Shown piece after piece: positions 1-33,482 of a stretch of DNA of 33,482 nt. A program made the position numbers and the translations under genes. The stretch is from a virus, in the IMG/VR virus record IMGVR_UViG_3300030380_004565, positions 14,181-47,662 of that record; one strand, written 5' to 3'. The notes below the pieces were generated by a model. It saw only the letters and a program-made list of their open reading frames with translations, did not search any database and was not told where the DNA came from. How positions within the stretch are numbered: the stretch's first letter is position 1; every line of letters begins with the position of its first letter.

Positions 1-132
1 AGTGGTGCAAGTTATTCCGGTGACGGTAATAACTCCGGCACTAGCTTTGCGAACAATCAGTCACAACCTGCTAATAATCAACCTGTCGCAAGACCTGTTG
101 AAGAAATAGCAGAGGGCGAAGCACCTTTTTAA
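1..132 (+). CDS. ssb: Single-stranded DNA-binding protein, C-terminal end (partial)
   Basis: Only the last 43 codons are in the window; the gene continues to the left. The visible part is a low-complexity linker rich in Ser, Gly, Asn and Gln, then an acidic tip reading EEIAEGEAPF before the stop. This is the layout of bacterial and phage SSB: OB-fold (not visible here), disordered linker, and an acidic tail ending in Pro-Phe that docks DNA replication and repair partners. The assignment rests on the tail and composition alone. Ending just before a small operon with a possible nuclease fits a replication/recombination module. Confidence 0.7.
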   Translation, partial: SGASYSGDGNNSGTSFANNQSQPANNQPVARPVEEIAEGEAPF

Positions 133-138
133 GGTGTA

Positions 139-229
139 GGGGGTGAATTAGATTTGTCCGTAATATCAACATTTTAACCTTTGTTGCTTAACGATTACGG
201 AAACGAGGGTGCAACTCCCTCCACCTCCA
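139..229 (+). ncRNA. tmRNA-like tRNA-like domain without a tag-coding region
   Basis: Positions 139-145 (GGGGGTG) pair with 222-228 (CACCTCC) as a 7-bp acceptor stem with one G-U, leaving A229 as discriminator. Positions 205-221 form a 5-bp T arm (GAGGG/CCCTC) with the 7-nt loop TGCAACT, abutting the acceptor strand exactly as in tRNA. There is no D stem; instead comes AATTAGATTTGTC, which resembles the D-loop segment of tmRNA (consensus like GGATTCGAC). A 7-bp stem (158-164 with 194-200) follows in the position of tmRNA helix P2. Only 29 nt lie inside it, so there is no room for the tag ORF or pseudoknots. CCA is not encoded (ACTTG follows). It begins 6 nt after the SSB stop. It is not a normal tRNA because no 5-bp/7-nt anticodon arm can be drawn. 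Confidence 0.55.
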
Positions 230-230
230 C

Positions 231-277
231 TTGCTAGAAAGTAAATAAGAAATTATTTAAATGATGATAACTAGCAA
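231..277 (+). other. Long hairpin between tmRNA-like RNA and next leader
   Basis: TTGCTAG (231-237) pairs perfectly with CTAGCAA (271-277). Inside it AAATAA and TTATTT enclose a GAAA loop. No T-tract follows, so it does not look like an intrinsic terminator. It may separate the tmRNA-like RNA from the leader below, for example as a processing hairpin (inference). Confidence 0.4.
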
Positions 278-278
278 A

Positions 279-362
279 GGGACGAGTGAGTGTTAAATAT
301 GAAAACTCAACTAGTTGGAAGTATTAATTGATACCGGCTAGGTAAGATACCTAGCCCGTCCC
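279..362 (+). ncRNA. Four-way-junction leader RNA before the 378 gene
   Basis: GGGACG (279-284) pairs with CGTCCC (357-362), closing a multibranch structure. Inside are TGAGT/ACTCA (287-291 with 305-309), GTAT/ATAC (321-324 with 331-334) and an 8-bp hairpin GGCTAGGT/ACCTAGCC (336-343 with 349-356) that abuts the closing stem, as a T arm does. The ribosome-binding sequence AGGAGA of the next gene starts about 7 nt after it, so this is its 5' leader. It could be a riboswitch-like or protein-bound leader; I do not recognise a known class. Confidence 0.45.
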
Positions 363-377
363 AACAACAGGAGAAAT

Positions 378-938
378 ATGATATTAAATTACGATTATAT
401 AGAAATTTGGAACATTGATAAATTATCAAAAATTCCAAAACACTTAAACATGGGTATAGGCAAAATTATTGAAGAACACCACAAAGATAATAAGGTAAAA
501 GAAAATCCTTATAACTTAGAAGTAAGTTGGCGAAATATTACTAATGGTAGAGTATTAACACCTGCTATTAAAACAATTTATAGATTAACAGATATATTTG
601 CATATACTTATGGTAAACACAATATAAGACCATTAAAAGGAAGAATTAAAATTGTTAATCCTAATACTTATATAAACGAAATTAAATCAAGAAGTATTAT
701 TGCAAAAGAATTTCAAGCAGATTATCCTCATCACCCAATGCACACTTGTATATCAGTATTTACAGGTAGTTTGCAACCAAAATTAGATTTACTTATAGAT
801 TTAACAGAATTTTTAGAAAAACACGAATTAGAAATATTAGATTTGCCTAAAGATAAAGGTAAAAGGTGGGACATAGACGAATGGATAAGAACTTCTAATA
901 TTAAAAGGAAACAAAGTTGGGAACAACAATATGACTGA
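378..938 (+). CDS. Hypothetical protein (186 aa), first gene of a small operon
   Basis: Starts at ATG after AGGAGA, 5 nt away. The protein is hydrophilic and mixed in charge, with no signal peptide, membrane segment or recognisable catalytic motif. A conserved-looking centre around residues 110-125 contains two His pairs (YPHHPMH). The end overlaps the next start by 8 nt, so the two are translationally coupled. Position after SSB suggests a DNA replication or recombination accessory, but that is only context. I do not recognise the family. Confidence 0.75.
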   Translation: MILNYDYIEIWNIDKLSKIPKHLNMGIGKIIEEHHKDNKVKENPYNLEVSWRNITNGRVLTPAIKTIYRLTDIFAYTYGKHNIRPLKGRIKIVNPNTYINEIKSRSIIAKEFQADYPHHPMHTCISVFTGSLQPKLDLLIDLTEFLEKHELEILDLPKDKGKRWDIDEWIRTSNIKRKQSWEQQYD

Positions 939-1488
939 TAAACATACAAATAGTTTTGAAGAACGAAATTTTCAAACTCAACAAGACCAAGCAGATTTTC
1001 GTATGCAACAAATGTTAAAAGAAAAAGGATTCGTTCGTGGTGCAACTGATAAAGATTTAGAAAAATATGAACACATTGCAGGAAGCTATCAAAAGGTTGG
1101 AACAGACCCCAAAGACGGATATGTACCAAAGTTTTATGATGTTCGCAAGGTTTTACTGATACCGGATTATGTTATCTACCCAAGAGAATCAATTAAATTA
1201 TTTTTAAGTGAGGTAAAAGGAACTAACAAGTTAAAAGAAGATGATTATGAAAGTTTAGTTGAAATGCAAGAGAGAGCAGTAAGTTTTAACGATACAAGTA
1301 TGAGTATAACAATGGAAGTAGGTTTGTGGTGGTTTCCAAATCCGAGTAAAAATAAAATTGGAAAGTATTACTCGTATTCTAGTATTGAAAAACAATGGTT
1401 GTCAAATGATAATTGGAAAGTTTATGAGGGGGAGAAAGACTCAAAAGGTAATCCTAAGAGATATAAGGAGATGAATTGGAAGCTCTAA
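931..1488 (+). CDS. Possible PD-(D/E)XK nuclease (185 aa)
   Basis: Overlaps the upstream gene by 8 nt. Residues about 77-95 read LIPDYVIYPRESIKLFLSEV followed by KG: a Pro-Asp before a strand, then Glu-x-Lys at the end of the next strand. This is the spacing of the catalytic PD...ExK core of phage VRR-NUC or Holliday-junction-resolvase-like nucleases. The N-terminal 40 residues are Gln-rich and helical, and the C-terminal third is Trp/Tyr-rich. Next to SSB, a role in recombination or end-processing would make sense. The fold call rests on the short motif only; an unrelated replication accessory protein remains possible. Confidence 0.5.
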   Translation: MTDKHTNSFEERNFQTQQDQADFRMQQMLKEKGFVRGATDKDLEKYEHIAGSYQKVGTDPKDGYVPKFYDVRKVLLIPDYVIYPRESIKLFLSEVKGTNKLKEDDYESLVEMQERAVSFNDTSMSITMEVGLWWFPNPSKNKIGKYYSYSSIEKQWLSNDNWKVYEGEKDSKGNPKRYKEMNWKL

Positions 1489-1604
1489 GAAAAGCTATGA
1501 CAAGAAAAGTTTATGGTCTGTTAGATTACATTAGTCGTATTGTTAAGACTTGGGGTTTAAAAGATGATTTTGTAAGCTACTTATGGAGGAAACTAAACCA
1601 ATAG
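1476..1604 (+). CDS. Small hypothetical basic protein (42 or 35 aa)
   Basis: Two starts are possible: TTG at 1476, 5 nt after AAGGAG and overlapping the upstream gene, or ATG at 1497 with no good ribosome-binding site. The TTG start is better supported. The product is basic and helical (VYGLLDYISRIVKTWGLKDD) with several Trp, Tyr and Leu, and could be a small DNA- or protein-binding peptide. It is the last gene of this operon; the following 700 bases contain no gene. Confidence 0.5.
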   Translation: MEALRKAMTRKVYGLLDYISRIVKTWGLKDDFVSYLWRKLNQ

Positions 1605-1631
1605 ATTTGTAATACTACCTTAAAATTATAA

Positions 1632-1708
1632 GTGAGGTAGGTTACATACCTTTATTAAGACAAGGAGGGGCGAGAGCCATAATTGTCCTCATTGAACACC
1701 TACCTCGC
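1632..1708 (+). ncRNA. Structured RNA element, multibranch (77 nt)
   Basis: GTGAGGTAGG at 1632-1641 pairs with CCTACCTCGC at 1699-1708 (10 bp, one G-U). Inside, GACAA (1659-1663) pairs with TTGTC (1683-1687), enclosing GGC-GAGA-GCC with a GNRA-type loop (69-78 of the 1600s). It lies 28 nt after the last gene of the operon. Either strand could be the RNA; the GAGA loop favours the + strand. No known family recognised. Confidence 0.4.
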
Positions 1709-1735
1709 AGGGAAAACTAACTCCATTTACGAGCA

Positions 1736-1947
1736 GAAAATCAATGCTAATTTTTCAACATAAAAACCTAAAGTGTTAGTATAGATTTGTAAAGGTTAAT
1801 CAATCTTTAGTCATAAAGTTGAAAACCCTTTCTCTGATATTCGCAATTTGGGGGGCGTAAAAACCCCCTTTATTGTCTCCATTAGCACCCCGAAAATCAA
1901 TGCTAATTTTTTGCCCATTAAGAATCCGAAAATTAATGCTATTTTTT
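1736..1947. repeat. Three direct repeats GAAAATCAATGCTAATTTTT
   Basis: The 20-mer GAAAATCAATGCTAATTTTT occurs identically at 1736-1755 and 1892-1911, with a two-mismatch copy at 1928-1947. Related half-copies (AATGCTA followed by T-runs, reverse strand) lie at about 4387-4427. The gap between copies holds no gene. Iteron-like protein-binding sites or a replication-related region are possible; nothing proves either. Confidence 0.55.
1850..1874 (+). terminator. Intrinsic terminator
   Basis: GGGGG and CCCCC around the loop CGTAAAAA, followed by TTTATTG. It would end + strand transcription coming from the 378-1604 operon and its downstream RNA element. Confidence 0.55.
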
Positions 1948-2049
1948 ACTAGCTTATTAGGACACTCCGTAAGGGATTCTACCTAGAAGGTCGTGATTGG
2001 AAATCACTGGGTGGGATTTGTGTAATTATTACCCAAAAAAACTGCACTG

Positions 2050-2082
2050 AAACAGTCTTGACTGTGAGATTTGGATTGGGGG
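2050..2082. repeat. Degenerate copy of the intergenic hairpin element
   Basis: ACAGTC-TT-GACTGT is followed by GAGATTTGGATTG, which matches the 3' box of the triple-hairpin element family (GAnACTTGGATAA). The other hairpins are poorly preserved; GTGATT-GGA-AATCAC about 45 nt to the left may be a remnant. Confidence 0.3.
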
Positions 2083-2101
2083 CGAGAACTGACTGCTACT
2101 A

Positions 2102-2142
2102 TCCCCCCGGGGGGCTTCCTCCCGGAGGTCGAACTTGGAAAA
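2102..2142. repeat. Intergenic triple-hairpin element, copy 1 (two hairpins)
   Basis: CCCCC-CG-GGGGG, then CCTC-CCG-GAGG, then TCGAACTTGGAAAAG. The final box is the family signature and, read on the - strand, continues the T-rich tract (TCTTTCTTTTCC) after the structured RNA at 2145-2260. Confidence 0.55.
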
Positions 2143-2144
2143 GA

Positions 2145-2260
2145 AAGATGCCCCACCGTTAAAATTCCCTCGCTCTAATGTAAGACCCTTGCAGGGGCAG
2201 AGTCTTAGCCATAACCATTAAAGGTCATAGGGCGAAAGGAGGACGGTGGGGCGAAATCTT
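2145..2260 (-). ncRNA. Long-stem multibranch RNA ending the 2324-3068 operon
   Basis: GCCCCACCGT (2150-2159) pairs with ACGGTGGGGC (2243-2252), and AAGAT/ATCTT extends it across a small bulge. Two internal hairpins are visible: AAGAC...GTCTT and AACC...GGTT. Read on the - strand, the closing stem ends in ATCTTTCTTTTCC, like the terminators ahead of the other triple-hairpin elements. It therefore probably ends the - strand operon, with about 80 nt of extra structure in the loop. Orientation is inferred from that pattern. Confidence 0.4.
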
Positions 2261-2323
2261 ACTTGGTATCTCGCTTTTTGTTCTCTCTTTTTATCTCCAA
2301 GATACTCTTAATAATAGCAAAAA

Positions 2324-2596
2324 TCACAGAGCTTTGATGAACATTACAACTTCATCATTAACCCTGCGACAAATAAGCTGTATATTCACTCCCTCAGGTA
2401 TGTTCCCGAGTCTACCGTTTCTAATAGCTGAGGCAGTAGAGTAGATACTGTTCCGTTTTTCTACCGGGACAGAACTTACTCTAAACCAATTTCCTTTGCT
2501 ATTAATAGCAGTCTTAATTGCTATATCGTATTTACTCCCACCTCTGTCGGTAAAAACCTTAGAGGGTGGGGTGTCTTGTTGAATATTAATATCCAT
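2324..2596 (-). CDS. Hypothetical protein (90 aa)
   Basis: Last gene of the 3068-2324 operon, starting 1 nt after the upstream stop. The sequence is Arg/Lys-rich in the middle with predicted beta strands (FRVSSVPV, VNIQLICRR, EVVMFIKAL). No catalytic motif or membrane segment. I do not recognise it; the small size and early-type operon suggest a host-takeover accessory. Confidence 0.7.
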   Translation of the reverse strand: MDINIQQDTPPSKVFTDRGGSKYDIAIKTAINSKGNWFRVSSVPVEKRNSIYSTASAIRNGRLGNIPEGVNIQLICRRVNDEVVMFIKAL

Positions 2597-2597
2597 A

Positions 2598-2903
2598 TTA
2601 TTCTTCCTCTTCTTTCTCTGACAGAACTTCTTGTCCTATCTCTAAGTAAAGGGAATACAAATTCCCTCTGACAATTTCTAAGGGTGTTTCTCCCCCAAGC
2701 TGGTTGTCGTTCCAAATGTCCCAATATTCATTTCCGTCATAATGACAAGCCATGTCAATTAATTCGGAATTGTATACAGGGACGAGACTATCGCAAATCT
2801 CTCTGATAACATCATCTGTTACCTCATCATAGTTTTCTAGGTCATCAATAATTTCTGTCTTCATTGTCCACCTAGTGAAACTTTTTTCCTCACAAATATC
2901 CAT
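2598..2903 (-). CDS. Hypothetical acidic protein (101 aa)
   Basis: Start at 2903 is supported by GGAGGTGA 5 nt upstream and by lying directly before the preceding gene's stop boundary. A second start at 2861 (MKTEIIDDLE) also has GGTGGA before it. Strongly acidic, ending in EKEEEE; helical pattern with conserved-looking aromatic centre (HYDGNEYWDIWND). DNA-mimic behaviour is conceivable from charge but not shown. Function unknown. Confidence 0.7.
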   Translation of the reverse strand: MDICEEKSFTRWTMKTEIIDDLENYDEVTDDVIREICDSLVPVYNSELIDMACHYDGNEYWDIWNDNQLGGETPLEIVRGNLYSLYLEIGQEVLSEKEEEE

Positions 2904-3068
2904 TTACTTCACCTCCTCTGCGTAATCTAAAGCTACATCTTGAACGATGAGTCTCCATGTTTCATAATTATATGGGTCTCTCATTGTTCCTGCCTTATGG
3001 ATTTCATCATATTTTGAAAGCCAATCAGCTAGGTTATCAATTGTCCATGAAGTTCTTTTTTTTGTCAT
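2904..3068 (-). CDS. Hypothetical protein (54 aa)
   Basis: First gene of the operon, starting MTKKRTSWTIDNLADWL. ATG at 3068 has AAAGGAAA 4 nt upstream and lies 27 nt from the promoter -10. The sequence is helical and Trp-rich (three Trp in 54 residues) and ends with the ribosome-binding site for the next gene inside its last codons (GCAGAGGAGGTGAAGTAA), so translation is coupled. No family recognised. Confidence 0.7.
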   Translation of the reverse strand: MTKKRTSWTIDNLADWLSKYDEIHKAGTMRDPYNYETWRLIVQDVALDYAEEVK

Positions 3069-3094
3069 GTGTTTCCTTTCTCTATTCTTAATCT

Positions 3095-3122
3095 ATATTA
3101 CACATCTTTAAACTATATGCAA
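3095..3122 (-). promoter_or_regulatory. Promoter TTGCAT-N16-TAATAT
   Basis: On the - strand: TTGCAT, exactly 16 bp, TAATAT, then a ~20-nt leader with a Shine-Dalgarno for the 3068 gene. Same spacing and -35 as the promoters at 6639, 8121, 9232, 9362 and 10052. It is preceded by the box TTTAATCCTAAATTT, similar to sequences ahead of the 4311 and 5821 promoters. Confidence 0.7.
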
Positions 3123-3179
3123 AATTTAGGATTAAATTTGGTTGCTCAAATAATGGGCGATACTGCAAAACTGCAACTG

Positions 3180-3194
3180 CCCCTTTCCAAGGGG
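3180..3194. repeat. Degenerate triple-hairpin element (one hairpin)
   Basis: CCCCTT-TCC-AAGGGG has the TCC triloop typical of the third hairpin of the family, and sits just after the 3202 stop on the - strand. The other hairpins are missing. It may act as a weak terminator for that operon, though no T-tract follows. Confidence 0.35.
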
Positions 3195-3201
3195 GGTCGC
3201 A

Positions 3202-3615
3202 TTAGGAATTTGCCTCTACAACCCATTGTTCTTCTGTTTCTAATAAATATAGTAGAAGCCCCTCATCTAATTCATAAGGGTCTCCAAATACATCATCATA
3301 AAGACCCAAATCAACATACTTCCTATACTCTTGCCCAACCGGTCTAACCTCATACCAATTGTTGTAATGAATATTTAAAGTATCATCATCGTATGCTTTG
3401 GTAATATCTTCATCAGTTTTGATTTCGCTAATCTCACTCATGCAATAATATCTTTCGTCTTTATAGGTCAATCTTACATCGCCAAATGGCTCAATAACCC
3501 ACTCCCTACCCCGAAAGGATACCCTCCGGAGTGGAGTGTGTTCGCTAGATTTATAGAACATTGAGTCGAGGCGATTATCCTCGACTCTGTTCATTACTTC
3601 TTTAAAGTTCGACAT
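3202..3615 (-). CDS. Hypothetical protein (137 aa)
   Basis: The reading frame is open further upstream, but ATG at 3615 is chosen: CCGGAGGTG lies 4 nt before it and it overlaps the upstream stop by 14 nt. The protein begins MSNFKEVMNRVEDNRLDSMF. A beta-rich centre (FRGREWVIEPFGDVRLTYKD) is followed by an acidic C terminus rich in Tyr and Leu. Function unknown. Last gene of the 4311-3202 operon. Confidence 0.7.
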   Translation of the reverse strand: MSNFKEVMNRVEDNRLDSMFYKSSEHTPLRRVSFRGREWVIEPFGDVRLTYKDERYYCMSEISEIKTDEDITKAYDDDTLNIHYNNWYEVRPVGQEYRKYVDLGLYDDVFGDPYELDEGLLLYLLETEEQWVVEANS

Positions 3616-3901
3616 CAAACACCTCCGGTCTTTCTTCTCCAAAGATGTCTTCAAACTGAAGAATATCTTCGTCATCAATGTCAATCATTTCTCTTACATG
3701 TTTTTCTAAAGCAGGTTTTTCATCGTCTGTTGCACGACTCCAAGCCCAAGCTAAATCGTTCATATAAGTATGTTGGTCATCTTCGTAGGCGATTGTCAGA
3801 TAGTAAGCAATTAAACTTATGTCTTTTCTTTCAACTAAGTTCTCTGCAACTTTTTCTGCAATCTTCCTGTCGGCAGAGTAATATCCTTTGTTATAGCACA
3901 T
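3602..3901 (-). CDS. Hypothetical protein (99 aa)
   Basis: ATG at 3901 overlaps the preceding stop (TAATG) and has CGAGG 7 nt upstream; a TTG at 3907 is a less likely start. Helical, acidic protein whose first half (YYSADRKIAEKVAENLVERK) and middle (IAYEDDQHTYMNDLAWAWSR) suggest a helical bundle. No recognised domain. Its last codons contain the ribosome-binding site of the next gene. Confidence 0.7.
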   Translation of the reverse strand: MCYNKGYYSADRKIAEKVAENLVERKDISLIAYYLTIAYEDDQHTYMNDLAWAWSRATDDEKPALEKHVREMIDIDDEDILQFEDIFGEERPEVFDVEL

Positions 3902-4311
3902 TACCAAACCTCGTTGTATTCAAACGAAGCATTAACCTGTCCGTGAAAATCAATAAAGATTCCTAAGAATTGGTCATCATCGTCATAGATTCCCTCAACG
4001 GCATATTCTCCGTCTCCGTGAGTTGTAGCCATAACTACTCCAAGCTCTACTTCAGCTCCACCTCTACCGTCTTTGTTAGCTTCACAAACCTTTGTGTAAA
4101 AGTTTTGTTTATTGTCTAAGGTAGGGTCGTTCTTACTAATAGGAACTCTCCTTAGTTCTTTAACTCCGTTTTCATCTTCTCCAACAACTTCCTCTTTCCA
4201 ATCAAGATTCCATTGTCCGTTTCCTTGTTCGGTATGCTTGATGTAGCAAGGGTCAGTAATAAATACTTGTCCCGAATCTACCCCAATACTTCCGATAGTT
4301 TTGAGTTTCAT
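3901..4311 (-). CDS. Conserved phage hypothetical, VDSGQVFITDPCY type (136 aa)
   Basis: The N terminus reads GSIGVDSGQVFITDPCYI, a signature seen in many phage and bacterial hypothetical proteins. Later come GVVMATTHGDGEYAVEGIYD and a beta-rich end. The family is usually all-beta and of unknown function; the DPCY motif and His-Gly-Asp-Gly segment may form a binding pocket (inference). It starts the operon with AAAGGAAAC before ATG and lies 28 nt after the promoter at 4339. Confidence 0.7.
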   Translation of the reverse strand: MKLKTIGSIGVDSGQVFITDPCYIKHTEQGNGQWNLDWKEEVVGEDENGVKELRRVPISKNDPTLDNKQNFYTKVCEANKDGRGGAEVELGVVMATTHGDGEYAVEGIYDDDDQFLGIFIDFHGQVNASFEYNEVW

Positions 4312-4338
4312 TTGTTTCCTTTCTCTAACTCTCTATCT

Positions 4339-4366
4339 ACATTACTACATCTAAAAAGATAATCAA
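4339..4366 (-). promoter_or_regulatory. Promoter TTGATT-N16-TAATGT
   Basis: On the - strand TTGATT, 16 bp, TAATGT, upstream of the 4311 operon. Preceded by TTTAGTCCTATTTTTTTAG, closely matching the sequence before the 5821 promoter (TTTAGTCCTAATTTTTAG), which suggests a shared upstream element. Confidence 0.55.
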
Positions 4367-4437
4367 CATATTTTCTAAAAAAATAGGACTAAAAATAGCA
4401 TTGAAATAGGGTTTGCAATCTAGCATTAAAATTTGCA

Positions 4438-4492
4438 CCCGTAGGGAGCCCCCGCTGGGAGGCCCGCTCCGCGGGCGGTGAGACTTGGAAAA
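4438..4492. repeat. Intergenic triple-hairpin element, copy 2
   Basis: Three consecutive hairpins with 3-nt loops: CCC-GTA-GGG, CCC-GCT-GGG, GCCCGC-TCC-GCGGGC; then GGTGAGACTTGGAAAAG. One of the clearest copies. It is GC-rich in an AT-rich setting and directly adjoins the terminator at 4497. Confidence 0.75.
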
Positions 4493-4496
4493 GAAG

Positions 4497-4530
4497 AAAG
4501 GGCAGGGAAACTATACAAAACCTGCCCTTT
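4497..4530 (-). terminator. Intrinsic terminator of the 5821-4542 operon
   Basis: AAAGGGCAGG (4497-4506) pairs with CCTGCCCTTT (4521-4530), 10 bp. On the - strand it is followed by CTTCTTTTCC, which runs straight into the hairpin element at 4438-4492. Confidence 0.8.
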
Positions 4531-4541
4531 GTTAAATCTTC

Positions 4542-5606
4542 TTAGATATGACAATCCACAACTAAACCAATATGTGTATCCTTATATTTTTCAATTAGAT
4601 TATCTGTAAGTGCAAATTGGTCGCTTTTAGCCTGTTCTGTTTCTTGTAAGTCTAAACTGTCTAAGCTAGACATACCAAACCAACCCATTTCACCTGCTTC
4701 TATCCAACCCTCTTCGGGAAACAACATAGCCCAAGTGCTTTCTTTTTTTCTCTCTACGATAGTAAGTAGGTCTTCAGCTTTATAATATTCTTTTGGCTCT
4801 CTAGTTTCGTGGTCATAAAACCTAACTATCTTATTGTTCTCATCTTGAATATACTCGGTAATAACTTTATCGTATTCAGTTAAACCAAGTTCTTTTCTAT
4901 CTATACCTAGCTCTTTCTCAATATCGTGAAGTTTAATACTTCCAAGTTCTTCTTTCCAATAAGGTATTTTTTCAGTTTCGGTAAAGACATTGATGTCTTC
5001 AAATAAGCCATTGTTTCCCATAGCTCTCCACCTACCACCGACAACCCACCAATCCCATTTGGCGTAAGGATTAGAATACCAAACATCATAAATTTCTTTA
5101 TTCTCTTTATCAATCATTACCTCACTACTGTCACCATAGATTTCTCTAAATAGGTCTTGATGTTCATCATTAAAGATATCAAACTTTTCAGTAGCCATAA
5201 GCTCATAAAGTTTATCAATCGGCTCTAACTTAGTATCAATTTCGCTTTCAGTATATTTTCTAAAACCACCTTCAGCGTTTAAATCACTAACAGAAGCATT
5301 TCTTTCCCACTTCTCCATGAGTTGTCTTCTCTCACTATTTAAGTCTGCAAGTGTGTCCCAATCTCTATCTACAAAAGCTCTCCATACTTCAGTAGCAGTT
5401 TCGTTTAACTGTATATCTCTTTCCATATACTCGCTATCAGCTTCGTGTTGCTCATAGTAAGGCAACATAGCTTCCTCTAACTGTGGGTGAAACCATTGGT
5501 GATTATAAGCATTTCTCCAATCATCTTCTCCCTCGTGTATTGTTTCGTTTTCATAACTTTGTAGTCCCTCTTTAGGCAGAACTACTAATACTGTAAAGTG
5601 GCTCAT
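4542..5606 (-). CDS. Conserved phage hypothetical, MSHFTVLV/WDWW-GGRW type (354 aa)
   Basis: Begins MSHFTVLVVLPKE and carries NPYAKWDWWVVGGRWRAMG at about residues 180-198. This pair of motifs marks a widespread phage protein of unknown function. The N-terminal segment looks like a ferredoxin-like beta-alpha unit; the centre is long, helical and highly acidic. Longest gene of the reverse cluster. Its start overlaps the preceding stop (ATGA). The family occurs in phages of several bacterial phyla, so it is weak evidence for a host. Confidence 0.75.
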   Translation of the reverse strand: MSHFTVLVVLPKEGLQSYENETIHEGEDDWRNAYNHQWFHPQLEEAMLPYYEQHEADSEYMERDIQLNETATEVWRAFVDRDWDTLADLNSERRQLMEKWERNASVSDLNAEGGFRKYTESEIDTKLEPIDKLYELMATEKFDIFNDEHQDLFREIYGDSSEVMIDKENKEIYDVWYSNPYAKWDWWVVGGRWRAMGNNGLFEDINVFTETEKIPYWKEELGSIKLHDIEKELGIDRKELGLTEYDKVITEYIQDENNKIVRFYDHETREPKEYYKAEDLLTIVERKKESTWAMLFPEEGWIEAGEMGWFGMSSLDSLDLQETEQAKSDQFALTDNLIEKYKDTHIGLVVDCHI

Positions 5607-5821
5607 ACTTTCTCCATTCTTATTATTTCTTTAGCTCTTTCTATACCTCTTACAAATCCCCAAACAGAGTTTGAATTACAACCCTCGCACCCTGTTAATC
5701 CACTTGTAATATCTATTACTTCATCTTTATCGTATTCAATATCAGAATTTTCATTTATAAATTCTTTTATCTCTGTTTCAAATAAAGAAAGTAATTTTTC
5801 TGTTAAAAAGTCATCTAACAT
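5603..5821 (-). CDS. Small protein with CEGC motif (72 aa)
   Basis: First gene of the operon, ATG preceded by ATAGGAGAAAAA. Starts MLDDFLTEKLLSLFETEI, an amphipathic helix, and contains GLTGCEGCNSN: a single CxxC that could bind metal or form a disulfide, though no second Cys pair is present. Ends with a second helix. Coupled to the 4542 gene by an ATGA overlap, so the two probably act together. Function unknown. Confidence 0.7.
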   Translation of the reverse strand: MLDDFLTEKLLSLFETEIKEFINENSDIEYDKDEVIDITSGLTGCEGCNSNSVWGFVRGIERAKEIIRMEKV

Positions 5822-5855
5822 TTTTTCTCCTATTCTTATATATTTTTCTTACTCC

Positions 5856-5883
5856 ACGATACCATATATGCATATATATACAA
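5856..5883 (-). promoter_or_regulatory. Promoter TTGTAT-N16-TATCGT
   Basis: On the - strand TTGTAT, 16 bp containing TGCATATATGG, then TATCGT, about 35 nt before the 5821 ATG, leaving room for a leader with AGGAGA. The -10 is weaker than in sister promoters but spacing and context agree. Confidence 0.5.
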
Positions 5884-5942
5884 AGGATTTATCTAAAAAT
5901 TAGGACTAAATTTAGAGTTGCAATTCACTAACACAATAACCA

Positions 5943-5992
5943 CCCTCCGGGAGGCATCCCGTAAGGCACCGCTACGCGGGTGCAACTTGGAT
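5943..5992. repeat. Intergenic triple-hairpin element, copy 3
   Basis: CCTC-CGG-GAGG, a short CC-CGTAA-GG, and CACCGC-TAC-GCGGGTG (one bulge), then CAACTTGGATAAA. The last box merges with the terminator arm starting at 5993. Confidence 0.7.
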
Positions 5993-6050
5993 AAACGAAA
6001 ACCCTGTCTTCAACAAACAGGGCTGTAAGTTCTTAACAGGGTCTTCGTTT
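5993..6050 (-). terminator. Terminator with two alternative partners
   Basis: AAACGAAAACCCTGT (5993-6007) pairs with ACAGGGTCTTCGTTT (6036-6050), 14 bp and one mismatch; the - strand continues TTTCGTTTATCC. A second ACAGGG at 6017-6022 can also pair with CCCTGT at 6002-6007, so two mutually exclusive hairpins exist. It touches the stop codon of the 6050 gene. Confidence 0.7.
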
Positions 6051-6178
6051 TACTTAAAGTCTTTAAAAATTTCTTCTAAGATTTTCATTTTATCGGGGTC
6101 ATCAAAAACTTCTTCGTTTATTAATTCACCCGATTTGAAAACATTAGCTAAATCTTTTGCGTTTTTTATTTCTCTCAT
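6050..6178 (-). CDS. Small hypothetical acidic protein (42 aa)
   Basis: Starts at an ATGA overlap with the 6175 gene: MREIKNAKDLANVFKSGELI. Helical, with mixed charge and no Cys, Trp or membrane segment. The stop codon lies at the foot of the terminator stem. Function unknown; coupling suggests it acts with the upstream protein. Confidence 0.6.
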   Translation of the reverse strand: MREIKNAKDLANVFKSGELINEEVFDDPDKMKILEEIFKDFK

Positions 6179-6606
6179 TCTTCTTCATCACCTATAAGTT
6201 TTTCAAGATTCTTTAATATTTCATCTTCATTCATTAATGCATTTGCAAGACTCAAACCATCATCGTATGTTTTTAACATTTGAGAATAATCTTTATCGTA
6301 TGCATGAAAATCATCTAACTCTTCAACAGTCTGTCTAGTTTCATATTTAGAATACATTTTAAATAATTCACTAGCAATATATGATTTCGTAAAATCGGGT
6401 TCAAGATATTCTTGAATCTCTGTACCTGTCAATAGTTGAGCCAATGGCATTTTTCTATCTTCATCATTTGGGTCAGACCAAACAATAACAAATTCTTCTT
6501 GACCTGTTAAATGATTTTGTGCTACGGCTACCTCTAATTGATGTGTAAAGTTTTTAACCATTTCAAACTTTTCATACAATTTTCCGATAGATTTTTTAGT
6601 TTCCAT
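6175..6606 (-). CDS. Hypothetical acidic helical protein (143 aa)
   Basis: ATG preceded by AGAGGAAAT; first gene after the promoter at 6639. Residues 1-60 contain FVIVWSDPNDEDRKMPLAQL, and the rest is helical and acidic (EELDDFHAYDKDYSQM, ILKNLEKLIGDEEE). No known motif. The acidity resembles phage anti-host proteins in general, but nothing more specific can be said. Confidence 0.7.
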   Translation of the reverse strand: METKKSIGKLYEKFEMVKNFTHQLEVAVAQNHLTGQEEFVIVWSDPNDEDRKMPLAQLLTGTEIQEYLEPDFTKSYIASELFKMYSKYETRQTVEELDDFHAYDKDYSQMLKTYDDGLSLANALMNEDEILKNLEKLIGDEEE

Positions 6607-6638
6607 ATTTCCTCTTTTCTCTTTATATTCTTATATAA

Positions 6639-6666
6639 ATATTAGTATCTGTAAATATATATGCAA
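6639..6666 (-). promoter_or_regulatory. Promoter TTGCAT-N16-TAATAT
   Basis: On the - strand TTGCAT, 16 bp, TAATAT, then a ~32-nt leader and AGAGGAAAT before the 6606 ATG. Identical hexamers and spacing to the promoter at 3095. Confidence 0.7.
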
Positions 6667-6703
6667 GTAGTTTTAAAAAAAATTTATTAGAACCACAGTT
6701 TGA

Positions 6704-6756
6704 CCCGCAGAGCGGTTCCCGTAGGGGCTCTCTCCCGAGAGGGTGATACTTGGAAA
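6704..6756. repeat. Intergenic triple-hairpin element, copy 4
   Basis: CCGC-AGA-GCGG, CCC-GTA-GGG and CTCTCT-CCCG-AGAG(GG), then TGATACTTGGAAAA. The first hairpin is identical to that of copy 5, while the third differs completely in stem sequence but keeps the shape. Confidence 0.75.
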
Positions 6757-6787
6757 ATGGGTAGGAAAAACTAAAAAACCTACCCAT
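6757..6787 (-). terminator. Intrinsic terminator of the 8113-6796 operon
   Basis: ATGGGTAGG (6757-6765) pairs with CCTACCCAT (6779-6787); on the - strand the stem is followed by TTTTCCAAG, the start of the hairpin element. Confidence 0.75.
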
Positions 6788-6795
6788 TATTAAAT

Positions 6796-6909
6796 CTATC
6801 TATTTAAGAAAAAAGATTCTACTTTCATAGCTACATAACCTAATCCTGCAACTACGGTCATAGTTCCTATTCCTACTAATAAACTATATACTATTATGTT
6901 TATCGGCAT
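6796..6909 (-). CDS. Small membrane protein (37 aa)
   Basis: ATG 1 nt after the preceding stop, with GAGGAGAAG upstream. MPINIIVYSLLVGIGTMTVV and the following AGLGYVAM form one hydrophobic segment of about 25 residues, ending in a short basic tail (ESFFLNR). A single-pass inner-membrane peptide, probably with its N terminus outside by the positive-inside rule. Function unknown; last gene of a seven-gene operon. Confidence 0.6.
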   Translation of the reverse strand: MPINIIVYSLLVGIGTMTVVAGLGYVAMKVESFFLNR

Positions 6910-6910
6910 A

Positions 6911-7042
6911 TTACTTCTCCTCTCTTGGACAATCTTCGTATGGGAATTGTTCTTGTTCTTCACATAAACAAAAATTAAATTCTTTTACTTGTTTAGTATG
7001 AGTAAAGTTAGCTAACTCTCCATAACTCCAATCTTCTCTCAT
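6911..7042 (-). CDS. Small hypothetical Cys-containing protein (43 aa)
   Basis: ATGA overlap with the 7039 gene. MREDWSYGELANFTHTKQVK, then FCLCEEQEQFPYEDC: three Cys in a short span that could bind a metal, though only three ligands plus a His are visible. Its C-terminal codons carry GAGGAGAAG, the ribosome-binding site of the next gene. Confidence 0.55.
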   Translation of the reverse strand: MREDWSYGELANFTHTKQVKEFNFCLCEEQEQFPYEDCPREEK

Positions 7043-7275
7043 TTTTCTTCTCTTTCTAACTCTCTTAATAGTTCTAATCTTGAATAGTGTCTTATTAGAT
7101 TATCTAAAGGAGAAAAATCCCATTTTCTAATTTTTTCAAGCACATCTTCAGCAGTCATATCCACATATCCTAAAGTCATATCTTTTTCACTATCATACTC
7201 AAATAATCCTTCATCTATGTAATATTGTAAAGTTTCTAATTCTTCTTTTATATATTTTTTCATTTTTCTTCCCAT
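7039..7275 (-). CDS. Hypothetical protein (78 or 74 aa)
   Basis: Two starts: 7275 (MGRKMKKYIK) or 7263 (MKKYIKEELETLQYYIDEGL). The inner one overlaps the upstream stop as ATGA and has GGGAAGAA 6 nt before it, matching the coupling used elsewhere in this operon, so it is preferred. Charged helical protein with a DMTAEDVLEKIRKWDFSPLD core resembling a small helical bundle. Function unknown. Confidence 0.7.
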   Translation of the reverse strand: MGRKMKKYIKEELETLQYYIDEGLFEYDSEKDMTLGYVDMTAEDVLEKIRKWDFSPLDNLIRHYSRLELLRELEREEK

Positions 7276-7379
7276 GCTATTACTTCATAACAATCATTAC
7301 ATTCAACACTTGCGTTATCGTTTTTACTTCCATAGGTCACAACACTTATGTCATGTCCAACATGTTCTATGATATTCAT
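7260..7379 (-). CDS. Small hypothetical protein (39 aa)
   Basis: ATGA overlap with the stop of the 7376 gene. MNIIEHVGHDISVVTYGSKN, then VECNDCYEVIAWEEK: a CxxC near the C terminus and two His near the N terminus could form one zinc site (inference). Overlaps the next gene, which supports real translation in a chain of coupled genes. Confidence 0.55.
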   Translation of the reverse strand: MNIIEHVGHDISVVTYGSKNDNASVECNDCYEVIAWEEK

Positions 7380-7900
7380 TCAACCACTTCCCATTCTCCA
7401 ACAGTTGTGTCATCGCTAGTTATTACTATCGTATGACTTTTAGGTCTTTCTTCTAATCCTAAGTCATACAACTTTTCGTAATACTCATCTTCATCTAAGA
7501 CTTCATTTTCTTCACATCTAAATATATAGATAGTTTCTCCCATAGGTCTATCGTGATGACTTCTAGTTAAAGTTATAACTCCACTTTCTACCTTGCTAAA
7601 ATCTAACTTAGCAGTTATGTGTGAATCATTAATTGTGTCAAATACCATATACTTCAAAAAGACAGAATCCACTTCTTGAATTTCAGTATGTCCGAATGAG
7701 TTAGTCCAACCAACATACCCCATAGCGATACCATACTCCCAATGTTCATCCATACTTCCTGCACTTGAAAGTGTTGCACTAAGTTCTGCTAGTAAATTAG
7801 ACTGCGATACTGCATAATCTTCATAATCCCATTCACTACTACCTTCTGGTAATTCAGATTCATCCCATGTCCATTCTGTATAACCTAATAATTTATCCAT
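7376..7900 (-). CDS. Hypothetical acidic protein (174 aa)
   Basis: Overlaps the upstream small gene by 8 nt. Very acidic and aromatic N terminus (YTEWTWDESELPEGSSEWDY), then a beta-rich body (YMVFDTINDSHITAKLDFSK, GETIYIFRCEENEVL). No catalytic motif recognised. Longest gene of its operon; the charge pattern would fit a DNA-mimic or adaptor, but that is speculation. Confidence 0.7.
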   Translation of the reverse strand: MDKLLGYTEWTWDESELPEGSSEWDYEDYAVSQSNLLAELSATLSSAGSMDEHWEYGIAMGYVGWTNSFGHTEIQEVDSVFLKYMVFDTINDSHITAKLDFSKVESGVITLTRSHHDRPMGETIYIFRCEENEVLDEDEYYEKLYDLGLEERPKSHTIVITSDDTTVGEWEVVE

Positions 7901-8006
7901 ATCGTTTTTTACCTCCGTTCATTCTTCCATTATCAGTAGGTCTTTTTAACCCGTGATACATACCACCTTTTTTACTTTTAGCTTTTCTTCTTTCGTGTCT
8001 ATTCAT
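7893..8006 (-). CDS. MNRxERRK small basic protein, paralogue 2 (37 aa)
   Basis: ATGA overlap with the 8003 gene. MNRHERRKAKSKKGGMYHGL then basic, Gly-rich residues. The start MNR-x-ERRK and the following SKK(K)GG are shared with the gene immediately upstream, so the pair arose by tandem duplication. Strongly basic, probably nucleic-acid or ribosome binding. Similar tiny MNRxxRR proteins are frequent in phages; no function is established that I can name. Confidence 0.65.
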   Translation of the reverse strand: MNRHERRKAKSKKGGMYHGLKRPTDNGRMNGGKKRYG

Positions 8007-8113
8007 TTTTTACTTACTCTACTTCCTAAGTGTGAATTACGATGAAGTTTATTTTTAGAATAAAATCCACCTTTCTTCTTACTTAATAGTTTTCTTCTTT
8101 CTGCTCTATTCAT
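8003..8113 (-). CDS. MNRxERRK small basic protein, paralogue 1 (36 aa)
   Basis: MNRAERRKLLSKKKGGFYSK then NKLHRNSHLGSRVSKK. First gene after the promoter at 8121. The ATG lies 7 nt after the -10 box and no Shine-Dalgarno precedes it, so the mRNA would be leaderless. Nearly all charge is positive. Tandem paralogue of the next gene. Confidence 0.65.
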   Translation of the reverse strand: MNRAERRKLLSKKKGGFYSKNKLHRNSHLGSRVSKK

Positions 8114-8120
8114 AATATTA

Positions 8121-8148
8121 ATTATACATATATGCAATTGTTATGCAA
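8121..8148 (-). promoter_or_regulatory. Promoter TTGCAT-N16-TATAAT (leaderless start)
   Basis: On the - strand TTGCAT, 16 bp containing a second TTGCAT, then perfect TATAAT. ATG follows 7 nt later, so transcription would begin at or next to the start codon. The best promoter in the window; a parS-like palindrome lies 23 bp upstream. Confidence 0.8.
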
Positions 8149-8171
8149 CTAAAATATTAAAAATATTTATT

Positions 8172-8187
8172 TGTTTCACATGAAACA
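8172..8187. promoter_or_regulatory. parS-like palindrome
   Basis: TGTTTCACATGAAACA has 7-bp perfect inverted arms and differs by one base (A for G at position 9) from the widely conserved bacterial chromosomal parS site TGTTTCACGTGAAACA bound by ParB. It lies between hairpin element copy 5 and the 8121 promoter. No parA or parB gene is in the window, so it could recruit the host ParB, serve a phage partition system encoded elsewhere, or be an unrelated operator. Confidence 0.55.
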
Positions 8188-8193
8188 CATTGC

Positions 8194-8249
8194 GACCGCA
8201 GAGCGGACATCCCGAAGGGCCCAACTCCGTTGGTGAAATTTGGATAAAA
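8194..8249. repeat. Intergenic triple-hairpin element, copy 5
   Basis: The type example: CCGC-AGA-GCGG, ACAT, CCC-GAA-GGG, CCAAC-TCC-GTTGG, then TGAAATTTGGATAAAA. All stems are perfect and all loops are three bases. Confidence 0.8.
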
Positions 8250-8254
8250 AAAAT

Positions 8255-8271
8255 GGGGGGTTGTTCCCCCC
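8255..8271 (-). terminator. Intrinsic terminator of the ArdC-like gene
   Basis: GGGGGG-TTGTT-CCCCCC; on the - strand the stem is followed by ATTTTTTTTATCC, merging into hairpin element copy 5. Confidence 0.85.
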
Positions 8272-8324
8272 ACTTCGTTATTTCTTTTTCTTAATATCAA
8301 TAATAGTTCTAACTATTACATAAA

Positions 8325-9224
8325 TCATATACCCCCCTGCTCTTCTATCTTCTCCATAATTACATTTGCAAACTTGGAAATCCTTTTAACTGACTCTTGC
8401 AATATGTCTTCATTACCTTTAGACCAATTAGCAATATATCCTATTGAATAACTACTAGTATCTATATTTAAATAGTCAGCTACTACATAGGCGATAGTCT
8501 CGGCTTCTGTCTCCACTAGAGGGCGATAAACTCGTTTTCTGTCTAGTTCTTCGTTAGAGTGTGCAAACATATGACCTATTTCATGTAATATAGTATGAAT
8601 TTTATCGGCTTCTGTTGTGTTCTCTTTACAAACTATTTCTTTAACTGTGTGGTCAGTCCACCCACCCAAAGACTCGTTAAATATTTCTTCATATCTAAAT
8701 TTAAAATCGTTATCTTTAATAATTGTTAAAAGAACTGATTCTAATTTTTTAAAGTTAACATCAACATCAACGGTTTTAATATTCCAATCAAATTCGTTGA
8801 AAACTTCTTTAATTGGTAAATCCGGTAATGGCTCTGTGTCTTCTATGTCATAAACATAAACATCTTTAAACCAAAGTTTTTCTTCTTCTTCTCCTTTTGC
8901 GTTCTCTTTAGTATAAGTAATAGGTGCTAACTGAACAATGCGTATTGGAGGTGTTCTCTCTTCACACTCACAGTTTTTATTGCTAAGACTTCTACAAATT
9001 AAACATGCAACAGGTATTCTATTAAACTTGTCAATCCATTGTTTATAACCCATAACAAAAGTTGCGTTTTCCTTAGTCATATAAATTAACATTTGATTAA
9101 AAAAACTTCTAGTTCTAAATTTCTTTATGAACTTTAAGTAACTTATATAATCTGATTCTTCAACAAAATTTTTAACTCTGTCGTGTATTCTCTCAATTGT
9201 TTTATTTGTTTTTATATTTTTCAT
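8325..9224 (-). CDS. ArdC-like antirestriction protein with zinc metallopeptidase domain (299 aa)
   Basis: Residues 25-70 (FFNQMLIYMTKENATFVMGY, then KQWIDKF) match the N-terminal ssDNA-binding domain of ArdC-type proteins. Residues 214-218 are HEIGH, the zinc-protease motif, with further acidic candidates in ETEAETIAYVVADYL at about 238-250. ArdC proteins protect incoming DNA from restriction. Odd feature: where the family usually has a short KGEKG-like turn after the first domain, this one has CLICRSLSNKNCEC (C74, C77, C85, C87), a possible extra zinc knuckle. A single-gene transcription unit with its own promoter (9232) and terminator (8255); apparently leaderless. Confidence 0.8.
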   Translation of the reverse strand: MKNIKTNKTIERIHDRVKNFVEESDYISYLKFIKKFRTRSFFNQMLIYMTKENATFVMGYKQWIDKFNRIPVACLICRSLSNKNCECEERTPPIRIVQLAPITYTKENAKGEEEEKLWFKDVYVYDIEDTEPLPDLPIKEVFNEFDWNIKTVDVDVNFKKLESVLLTIIKDNDFKFRYEEIFNESLGGWTDHTVKEIVCKENTTEADKIHTILHEIGHMFAHSNEELDRKRVYRPLVETEAETIAYVVADYLNIDTSSYSIGYIANWSKGNEDILQESVKRISKFANVIMEKIEEQGGI

Positions 9225-9231
9225 ATTCTAA

Positions 9232-9259
9232 ATAATAGTATCTTAAAAATATTATGCAA
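9232..9259 (-). promoter_or_regulatory. Promoter TTGCAT-N16-TATTAT (leaderless start)
   Basis: On the - strand TTGCAT, 16 bp, TATTAT, 7 nt, ATG of the ArdC-like gene, with no Shine-Dalgarno. A second promoter lies upstream at 9362, so a longer transcript through hairpin element copy 6 is also possible. Confidence 0.7.
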
Positions 9260-9304
9260 CTCAAATATAAAAAATGTTATATGTAAAATAGCAATCAAAT
9301 TTTT

Positions 9305-9348
9305 ACCCGCCGGGAGGCCCTCCGCTCCGCGAGGTCCCACTTGGATAT
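9305..9348. repeat. Intergenic triple-hairpin element, copy 6 (two hairpins)
   Basis: CCC-GCC-GGG and CCTCCGC-TCC-GCGAGG (one bulge), then TCCCACTTGGATA. Unlike the other copies it follows a promoter, not a terminator: - strand transcription from 9362 would pass through it about 6-10 nt after initiation. Confidence 0.65.
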
Positions 9349-9361
9349 TGATAAGCGTGAC

Positions 9362-9389
9362 ATTATAGCAGATATGCAAATGTATGCAA
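9362..9389 (-). promoter_or_regulatory. Promoter TTGCAT-N16-TATAAT (extended -10)
   Basis: On the - strand TTGCAT, 16 bp ending TCTGC, then TATAAT, giving a TGC extended -10. It reads into hairpin element copy 6 and on to the ArdC-like gene, making a long alternative leader. Confidence 0.75.
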
Positions 9390-9418
9390 GTAATTTTAAA
9401 AAAAGATTAAATAAAATT

Positions 9419-9446
9419 TTGATTATTGTTGCAAGTATGCAATACT
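9419..9446 (+). promoter_or_regulatory. Promoter TTGATT-N16-AATACT for the ncRNA
   Basis: On the + strand TTGATT, 16 bp, AATACT; expected start near 9452-9453, exactly where the 15-mer ATTGGCTTTTTGACA begins. That 15-mer also begins the predicted transcript on the opposite strand at 12248, which supports this promoter over the overlapping TTGCAA-N16-TATTGG. Confidence 0.5.
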
Positions 9447-9451
9447 TACTT

Positions 9452-9772
9452 ATTGGCTTTTTGACAGATAAATAAAGGAATCTTTCAGAGGATTTTGAAA
9501 GGTGGCTCGTAAAGAGTTCAGAGTATCGAAAAGAATCTTCCTGCTTTTAGTAAGCGAAAGACATACAAAGTATCCTAGGATAGGCTTGTATCTCTCTCCC
9601 TAACGAAGTTCATAGAGGCGCTTATCGAAACTACCTGCTCAGAGTGGTAGCTGAAAGGCTAGGTTGCAACCCTAACACCAATTGAAATTCTCTGAAAGAT
9701 TCTAACAAAGAAAACTCCTTTCGTGTTAGTGCTGAAAAAAAGAGTGGGTAGAAATACCTGCTCTTTTTTTAT
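9452..9772 (+). ncRNA. Structured non-coding RNA (~320 nt)
   Basis: No ORF is present. GAATCTTTCAGAG (9478-9490) pairs with CTCTGAAAGATTC (9690-9702), a perfect 13-bp closing stem. Inside it are TAAGCG/CGCTTA (about 9561 with 9620), ATACAA/TTGTAT around TATC-CTAG-GATA, CTACC/GGTAG (9631-9650) and several GAAA-type turns. After the closing stem, CTAACA/TGTTAG forms a hairpin, then a terminator. It is the only + strand transcript within the reverse-strand cluster. I looked for and did not find the conserved cores of RNase P, 6S RNA, tmRNA, SRP RNA or a group I intron. A regulatory or host-takeover RNA is possible. Confidence 0.6.
9735..9772 (+). terminator. Terminator of the ncRNA
   Basis: AAAAAAAGAG-x-GGGTA, loop GAAA, TACC-x-CTCTTTTTTT. 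A-rich and T-rich sides make it usable from both strands. Confidence 0.8.
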
Positions 9773-9784
9773 AATCAAATCGGG

Positions 9785-9833
9785 ACCGCTCTGCGGACAT
9801 CCCGTTAGGAACCCTCCGGGTCCCAATTGGATA
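9785..9833. repeat. Intergenic triple-hairpin element, copy 7
   Basis: CCGC-TCT-GCGG, ACAT, TCC-CGTTA-GGA, ACCC-TCC-GGGT, then CCCAATTGGATA. The first stem equals copies 4 and 5 but the loop is reverse-complemented (TCT for AGA), as if that hairpin had flipped. Confidence 0.75.
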
Positions 9834-9839
9834 GCACAA

Positions 9840-9862
9840 ACAGAGAGTGTGGAACTCTCTGT
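9840..9862 (-). terminator. Terminator of the 10025 gene
   Basis: ACAGAGAGT and ACTCTCTGT around the loop GTGGA (read on +). On the - strand TTTGTGCTATCC follows, a weak T-tract leading into copy 7. Confidence 0.6.
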
Positions 9863-9881
9863 AAGTGCAACCTCCTTGTTA

Positions 9882-10025
9882 TTATATTGTTTTATTTAGA
9901 TTGTATTCCATGCTTTCACGAAGCATCTTTAACCAATCTTTAATGTTTTGGTCAATTGGGTAGTCATTGATAGTTCTATCAAGCTCTACCATTGTCCAGT
10001 TATAAACTCTCTCGTATTTATTCAT
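9882..10025 (-). CDS. Small hypothetical protein (47 aa)
   Basis: The frame is open to 10079 but that ATG lies inside the promoter. ATG at 10025 is chosen: it has GCGAGGAAAA upstream. Sequence MNKYERVYNWTMVELDRTIN then helical to the end; resembles a small helical hairpin. A single-gene unit with promoter at 10052 and terminator at 9840. Downstream of its stop the - strand contains AAGGAGG with no start codon after it. Function unknown. Confidence 0.65.
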   Translation of the reverse strand: MNKYERVYNWTMVELDRTINDYPIDQNIKDWLKMLRESMEYNLNKTI

Positions 10026-10051
10026 ATTAGTTTTCCTCGCTTTCATTATTA

Positions 10052-10079
10052 ATAATACATATATGCAGATACTATGCAA
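10052..10079 (-). promoter_or_regulatory. Promoter TTGCAT-N16-TATTAT
   Basis: On the - strand TTGCAT, 16 bp, TATTAT. An ATG at 10044 (MKARKTNMNKY) lies about 7 nt downstream and would be leaderless; the better ribosome-binding site favours the ATG at 10025. Confidence 0.7.
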
Positions 10080-10134
10080 CCTTTATTTGAAAAATATTTC
10101 ACAAACTACTTTGATTGTGAATTAGCAATGCAGA

Positions 10135-10190
10135 CCTGTCAGAGACAGCCCAGCGGGCCCACTCCGTGGTGGTCCATTTTGGATAAAAAA
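10135..10190. repeat. Intergenic triple-hairpin element, copy 8
   Basis: CTGTC-AGA-GACAG, CCC-AGC-GGG, CCAC-TCC-GTGG, then TGGTCCATTTTGGATAAAA. The first stem differs at every pair from copies 4 and 5 yet keeps the AGA loop, which is covariation-like evidence for the hairpin. Confidence 0.8.
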
Positions 10191-10191
10191 A

Positions 10192-10211
10192 ATCCCCCCT
10201 TTCGGGGGGAT
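10192..10211 (-). terminator. Intrinsic terminator of the 10471 gene
   Basis: ATCCCCCC-TTTC-GGGGGGAT; on the - strand followed by TTTTTTTTATCC, joining copy 8. Confidence 0.85.
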
Positions 10212-10225
10212 AGTTTTACCTTTCT

Positions 10226-10471
10226 CTATATCCAATCCGTTACATTTGACTTAGTCATGCCTTGCGCAAAAACTACTTTATATTCACCCGAATAAAAATA
10301 ACTTAAAGCCGTTTTGTTAGTATAAATTCCTTTACTTTCATACCATTGCTTTGAGCCATCTTTAGCCAATCCATGTAAATATATTTTAGTAGTTTTGGTA
10401 TTAGGATTAATAGCCATAGCTACCATATTTCTAGTATTAGCGCTTAGTAGTTTAGTTTTTAAGTTCTTCAA
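10226..10471 (-). CDS. Hypothetical protein, paralogue of the 11776 gene (81 aa)
   Basis: TTG start at 10471 with AAAGGAAA 6 nt upstream. Shares with the 11776 product the pattern LSAN(T/N)R(N/G)M, MAI, KT...I(Y/F)LH, QWYESK, TNKTAL(S/N)YFYSG and T(K/K)S...TDWI over its whole length. Predominantly beta with several Trp/Tyr; no catalytic motif seen. Two copies 1.5 kb apart, in separate transcription units with different regulation, suggest duplication followed by divergence. Function unknown. Confidence 0.75.
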   Translation of the reverse strand: MKNLKTKLLSANTRNMVAMAINPNTKTTKIYLHGLAKDGSKQWYESKGIYTNKTALSYFYSGEYKVVFAQGMTKSNVTDWI

Positions 10472-10645
10472 TTTTTTCCTTTCAAAATAACTTACCTAAG
10501 AAGGATACCATTTATATTTTTATATTTAAAAATTAATATTGAGTTATTTAGATTTAAGTTGCATAAGTTTTTATATATGCTATATGCATATTTATATTTA
10601 TACATTTGATGTATAAAAAATCTTTGAATAAGATTTGACAAGTTC

Positions 10646-10697
10646 GACCCTTCGCAAGCTCACCCTTACGGGTCCTCCGGAGGGTAAGATTTTGAAA
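10646..10697. repeat. Intergenic triple-hairpin element, copy 9
   Basis: CTT-CGC-AAG, ACCC-TTAC-GGGT, CCT-CCGG-AGG, then GTAAGATTTTGAAAA. The 3' box is diverged (TTTGA for TTGGA). GGTAAG...CTTACC (10683-10716) links it to the next copy. Confidence 0.55.
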
Positions 10698-10711
10698 ACA
10701 GCTTACCTAGC

Positions 10712-10769
10712 AGGACCCAGCGGAGCTGGAACTGCCCACAGGCCCCAAGCAGTGGTGCAATTTGGATAA
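10712..10769. repeat. Intergenic triple-hairpin element, copy 10
   Basis: CCAGC-GGA-GCTGG, GCC-CACA-GGC, a weak third hairpin, then TGCAATTTGGATAAAA. Tandem with copy 9; the first loop GGA is the reverse complement of the usual TCC. Confidence 0.6.
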
Positions 10770-10777
10770 AAAAAAAG

Positions 10778-10802
10778 CCACCTAACATCTCTGCTAGGTG
10801 GC
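10778..10802 (-). terminator. Intrinsic terminator of the 12021-10808 operon
   Basis: GCCACCTA (10778 on) pairs with TAGGTGGC; on the - strand TTTTTTTTTATCC follows directly, joining copy 10. Confidence 0.85.
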
Positions 10803-10807
10803 TAATT

Positions 10808-10933
10808 TTATAGACCGATACTTTTAATAAATGTTCTGTACCATTTAAAAATACTAAGTGGAGATAATTCTCCACCTAGTAAAAATGTAAAAACAATAAC
10901 TGTATAAATTATTGATTCAAATAATACAGACAT
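10808..10933 (-). CDS. Small membrane protein (41 aa)
   Basis: TAATG overlap with the upstream stop. MSVLFESIIYTVIVFTFLLG is one hydrophobic segment, followed by a short loop and a basic amphipathic end (FKWYRTFIKSIGL). Single-pass or hairpin membrane peptide. Last gene of the operon; the stop lies 6 nt before the terminator. Function unknown. Confidence 0.6.
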   Translation of the reverse strand: MSVLFESIIYTVIVFTFLLGGELSPLSIFKWYRTFIKSIGL

Positions 10934-11304
10934 TATTCTTCCTCTGGACTATGAACAACAACATTACTTAGTGCCTCAATTAATTGAAGTCTTATCTCGT
11001 TATCCATAAATAAAGTGAACTTATTATCTTTTCCAAAATAATCATTTCTAGCATCGATAGTTAAGGTAAAAGTATCATCAAGAATTAATGAAGCTCTTAC
11101 TCTTACTCTATCCTGCTCGTGTTCACTCGTTCCACTCGTATTAATGTGATAGCTAGTAGAAGAAAAATCATAATCAAAATCGCTTGAACTTAATTCTAAG
11201 CTCTGATAATCTGTTTCTTCTTTAAGAGAATTTCTGAACTCTCTCTTAATGTCTGCTACCTGTTTTTTATTTTCTGTGTAATAAGTTGTATCAATAAAAC
11301 TCAT
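10933..11304 (-). CDS. Hypothetical protein (123 aa)
   Basis: ATG at 11304 follows GAGAGGAGTGATA, better placed than the GTG at 11310. Starts MSFIDTTYYTENKKQVADIK; Ser/Thr/Asp-rich, strongly beta in the middle (VRASLILDDTFTLTIDARND) and helical at the end. No known motif. Its leader contains copy C of the repeated two-hairpin RNA, so translation may be controlled there. Confidence 0.7.
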   Translation of the reverse strand: MSFIDTTYYTENKKQVADIKREFRNSLKEETDYQSLELSSSDFDYDFSSTSYHINTSGTSEHEQDRVRVRASLILDDTFTLTIDARNDYFGKDNKFTLFMDNEIRLQLIEALSNVVVHSPEEE

Positions 11305-11317
11305 TATCACTCCTCTC

Positions 11318-11396
11318 TATTTTTTTTGTTTCGTTTTTTCTCTTGATATTCTTTGTGAATATCTCTGACCCCACCTGTTGAGATGAGGTCTGAGAT
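11318..11396 (-). ncRNA. Two-hairpin leader RNA, copy C
   Basis: On the - strand: ATATCTC-A-GACC...GGTC-A-GAGATAT, with the conserved interior CTCATCT and AGGTGGG, then GATATTC-ACAAA-GAATATC. The segment GAGATATTC can pair with either the upstream ATATCTC or the downstream GAATATC, so two exclusive states are possible. It lies just before the ribosome-binding site of the 11304 gene. Confidence 0.55.
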
Positions 11397-11397
11397 A

Positions 11398-11700
11398 TTA
11401 ACTATAAACAGGTCTTCCTGCGTGTCTATCTATTAAGTCTGTAAAAGACTTTAAAGAATTTGCAAATGCATTTTCTTCTGGACAATTACCACCACTAGAT
11501 AGATATATAATTGCGTTATCTCCTGTCATAAAATCTAATCTGCAATTATCTCTGCTCGCAGTATCCATAACAGCAACACAATCTTCTGCTAACTCTATGT
11601 ACCATTGACCACCATTAAAATGGTGTAGTCTTGCTCCAGCTTTGCAATAGCTTTGTAATATTGCTATTGCTTGAACTGTGTCTAGTAATATAGTTTTCAT
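11398..11700 (-). CDS. Hypothetical protein (100 aa)
   Basis: ATG at 11700 preceded by TTGGAGAAAAA. Starts MKTILLDTVQAIAILQSYCK; mixed alpha/beta with three Cys (C19, C41, C53 approx.) plus GGNCPEE near residue 71, and several His. No catalytic signature. Sits between two copies of the two-hairpin leader RNA, so it is presumably co-regulated with its neighbours. Function unknown. Confidence 0.7.
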   Translation of the reverse strand: MKTILLDTVQAIAILQSYCKAGARLHHFNGGQWYIELAEDCVAVMDTASRDNCRLDFMTGDNAIIYLSSGGNCPEENAFANSLKSFTDLIDRHAGRPVYS

Positions 11701-11707
11701 TTTTTCT

Positions 11708-11778
11708 CCAATCGTTTTAAGTGATACTTAGTATAAGTATCTTTGACCCCACCTATAAGATGAGGTCTAAGATATCTA
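11708..11778 (-). ncRNA. Two-hairpin leader RNA, copy B
   Basis: On the - strand: ATATCTT-A-GACC...GGTC-A-AAGATA, same interior (CTCATCT, AGGTGGG) as copy C, then GATACTTA-TAC-TAAGTATC. Compared with copy C, the outer stem pair C-G became T-A on both sides, a compensatory change. Lies before the 11700 gene. Confidence 0.6.
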
Positions 11779-12021
11779 TATCCAATCTGTGTTAGATGAT
11801 TTAGTTAGACCACCTGCAAACACGCAACTGTATTGACCACTATAAAAATAGTTCAACGCAGTCTTATTAGTAAAAGCAACTTTGCTCTCGTACCATTGGT
11901 CTTCGCCTGTGGTCTTACTGACTGCGTGTAAGAAGATAACAGTCTTCTTAGTATCAGTTCTGATAGCCATATGCTCCATACCTCTGTTATTTGCTGATAG
12001 TTCTTTTATCTTTAGTTTCAT
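11776..12021 (-). CDS. Hypothetical protein, paralogue of the 10226 gene (81 aa)
   Basis: ATG at 12021 follows CTAAAGGAGTAATA; the frame is open further upstream but that stretch forms leader hairpins. Whole-length similarity to the 10226 product (shared MAI, QWYESK, TNKTAL, YFYSG and TDWI segments; roughly half the residues identical by eye). First gene of the 12021-10808 operon. Function unknown. Confidence 0.75.
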   Translation of the reverse strand: MKLKIKELSANNRGMEHMAIRTDTKKTVIFLHAVSKTTGEDQWYESKVAFTNKTALNYFYSGQYSCVFAGGLTKSSNTDWI

Positions 12022-12039
12022 TATTACTCCTTTAGTAAT

Positions 12040-12100
12040 GCTGATAATAACCGAATTGTTATTATCCACATACCCACCTAGTCAAAGTAGGTATGAAGAT
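12040..12100 (-). ncRNA. Two-hairpin leader RNA, copy A (diverged)
   Basis: On the - strand: ATACC...GGTGGGTAT enclosing TACTTTGACTA, then GATAATAAC-AATTC-GTTATTATC. Same order and position relative to the start codon as copies B and C, with the shared AGGTGGG. The second hairpin is 9 bp. Confidence 0.45.
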
Positions 12101-12129
12101 AAAAACATTTTGAAGATTTATTTTATATT

Positions 12130-12248
12130 TACCGAAGTATCCAATACTCGTTATGTTCAATGATGAGGAGTTTCAGTCTGCGTATCCTCTTGAGTTGATA
12201 ATTCCTGTAAGGTCTTATCGGTAGATATTCTGTTGTCAAAAAGCCAAT
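12130..12248 (-). ncRNA. 5' leader RNA of the 12021 operon
   Basis: Predicted to start at 12248 with ATTGGCTTTTTGACA, identical to the start of the 9452 ncRNA on the other strand. TACCGA (12218-12223) pairs with TCGGTA (12130-12135) and ATAT/ATAT extend it past a mismatch; inside are GAGG/CCTC and AGTAT-TGG-ATACT. It continues into copy A of the two-hairpin element and then the 12021 gene, a leader of over 220 nt. Confidence 0.45.
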
Positions 12249-12254
12249 TACTTA

Positions 12255-12284
12255 TTTATAACATATATGCATACATATAACCAA
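12255..12284 (-). promoter_or_regulatory. Promoter TTGGTT-N18-TATAAA
   Basis: On the - strand TTGGTT, 18 bp containing TATGCATATATG, TATAAA; start expected at about 12248. The spacing is longer than in the TTGCAT-N16 promoters, so the -35 is less certain. Confidence 0.5.
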
Positions 12285-12437
12285 ATTTTGACCGATTTTT
12301 TATACATAAAATTTATAGGAAAAAGCCAATTGGTATAAGGGTTTTTTGGAAAAAATGTATAAAAATGAAAACTAATGTATAAAAAAAATCTTAATATTTA
12401 GGTCTAAAAGTGGTCAAGACTTTACTTTTTTTTTCTA

Positions 12438-12552
12438 TATCTAAACCTTTACTTTAGATTTAGATTTGACACCCAAAAACCCCAATGTTTATAGGCTTTT
12501 ATAGTTTAGATATCTGTATAAAAATCTAAACCTAAACTATAGATTTAGATTA
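12438..12552. repeat. Pair of ~28-bp AT-rich repeats that form hairpins
   Basis: ATCTAAACCTTTACTTTAGA and ATCTAAACCTAAACTATAGA (each continuing TTTAGATT) occur at about 12438 and 12523. Each copy is itself an inverted repeat (AATCTAAA/TTTAGATT). Position at the divergent hinge between early and late genes suggests operator or origin sites. The rest of 12285-12570 is AT-rich with repeated GTATAAAA strings and holds no gene. Confidence 0.5.
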
Positions 12553-12569
12553 CCTTTTTACACCCTCGA

Positions 12570-12620
12570 CCAACATTCTGTTGGATTGAGGCCACTCCGT
12601 GGCCGGTTAGACTTTGATAA
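12570..12620. repeat. Intergenic triple-hairpin element, copy 11 (two hairpins)
   Basis: CCAACA-TTC-TGTTGG and GGCCAC-TCC-GTGGCC, then GGTTAGACTTTGATAA. The last copy before the late region; no terminator adjoins it. Confidence 0.65.
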
Positions 12621-12680
12621 TATAAATACTATTTTGAGGGGGGTATGTTATAAATCGCTAGCGTTAAATTTTTCTACACT

Positions 12681-12730
12681 TAAGCTCCCCGCACAAATTT
12701 TCAAATGAATCAATGCGCTCCGACATTGGC
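12681..12730. repeat. Imperfect direct repeat flanking terS, left copy
   Basis: Begins TAAGCTCCCCGC and includes ATGCGCTCCGACATTGGC. Aligned without gaps to 13200-13249, about 37 of 50 positions match by my count. It overlaps the first codons of the small terminase frame. Confidence 0.5.
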
Positions 12731-13202
12731 GACTATACTAATATTTATGGATATGAATAAGATGTTGCCCGCTCTGCCTGCCCCAGTGGAACCAGAGGAC
12801 TCCTCCTTGGACTCCGTTACTAGCAGTATGGGTAGACCGTCAAAGTTGGACGATGCTAGAGTCGAGGACTTAGTTAAATGGCTAAAACTAGGCTATTACA
12901 TTGAGGATGCTTGTACTATGGCAGGAATTGGTAAAACTACTTATTACCGCTGGTTAGAGAAAGCTGAAGAAGGAATCGAGGAGTATCGGGACTTTCGGGA
13001 CTCAGTACAAAAGGCTCGTGCCGAGGCGGAAGGCGCACACATTATGAACATAAGGAAAGCGGCCGACAATGGAGTCTGGCAGGCCTCAGCGTGGTATTTG
13101 GAGCGCTCACACCCATCTAAGTGGGGTAAGAAGAACCCAGACCTAATATCTGAGGATTCAGACGAACCTGTGGAGTTCACTATAAAATATGCGGATGGCT
13201 AA
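12705..13202 (+). CDS. terS: Terminase small subunit (165 aa or shorter)
   Basis: Residues 43-95 read MGRPSKLDDARVEDLVKWLK and then DACTMAGIGKTTYYRWLEKA: a helix-turn-helix typical of phage small terminases, which recognise the packaging site. The following AEAEGAHIMNIRKAADNGVW and QASAWYLERSHPSKWGKK also fit the family. The start is uncertain: ATGs at 12705, 12747, 12753 and 12762 all lack a good ribosome-binding site, and the first 40 residues (Pro/Ser-rich) are unlike the family core. Located upstream of HNH and large terminase but separated by about 1.3 kb with a reverse-strand gene and structured RNAs. Confidence 0.75.
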   Translation: MNQCAPTLATILIFMDMNKMLPALPAPVEPEDSSLDSVTSSMGRPSKLDDARVEDLVKWLKLGYYIEDACTMAGIGKTTYYRWLEKAEEGIEEYRDFRDSVQKARAEAEGAHIMNIRKAADNGVWQASAWYLERSHPSKWGKKNPDLISEDSDEPVEFTIKYADG

Positions 13203-13249
13203 GCTTCCCGCCAGATTTTTTAATGGAATGGATGCGTTTTGACATAGGC
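13200..13249. repeat. Imperfect direct repeat flanking terS, right copy
   Basis: Begins TAAGCTTCCCGC (containing the terS stop codon) and includes ATGCGTTTTGACATAGGC. Partner of 12681-12730, 519 bp away. Could be a terminase binding site, a recombination scar, or duplication of a regulatory region. Confidence 0.5.
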
Positions 13250-13519
13250 ATTTGATTTTGCCCAAATTTTTGTGTATGCATATGTATTTTCAGTCTTTTT
13301 CCCTCCCGGGACGGATATAGGCCCCTCCCCTACCCTAAAATATAAAATTTTTTTGCACTGGGTCTAGGTTTATATAGGTACTTGTATTCCCGTTGGATAC
13401 TGCGCCCGCGGTGGGGGAGTGCTTTATTGCTAGTAAGAGAGTTACTTAAATATCTATTGCGAGGCTTTTATATGGATGTGTGCACAAAGTAGATAGATTG
13501 TGATTTATTTTTCACAAGG
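13250..13519. other. Gene-free stretch after terS
   Basis: No ORF on either strand. It holds a run of pyrimidine/GC-rich sequence (CCCTCCCGGG at about 13304 and GCGCCCGCGGTGGGGG at about 13402) inside AT-rich DNA. In phages with an HNH gene beside terS and terL, a cohesive-end site commonly lies near terS, so this is a candidate place for it, without proof. Confidence 0.35.
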
Positions 13520-13828
13520 TTAGGAGATTGTGTTTTTGGGGTCATACATAGTGTATTGAACTGTAATCTCTTCTCCGCTTTTTATATCTCTTAAAAAGTA
13601 TAAATATCTAACTCTTTGTACTTCTACTATTTTTGCATTAGGTTCTGCACTATGATTAATAAAACCACCAAGTGGTGTTCTATAGAGTTTCATTGTTATC
13701 GGGTCAGTAACATGTGTTATACCAGCGTTGACACCTTTTTCTATGTCTGTTTCTGTAAATAAACCTAAACCATCAATAGTTGAATCTTTGATAGTTAAAA
13801 ACTCTGGTAGTGGTCTGTAGTTAGACAT
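13520..13828 (-). CDS. SET-domain protein methyltransferase (102 aa)
   Basis: Compact SET domain: GLGLF at 20-24 (cofactor-binding start), GGFINHSAEPNA at 54-65 (the NHS-xx-PN motif) and GEEITVQYTMY at 85-95 (catalytic Tyr end). SET enzymes transfer a methyl group from S-adenosylmethionine to lysine; stand-alone copies of about this size occur in bacteria and viruses. No pre- or post-SET Cys cluster. Lies on the reverse strand inside the late region, with its own extended -10 promoter and apparently leaderless. Likely targets would be a phage or host protein (unknown). Confidence 0.85.
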   Translation of the reverse strand: MSNYRPLPEFLTIKDSTIDGLGLFTETDIEKGVNAGITHVTDPITMKLYRTPLGGFINHSAEPNAKIVEVQRVRYLYFLRDIKSGEEITVQYTMYDPKNTIS

Positions 13829-13834
13829 AAGTAA

Positions 13835-13843
13835 AGTATAGCA
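13835..13843 (-). promoter_or_regulatory. Extended -10 promoter of the SET gene
   Basis: On the - strand TGCTATACT, 6 nt, ATG. No Shine-Dalgarno; leaderless start expected. Confidence 0.55.
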
Positions 13844-13862
13844 TTTTATTTATTAATGTATA

Positions 13863-13939
13863 GAGACCGGCACTGGCTTTAACAGAATACCGGTCTCCCA
13901 CAAAGGAGGATTCTATGAACAATCCGTAAACGGAAGCCA
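13863..13939 (+). ncRNA. Pseudoknot RNA 1 with CACTGGCTTT loop
   Basis: GAGACCGG (13863-13870) pairs with CCGGTCTC (13890-13897). In its 19-nt loop CACTGGCTTTAACAGAATA, TGGCTT (13874-13879) can pair with AAGCCA (13934-13939), giving an H-type pseudoknot. Between them a hairpin GGATT/AATCC (13908-13925) encloses the ATG of a four-codon ORF. Loop length and sequence are shared with RNA 2. Confidence 0.55.
13915..13929 (+). CDS. Mini-ORF MNNP-stop with perfect Shine-Dalgarno
   Basis: AAAGGAGG ends 5 nt before ATG-AAC-AAT-CCG-TAA. The ribosome-binding site is the strongest in the window, yet the ORF has four codons and ends Asn-Pro-stop. Pro at the last sense codon is known to slow termination and favour tmRNA tagging in bacteria. 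Both the site and the start codon lie inside the pseudoknot RNA, so translation could be gated by its folding. Whether it is translated is unknown. Confidence 0.4.
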   Translation: MNNP

Positions 13940-13988
13940 TGTTATCCAATATTAATTTTACAAGTAATAAAAAAATATACAAGTTGAG

Positions 13989-14016
13989 TTGCAATTATTT
14001 TTAAAATCCCTAGAGT
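13989..14016 (+). promoter_or_regulatory. Possible promoter TTGCAA-N16-TAGAGT
   Basis: Hexamers and 16-bp spacing follow the window's usual pattern; it would start transcription at about 14023, in front of pseudoknot RNA 2. Confidence 0.4.
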
Positions 14017-14017
14017 G

Positions 14018-14093
14018 CTTGATACAAGTAACTACACGCACTGGCTTTCAGAATGAGTGTAGTGTCCAAAACTTTATCAAGTGGATTAGCCAG
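14018..14093 (+). ncRNA. Pseudoknot RNA 2 with CACTGGCTTT loop
   Basis: CTACAC (14032-14037) pairs with GTGTAG (14057-14062). The 19-nt loop GCACTGGCTTTCAGAATGA contains CTGGCT (14041-14046), complementary to AGCCAG (14088-14093). CTTGATA/TATCAAG (14018-14024 with 14075-14081) encloses the stem. Stem sequences differ from RNA 1 while the loop motif and the loop-to-3' pairing are kept. Confidence 0.55.
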
Positions 14094-14200
14094 ACCATAA
14101 TCGTCCGTTATAGGGACATTCCTCGGCGTATTTAAATTTTGTGTTGGGCGGGGCCGCACAGGGTTAGTTGTCTTTACAATCACAAAAATATTTGAGTGTG

Positions 14201-14209
14201 TGCTAGTAT
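14201..14209 (+). promoter_or_regulatory. Extended -10 promoter TGC-TAGTAT
   Basis: TGCTAGTAT, 6 nt, ATG of the 14216 gene. No -35 match and no Shine-Dalgarno; leaderless start expected. Confidence 0.5.
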
Positions 14210-14215
14210 GTTCTA

Positions 14216-14407
14216 ATGTCCCTAGATTATATTTACAAAGGTATGAGATTCAAAGTAAATCATAATCAAATAATTTGGTTGGTTGGGGGCAAAGTTCAAG
14301 ATGTTTGGTCAGTAGAAAAATTCAACGCAGAAGACATCAAAACAATTGTCATAGAGAGAATGATTAATATGCACTTTCTATACAAAGAACATTTCAAACG
14401 ACTATAA
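14216..14407 (+). CDS. Hypothetical protein (63 aa)
   Basis: MSLDYIYKGMRFKVNHNQII, then WLVGGKVQDVWSVEKF and a helical, basic end. A short beta-hairpin followed by a helix, possibly a small nucleic-acid-binding protein, but no recognised family. Flanked on both sides by structured RNAs. Leaderless by promoter position. Confidence 0.6.
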   Translation: MSLDYIYKGMRFKVNHNQIIWLVGGKVQDVWSVEKFNAEDIKTIVIERMINMHFLYKEHFKRL

Positions 14408-14443
14408 TAAAAAATGTGTTTTTAGATTTATGTATTAAGATTA

Positions 14444-14516
14444 GGATGTCGGCTCCACTAACCGATATCCTCCCATCACTGGCTATTCCTACGGGGATAG
14501 CCTTATCCAAAAGGAG
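14444..14516 (+). ncRNA. Structured leader of the HNH gene with CACTGGCT motif
   Basis: GGATGTCGG (14444-14452) pairs with CCGATATCC (14462-14470), 9 bp with one G-U. Then TCCCATCACT leads into GGCTATTCC-TACG-GGGATAGCC (14481-14502). The first loop begins CTCC, complementary to GGAG at 14513-14516, so it could mask the only Shine-Dalgarno-like sequence before the HNH gene. CACTGGCT is shared with pseudoknot RNAs 1 and 2. TATAAT at 14403-14408 could be its promoter. Confidence 0.5.
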
Positions 14517-14530
14517 TCCAAGCACACCTT

Positions 14531-14926
14531 ATGAGTAAAGTTGAATGGGACGCTGAAAACGAAACTTACGCAGAATTTAAAAAAAGAAGAAGTAATAGTT
14601 TCAACATATCGGGCATGGGGCAAAAAAAACGAGAAGGCACCGGCAAAAAAAATCTTTCTGAACTAAGGGAGAAAGCTTTAGAAAGAGCAAACTACAAATG
14701 TGAGTGGCCGGGTTGCAATTCCAAGAAATGGCTAGAGATGGCGCATTTAATCGCAAAGGGTATGGGTGGAGCAAACAGAAACATATCTGACGACCCTATG
14801 AATGTTTGTATGCTTTGTAAAGAGCATCACGATATTTTTGACGGAAGACAACGACAAGGCTCAAATAGAGAATACACTAACTTATTAAAAGGGTTTTTAG
14901 TATTAAAATGGCGACATGACAAATAA
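14531..14926 (+). CDS. HNH endonuclease, packaging-associated (131 aa)
   Basis: C57-x4-C62 and C93-x2-C96 form the structural zinc site; AHL at 71-73 with N91 and H99-H100 (VCMLCKEHHDIFDG) is the HNH active site. HNH genes next to terminase are common in HK97-like phages, where the nuclease works with the terminase in cutting DNA at the packaging site. The GGAG upstream is 14 nt from ATG, unusually far, and may be masked by leader structure. Overlaps terL by 11 nt. Confidence 0.85.
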   Translation: MSKVEWDAENETYAEFKKRRSNSFNISGMGQKKREGTGKKNLSELREKALERANYKCEWPGCNSKKWLEMAHLIAKGMGGANRNISDDPMNVCMLCKEHHDIFDGRQRQGSNREYTNLLKGFLVLKWRHDK

Positions 14927-16148
14927 GTATGTTCCTACATTACCGCCATTACACACAGGACAGCTACAAGTAGCTAAATCTGACGCGCGTTGGAAAATTC
15001 TTTGCGCAGGTAGACGATTTGGTAAAACAAGACTTGGTGTACAAATGTGTATGGAAGTTGCACTAAGAGGTGGTAGAGCTTGGTGGGTAGCACCTACATT
15101 TTCTATTGCAAGAGTTGGCTGGCGTGATATCGCTGCAAGTGCAAAATCATTTCCAAAAGAAATAGAACCAAATGTTTCATTAGCTAATATGCAAATTGAT
15201 TTAGTAAACGGAGGCTCTATTGCTGTAAGGTCTGCAGATAATCCTCAAAGACTTCGTGGTGAAGGTTTGGACTTTCTTGTTATGGATGAAGCTGCATTCG
15301 TAAAACCAGAAGTTTGGCAAGAAGTATTAAGACCTACTCTTACTGAAAGAAAAGGTTCTGCTTTATTTATTTCTACTCCTATAGGAAGAGATAATTGGTT
15401 TTTTGATTTATGGGAAACTGCAGAAGATGCAGACAATTGGGAAAGATTTAGATTTTCTACAACTGACAATCCTATGATTGACCCCGAAGAAGTTGAGGCA
15501 GCAAAAGTAGAAGTTGGTTCTATTGTGTTTGCACAAGAGTATCTAGCAGAGTTTGTTGATGCAGGTCAAGGTATGCTTAAACCGGAATGGCTGCATTATT
15601 TTTCTATAGTGCCAGATGCTGCAGGAAATATGAAATGTATTGTTGACGGCTCAGAATATTATTTAACTGCATTAGAAAGATTTGGTATTGTTGATTTAGC
15701 TACTACAACTAACAAAGATAGCGACTTTACAGTAATTACATCTTTTGCAAGAACACCAGATAACAGATTACTAGTTATTGATATGACTAGAGCTAAATTA
15801 GAAGGACCAGACATTATTCCAGCGATAAAACGCGCAATGGATAAAAATAAGCTAAAATATGTAGGTATAGAACGCCAAGGTTTTCAAACCACGATAATCC
15901 AGATGGCGCAACGAGCTGGTATTCGTGTAAGAGACCTCAAGACGGATAAAGATAAAGTTACACGCGCACTTCCTTTATCTGCTCGAATGGAAGCAGGAGA
16001 TTTGTTTTTATTACGAGACACACATTGGCTTCCAGAAGTAGAAAGAGAAATAATGACTTTTCCTGCTGGAGCACATGATGATATTATCGATACTCTGTCT
16101 TACGGAGTTCAAATGCTACAAGAACAAAGAAGCTGGAGCGCGTATTAA
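14916..16148 (+). CDS. terL: Terminase large subunit (410 aa)
   Basis: ATPase and nuclease motor that packages DNA into proheads. Walker A AGRRFGKT at 31-38, Walker B FLVMDE at 120-125 with catalytic Glu125, and an STP coupling motif (FISTPIG) at about 146-152. The C-terminal RNase H-like nuclease begins about 255 (FGIVDLATTT, metal-binding Asp) and ends with AHDDIIDTLSYG. Length is at the short end for the family but no motif is missing. Coupled to HNH and to portal (TAATG overlap). Confidence 0.95.
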   Translation: MTNKYVPTLPPLHTGQLQVAKSDARWKILCAGRRFGKTRLGVQMCMEVALRGGRAWWVAPTFSIARVGWRDIAASAKSFPKEIEPNVSLANMQIDLVNGGSIAVRSADNPQRLRGEGLDFLVMDEAAFVKPEVWQEVLRPTLTERKGSALFISTPIGRDNWFFDLWETAEDADNWERFRFSTTDNPMIDPEEVEAAKVEVGSIVFAQEYLAEFVDAGQGMLKPEWLHYFSIVPDAAGNMKCIVDGSEYYLTALERFGIVDLATTTNKDSDFTVITSFARTPDNRLLVIDMTRAKLEGPDIIPAIKRAMDKNKLKYVGIERQGFQTTIIQMAQRAGIRVRDLKTDKDKVTRALPLSARMEAGDLFLLRDTHWLPEVEREIMTFPAGAHDDIIDTLSYGVQMLQEQRSWSAY

Positions 16149-18748
16149 TGGCTGAAGATAAGTCAAGATTTTCAAAAGCATTAGATTGGTTGAATGCACC
16201 AACTGATGCAAGAATTAGAAGAGACCAAGAATCAAAAGGTCTTATAGTAAATCAAACAGAGTATTCATTTTTAAATCAAGCAGTTATGGGTTACAACACT
16301 CAATCTGGATATTTCGACCATAAAAAATTAGCTGAACTAGGAGACGGTACAGGTAACTCTGCTGTTATTGCATGTCTTAATGTTTTAGCTACTGCTTTTG
16401 CCGAACCATCTATTCTTGTATCTTCAAGAAATTCTGAGGGTGATTATGTAAGAGATATGAATCACGACTTAGTAAAATTAATTAGAAGACCAAATCCTTA
16501 CATGACACAACAGTTACTTGCTAACTATATTGTTACATCTTTAAATGCAAACGGAGATGCTTTTATTTATAAAAATAGAAATGCAAGAGGACAAGTTGTA
16601 GAGTTAGTTCCTTTGATGCCTCATCTAGTAGAAGCAAAAGGTAACGAAAACGAATTAATTACACACTACCAGTATCAACCTCAAGGTGGTGTTCAAGGTG
16701 AAGATAGTGTTAAAATTCCAAAAGCCGATATGGTACATTTGCGTCAAAATGTTGACCCAAATAACATGAGGCGTGGTCTTGCTCCACTTAGAGGCGTTCT
16801 AAGAGAAATAGCAGGAGATGAAGCGGCTGGACAATATACAGCAGCTTTATTACACAACATGGCGGTACCCGGAGTTATTCTCTCACCAAGAGATGATGCA
16901 ATGGGAGGCCCAACTAGAGAAGAAGCAGAAGCTATTGCTGATATGTATAAGCAAAAGTTTGGAGGTAAGAACAGAGGTGCGCCTATGGTCTTATCCGGTG
17001 CTATGAATGTTGAAATAGTATCTTTTTCTCCAGACCAAATGAAGTTAGCCGAATTAAGAAGAATACCGGAAGAACGAGTATCTGCTGTACTTGGCGTTCC
17101 AGCTGTTCTTGCAGGTCTTGGTGCCGGTCTTGATTCAGCAACTTATTCAAATACAAAAGAACTAAGAGAGTTCTTTACCGAGTCAAAAATGGTCCCAATG
17201 TGGAACATGGTTGCGCAAGAATTGACTCATCAATTGTTACAACCAGAGTTCAATGCTAACGATAATCAATATTGTGAATACGATGTTGGTAGCGTCAGAG
17301 CTTTAGCTGATGACAAAGACAATCTCTATAAACGCATGAATACTGCAGTACAAGGGGGTTGGGTAACAATTGGCGAAGCTAGAAAAGTTGTAGGTCTTGA
17401 AGCAGATAATAGACATGATGTCTATCTCAGACCACTCAACATGATACAGGTTACAGAAGATGGAAGTCCACTTCTAAATGACCAAGCTGAATCAAGTAAC
17501 GATGATGAGAAAAAATTAACAACTATTGACTTACCGCCAGAAGTAGAGAGAGAAGATGTTGTAAAACCAACACCTACTCGTTTAAGTGAAGAAAAATATA
17601 TCGCAGAAATGCCTAATGGTGCTTACTGTGTTATAAGTCATGATGACGGTAAAGTAATTAAATGTTTTGACACAAGAAAAGAAGCAGAAGATTTTTTAAA
17701 TAATAAAAAAGACGGCTTGATTGAAGAAATTAAGGTATCTTTAGAAGAAGCAGAAACAATGTACGAACGAGGTGACAATTTGCATAGTCCAGAAGAAAAA
17801 CAAACAAATTTTCCTAGAAGTGGTGATGACCAAAAAATAAGTTTATCTAATTCACAACATCCACAATTTCCAAGTTATGCATATGTCAAAGACCTAAAAG
17901 AAAATTGGCCAGAGATTTGGAGAAGAGCTGGTACTGGAGGTAATCCTCCTACATCATTTACTGGTAATGACGCTTTCAATAAATGGACAGCATACAAAGG
18001 CGGAGACAGAAGTGAATCAACACTTAACTGGGTTAAAAGAAGAGAACGCTTTATGAATCGTCATAAAAAAAATAACAGACTAAACGGAACTATAGCTGTT
18101 ATGAAATGGGGCGGTGTTACAGCAGGTGGTGTTTCACAAATGAAGTCAGTTGTTAATGATTACAAAAAAGTTGTTAGAGAACGAAGAAAAAAATCTCTTG
18201 ACATGGCTGAAGATATTTTAATGAAGCAATTATCTGCAAGAGTTAGAAAAGCTTTACAAAACAAAGTAGAAGCTCATAATAAAAAGAATCCAAAGCACAG
18301 AGCTACTTTAAGAATGCTATCTGCAGTATTTAGAAGAGGTGTTGGTGCTTATAGAACTTCACCGGGTTCAGTTAGAGGTAATGTTACTTCAGCTGACCAG
18401 TGGGCAATGGCCAGAGTTAACGGGTTTTTAAGAGCTTTAAGAACAGGAAGATTTAGAAGAAAACCTTATGACCAAGACTTACTTCCAAGTTCACATCCTT
18501 TATCTTCTAAAAGTTCTGGTAACAAAGCAGAATCTGTAAGGGTAGGACAAGCTGTTAGCTGGTCAATAAATAAAGACCCAGACCCACCATCAGTCGTTCA
18601 TGGTATAGTCACTTCTGTAAACAATGAGGACAAAGAAGCGACAATGGTAGTATGGGCTAGGCTAGAAAATGGTGACCACAAAAAGACTGATAGGAAAGTA
18701 ACAATGTCTATTAGTAAGCTCAGAATCATATCAGACTTTAGACAATAA
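16148..18748 (+). CDS. Portal protein with large C-terminal extension (866 aa)
   Basis: Residues about 30-440 are an HK97-type portal: LGDGTGNSAVIACLNVLATA near the start, the long helical stem, and LGVPAVLAGLGAGLDSATYS. The portal forms the ring through which DNA enters and leaves the head. The usual length is 400-500; here about 400 extra residues follow: a DDGKVIKCFDTRKEAEDFL segment, a helical Arg/Lys-rich region with AYRTSPGSVRGNVTSADQWA (a pattern seen in phage proteins of unknown function), and a final VRVGQAVSWSINKD...VVHGIV segment resembling the small beta-barrel of hypervirulence-associated Tudor-like proteins. No stop or frameshift separates them, so this is a real fusion in the sequence. 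Confidence 0.85.
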   Translation: MAEDKSRFSKALDWLNAPTDARIRRDQESKGLIVNQTEYSFLNQAVMGYNTQSGYFDHKKLAELGDGTGNSAVIACLNVLATAFAEPSILVSSRNSEGDYVRDMNHDLVKLIRRPNPYMTQQLLANYIVTSLNANGDAFIYKNRNARGQVVELVPLMPHLVEAKGNENELITHYQYQPQGGVQGEDSVKIPKADMVHLRQNVDPNNMRRGLAPLRGVLREIAGDEAAGQYTAALLHNMAVPGVILSPRDDAMGGPTREEAEAIADMYKQKFGGKNRGAPMVLSGAMNVEIVSFSPDQMKLAELRRIPEERVSAVLGVPAVLAGLGAGLDSATYSNTKELREFFTESKMVPMWNMVAQELTHQLLQPEFNANDNQYCEYDVGSVRALADDKDNLYKRMNTAVQGGWVTIGEARKVVGLEADNRHDVYLRPLNMIQVTEDGSPLLNDQAESSNDDEKKLTTIDLPPEVEREDVVKPTPTRLSEEKYIAEMPNGAYCVISHDDGKVIKCFDTRKEAEDFLNNKKDGLIEEIKVSLEEAETMYERGDNLHSPEEKQTNFPRSGDDQKISLSNSQHPQFPSYAYVKDLKENWPEIWRRAGTGGNPPTSFTGNDAFNKWTAYKGGDRSESTLNWVKRRERFMNRHKKNNRLNGTIAVMKWGGVTAGGVSQMKSVVNDYKKVVRERRKKSLDMAEDILMKQLSARVRKALQNKVEAHNKKNPKHRATLRMLSAVFRRGVGAYRTSPGSVRGNVTSADQWAMARVNGFLRALRTGRFRRKPYDQDLLPSSHPLSSKSSGNKAESVRVGQAVSWSINKDPDPPSVVHGIVTSVNNEDKEATMVVWARLENGDHKKTDRKVTMSISKLRIISDFRQ

Positions 18749-18832
18749 AAAACTAAATCCCTAAAATATAGTATAAAATAGTTAAAACGCACATCTGAAT
18801 AATCTATTGTACAATTTAAGATTGAAGGATGT

Positions 18833-20254
18833 ATGAATAACGAATCTAAAAATATTGATATAGAGTTAAAAGATGACTCTGGTCAAGTAGAAGCAGTTTT
18901 CAGCATATTTAATTCCCTTGACAGTGACGGGGATGTTGTTATGCCGGGAGCTGTCAAATCAGGTTTCAAAAATAATCAAGTTCCAATGGTATGGTCTCAC
19001 AAATGGGATATGCCTATTGGTAAAGGAACCATAAATCAAGACAACGATAAAGCAGTATTTAAAGGCGAGTTCTTTATGGACACTGAGTCTGGTAAAGAAG
19101 CTTACAATCTTGTTAAAAACATGGGCGATATGCAACAATGGTCATTTGGATATAAAGTAAATGATTCTGAATTTGCAAAAGCTGATGGACAAGATTCAGA
19201 TGCAAGATTTTTAAAAGACCTTACTGTTTATGAAGTTTCCCCAGTACTAGTTGGTGCTAATCAAGATACATATACTCTTGCTATTAAATCTAATACTGCG
19301 TTACTAAAAGAAATTGCAGGCGACCCAGAAGAAGGTACAGAAGATGAATGTTGTGGAAATTGTGAAGACAAACATTCTAAAAATACAGAAGAAAAAGTTG
19401 CTCCTGCAAAAGATATATTTGATAATCCCGGTGCAGCTATGGAGAGAAGTAAAGAATTATCTTGTGCGATAGGAGTACATACTCATAAGTTAGAAGATGG
19501 TAAACAAGTTTTTATGCCTTGCAAGTCTCATGAAGAATATCATAAAGCAACAGGTAACGATAAACCTGCAGGAAGTATGGAGACAGATGGTTACGGATAT
19601 GATGATGACGATGATGATGACAAAAAAGGTTATGGAGATGACGAAGACGAAATGAAGTCGTGTAAATATCACGACGGAGGGAGATGTATGAAAGAATATG
19701 ATGATGATGGTAAAAAATCATCAGATGAAGTTTTAAAGGATTCACAGGAAGACAGCAAATCTTTCTCTGAAGAAGTCATAGATGTGCTTGCTGCATTGGA
19801 TGACTTAGTAGCCCGAGCAAAAGCTATTTCTATGCTCAGAGGCGAAGATGGAAGGAAATTAGGCGTTAAAGCCACCGAAGCACTTCGTGCAGTCGCAGAC
19901 GACTTGAACGATGCTTGGACCGAGATTGATGAGTTCATAGGACATGTCGGGACCGAGGGTGCTTTGGAGTTAGAAGTAGAAGAAGAACTTGTGGAAGATG
20001 AACCAGCTGAAACAGAAGAGGTAGCTGAGGCTTCAACTGATACTATTGATGTTGAAACAGAAGCCGAAGAAGTTACTGAGGAAGAAGCTCCAGTAGAAGA
20101 ATCTACTGAAGAAGAACCGGAAGAAGAAGCTGCTGAAGAAGAAACTCCAGAAGATAACACTGATTCCTATAACGACGATGAATTTGACGCAGAGTGGGTA
20201 AGGGCACAGCAAATTATTGCTGAATCCTTAGTCGAAGAAATAGAAGAAGTATAA
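18833..20254 (+). CDS. Prohead protease fused to acidic scaffold-like region (473 aa)
   Basis: Residues 1-155 are an S78-type prohead protease: His56 in MVWSHKWD, Ser104 in QQWSFGYKV and Glu134 in TVYEVSPVLVGA, the expected His-Ser-acid arrangement. It cleaves capsid and scaffold during head maturation. Residues ~195-245 hold a Cys/His segment (SCAIGVHTHKLEDGKQVFMP), then an Asp-rich linker with CKYHDGGRCMKEY, and residues 330-473 are extremely acidic and helical, suited to a scaffold domain. GAAGGATGT precedes ATG. The 84 nt before it (18749-18832) contain no gene. Confidence 0.85.
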   Translation: MNNESKNIDIELKDDSGQVEAVFSIFNSLDSDGDVVMPGAVKSGFKNNQVPMVWSHKWDMPIGKGTINQDNDKAVFKGEFFMDTESGKEAYNLVKNMGDMQQWSFGYKVNDSEFAKADGQDSDARFLKDLTVYEVSPVLVGANQDTYTLAIKSNTALLKEIAGDPEEGTEDECCGNCEDKHSKNTEEKVAPAKDIFDNPGAAMERSKELSCAIGVHTHKLEDGKQVFMPCKSHEEYHKATGNDKPAGSMETDGYGYDDDDDDDKKGYGDDEDEMKSCKYHDGGRCMKEYDDDGKKSSDEVLKDSQEDSKSFSEEVIDVLAALDDLVARAKAISMLRGEDGRKLGVKATEALRAVADDLNDAWTEIDEFIGHVGTEGALELEVEEELVEDEPAETEEVAEASTDTIDVETEAEEVTEEEAPVEESTEEEPEEEAAEEETPEDNTDSYNDDEFDAEWVRAQQIIAESLVEEIEEV

Positions 20255-20262
20255 GCAATTAT

Positions 20263-20276
20263 AGATTGGAGAATCT
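20263..20276 (+). promoter_or_regulatory. Hairpin presenting the capsid-gene Shine-Dalgarno
   Basis: AGATT-GGAG-AATCT: a 5-bp stem with the ribosome-binding GGAG as its tetraloop, 11 nt before the capsid ATG. The linear distance is long, but folding brings GGAG nearer. Could tune translation of the most abundant protein. Confidence 0.45.
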
Positions 20277-20282
20277 AAGAAA

Positions 20283-21506
20283 ATGAGTAATCAAAAAGAA
20301 CTCATGGACCAAATTGCTGCCAAAAGAACGGAACTAAAATCTGTTTTTGAATCTAACGAAGACGGCAAGTACACCTCTGAACAAAAAGAGGAAATTAAGT
20401 CAAGAAATGACGAACTTGCTGAATTAGTAGAAGACCTTTCTATTGAGAAGAAAAAAGCTCAAAACGAGAAAGCTCTTGAAGAAGATTCAAAGCCAGTTGC
20501 AGAAATGCCACTAGCTTCAGGACAAGCAGAAGTTAAATCTGTTGGGCAGCTCTTTACAGAGTCCGATGCTTACAAAAATTATGTAGGCCAAGGTGTTAAG
20601 GGTATTGACTCAAAGATTGAGACCAAAACAACTTTAACAACCACAGGATATCCACCGGAGACATTGCGTCAACCGGGTATCTTGGAAACACCTCTTAGAG
20701 ACCCAAATGCTGTTATATCATTATTTGATGTAATCAACACAGACCAAAATGCTTTCTCTTACTTAGAAGAGACAACATTTACAAACAACGCAGCTGAAGC
20801 TGCCGAGGGTGCTGCTGTTGGTGAAGCAGCTTTGGCTTTCACCGAGAGAACAGAATCAATCCGTAAAATGGGTGTATTTATCCCAGTTACAGATGAACTA
20901 TTAGCAGACGAAGCTGGTATTCAAGGTTACTTGAACAGCAGACTTCAAACAATGATTCGTTTAAGAATGGACAGTCAGCTCCTTTCCGGAGACGGTACTG
21001 CACCTAATATCGAAGGATTGTTAGATGCTGGTAAATCATCAGTTGGTTCATCCGATTTCAATAGTTACAATGGTAACTTAGGAAGAATCGGCGCAATTTA
21101 CAATGCCATTACTGACATTAGAGTTAATGGACTTACAGAGCCAGATGCAATAATTATGCATCCAAGCGACTGGAATCAAATTGTTACATCAGTAACTGAT
21201 GTTGACACATCTGGTTCTAAGAACCCATTGTTCGTAGTTGCAGGCGGATTTGGTGCAGATGCTGCTCCAACAATCTGGGGTCTAAAAGTCATTCCTACCA
21301 CAGCAATTTCCAACAACACAGTTCTTGTTGGTAAATTCGGTGGTGGTGAAGCAGCTAATGTTGTTATGAGACAAGGTATCGAACTTGCTGTAACTGACAG
21401 CCACTCTGATTTCTTTATTAAGAATCAGCTTGCTATCAGAGCTACAATGAGAATGGGTTTCCCTGTTTACAGGCAAGCAGCTTTCCACAAAATACTAAAT
21501 ATGTAA
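20283..21506 (+). CDS. Major capsid protein, HK97 fold (407 aa)
   Basis: Residues 1-85 form a charged coiled coil (delta/scaffold domain) that is normally removed by the protease. The body starts near 100: GYPPETLRQPGILETPLRDP, then ISLFDVINTDQNAF, AEAAEGAAVGEAALAFTERT, MGVFIPVTDELLADEAGIQG (N-arm, E-loop and P-domain spacing of the family) and MHPSDWNQIVT. Length and order after portal and protease are canonical. Followed by a strong terminator, so the head genes end here transcriptionally. Confidence 0.93.
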   Translation: MSNQKELMDQIAAKRTELKSVFESNEDGKYTSEQKEEIKSRNDELAELVEDLSIEKKKAQNEKALEEDSKPVAEMPLASGQAEVKSVGQLFTESDAYKNYVGQGVKGIDSKIETKTTLTTTGYPPETLRQPGILETPLRDPNAVISLFDVINTDQNAFSYLEETTFTNNAAEAAEGAAVGEAALAFTERTESIRKMGVFIPVTDELLADEAGIQGYLNSRLQTMIRLRMDSQLLSGDGTAPNIEGLLDAGKSSVGSSDFNSYNGNLGRIGAIYNAITDIRVNGLTEPDAIIMHPSDWNQIVTSVTDVDTSGSKNPLFVVAGGFGADAAPTIWGLKVIPTTAISNNTVLVGKFGGGEAANVVMRQGIELAVTDSHSDFFIKNQLAIRATMRMGFPVYRQAAFHKILNM

Positions 21507-21531
21507 AATATCTAGTATTGGATATTTGAAG

Positions 21532-21562
21532 AGAGCCGGTTAAACCGGCTTTCTTCTTTTTA
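21532..21562 (+). terminator. Intrinsic terminator after the capsid gene
   Basis: AGCCGG-TTAAA-CCGGCT followed by TTCTTCTTTTT. Partial read-through would keep capsid expression high relative to connector genes. Confidence 0.85.
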
Positions 21563-21582
21563 TAGGGTAAAATGATTTCATT

Positions 21583-21834
21583 ATGTCAGAATATACAAAA
21601 CCAGAAAAAAGCATTTGGAAATTAGCAGACGGTAAGATTTGGGAAGGCCCTCAGTCAGAGCTACCTAAATCTAACGCTTCACTAATAGCAAAAGCTGGAC
21701 ACGAGTACCCTACTGCTTGGTTAAAAGAGCAAGGTTGGGGAAAGAAAGCTCCTGCTAAAAAAGCTCCTGTTGAAAAAGCAGCAGCAAAAAAACCTGCTGA
21801 AACCAAAGCTGTCAAAAAAGCAGAAGATAAATAA
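21583..21834 (+). CDS. Small protein with Lys/Ala-rich tail (83 aa)
   Basis: Residues 1-52 are compact (YTKPEKSIWKLADGKIWEGP). Residues 53-83 are Lys-Ala-Pro repeats like a histone H1 tail, so the tail probably binds DNA or is disordered. No Shine-Dalgarno; TAAAAT lies 9 nt before ATG. Position between capsid and adaptor suggests a head-associated or DNA-condensing role (inference). Confidence 0.65.
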   Translation: MSEYTKPEKSIWKLADGKIWEGPQSELPKSNASLIAKAGHEYPTAWLKEQGWGKKAPAKKAPVEKAAAKKPAETKAVKKAEDK

Positions 21835-21846
21835 AAGGAGTCTTAA

Positions 21847-22491
21847 ATGGCTCTTTGTAGCGTCAGTGATGTAGAGCAATTTCTACAAGTAGATTTAAAC
21901 TCTACAGTAGAAGCTTCAGTCACAAATACTTTCATACCTTATGTGGATTCTGCTATTAAAAGATTTTTAGGGTATGATGTTGAACAAGCAACACACACAG
22001 AAACTTTTGATGGAAATGAACAGCAAGATTTATTTTTGCGTCATGTTCCTATTGCTTCTATATCTAGTGTTGTTGAAGATGGCAACACATTAGTTTCCGG
22101 TAATGAAAAAGATTATGTTCATTACGATAACGGTAGATTAAGAAGAATAGTTGTTAGATGGTCTGGTATAAAACCTAAAAATATTGTAGTTACTTATGTT
22201 GGAGGTTATGCTTCTAATAATATTCCAGATGCAATAAAAAATACATCAGCAAAAGCTGCAGCACGAATGATTATGACTTCTTTACAAATATCATCAAAAG
22301 CTGACACAGGTCAAGTAGGTTCACACTTAGCAGACAATACAGCCTCATCTACATTTGATGTTCCTATAACAGAAAGAATTGGTGACTATGATATTGCTTA
22401 TGGTGATGTAGTTATACAAAACTTAACACCAGTCCTAACTTCTGCTGATATGGCAATATTAAACCCCTTTCGAGCCAGATTCTTTGTATAA
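21847..22491 (+). CDS. Head-tail connector (adaptor) protein (214 aa)
   Basis: Helical bundle start ALCSVSDVEQFLQVDLNSTV, then VDSAIKRFLGYDVEQA, a beta segment (LFLRHVPIASISSVVEDGNT) and NIVVTYVGGYA before C-terminal helices. This is the gp6-like adaptor pattern; the protein docks on the portal ring. AAAAGGAG precedes ATG by 6 nt. Length about double the shortest family members because of the C-terminal extension. Confidence 0.8.
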   Translation: MALCSVSDVEQFLQVDLNSTVEASVTNTFIPYVDSAIKRFLGYDVEQATHTETFDGNEQQDLFLRHVPIASISSVVEDGNTLVSGNEKDYVHYDNGRLRRIVVRWSGIKPKNIVVTYVGGYASNNIPDAIKNTSAKAAARMIMTSLQISSKADTGQVGSHLADNTASSTFDVPITERIGDYDIAYGDVVIQNLTPVLTSADMAILNPFRARFFV

Positions 22492-22492
22492 T
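22487..22492 (+). promoter_or_regulatory. TATAAT box for leaderless start of the cargo genes
   Basis: TATAAT, 6 nt, ATG of the 22499 gene, which has no Shine-Dalgarno. It overlaps the adaptor stop codon. The -35 region is poor. Confidence 0.4.
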
Positions 22493-22498
22493 TAAATC

Positions 22499-23146
22499 AT
22501 GGTACATAGAAAAGCTCCTTCCCTAGAGGAAGCTAGGGAGCTCTTTCTTGCAGACCCAAATAAAATGTTACAAGCATGGGCGGATGAATGGGGAGTTACG
22601 CATGAAAGAGTTAGACAGTTAAGAATAGAATCTGGTGTTCCACAGCGCGGTGCATACAATGAAGAAATAGCACAAGCTATATTAGATATTATTAAAACAG
22701 GTCGTGGTGGTCTTACTACTCCAAGAACATATGAAGACCAACCTATTGGATTAGAAAAATTTAAAACTTGGATAGATGAAGAAGAAGGATTAGCAGATAA
22801 AGTATCAGAAGCTCAAAAAATAGCTGCAAAAAATTTAAAAGACCCAATTGAAAAAGAATGTAAATATTGTAAAGATTGGAAACCAGTTGAAGAATATGCT
22901 AGAAATCAAAAATATCTTGATGGTCTTACAAGATTTTGTAAAGAATGTATTGCTATACTTAAGAAGAAGAAAAATGATTTAGGAGAAGAAAAACTTAAAA
23001 AATGTTTGTCTTGCAAACAAGATAAAAAAATATCTGATTTTTCTAAAAATCCTAACGCTCCAGATTCTTTAAGAATGTTTTGTAAAGACTGTCACAAAGC
23101 ACAAAAGAGAAAACAGAGAAGACAAGCAAGGAAATTTCATGCCTAG
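22499..23146 (+). CDS. HTH plus double zinc-ribbon protein (215 aa)
   Basis: Residues 25-46 (WADEWGVTHERVRQLRIESG) look like the recognition helix region of sigma-factor region 4 or a similar HTH. C121/C124/C147/C150 and C169/C172/C195/C198 form two CxxC...CxxC zinc ribbons, each with an xxFxxN...DGL-like interior; the tail is Lys/Arg-rich. This suggests a DNA- or RNA-binding regulator, not a virion part. First of three overlapping genes inserted between adaptor and head-closure genes. Confidence 0.75.
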   Translation: MVHRKAPSLEEARELFLADPNKMLQAWADEWGVTHERVRQLRIESGVPQRGAYNEEIAQAILDIIKTGRGGLTTPRTYEDQPIGLEKFKTWIDEEEGLADKVSEAQKIAAKNLKDPIEKECKYCKDWKPVEEYARNQKYLDGLTRFCKECIAILKKKKNDLGEEKLKKCLSCKQDKKISDFSKNPNAPDSLRMFCKDCHKAQKRKQRRQARKFHA

Positions 23147-23384
23147 ATACGAACATCAGTGTATAAAACATAAATGTTATTTTGAGTTTGAAGTAACTTA
23201 TTCAATTCATGAAGACCCATTAATTAAATGTCCTAAATGTTCATCACATACTAAAAGACTTATTTCTAAAAATGTGAGTTTTGAAACACCAGTAGATGTC
23301 GAATGGGAGAAAGACCCAAAAGACTTGACGGAAAAATCTTTTAGGTCATATAACAGAGCTAAGAAAGTAAAGTATAGATGGTAA
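23139..23384 (+). CDS. FmdB-like zinc-ribbon protein (81 aa)
   Basis: Starts MPRYEHQCIKHKCYFEFEV and has CPKCSSHTKRLIS: the MPxYEyxC...CPxC layout of small FmdB-type putative regulators, with a slightly wider first Cys pair (C8, C13). The C-terminal half (EKSFRSYNRAKKVKYRW) is basic. Overlaps both neighbours. Phages often carry such ribbons; function unproven. Confidence 0.7.
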   Translation: MPRYEHQCIKHKCYFEFEVTYSIHEDPLIKCPKCSSHTKRLISKNVSFETPVDVEWEKDPKDLTEKSFRSYNRAKKVKYRW

Positions 23385-24562
23385 AAGATGAAGGCACAAA
23401 AGAAATTATAACAGGTAAAAACAAATATTTTTTACACTACGAAAGCTACTCTATTCTTAATGACCCAGTTAATAAAGATAATTTTGTAGTTTCTTTTTAT
23501 GTACCAATTAAAAATTTACTTTATACAAGACCCGGAATAAAACAAGTATTACCAATACATCCAAATTGTAATGTTGTAGATATAAATAAAAATGTTTATA
23601 AAAATTTATTATCCAATGTAAAACAAGAGTTTGGAGAAAAAGGTACTTTTCATTTAAAATCACAAGGTATAAAAATAGTATGCAAAGACTTAGAAATATC
23701 AGATACGACTAAAAGAGTTGCTTTTAGTATTGATGATATAACTCATCAAGGTATAGTTGATGGTGCTAATTTATATTTATCTATAAATAAATTAAAACTT
23801 GAAGAAATATATAAACACTCTTATGTAAAAGTAGATTTTTATGTAATGCAAGATTCAACATTGTCTGATGATATGGTAGAAACATTAGATGCTAAATTAT
23901 CAATAGATAATCAAATCAATCTTTCTAATAAAGAGTTACATTGGCTACAAGAAGTTATTGATGAAACAGATTATAGAGATGAAATAGATACTACAGAAGT
24001 ATTATGTCTTATAAATCTTTTTAGAAATAATTATTATGACGCAGAAGTTAATAATCAACCTACTGATTCTTATTGGAATAAACAAAAGATAAAAGAAATG
24101 TATAAAGAAAACCCAAACTCTTTTATACAATATAAAACAATCGTAAAGGATATATTGTATTTGTATGATTATGTAAATTGGAAAACACAAGAGCTGTGGC
24201 CTTCCAAAAGAGGTAGCTTAACTAGTCTTGGACTTACTACACAATATAATCAGAAGGCATATGAGTTTAACATATTAGATAAAAAGTTAGATTATAAACT
24301 ACACGATGCAGTTATATATATACTTCTTAACGGTTTTAGACCATTTGTAATATTTAATTCTGACACTACAGCAAGATGGTCAAAAGATTTTTCAAAATTG
24401 TTAGAACTTTATGACAATATAGTTCTTGAAATTATTTCTATCATCAAAGATTATAGTTCACAAATGGGACACAATCCTCATTTACTTGGAAAAAATAAAA
24501 TGCTTTACAGTATTATTTACAAAGAATTTATGATGGGAGACTTACTTAACCAATTTTTGTAA
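23378..24562 (+). CDS. AIPR-like protein (394 aa), cargo gene
   Basis: Residues 92-137 read HLKSQGIKIVCKDLEISDTT then FSIDDITHQGIVDGANLYLS. This resembles the core of AIPR (abortive-infection phage resistance) proteins: an N-G-I-x-I-V-like strand followed by I-V-D-G-x-x-T/N. The rest is helical and richer in Asn, Ile, Lys and Tyr than its virion neighbours. If correct, this is a defence-type protein inside the head operon, possibly for superinfection exclusion. The motif match is by eye; a phage-specific family is the alternative. Confidence 0.5.
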   Translation: MVKDEGTKEIITGKNKYFLHYESYSILNDPVNKDNFVVSFYVPIKNLLYTRPGIKQVLPIHPNCNVVDINKNVYKNLLSNVKQEFGEKGTFHLKSQGIKIVCKDLEISDTTKRVAFSIDDITHQGIVDGANLYLSINKLKLEEIYKHSYVKVDFYVMQDSTLSDDMVETLDAKLSIDNQINLSNKELHWLQEVIDETDYRDEIDTTEVLCLINLFRNNYYDAEVNNQPTDSYWNKQKIKEMYKENPNSFIQYKTIVKDILYLYDYVNWKTQELWPSKRGSLTSLGLTTQYNQKAYEFNILDKKLDYKLHDAVIYILLNGFRPFVIFNSDTTARWSKDFSKLLELYDNIVLEIISIIKDYSSQMGHNPHLLGKNKMLYSIIYKEFMMGDLLNQFL

Positions 24563-24572
24563 ATTCATGATG

Positions 24573-24578
24573 TAAAAT
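24573..24578 (+). promoter_or_regulatory. TAAAAT box for leaderless restart of head genes
   Basis: TAAAAT, 6 nt, ATG of the 24585 gene, which lacks a Shine-Dalgarno. It would restart virion gene expression after the cargo genes. Confidence 0.35.
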
Positions 24579-24584
24579 TCGTGT

Positions 24585-24920
24585 ATGCCTTTACGACACA
24601 AATTATTACCAGAGACTGCAACAGTCCAAACAGTATCAGATACAAACATTGATGAAAGAGGTTTACCTAGTGATAATTGGGCAAACACTTTTACTAATGT
24701 CAAATGTAAATTTGAATCGCTTGGTGCGGAAGAAGACAGAGAAGGTAGAAACACTACTATAGAAACATTTAATGTATATATAGAAAAAGGTGTATCTATT
24801 GTACCCGGAGATAGATTAGTAAGAGGTAGTGACCTCCATGAAGTTGTTATGATACAACCGGTGTTAGATAGATATGGAGTTGAATGTTATAAAAGGGCTC
24901 AAACATTCGTATCTAAGTAA
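24585..24920 (+). CDS. Head-closure (head-tail joining) protein (111 aa)
   Basis: Small beta-barrel pattern: ETATVQTVSDTNIDERGLPS, NVKCKFESLGAEEDREGRNT, then YIEKGVSIVPGDRLVRGSDL and HEVV. This is the typical layout of head-closure proteins that plug the portal after packaging. Followed directly by the next gene (TAATG overlap). Order adaptor - closure - neck - terminator is canonical once the cargo genes are ignored. Confidence 0.75.
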   Translation: MPLRHKLLPETATVQTVSDTNIDERGLPSDNWANTFTNVKCKFESLGAEEDREGRNTTIETFNVYIEKGVSIVPGDRLVRGSDLHEVVMIQPVLDRYGVECYKRAQTFVSK

Positions 24921-26857
24921 TGGGTCAAATATATAAAACGCCCAAAGCTTCAAACCAAAGACCGGGTAAATCTAATGCAGAAATATTTAGAAGTAACCTA
25001 TATAAATATGGTAAAGTCGCAGGTACTGCCCGTGTAGTACCGGGAATCGCAGGAACCAATATTGCTAATGTACTAGCTACGCAAAGAAACATTGCATATC
25101 CTATTGCTCGTTTTCTAGGTAACTATGATGCGTTTAGAAAGCGTGGAGAACAAGGACAGATGGGTTTTATCTCAAGAGGTATTGCTCGTGCAGGAAGAAT
25201 TGTTTCTGGTTCTATTACAGGTAGGGCTATAGACGCAGCAATTAGGCCTTTAGGCAACTTCGGAGGCGGAACATTTGGTCCACTCGCTAGTCGTGCTCTT
25301 CGTGTTCAATTAGGTAAACAATTAACTAAAAATAATCCTGTAGATAATGTAGTTAATAAAATTACTAAAAATGCAACTGCTGAAGCACAAGCAAAAGTTG
25401 ATGGTAATGCAATAAATTTTGACATAAGAAAAAATACAACAGTAGCTAGAGAAGCACAAAAAGTATTAGAAATGGCTTATGCAAACATGTTAGCTATGGC
25501 ACCAGATGTTTCTACTGGTCAATACAATGTAGGTGGTCGTATGTACAAAAAAAATATTCTTAATGAACAGCTAATGAACGACACAGATGCTTTTAATAAA
25601 ATGGGAATTGCCTATAGAGGTGAAAGTGGTAAAAGAGAACACAGAGATATATTTGGTTTTAAAACACCGGGACAAGCAAGAGCAACATTATTAGCGAGTA
25701 TTGATAAAGATAATATTAGACCTACTAAAGGTAGAAATGTAGATGCTTTCTTTAAAGGAAGTATAGAAGTTGGTGGTAGTATTAGGTCTTTTCCTTGGAT
25801 ATGGGCGGTAGAATATGGTGGTGATATACCAGTTCATTATCCAATAAAAAGAAAAGGCAAACATGCTTTAAATAGAGATAGTAAAGGTAATGCAATCTAT
25901 TCTGAAAGATTAAGTAAAATAACTGACCCAAGACAAAAGAAAAAAATTATGGACAAATTCAATATGACAAATGTTGAAGATGATACATTAATACCTGTAA
26001 ACCACTACATTCCACCAGCATTTTTTATTCATCGTGCAGCAGATAAAGCAGCTAGAAATGCAGACAAGATGGTAGTTATGCAACAAGTAAGATTAACAAG
26101 TCCCGGTTCAAGATATTATGATGAATGGTTGAAACTTTCTAAAAGAAATTCTGTTATGAAGAAAAAACCATCATACTCTGATAAATTTCAAACTAGAGCA
26201 GAAAAAGCTGCAACCAGACTTTTATTTAGAGAGCTATATTCACAAGACAGAGGACCCGGTGCAAATCAATTTAGTAATTTAGAAGCTGCTATACCGGGTC
26301 CGAGAGTCGAGTTAGCTCATGGTGGTTTTTATTCTAAGGAACTTCAAGAAGCAATAGGTATAAATGTTGTACCGGAAGATTTTAGATTTTCTTTTGCTTT
26401 TCACACTAAAAAAACAGATACTGCTCCAGTATTAAAAAAGGCATTAGATGTATATATAAGAAAAGGTGGATTTAGCACTTCTTATAAAAAATCTGTAATA
26501 GAAGATGTATCTAATGCAATAAGTCAAGTTCCGGGTAGAAAGAGAAAGTCTGAAATGGAAAATATGGAAGATGCAGCTAGATATGTTGGATTATTTAAGA
26601 AGTATGAAAAAGCTCAAGGAAATGTTACTGATTCTATGGGTCAAAAAGGTCGTAGGGCAGAATATTTAGATAAAGTATTTCAATTAAGTGTAAAGAGAAG
26701 TCCGGGTGGTAGAAGAGCTTCAGTATCACTTAGAAGAAAACAAGGAAGTGTCAAAGCATCCAAAAAAAGACAGATAGACCAGTCTAAAAAACAAAAACTA
26801 GGTGACCTAGTATTTAGTGACTTAGATATCCGAGATATTATTGATGAACTCGGGTAG
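24920..26857 (+). CDS. Oversized neck protein at the HK97 gp10-like position (645 aa)
   Basis: Between head closure and tail terminator, phages usually encode a 110-150-residue neck protein; this frame is 645 residues. The N terminus is basic and Gly-rich (IARAGRIVSGSITGRAIDAA). Residues 140-170 (AQAKVDGNAINFDIRKNTTV) and a later SIRSFPWIWAVEYGGDIPVH are the parts most like gp10 proteins (embedded strand and EYG motif). The rest is helical, with long basic regions. Assignment from position plus the short motif. Confidence 0.55.
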   Translation: MGQIYKTPKASNQRPGKSNAEIFRSNLYKYGKVAGTARVVPGIAGTNIANVLATQRNIAYPIARFLGNYDAFRKRGEQGQMGFISRGIARAGRIVSGSITGRAIDAAIRPLGNFGGGTFGPLASRALRVQLGKQLTKNNPVDNVVNKITKNATAEAQAKVDGNAINFDIRKNTTVAREAQKVLEMAYANMLAMAPDVSTGQYNVGGRMYKKNILNEQLMNDTDAFNKMGIAYRGESGKREHRDIFGFKTPGQARATLLASIDKDNIRPTKGRNVDAFFKGSIEVGGSIRSFPWIWAVEYGGDIPVHYPIKRKGKHALNRDSKGNAIYSERLSKITDPRQKKKIMDKFNMTNVEDDTLIPVNHYIPPAFFIHRAADKAARNADKMVVMQQVRLTSPGSRYYDEWLKLSKRNSVMKKKPSYSDKFQTRAEKAATRLLFRELYSQDRGPGANQFSNLEAAIPGPRVELAHGGFYSKELQEAIGINVVPEDFRFSFAFHTKKTDTAPVLKKALDVYIRKGGFSTSYKKSVIEDVSNAISQVPGRKRKSEMENMEDAARYVGLFKKYEKAQGNVTDSMGQKGRRAEYLDKVFQLSVKRSPGGRRASVSLRRKQGSVKASKKRQIDQSKKQKLGDLVFSDLDIRDIIDELG

Positions 26858-26869
26858 CGATTTGAATGA

Positions 26870-26875
26870 TATAAT
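26870..26875 (+). promoter_or_regulatory. TATAAT box before the tail terminator gene
   Basis: Perfect TATAAT, 9 nt, ATG; the gene lacks a Shine-Dalgarno. Possible promoter for the tail genes. Confidence 0.4.
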
Positions 26876-26884
26876 ACTCTCACT

Positions 26885-27379
26885 ATGGGTATAAGAAAAG
26901 TAGGTGTAAGACACCACGAGTCAATGAAGTTTCCGCCAGACGCGGAAATAATATTTCGAGAATGGGCTGTAAACAATACATCAATAACTAATGTTTGCTC
27001 TACAAGAGTAGCAACAAGATTACCTAGAAACGCTACATTACCATTTTTAACTTTTTTTGTTGCAGGCGGTTCTATGGTTAGTCCAAAAGGTGATGCAGCT
27101 ATAGGAGCTGTAACTATACAAGTAAATGCTTTTGCAGGTAGATGGGGTGGTGGTACATCATCACAACCAGATTATGCAACTGCATATCAATTAGCTAATG
27201 GTGTTGCAGAAGCATCATTTAAAACAGCAAAAACTATTGTACACACAACTAGTACTGCTACTAAAGCAGTAATTTATGGTTTTGACATACTTGAAATGCC
27301 AGAGCGCATAGAAGAGACTGACACTGGATTAGGACATTATCAGCTATCATTAAGTATGTATTATCGAGGACTAGATTAA
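26885..27379 (+). CDS. Tail terminator protein (164 aa)
   Basis: Alpha/beta pattern of tail terminators: helix with FREWAVNNTSITNVCSTRVA, strand NATLPFLTFFVAGGS, strand GAVTIQVNAFAG, helix YATAYQLANGVAEASF, and final strands (VIYGFDILEMP, HYQLSLSMYYRG). The ring caps the tail tube and joins it to the neck. Position fits. Confidence 0.75.
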   Translation: MGIRKVGVRHHESMKFPPDAEIIFREWAVNNTSITNVCSTRVATRLPRNATLPFLTFFVAGGSMVSPKGDAAIGAVTIQVNAFAGRWGGGTSSQPDYATAYQLANGVAEASFKTAKTIVHTTSTATKAVIYGFDILEMPERIEETDTGLGHYQLSLSMYYRGLD

Positions 27380-27648
27380 TGAAGATAAAAGTTAAAGTTA
27401 ATCCTTTATTGTTGGATAAATCAACAGTTAGAGACACTGTCTCTAATATTGTATTTAACCACAATGAATGGGTGGAAGTAGATATGGACATCTGGGAGCG
27501 CCTTAAAGATGCAAAATATAAACAGGGTAAAACAAAAGTCTCTGTTTTAATTGCAGATGAGGAAGAACTAGATGACTCTCCTGTAGAGGAAGACAATGAA
27601 CCTGCAGAAGAGGTAGTGGAAGACTTCTTTATAGCTGAAGAGGAATAA
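27379..27648 (+). CDS. Small acidic protein before the major tail gene (89 aa)
   Basis: TAATG overlap with the tail terminator gene. Beta-rich first half (IKVKVNPLLLDKSTVRDTVS) and a very acidic end (EELDDSPVEEDNEPAEE). Small acidic proteins at this location occur in some siphophages without assigned function. Confidence 0.65.
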   Translation: MKIKVKVNPLLLDKSTVRDTVSNIVFNHNEWVEVDMDIWERLKDAKYKQGKTKVSVLIADEEELDDSPVEEDNEPAEEVVEDFFIAEEE

Positions 27649-27654
27649 CGACAA

Positions 27655-27693
27655 AGCAGATTCGACTCTTTATTGAGTCGGCAGAGCTCTGCT
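27655..27693 (+). other. Nested hairpin upstream of the major tail gene
   Basis: AGCAGA pairs with TCTGCT around CGACTC-TTTATT-GAGTCG; the 3' side also contains the palindrome GCAGAGCTCTGC. No T-tract, so a leader or mRNA-stabilising hairpin is more likely than a terminator. Confidence 0.45.
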
Positions 27694-27728
27694 GATTAAG
27701 TATAAGACTAGATATATAGGAGACAGAA

Positions 27729-28412
27729 ATGTCATATAGTACAAGCGGTACAATTAGTGAAGTATTAATTGGAACTGGTGTTCTCTATATTAAAGACGCG
27801 TCTACAGCTAACTTGAATTTCCCGGGGAATGATTCAAATAACTTTGATAACCCTACGGCAATGACTGTTGCTTGGGACCAAGTTGGGTATTCTGAAGATG
27901 GCTGGACATTAGAAGTTGATAAAACTTTTGAAGATGTCATGGTCGCTGAAGAATTAGACCCAATCAAAACTCTCAAGTCAGCGCAAGAAGTTAGATTAAC
28001 AGGTGAATTAGCACAAGCTTCCCTTACCAACTTTCAAGTTGCTATGGGTGGCGGGTCAACCGCTGCAAATGAGCTTGGTGCAGGAGATGCTGGTGCAGCA
28101 GGAACAACAGTTTCTGGTTACCATACCTTCAAACCACCTACATCAGATACCTTTACCGAGTTTGCATTAGTTTTGCATGCTGATGGTCAAGCAGGTTCTG
28201 ACAGACAATTTAGAATCCCAAGAGCAGTGAACACAGGTTCATTTGCCATGGCTCACCAAAAAGCTCCAGCTAAAGTTACTTTAGCTACAGAGTTTAAATT
28301 GTTAGTCCCAGAATCTACTGGCTTAAATGTTGGTTCTGATGCTAAAGGTAATTATTACCTTTTTGTAGTTGTCGAAAATAGAAACGACAGTGACGAATTA
28401 GATATTAACTAA
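27729..28412 (+). CDS. Major tail (tube) protein (227 aa)
   Basis: ATAGGAGAC precedes ATG. Pattern of tail tube proteins: N-terminal ISEVLIGTGVLYIKDA, WDQVGYSEDGWTLEVDKTFE, KTLKSAQEVRLTGELAQASL, then alternating strands (FRIPRAVNTGSFAMAHQKAP). Located directly before the gpG/gpGT pair, as in lambda-like siphophages. Confidence 0.85.
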   Translation: MSYSTSGTISEVLIGTGVLYIKDASTANLNFPGNDSNNFDNPTAMTVAWDQVGYSEDGWTLEVDKTFEDVMVAEELDPIKTLKSAQEVRLTGELAQASLTNFQVAMGGGSTAANELGAGDAGAAGTTVSGYHTFKPPTSDTFTEFALVLHADGQAGSDRQFRIPRAVNTGSFAMAHQKAPAKVTLATEFKLLVPESTGLNVGSDAKGNYYLFVVVENRNDSDELDIN

Positions 28413-28438
28413 TTTAAATAAGATAGGAGAGATATAAA

Positions 28439-28789
28439 GTGGTAAAAGACTTTGATGAGGCTTTACAAGCCGACAAAAATAATATATTGCAGATTAAAGT
28501 AGCTGGAAAAGAATACGAATTACCGGCTACTTTACCTGCAAGAACGGTTCTTACACAAATGAGATTTGCTGGAGAATCTGGGGATACAGTTCCGATGGAT
28601 GCACTTCCAGAATGGATTGCTTCTTTAGTAGGTCAAGAAAACTTTGACCAAATGCTAGAAGGCATGACATGGAACCAGATGAACGATTTATTGGTTTATT
28701 TGTTGGAATCTTATGGACTTAACGCATCAGCTGGAGAAACAGTAGCTGAAGTTGAGGACGAAGAAGGAGACGAAGAAGCCCCAAAATAA
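28439..28789 (+). CDS. Tail assembly chaperone gpG-like (116 aa)
   Basis: GTG start preceded by ATAGGAGAGA. VAGKEYELPATLPARTVLTQ, then helical with a long acidic end EDEEGDEEAPK. It binds the tape measure during tail assembly and is the zero-frame product of the frameshift site at its last codons. Confidence 0.85.
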   Translation: MVKDFDEALQADKNNILQIKVAGKEYELPATLPARTVLTQMRFAGESGDTVPMDALPEWIASLVGQENFDQMLEGMTWNQMNDLLVYLLESYGLNASAGETVAEVEDEEGDEEAPK

Positions 28790-29118
28790 GTTGGACCTAT
28801 CAAGATATTCTTGAACTTTGGGGTCCATTAGAATCAGATTTTCTACGCTTTTATCAAATAGAACAACCCTTAAATGTAAGGTGGAATAAATTTCTTAGAC
28901 TTGTTGCATATCTACCACAAGATACATCAACATTTTTTAGAATACTTTCACACAGACAGTTAGAGATAACTGATGAAGGAAAGTTAATTAAGAAAGAAAA
29001 TTCCGAATCATATAAAGCAAGACAAGCATTGCGTAAATATAATAAGAGAGATAACAGAGTGAGAAGTACAGTAAGTTTAGATAAGCTTATGGGCGACATA
29101 GGTGGCGCGTATGGCTAA
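28439..29118 (+). CDS. gpGT-like frameshift product (about 226 aa)
   Basis: The heptamer C-CCA-AAA at 28780-28786 (X-XXY-YYZ) is the last thing before the gpG stop. A -1 shift there reads ...PK-ISWTYQDILELWGPLESDFL and stays open for 110 codons to a stop at 29116-29118. That frame has no usable start of its own, so it must be reached by frameshifting. The T part has the helical ILELWGPLESDFLRFYQIEQ typical of tail chaperones. The tape measure start overlaps its end. Confidence 0.88.
28780..28786 (+). promoter_or_regulatory. Programmed -1 frameshift site
   Basis: CCCAAAA in the zero-frame phase C-CCA-AAA, directly followed by TAA. The stop immediately 3' may promote pausing. No strong stem-loop is obvious just downstream. 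Confidence 0.8.
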
Positions 29119-32100
29119 AGGTGCTGCCGCAGCTGGCGTTCCTCCAATAGTATTATCTTTAAAAGTAGACTTAGATTCTGCAAACGATAAGGTAAAAAAA
29201 GAACTAGGTAGTTTAAGTCAAACATTATCTACATTTTATCAATCTACTGGTGCAGCAGTTGCCGCAAGTGCTATAGCAGGAGCAGTTGGTGCAGTTGCAG
29301 CTTTAGGTGCAGCAATGATGTTGACAGTCGGGGCATCTTCTAAGTTTGAAGATTCTTTTGCTGGTATAAAGAAAACAGTAGATGCAAGTGACGCAGAGTT
29401 TAAATCTTTAGCTGGTAACATAAGACAACTAGCAACAGAAATACCAATTGCTACTAGTCAATTAAATCAAATTGGTGAGTTAGGTGGACAGTTAGGTGTA
29501 TCAACCGGTGGTTTACCAGCATTCATAGATACTATAGCTAAGTTAGGTGTTGCAACAAGATTATCAACTGAAACTGCAGCATTATCTTTAGCTAGACTTC
29601 AAACTATATTTCAATTACCAGAAAACTCTGTTAGTAACTTAGCTTCTTCATTAGTTGATTTAGGTAACAACTTCGCAGCTCTTGAAGATGAAATACTTTC
29701 TACATCATTACGATTAGCAGCAGGTGCTAAAGTAGCTGGAGCAACAGTTGCGGATACTTTAGCGATTGCTACTGCTCTTCAAGCAGTCGGTGTTCAATCA
29801 CAAGCAGGTGGTACTGCTATGGCTCGTGTATTTCAAGCTATCACTATTGCTTTGCAAGGTGGTACAAAAGAAATGCGAGTTTTTGCTCAAGTAACAGGTT
29901 TAGGAGTAGAAGGATTTAAACAATTAGCAACCGATGACCCAGCTCAAGCTTTAAATGCATTTTTAATTGGTTTACAAAGAGCATCTGACGAAGGTAGAAA
30001 CTTAGTTGCTATTCTTGACGAATTAGGACTCAAACAACAGAGAACAATCCGTGCATTGCTAGCTGTTGCTGAGGCTGGTGACTTGTTGGCTGATACTTTA
30101 AATACAGCAAACATAGCTTTTGATTTGAACATAGCGTTACAAGATGAAGCTAATAAAAGATTCGAGACTGCTAAATCACAAGTTAAGTTACTTAAAAATG
30201 CTTTTACAGAATTACGAATTGAAATTGGTAACTTTTTCTTACCTGCTTTAAAAAATATACTAGCTGGATTTACAGGTTTAGGACTTGCTTTAGCAGAGGA
30301 TGATAAAGAGTTTGAAGGCATGACTACTACTCTAAAAGTATTTGTTGGAGTAATAACTGGATTGACTGCAAGTTTAGGATTACTCGCTGGAGCATTTATA
30401 AACATAAAAATGGCAGCATTAGCCGCAAATGAAGGCATGATATTTTTTATGAAAAATACTATGACGGCTCAAATTGCTGCTGGAAAATTTACTGCAACTT
30501 CCAAAGCTATGGCTGCAGCAGTAAAATTTTTAACATTTAATATCGGTAAATTATTAGGTGTTCTAGGACTTCTTACTATAGCTTTTATGATTAATCAAGG
30601 CGCAAATGTAAAAGCTAGAAGAGCATCTGAAGCTTATGTAAAGTCAATACAAATTCAATTACCTTTGATGGAAAAGATTGCACAAAAAGAAAAAGAAATA
30701 GAAGAGTTAAGAAACTCAAGAACCATTGAAGGAAATATTGTTAGGTTAAATAAAAATAGTACTGCGGTCGAGCTATTAGAAGGTGAATTACAAGCTCTCA
30801 AAGAAGCACTAATAGATGTAGAAGCAGCAAGTGCTAGAGCATTTTTAAATATTCCTAAGTTTGCACAAGATGTTAGTTTTGATGAAGCTAAAGAAGCAGT
30901 TTTGTCTTTTGACAAAATTATATCTGATTTACCACAGTTAGATGAGATTATGCAACAAGAACAAGAGGGTTCTTTATTTTTTATAGCACCTCCAGAAATT
31001 GCAAAAGATTTTGCCAAAGAGTTTGACATAACAGTGAAAGAAGCTCAAGACATACTAGATGGTGGGTTTGATACTGTAACACAGTTTTTAAATATTAGAG
31101 CTTTGGAAGATGAAAATGCATTTGAAGTAGGTGGAGCTATCTTAGAAACTTATGCACAGGGAATAAAAGCTGCAATAGGGCAGGATAGTATTGAAGCTTT
31201 TAGTACTTATACTGATGAGCAAAGGCAGTTTCTTGAGAATACACTTAAATTCGTTGATGGCTTTCTTTTGGCTGGAAATAGAATTAGAAGAATAGATAGC
31301 GAACAAGAAATGATTATGGAAGGTAATCTTAAAATGCTTGCTGACTATAACGCATTAGCAAAAGAAACAGAGGGTATAGAAGAAATAACAGAGACAGAGT
31401 TTATTCAAAATCCAGAAAAGGCAATGGAAGTCTTTAGAGTTTTATCGGGAGAAGCTAAAAATTTAAATACCGAAATGGAAGATGTTGTTGGTAATGCTGA
31501 AGACCTTAAAACTGCATTTGATGATGCATTGGCACCATTAAAAGATATCAATGTATTAATTAGTGATATACAACCACCAGAAATAATAAATATTGATGAG
31601 TTAAAACAGGGTGCTCAAATGATGCAAGATTTGGAAACAGTTCTGGCAAGTGGTGTGTTTCAATTACTTGAAGCAGGATTTCCTGCCTTAGCTTTAGATT
31701 TTGCAGAAGGCGGAATAGAAGCTAAAAACATGGGTAAATTGATTGCTATTGTAAACAATGGTATAAGTTCTACAGACGAGTTCTTAAGTGACATGAATAA
31801 TGGAATAGAAAGCTCTAATGCAGAAATAGCAGGTTTGACTTCTGAATATGCAAATAATGAAGAAGCAATTAAAAAACATATACAAGTAACTCATGGATTA
31901 GTAGGTGATATTGCAGATATAGAAAAAAATAGAGCAGCTATTGGTAGAGTATTAGAATCACAGAGTAAAACTATAAAAGCAGAAGGAGAAAATTATTTAA
32001 ATCTTATAGAAGAAATGTTAAGTATGGAAAGGTCAGTGAGGGATGCTCGTGAAGATATAAAAGAAATGACTCAAGAATTGATAGACATGCAAGCTGACTT

Positions 32101-33412
32101 GGTGTTTGACAATATAAGAATTACAAATGAAATGAAAGACCAATTAACAATATCTGAAGCTAAAGCAGAACTTGATAAAGCTATAGCTGAGTTTGGTGAA
32201 GAAGGTGTTGAAACAAGTTCTGAAAGATTAAATATTTTACAAATGGAAATGAACATTACTAGAATGCAGGACCAATTAGAAAATAAAATGGATAAGCGTA
32301 GACAAAAATCTATTAGAGATAAAAAGAAAGAAATAAAATTTTTGGAAATGGCTGTAGAGCAAGGTGTAGTTGAACAACTTGATTTAGATGCAGCTAATGA
32401 AGAGCTTAACGAAATGCTAAATCCTAGAACAGCACAAGAAATAGAGATTTTAGAAATACAAAAAGAATTAGCTGAAGCAGAACTTGCAGTTGCAGAAGAA
32501 AGAGCTAAAGGTTTATCTCCACAAATTATTTCTGCTATTGAAAATTACAATAAAGCTCTTGATGTAACAAAAGACAGGGATAAAGATATACTAGACCTTA
32601 CTAGAGATTTAGACGACGCTACAACAGACTTTAACATAGAACTTGCTAAAAATGCTGACAGATATGATGAAATACTTCAGTTATATCCGGATTTCAAAGA
32701 AAAGTCCTTAGAAATAGCAGAAATGATTGGAATACCTGAACAGATGTTGCAATCTGCTCTTAGCGGTATGGAAACAAGTATAAATCAATTTATAGGGTAT
32801 GTAGAACACGCAAGAAAATTCAGAGACCAAGTTATAAAAAGCGATGCAAATGAAAGTGATTTCTTTACAGACCAAGGTGGAGAAAGTAATTTTTTCAACT
32901 CAGATGCTTATAAAGCTATGCAAAGTCAAGTATCTTCTACTAATTTTGATAACCTAATATCGTCAATTCCATTTAATCTTCCAAGCGACCCAGACATACC
33001 AATAACAAATACTAACAGTTCTTCTCGTGAAGGTTTTAGAATACAGGGTTTCTTTGAAGATAGGTTTAATTCTGAAGTAGGAGCTAATGTAAAAAAATTT
33101 TTTAGAGGCGGTTTTGGTGGTCCAGATACTTACATGAATAGGGCTTATGGAGGTAATGTTCCTATTGGTAGAGCATCAGTTGTTGGTGAAATGGGACCAG
33201 AAGTTATTATGTCAACACCAATGGGTACTTCTGTATTTGCTAATAAAACTGATGCCGGAGGAAGCGGTGTTAATATTCAGAATATGAACTTAAATATTAC
33301 AGGATTACCAGCAGACCCAATCACCGCTAGAAAAGTTGCACAGAATATTCAAAAAGAACTTTTAAAACTAGAAAAAGAAGGTAAAGCAGGAACGGGATTA
33401 GTAAATAGATAA
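29111..33412 (+). CDS. Tail tape measure protein (1433 aa)
   Basis: ATG at 29111 (AGGTGG 5 nt before) is preferred to the in-frame GTG at 29102. N-terminal part carries a hydrophobic AAVAASAIAGAVGAVAALGA segment, then the TP901-type core (KFEDSFAGIKKTVDASDAEF, LGELGGQLGVSTGG-like, LGVATRLSTETAALSLARLQ). Further hydrophobic segments lie near residues 390-470. Residues 850-1250 are long coiled coils; the C terminus is Gly-rich (GGFGGPDTYMNRAYGGNVPI, then VVGEMGPEVIM). Length predicts a tail of roughly 200 nm by the usual ~0.15 nm per residue rule. Confidence 0.95.
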   Translation: MAKGAAAAGVPPIVLSLKVDLDSANDKVKKELGSLSQTLSTFYQSTGAAVAASAIAGAVGAVAALGAAMMLTVGASSKFEDSFAGIKKTVDASDAEFKSLAGNIRQLATEIPIATSQLNQIGELGGQLGVSTGGLPAFIDTIAKLGVATRLSTETAALSLARLQTIFQLPENSVSNLASSLVDLGNNFAALEDEILSTSLRLAAGAKVAGATVADTLAIATALQAVGVQSQAGGTAMARVFQAITIALQGGTKEMRVFAQVTGLGVEGFKQLATDDPAQALNAFLIGLQRASDEGRNLVAILDELGLKQQRTIRALLAVAEAGDLLADTLNTANIAFDLNIALQDEANKRFETAKSQVKLLKNAFTELRIEIGNFFLPALKNILAGFTGLGLALAEDDKEFEGMTTTLKVFVGVITGLTASLGLLAGAFINIKMAALAANEGMIFFMKNTMTAQIAAGKFTATSKAMAAAVKFLTFNIGKLLGVLGLLTIAFMINQGANVKARRASEAYVKSIQIQLPLMEKIAQKEKEIEELRNSRTIEGNIVRLNKNSTAVELLEGELQALKEALIDVEAASARAFLNIPKFAQDVSFDEAKEAVLSFDKIISDLPQLDEIMQQEQEGSLFFIAPPEIAKDFAKEFDITVKEAQDILDGGFDTVTQFLNIRALEDENAFEVGGAILETYAQGIKAAIGQDSIEAFSTYTDEQRQFLENTLKFVDGFLLAGNRIRRIDSEQEMIMEGNLKMLADYNALAKETEGIEEITETEFIQNPEKAMEVFRVLSGEAKNLNTEMEDVVGNAEDLKTAFDDALAPLKDINVLISDIQPPEIINIDELKQGAQMMQDLETVLASGVFQLLEAGFPALALDFAEGGIEAKNMGKLIAIVNNGISSTDEFLSDMNNGIESSNAEIAGLTSEYANNEEAIKKHIQVTHGLVGDIADIEKNRAAIGRVLESQSKTIKAEGENYLNLIEEMLSMERSVRDAREDIKEMTQELIDMQADLVFDNIRITNEMKDQLTISEAKAELDKAIAEFGEEGVETSSERLNILQMEMNITRMQDQLENKMDKRRQKSIRDKKKEIKFLEMAVEQGVVEQLDLDAANEELNEMLNPRTAQEIEILEIQKELAEAELAVAEERAKGLSPQIISAIENYNKALDVTKDRDKDILDLTRDLDDATTDFNIELAKNADRYDEILQLYPDFKEKSLEIAEMIGIPEQMLQSALSGMETSINQFIGYVEHARKFRDQVIKSDANESDFFTDQGGESNFFNSDAYKAMQSQVSSTNFDNLISSIPFNLPSDPDIPITNTNSSSREGFRIQGFFEDRFNSEVGANVKKFFRGGFGGPDTYMNRAYGGNVPIGRASVVGEMGPEVIMSTPMGTSVFANKTDAGGSGVNIQNMNLNITGLPADPITARKVAQNIQKELLKLEKEGKAGTGLVNR

Positions 33413-33482
33413 TGTTAAATAAAATAAAAGAAAACATTGGTTTAGCCGTAACAGTTATAGCTCTTATGGGTTCTGTTGGTGC
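33412..33482 (+). CDS. Start of a probable small membrane or tail protein (partial)
   Basis: TAATG overlap with the tape measure stop. The 23 visible residues, MLNKIKENIGLAVTVIALMG and SVG, form a basic N terminus plus a hydrophobic segment, so a membrane or exported protein. It runs off the right edge; function cannot be judged. Confidence 0.5.
   Translation, partial: MLNKIKENIGLAVTVIALMGSVG

Follow-up and report, generated by a model that had tools for sequence, protein, structure and literature searches.

A tmRNA reduced to its tRNA-like domain (TLD) is already known as a kind in phages, from Mycobacterium phage DS6A, for which the primary paper is reportedly that of Mao et al. 2009 (RNA Biol 6:355). 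The DS6A RNA has been described as 'TLD only' (PMC4131195) and as a 'Standard, no CDS' form, of which there are nine among 97,179 unique tmRNAs (PMC11915505). It was reported to inhibit the endogenous tmRNA in E. coli (PMC11915505), and TLD-only RNA is reported to inhibit tmRNA strongly whether chargeable or not, perhaps by titrating SmpB (PMC4131195). Tagless tmRNAs are also found in mitochondria, where they are conserved and thought to be still useful (PMC11915505). In the open-licence literature, DS6A and the tagless organellar tmRNAs are the only precedents that we found. Attack of phages on trans-translation has been little tested, even though every mRNA cut short by host nucleases and defences comes up against this system.

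The DNA analysed here, hereafter the window, is a 33.5-kb stretch (positions 14181–47662) of a 47,662-bp IMG/VR virus record. Between the end of its ssb gene (Pfam SSB) and an uncharacterised gene at 378–938, it harbours a 91-nt element of the DS6A kind, i.e. a complete TLD in standard order, without a tag domain and in a phage (Table 1). A preliminary description had read this element as a phage-encoded tRNA-like half of tmRNA devoid of the tag domain. That reading is now strongly supported by the computed fold and by searches with the covariance models R1 and RF00023, and the architecture then proposed, with a 7-bp acceptor, a stemless D region, a P2 helix enclosing 29 nt and a T arm, is that of the fold. 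The small helix within the P2 loop was absent from that description. The folding energy is -29.5 kcal/mol (z -3.4; 1 of 200 shuffles equally good), and the minimum-energy and centroid folds are concordant. With 29 nt within an 8-bp P2, there is no room for pseudoknots PK1–PK4, and neither a tag reading frame nor its resume codon is present, in keeping with the lack of an ARAGORN call. As for a tRNA identity, neither ARAGORN nor the fold gives a D stem or a 5-bp anticodon stem with a 7-nt loop.

Table 1. Parts of the 91-nt RNA, with positions in the window.
Feature	Position	Strand	Basis
Mini-tmRNA: TLD of tmRNA; tag ORF and pseudoknots absent	139–229	+	R1, R2, RF00023, fold
Acceptor 5' strand GGGGGTG, partner 222–228; G141·U226 is the G3·U70 pair	139–145	+	fold
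Stemless, unpaired D region AATTAGATTTG; A150-G151 where GG is usual	146–156	+	fold
P2 helix 5' strand TCCGTAAT, partner 194–201 ATTACGGA	157–164	+	inverted repeat, fold, family covariation
P2 loop of 29 nt, enclosing a 5-bp helix (167–171/182–186), in place of the whole tag/pseudoknot domain	165–193	+	fold
P2 helix 3' strand	194–201	+	fold, inverted repeat
T arm GAGGG-TGCAACT-CCCTC, stem 205–209/217–221, loop 210–216; abuts the acceptor directly	205–221	+	fold
Acceptor 3' strand CACCTCC and discriminator A229 (A73), followed by C230; CCA not encoded	222–229	+	sequence, fold

The generic searches by which this identity was to be checked gave a divided answer. ARAGORN made no call on the window, and Rfam at its gathering thresholds returned nothing. 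Nevertheless, the Rfam tmRNA model RF00023 aligns with the RNA from end to end (record 14319–14412, equivalent to window 139–232; model 1 to 374; 37.5 bits, E 3.1e-15), with the tag and pseudoknot region in the middle of the model deleted. Searched alone, RF00023 found no second tmRNA-like place in the virus record. The score is below the 47-bit gathering cut-off, which counts against the decoy reading given further on; the other members of the family described below that Rfam lists reach 51.9–74.5 bits. Two models were built from small RNAs of other viruses, with the window excluded. R1, made of 12 such RNAs, scores 47.7 bits (E 4.8e-9) exactly at 139–229, and nowhere else in the 33.5-kb window does it exceed 8.3 bits. 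R2, made of 101 family sequences, gives the window RNA 46.1 bits, compared with 25 or less for full-length permuted tmRNA loci that have the same T arm. The resemblance of the window RNA to the family models is thus far above chance.

A pattern demanding both halves close together revealed a second tagless RNA (L052), from a virus unrelated to this one, and a wider pattern matched at least 120 viral contigs. Among the matches listed there are 99 distinct sequences, mostly RNAs of 77–82 nt with one shared plan, namely an acceptor, a GGTTTCGAC-like D region, a P2 of 6–10 bp with a small apical hairpin, GGAC, the T arm and A73. A second pattern, free of acceptor requirements, also matched at least 120 viral contigs, whereas across the genomes of bacteria and archaea (257 Gb) it had 18 hits, of which five match well. 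Around one of these five, two of 199 Actinomycetota genomes match, including the one chosen as the centre. The class is essentially viral. Combined, the two viral scans yield more than 200 IMG/VR contigs, of which most candidates fit the family and some are false, and 101 matches were aligned; a single TLD-only phage tmRNA had been available before. Seven named isolates carry a mini-tmRNA: five Streptomyces phages, Pontimonas phage phiPsal1 and Stenotrophomonas phage Jojan60. The family is mostly unannotated. BLAST of the window locus or of concatenated family members returned no near match in named phages. One viral contig (L203) has two different matches, at 5–81 and 1317–1392, about 1.3 kb apart. 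To our knowledge, the breadth of such RNAs in phages, their conserved charging signal, their absence from annotation and the divergent member in the window are new.

Covariation was assessed in an alignment of 101 sequences (A3), which was fitted with a covariance model and hence leans toward its own structure; an all-length MAFFT alignment misplaced the acceptor and was not used for this purpose. Double changes are found in 19 of the 22 pairs of A3, and covariation is massive in the acceptor, in P2 and in the T stem. The covariation score of 0.700 compares with 0.137 for shuffled alignments and at most 0.085 for slid registers, so that the controls are about 5- to 10-fold lower. The preliminary description had stated that homologues lacking covariation in the acceptor or T-arm pairs would speak against it, and what we see is the opposite. 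This result holds at the level of the family, and no close relative was found for the window's own copy. Within P2, the apical loop (A3 columns 40–75) has a conserved (U)AAARCC...GGA motif with no obvious role. A short tag hidden in the loop was considered and dropped, as a VA-stop string occurs 15 times for 11.3 expected and is no commoner than in shuffles.

Such massive covariation already speaks, for the family, against a decaying relic of a full tmRNA. This explanation, together with the related one of a prophage attachment site in ssrA, might draw on a 28-nt stretch spanning the T arm and the 3' acceptor strand that is identical to the SsrA/tmRNA of Pelagibacter phage Mosig, and on the tmRNA 3' ends that some mycobacteriophages carry beside an integrase. 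However, both halves are present and paired in the window RNA, the 77–82-nt form recurs with the same apical hairpin in unrelated phages, and this virus record has no tyrosine integrase. We regard both versions as most improbable. As for the mycobacteriophages themselves, Validus and Milly (L292, L295) have a match to the tmRNA 3' end beside a tyrosine integrase gene, likely an attachment site in ssrA; matches of this type look like attachment sites and were rejected as members of the family.

The G3·U70 pair is the alanine identity pair recognised by AlaRS. About half of the sequences came from the pattern that requires GGGGNTG/CANCTCC, and G3·U70 was counted on the acceptor-free set alone. 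Among the matches listed from a scan that required neither, 53 of 55 sequences have G3·U70 and 54 have A73; over the acceptor-free set, again among the matches listed, the pair is present in 91 of 93. In contrast, many different Watson-Crick combinations occur at pairs 4, 5 and 6, with compensation. Since G3·U70 and A73 are kept while these neighbours vary, alanine charging of the family RNAs is probably under selection. The window RNA has both identity elements (G141·U226 and A229). The D and T loops also change together: where the T loop has TGC rather than TTC, the D loop has AG in 13 of 14 cases (one of the 13, L203:5-81, being loosely aligned), and otherwise it has GG in 119 of 122. This coupled exchange of D18/T55 from GG/T to AG/G suggests a formed tRNA elbow, and the window RNA, with G55, is of the AG/TGC type. 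After A73, C74 is present in 88 of 93 sequences of the acceptor-free set and CCA is encoded in 23 of 93, among the matches listed. A C74 without CCA was tried as a special mark and abandoned, as the tRNA genes of the same phages look alike, and the pattern thus fits ordinary tRNA maturation.

The genes that flank the window RNA are on the same strand and about 245 bp apart. The RNA is followed directly by a strongly structured stretch at 231–366 (z -5.3), in which a hairpin (231–237/271–277) precedes a closing stem (279–284/357–362) that encloses three further hairpins, and which ends shortly before the ribosome-binding site of the gene at 378. That stretch matches no Rfam family credibly, and none of the compared loci contains a homologue of it. 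Such a setting might suit a role in cis, in which tRNA-processing enzymes would cut the fold and thereby separate or stabilise the mRNAs of ssb and of the 378–938 gene. We find this improbable. Promoter- and terminator-like signals at the locus are no stronger than in shuffles, and an acceptor/T-arm minihelix would do for such punctuation, whereas conservation extends to G3·U70, to the motif in the D loop and to P2. The family contexts are also varied. Five Streptomyces phages (LuckySocke, GiJojo, pSt2308, Alone3 and BRock) have the mini-tmRNA inside a tRNA array, with a gene for RNA ligase in the vicinity; in four of them, tRNA-Val is adjacent to it and tRNA-Ser is near. None of the five annotates it as an RNA; in GiJojo, a CDS for a 'hypothetical protein' (17023–17265; L174) overlaps it, probably an annotation artefact. 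The space between head protease and capsid genes is another setting of the family; in phiPsal1, as in several metagenomic phages, the mini-tmRNA precedes the capsid gene, and elsewhere it is near DnaB helicase, portal, exonuclease or other genes. These diverse neighbourhoods argue for a trans-acting RNA. That the fold is a leader of the downstream operon, the other possibility raised in the preliminary description, is disfavoured both by these contexts and by the second downstream gene (931–1488), whose relatives lack the RNA. The search for homologues after ssb in related phages, also suggested there, found close relatives neither for ssb nor for the gene that follows it.

The tRNA arrays and the RNA ligase gene of the Streptomyces phages might also point to a stand-in that would restore translation after host defences have cut tRNAs, akin to the tRNAs and RNA ligase of phages. 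This seems very unlikely, as the RNA has no anticodon and most members, including that of the window, are not near tRNAs (17 of 101 have one within 1 kb).

With regard to the host, the virus encodes a WhiB-family regulator (L051:62-358, minus strand; Pfam PF02467, E 1.7e-25), and its capsid protein is matched most often in actinobacteriophages, although the best-covering matches include phages of other hosts. Taken together, they make an actinobacterial host likely. An SmpB gene was found in none of 18 phage records searched, this virus included, and host SmpB would therefore be needed.

How, then, might such an RNA act? Transcribed during infection, it would be cut like a tRNA by RNase P and RNase Z (or exonucleases) to about 91 nt, and a host enzyme would complete its CCA end. 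It would fold as the TLD of tmRNA with a capped P2 stem, be charged with alanine through G3·U70 and A73 and be bound by host SmpB and EF-Tu. The charged complex might then enter stalled ribosomes and offer no reading frame. Devoid of a tag frame, the RNA could not complete trans-translation and would thus serve as a decoy, titrating SmpB, AlaRS or EF-Tu, occupying stalled ribosomes unproductively, or both, with less host trans-translation as the outcome. We infer this whole chain, from transcription, maturation and charging to SmpB binding, inhibition and benefit to the phage. It is favoured by the published inhibition of tmRNA by TLD-only RNA (PMC4131195) and by the DS6A form (PMC11915505). 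The competition for SmpB, AlaRS or ribosomes evoked in the preliminary description is consistent with these reports and with the invariant G3·U70. On balance, we consider it reasonably probable that the window RNA is an alanylatable, SmpB-binding decoy that damps host trans-translation. Its affinity for SmpB could be weaker, since its D region is not the usual GGTTTCGAC.

A further observation goes against the decoy: the published inhibitor is active even uncharged, which leaves the retention of G3·U70 unexplained. A conserved charging signal would better suit an active acceptor than a passive sponge, and this is the strength of the main rival reading, in which the charged mini-tmRNA and SmpB would remove the nascent chain without adding a degradation tag, so as to spare unfinished phage proteins or to complement the host. 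The conservation of the mitochondrial tagless forms mentioned above points the same way. Nevertheless, the RNA has no stop codon to place in the mRNA channel, such that recycling would need another factor, and the reported TLD-only RNA inhibits (PMC4131195, PMC11915505). We therefore hold tag-free rescue to be unlikely. For the decoy reading, the conserved G3·U70 makes a specific prediction, that charging matters and that the RNA is not just a sponge for SmpB. The named isolates make the idea testable, in particular those with laboratory hosts, namely LuckySocke and Alone3, which are phages of Streptomyces lividans, and the Pontimonas phage phiPsal1. It is tempting to go further and to propose that tagless mini-tmRNAs are widespread, for the most part overlooked anti-rescue RNAs, selected in phages of many bacteria as alanylatable decoys that switch off or redirect host trans-translation; we would give this broader proposal an even chance.

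Among known systems, the tRNA-like structures of the TYMV type (RF00233) share acceptor/T-arm mimicry with the window RNA and match weakly (E 0.032 in 301 nt), the conserved part being centred on the T arm; they differ in being 3' ends of viral RNAs and in their architecture. The tagless tmRNAs of mitochondria and of Mallomonadaceae plastids likewise consist of a tRNA-like part without a tag frame, but they are organellar and the mitochondrial ones are usually permuted. The pelagiphage two-piece tmRNAs (Mosig, Melnitz-like) are permuted too and have about 320–370 nt, with tags such as GEDNFALAA. Permuted tmRNAs of this sort, with GNENFALAA, GEDNFALAA and the like as tags, are present in many metagenomic viral contigs (L003–L050; Mosig is L002). 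ARAGORN makes no tmRNA call in about half of the permuted loci, and some loci end at contig edges. Two of them (L009, L022) share the 5' GGGGGTGAATTAG with the window RNA. The permuted order (RF04321), in which the 3' piece is upstream of the 5' piece, is not that of the window RNA; the idea that it is a piece of a permuted tmRNA was rejected because both halves are present here in standard order. With standard tmRNA (RF00023), it has in common the G3·U70 acceptor, the stemless D region, the start of P2, the T arm and A73, and it lacks about 280 model positions that comprise the tag ORF and the pseudoknots. The collections searched did not contain the DS6A sequence; the window RNA, for its part, has an extra-long P2 loop and an elbow of the AG/TGCAA type. 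Like the DS6A RNA, it is borne by a phage, follows the standard 5'-3' order and contains little beyond the tRNA-like domain.

Follow-up and report, generated by a model that had tools for sequence, protein, structure and literature searches.

According to sequence comparison, the plus strand of the window (the whole 33,482-nt stretch of DNA analysed here) encodes a structured RNA that belongs to a genuine and still unnamed class of phage RNA, with about 20 loci in uncultured phages, the window included. We base this conclusion on the lack of an encoded protein, the lack of a match to any catalogued family, and a fold preserved in about twenty phage sequences. An earlier note on this DNA had already proposed an unclassified structured phage RNA, and the proposal is sustained by the negative Rfam result and by covarying homologues at about 20 uncultivated viral loci. 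Both family and fold are well supported by the comparison. As judged against Rfam, the RNA family is new, and an earlier report outside Rfam is possible; the mechanism of the RNA may be of a known type despite the new family.

The window spans positions 14181-47662 of a 47.7-kb IMG/VR record (G+C 35%), in the whole of which the RNA is present as a single copy. Terminase, head and tail genes run rightward from window position 12705 on, and many small genes run leftward from ~12.1 kb down to 2.3 kb. Upstream, the IMG/VR record also encodes a WhiB protein (Pfam E 1.7e-25), which suggests that the host of the virus is probably an actinobacterium. The earlier note had described the RNA as lying opposite to all its neighbours, and this is correct for the immediate ones but not for the terminase and structural genes, which share its strand. 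It had also given the RNA ~320 nt (9452-9772); the RNA itself covers ~9473-9706 (~230 nt), and 9707-9772 is its terminator tail. In agreement with the note, which had seen no ORF there, that stretch is free of reading frames of 60 aa or more. The features of the window are the following:

9441-9446, plus strand: -10-like hexamer AATACT, 8 nt upstream of the boxA-like site; weak for the window copy alone
9455-9474, plus strand: boxA-like leader GGCTTTTTGACAGATAAATA, where transcription is inferred to begin; found in other leaders of related phages
9473-9706, plus strand: structured RNA, as delimited by the covariance model
9478-9499, plus strand: P1 closing stem, 5' strand (helix 1, two-sided changes in all 11 pairs)
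9506-9508, plus strand: P2 5' strand CUC, partner GAG at 9642-9644; 51 of 51 paired (17 sequences), two pairs with double changes
9514-9516, plus strand: P3 5' strand GAG, partner CUC at 9638-9640; 51 of 51 paired, double changes in 3 of 3 pairs
9517-9543, plus strand: core strand 1, UUCAG-AGU-A-UCGA-A-AAG-AA-UCU-UCCUG, in antiparallel pairing with core strand 2
9544-9608, plus strand: variable arm, 63-87 nt among the members measured; its proximal stem (helix 6) covaries
9571-9582, plus strand: palindromic distal loop UAUCCUAGGAUA, core CCUAGG; equivalent loop in 17 of 17 members
9609-9637, plus strand: core strand 2, UUCAU-AGA-GGCG-CUU-A-UCGA-A-ACU-ACCUG, from the alignment; swapped with strand 1 in L174 and L193
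9638-9644, plus strand: 3' strands of P3 (9638-9640) and P2 (9642-9644), from the hand alignment
9648-9661, plus strand: P5 hairpin UAGC-UGAAAG-GCUA; 68 of 68 paired, double changes in 4 of 4 pairs
9662-9671, plus strand: P6 mini-hairpin or dimer palindrome GGUUGCAACC, from the alignment
9676-9702, plus strand: P1 closing stem, 3' strand, from folding and alignment
9741-9770, plus strand: intrinsic terminator with a T7 tail, from a terminator scan; conserved in L003 and L002; may act in both directions
Ends at 2134, 4484, 5986, 6749, 8239, 9340, 9826, 10178 and 10761, plus strand: TTGGAWA elements

Folding of the plus strand gave -98.8 kcal/mol (z -3.4, with 0 of 100 shuffles equal), while the minus strand folded worse (z -2.6). 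Folding energy by itself carries modest weight, and it is the comparison among relatives that decides. RNAalifold returned 37 consensus pairs from 17 sequences, 27 of them with at least one two-sided change. Pairing was found in 89.8% of the alignment cells, compared to 69.6% in shuffled and 35-46% in slid controls; deriving the structure from the same alignment puts the slid versions at a disadvantage, yet this alone falls far short of explaining the gap. Cells with a two-sided change numbered 121 versus 41 in the shuffles, and 0 of 500 shuffles reached any of the five measures. A hand alignment of the members agrees with the computed structure and has G-U pairs retained on one strand. The resulting architecture consists of a long closing stem (P1), two short helices (P2 and P3), a pseudo-twofold core, a variable arm and two small 3' hairpins. 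P3 is found as GUG/CAC, GAG/CUC (the window), GAC/GUC, GGU/GCC and UUG/CAA. Two structural claims of the earlier note were recovered here: the perfect 13-bp closing stem, evident in both sequence and folding (GAATCTTTCAGAG at 9478-9490 pairing with CTCTGAAAGATTC at 9690-9702), and the internal helices, backed by folding and by the hand alignment of relatives. Regarding other candidates, protein coding was rejected (no ORF on the plus strand, and length differences of the arm that are not multiples of three), as was a retron-like RNA, considered because of the closing stem, since a scan of ten neighbouring proteins revealed no reverse transcriptase.

The two strands of the core are similar to each other. 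Their general forms are UUCAUAGU-N-UCGA-A-AAG-AA-ACU-UCCUG for strand 1 and UUCAUAGU-GAG-CUU-A-UCGR-AA-ACU-ACCUG for strand 2, with antiparallel pairs AGU/ACU, UCGA/UCGR, AAG/CUU and ACU/AGU, and the helix they form has like internal loops on either side. Since the core pairs are nearly invariant, covariation says little on this helix. What carries its pairing is a single compensated change, in the window, where UCU/AGA replaces ACU/AGU, together with an exchange of strands: in L174 (9966-10193, minus strand) and L193 (6188-6415, minus strand), which look like one virus population, the core strands are swapped as units, so that the helix is kept but reversed end for end. We have taken this exchange as independent support for the core pairing.

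Starting from relatives of the terminase and of the ArdC/IrrE-like gene next to the RNA, we reached four contigs that carry the RNA at the same place; a fifth, more distant contig was reached through a 15-base conserved word. With a profile of these six sequences (the window and its five relatives), applied to loci selected with the core motif CTTATCG..AAACTACCT, we detected about a dozen distant full-length relatives with E values of 3.9e-17 to 2.9e-37, as well as others that were partial or rearranged. The covariance search suggested by the earlier note then matched 20 loci, the window included, with E values from 4e-22 to 8e-56 and no other match below 0.04 across 463 kb. The scores of 17 of these loci are partly by construction, because the same 17 were used to build the model; those left out of it were L174 (9.5e-31), L193 (9.5e-31) and the truncated L200 (3.9e-22). 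At the window, itself among the model-building sequences, the RNA at 9473-9706 scored 201.4 bits on the plus strand (E 3.6e-50), compared to an E value of 0.58 on the minus strand. Matches in other terminase-clade loci were weak and at noise level (E 0.045 and worse). L171 and L192, which are both ends of contig IMGVR_UViG_3300025070_003546 with an exact inverted terminal identity of 1.9 kb, were counted once; the RNA near both ends of this contig reflects either a terminal inverted repeat or an assembly fold-back.

No family of Rfam 15 (4227 families) reached its gathering cut-off in the window or in the distant members, a result that covers GOLLD, ROOL, OLE, 6S, SRP, RNase P, tmRNA and group I introns as far as the library includes them. 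For the window, this agrees with the failure of the earlier note to match RNase P, 6S, SRP, tmRNA or group I introns, and no refuting match came from the scan that it had called for. With relaxed thresholds, the window gave only low scores far under the cut-off, mostly at the terminator, and five distant members gave no match across the RNA. Besides, when 50,697 phage genomes were searched by BLASTN with the window and with four to five diverse members, the outcome was either nothing or only chance matches of ~30 nt, and no member of the family was detected in cultured phage records. In 84,980 species genomes, a scan by pattern yielded 12 matches, none of them scored by the family profile, and scans with other core motifs gave no additional members among the matches listed.

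On the 5' side of the RNA lies a conserved leader element that, from its sequence, we read as boxA-like, that is, as a putative antitermination signal of the rRNA type. The boxA-like site GGCTTTTTGACAACAGAATA is present on this side in 9 of the 17 members, the other eight being without a clear boxA. In these phages, the leader pattern GGCTTTTTGA[CTA]A, often followed by a ACAGAATA-like sequence, stands at the head of further transcripts as well, for example that of the leftward genes at window position 12245, and it has 13 matches in 2.17 Mb of the remaining loci. In the rRNA leaders of Gram-positive bacteria, the corresponding place is often occupied by TTTGA. Compared with the gamma-proteobacterial consensus GYTCTTTAANA (PMC5725501), the leader agrees at 9 of 11 positions. 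The promoter-like sequence of the earlier note did not hold up: a scan for consensus sigma-70 promoters gave 0 matches, and the TTGACA it had pointed to lies inside the boxA-like element. A -10-like hexamer tends to occur 8-9 nt before the boxA-like sites, the summed match to TATAAT over 18 sites being 77 versus 65.6 when shuffled (7 of 2000 as high). A second promoter-like site with a boxA-like leader, from window 12245 down to ~12070 on the minus strand, heads the leftward genes; the conserved stretch ACCGATAAGACCTTACAGGAATTATC comes after that leader, and likewise in L038, L032 and L011. This region may be another structured leader RNA.

Regarding the 3' side, the terminator claimed by the earlier note is present as a T7-tailed terminator-like hairpin at 9746-9770, found also in L003 and L002, with 0.6 terminator-like sites expected by chance in the stretch. 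Terminator-like ends were detected in the window and its four closest relatives (L003, L002, L099 and L107), and in L099 and L107 the U-run adjoins P1. The sequence after the RNA is promoter-like in L186, L176 and L173 and holds different ORFs in L196 and L170; an ORF that has a ribosome-binding-like site starts within ~30 nt of P1 in L196/L184 and in L170. An ArdC/IrrE-like gene lies near the RNA in the window and L186 groups, and a KTSC-domain gene in L186 and L170, but no downstream gene is common to all members. Because terminators, promoter-like sequences or different ORFs come after it, the RNA does not seem to be the leader of a single gene. Its orientation is constant: in 12 of 12 records (about six lineages) that allowed the small or large terminase to be located, the RNA lies upstream of the terminase and on its strand, and this holds in the window clade although the intervening genes are antiparallel. 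We regard this as a lead only, since about six lineages would agree by chance at a few per cent. tRNA genes numbered 0 in 21 sequences. An element resembling a tRNA (acceptor and T arm) lies ~1.1 kb downstream of the RNA at L173:9995-10075 (minus strand); its score against the tmRNA model of Rfam is 32 bits, below the cut-off of 47, and ARAGORN reports no tRNA there. In L198 and L177, a non-coding stretch (GAGAGAGCTTTATAGGACATATT...) ~100 nt past P1 is conserved almost letter for letter, and L101 and L199 have long ORF-less stretches downstream of the RNA.

Two loops of the RNA are palindromic. Over the 17 sequences, the distal loop of the arm reads CCUAGG in 8, ACUAGU in 3, CCAAUUGG in 2 and CCANUGG in 4, the last with a central mismatch when read as a palindrome. 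CCUAGG and ACUAGU cannot close on themselves as hairpins, because only two bases separate the innermost partners. The inner P6 sequence GUUGCAAC varies to AUUGCAAU and GUUCGAAC and is palindromic each time; UUGCAA/UUCGAA fit a palindromic change, with the UUCGAA variant occurring once, and so do CCUAGG, ACUAGU and CCAAUUGG of the distal loop. The outer pair of P6 is A-C in 6 of 17, and an alternative drawing of P6 is a short hairpin whose loop is UGCA. A GC to CG change inside a palindrome was used as support for inter-chain contacts in GOLLD and OLE (PMC12286853); by analogy, the palindrome-preserving loop changes of the window family make homo-oligomers through these loops plausible.

The simplest account of these observations, favoured over its rivals, is an independent trans-acting RNA gene. 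Our leading though tentative reading, to which we give somewhat less than an even chance, is a free-standing phage ncRNA gene that forms a boxA unit, like a miniature rRNA transcription unit, and whose product would act in trans and self-associate. Transcription would begin at or beside the boxA-like site, and boxA would load host NusB/S10 onto the RNA polymerase, shielding the untranslated RNA from Rho as in rRNA operons. The transcript would fold into the ~230-nt stem-closed structure and, in the window clade, be ended by its own terminator. Its action in trans would most probably be that of a homo-oligomer held together by the distal arm loop and the P6 palindromes; a role as scaffold or decoy during infection is a guess. 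Somewhat less probable is the fuller description of a new phage RNA class that combines a boxA unit, symmetric homo-oligomers via two palindromic loops and a pseudo-twofold core with exchangeable strands.

One could argue that the RNA works in cis. HK022 put and lambda nut are phage RNA elements in antitermination, and nut contains boxA; similarly, boxA and the fold could let polymerase pass a terminator towards the terminase and late genes. The boxA-like leader, the constant orientation upstream of the terminase and the other boxA-like leader at 12245 agree with such a model. However, a terminator directly follows the RNA in the window and four close relatives, the genes of the next 2-3 kb lie on the opposite strand, the next gene in L186, L173 and L176 seems to own a promoter, and about half of the members are without a clear boxA. 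In comparison with put and nut, the window fold is also larger and, in the window clade, followed by a terminator. Hence, cis antitermination accounts for boxA and orientation but not for the terminators and intervening promoters, and we consider it unlikely. A regulatory element or riboswitch in the 5' UTR of the next gene is improbable: the ORFs close to P1 in L196/L184 and L170 would suit it, but there is no shared downstream gene, and in the window clade the terminator is followed by an antiparallel gene.

An antisense or sponge RNA, pairing with other RNAs, appears slightly more improbable still. The orientation antisense to the neighbours in the window clade is what it would predict, while the RNA is positioned between genes rather than over one and has its most conserved letters in the structured core. 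Lower again we place a packaging RNA used by the terminase complex. The pRNA of phi29 is a phage RNA that self-associates through loops, and the palindromic loops and constant orientation ~5-18 kb upstream of the terminase genes recall it, position being the only link of the window family to packaging; against this are the large distance to those genes, the ordinary small and large terminase of these phages, the lack of Rfam resemblance to pRNA, and the fact that the common orientation may merely reflect a shared early operon. Finally, a DNA site without RNA, that is, a palindromic site for protein binding or recombination, would explain the palindromes but is effectively refuted by covariation (27 pairs with two-sided compensatory changes), with G-U pairs kept on one strand and a covariance model that scores a single strand, and we give it hardly any weight.

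Compared with known systems, the independent RNA gene that we favour resembles the homo-oligomeric GOLLD and ROOL RNAs (PMC12286853) in being phage-encoded and structured, with no fixed protein-gene partner. In contrast, GOLLD and ROOL measure ~600-800 nt and are often near tRNA genes, whereas the window RNA is ~230 nt, without Rfam match, and its family is free of tRNAs in the sequences scanned. With the boxA leader of rRNA operons (PMC5725501) it has in common a boxA-like site near the transcript start, here inferred, ahead of a stem-closed non-coding RNA, although no rRNA is present here and the putative boxA departs from the gamma-proteobacterial consensus at 2 of 11 positions. Phage RNA classes of this complexity are few. 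GOLLD and ROOL assemble into cages made of RNA alone, and the window family would be a further, far smaller class; because it is small and has a defined fold, in vitro work on structure, oligomerisation and binding partners would be cheap. Besides, the boxA-like leader suggests that non-lambda phages may borrow the rRNA antitermination machinery for ncRNA.

We also observed that the nine TTGGAWA elements of the window are intergenic and G+C-rich within a 35% G+C genome, measure ~50 nt each and contain 2-3 tiny hairpins, with TTGGAWA at the 3' end. Sites of this type number zero in L173, L170 and L196, and 4-12 in the related contigs L003, L002, L099, L107 and L020.
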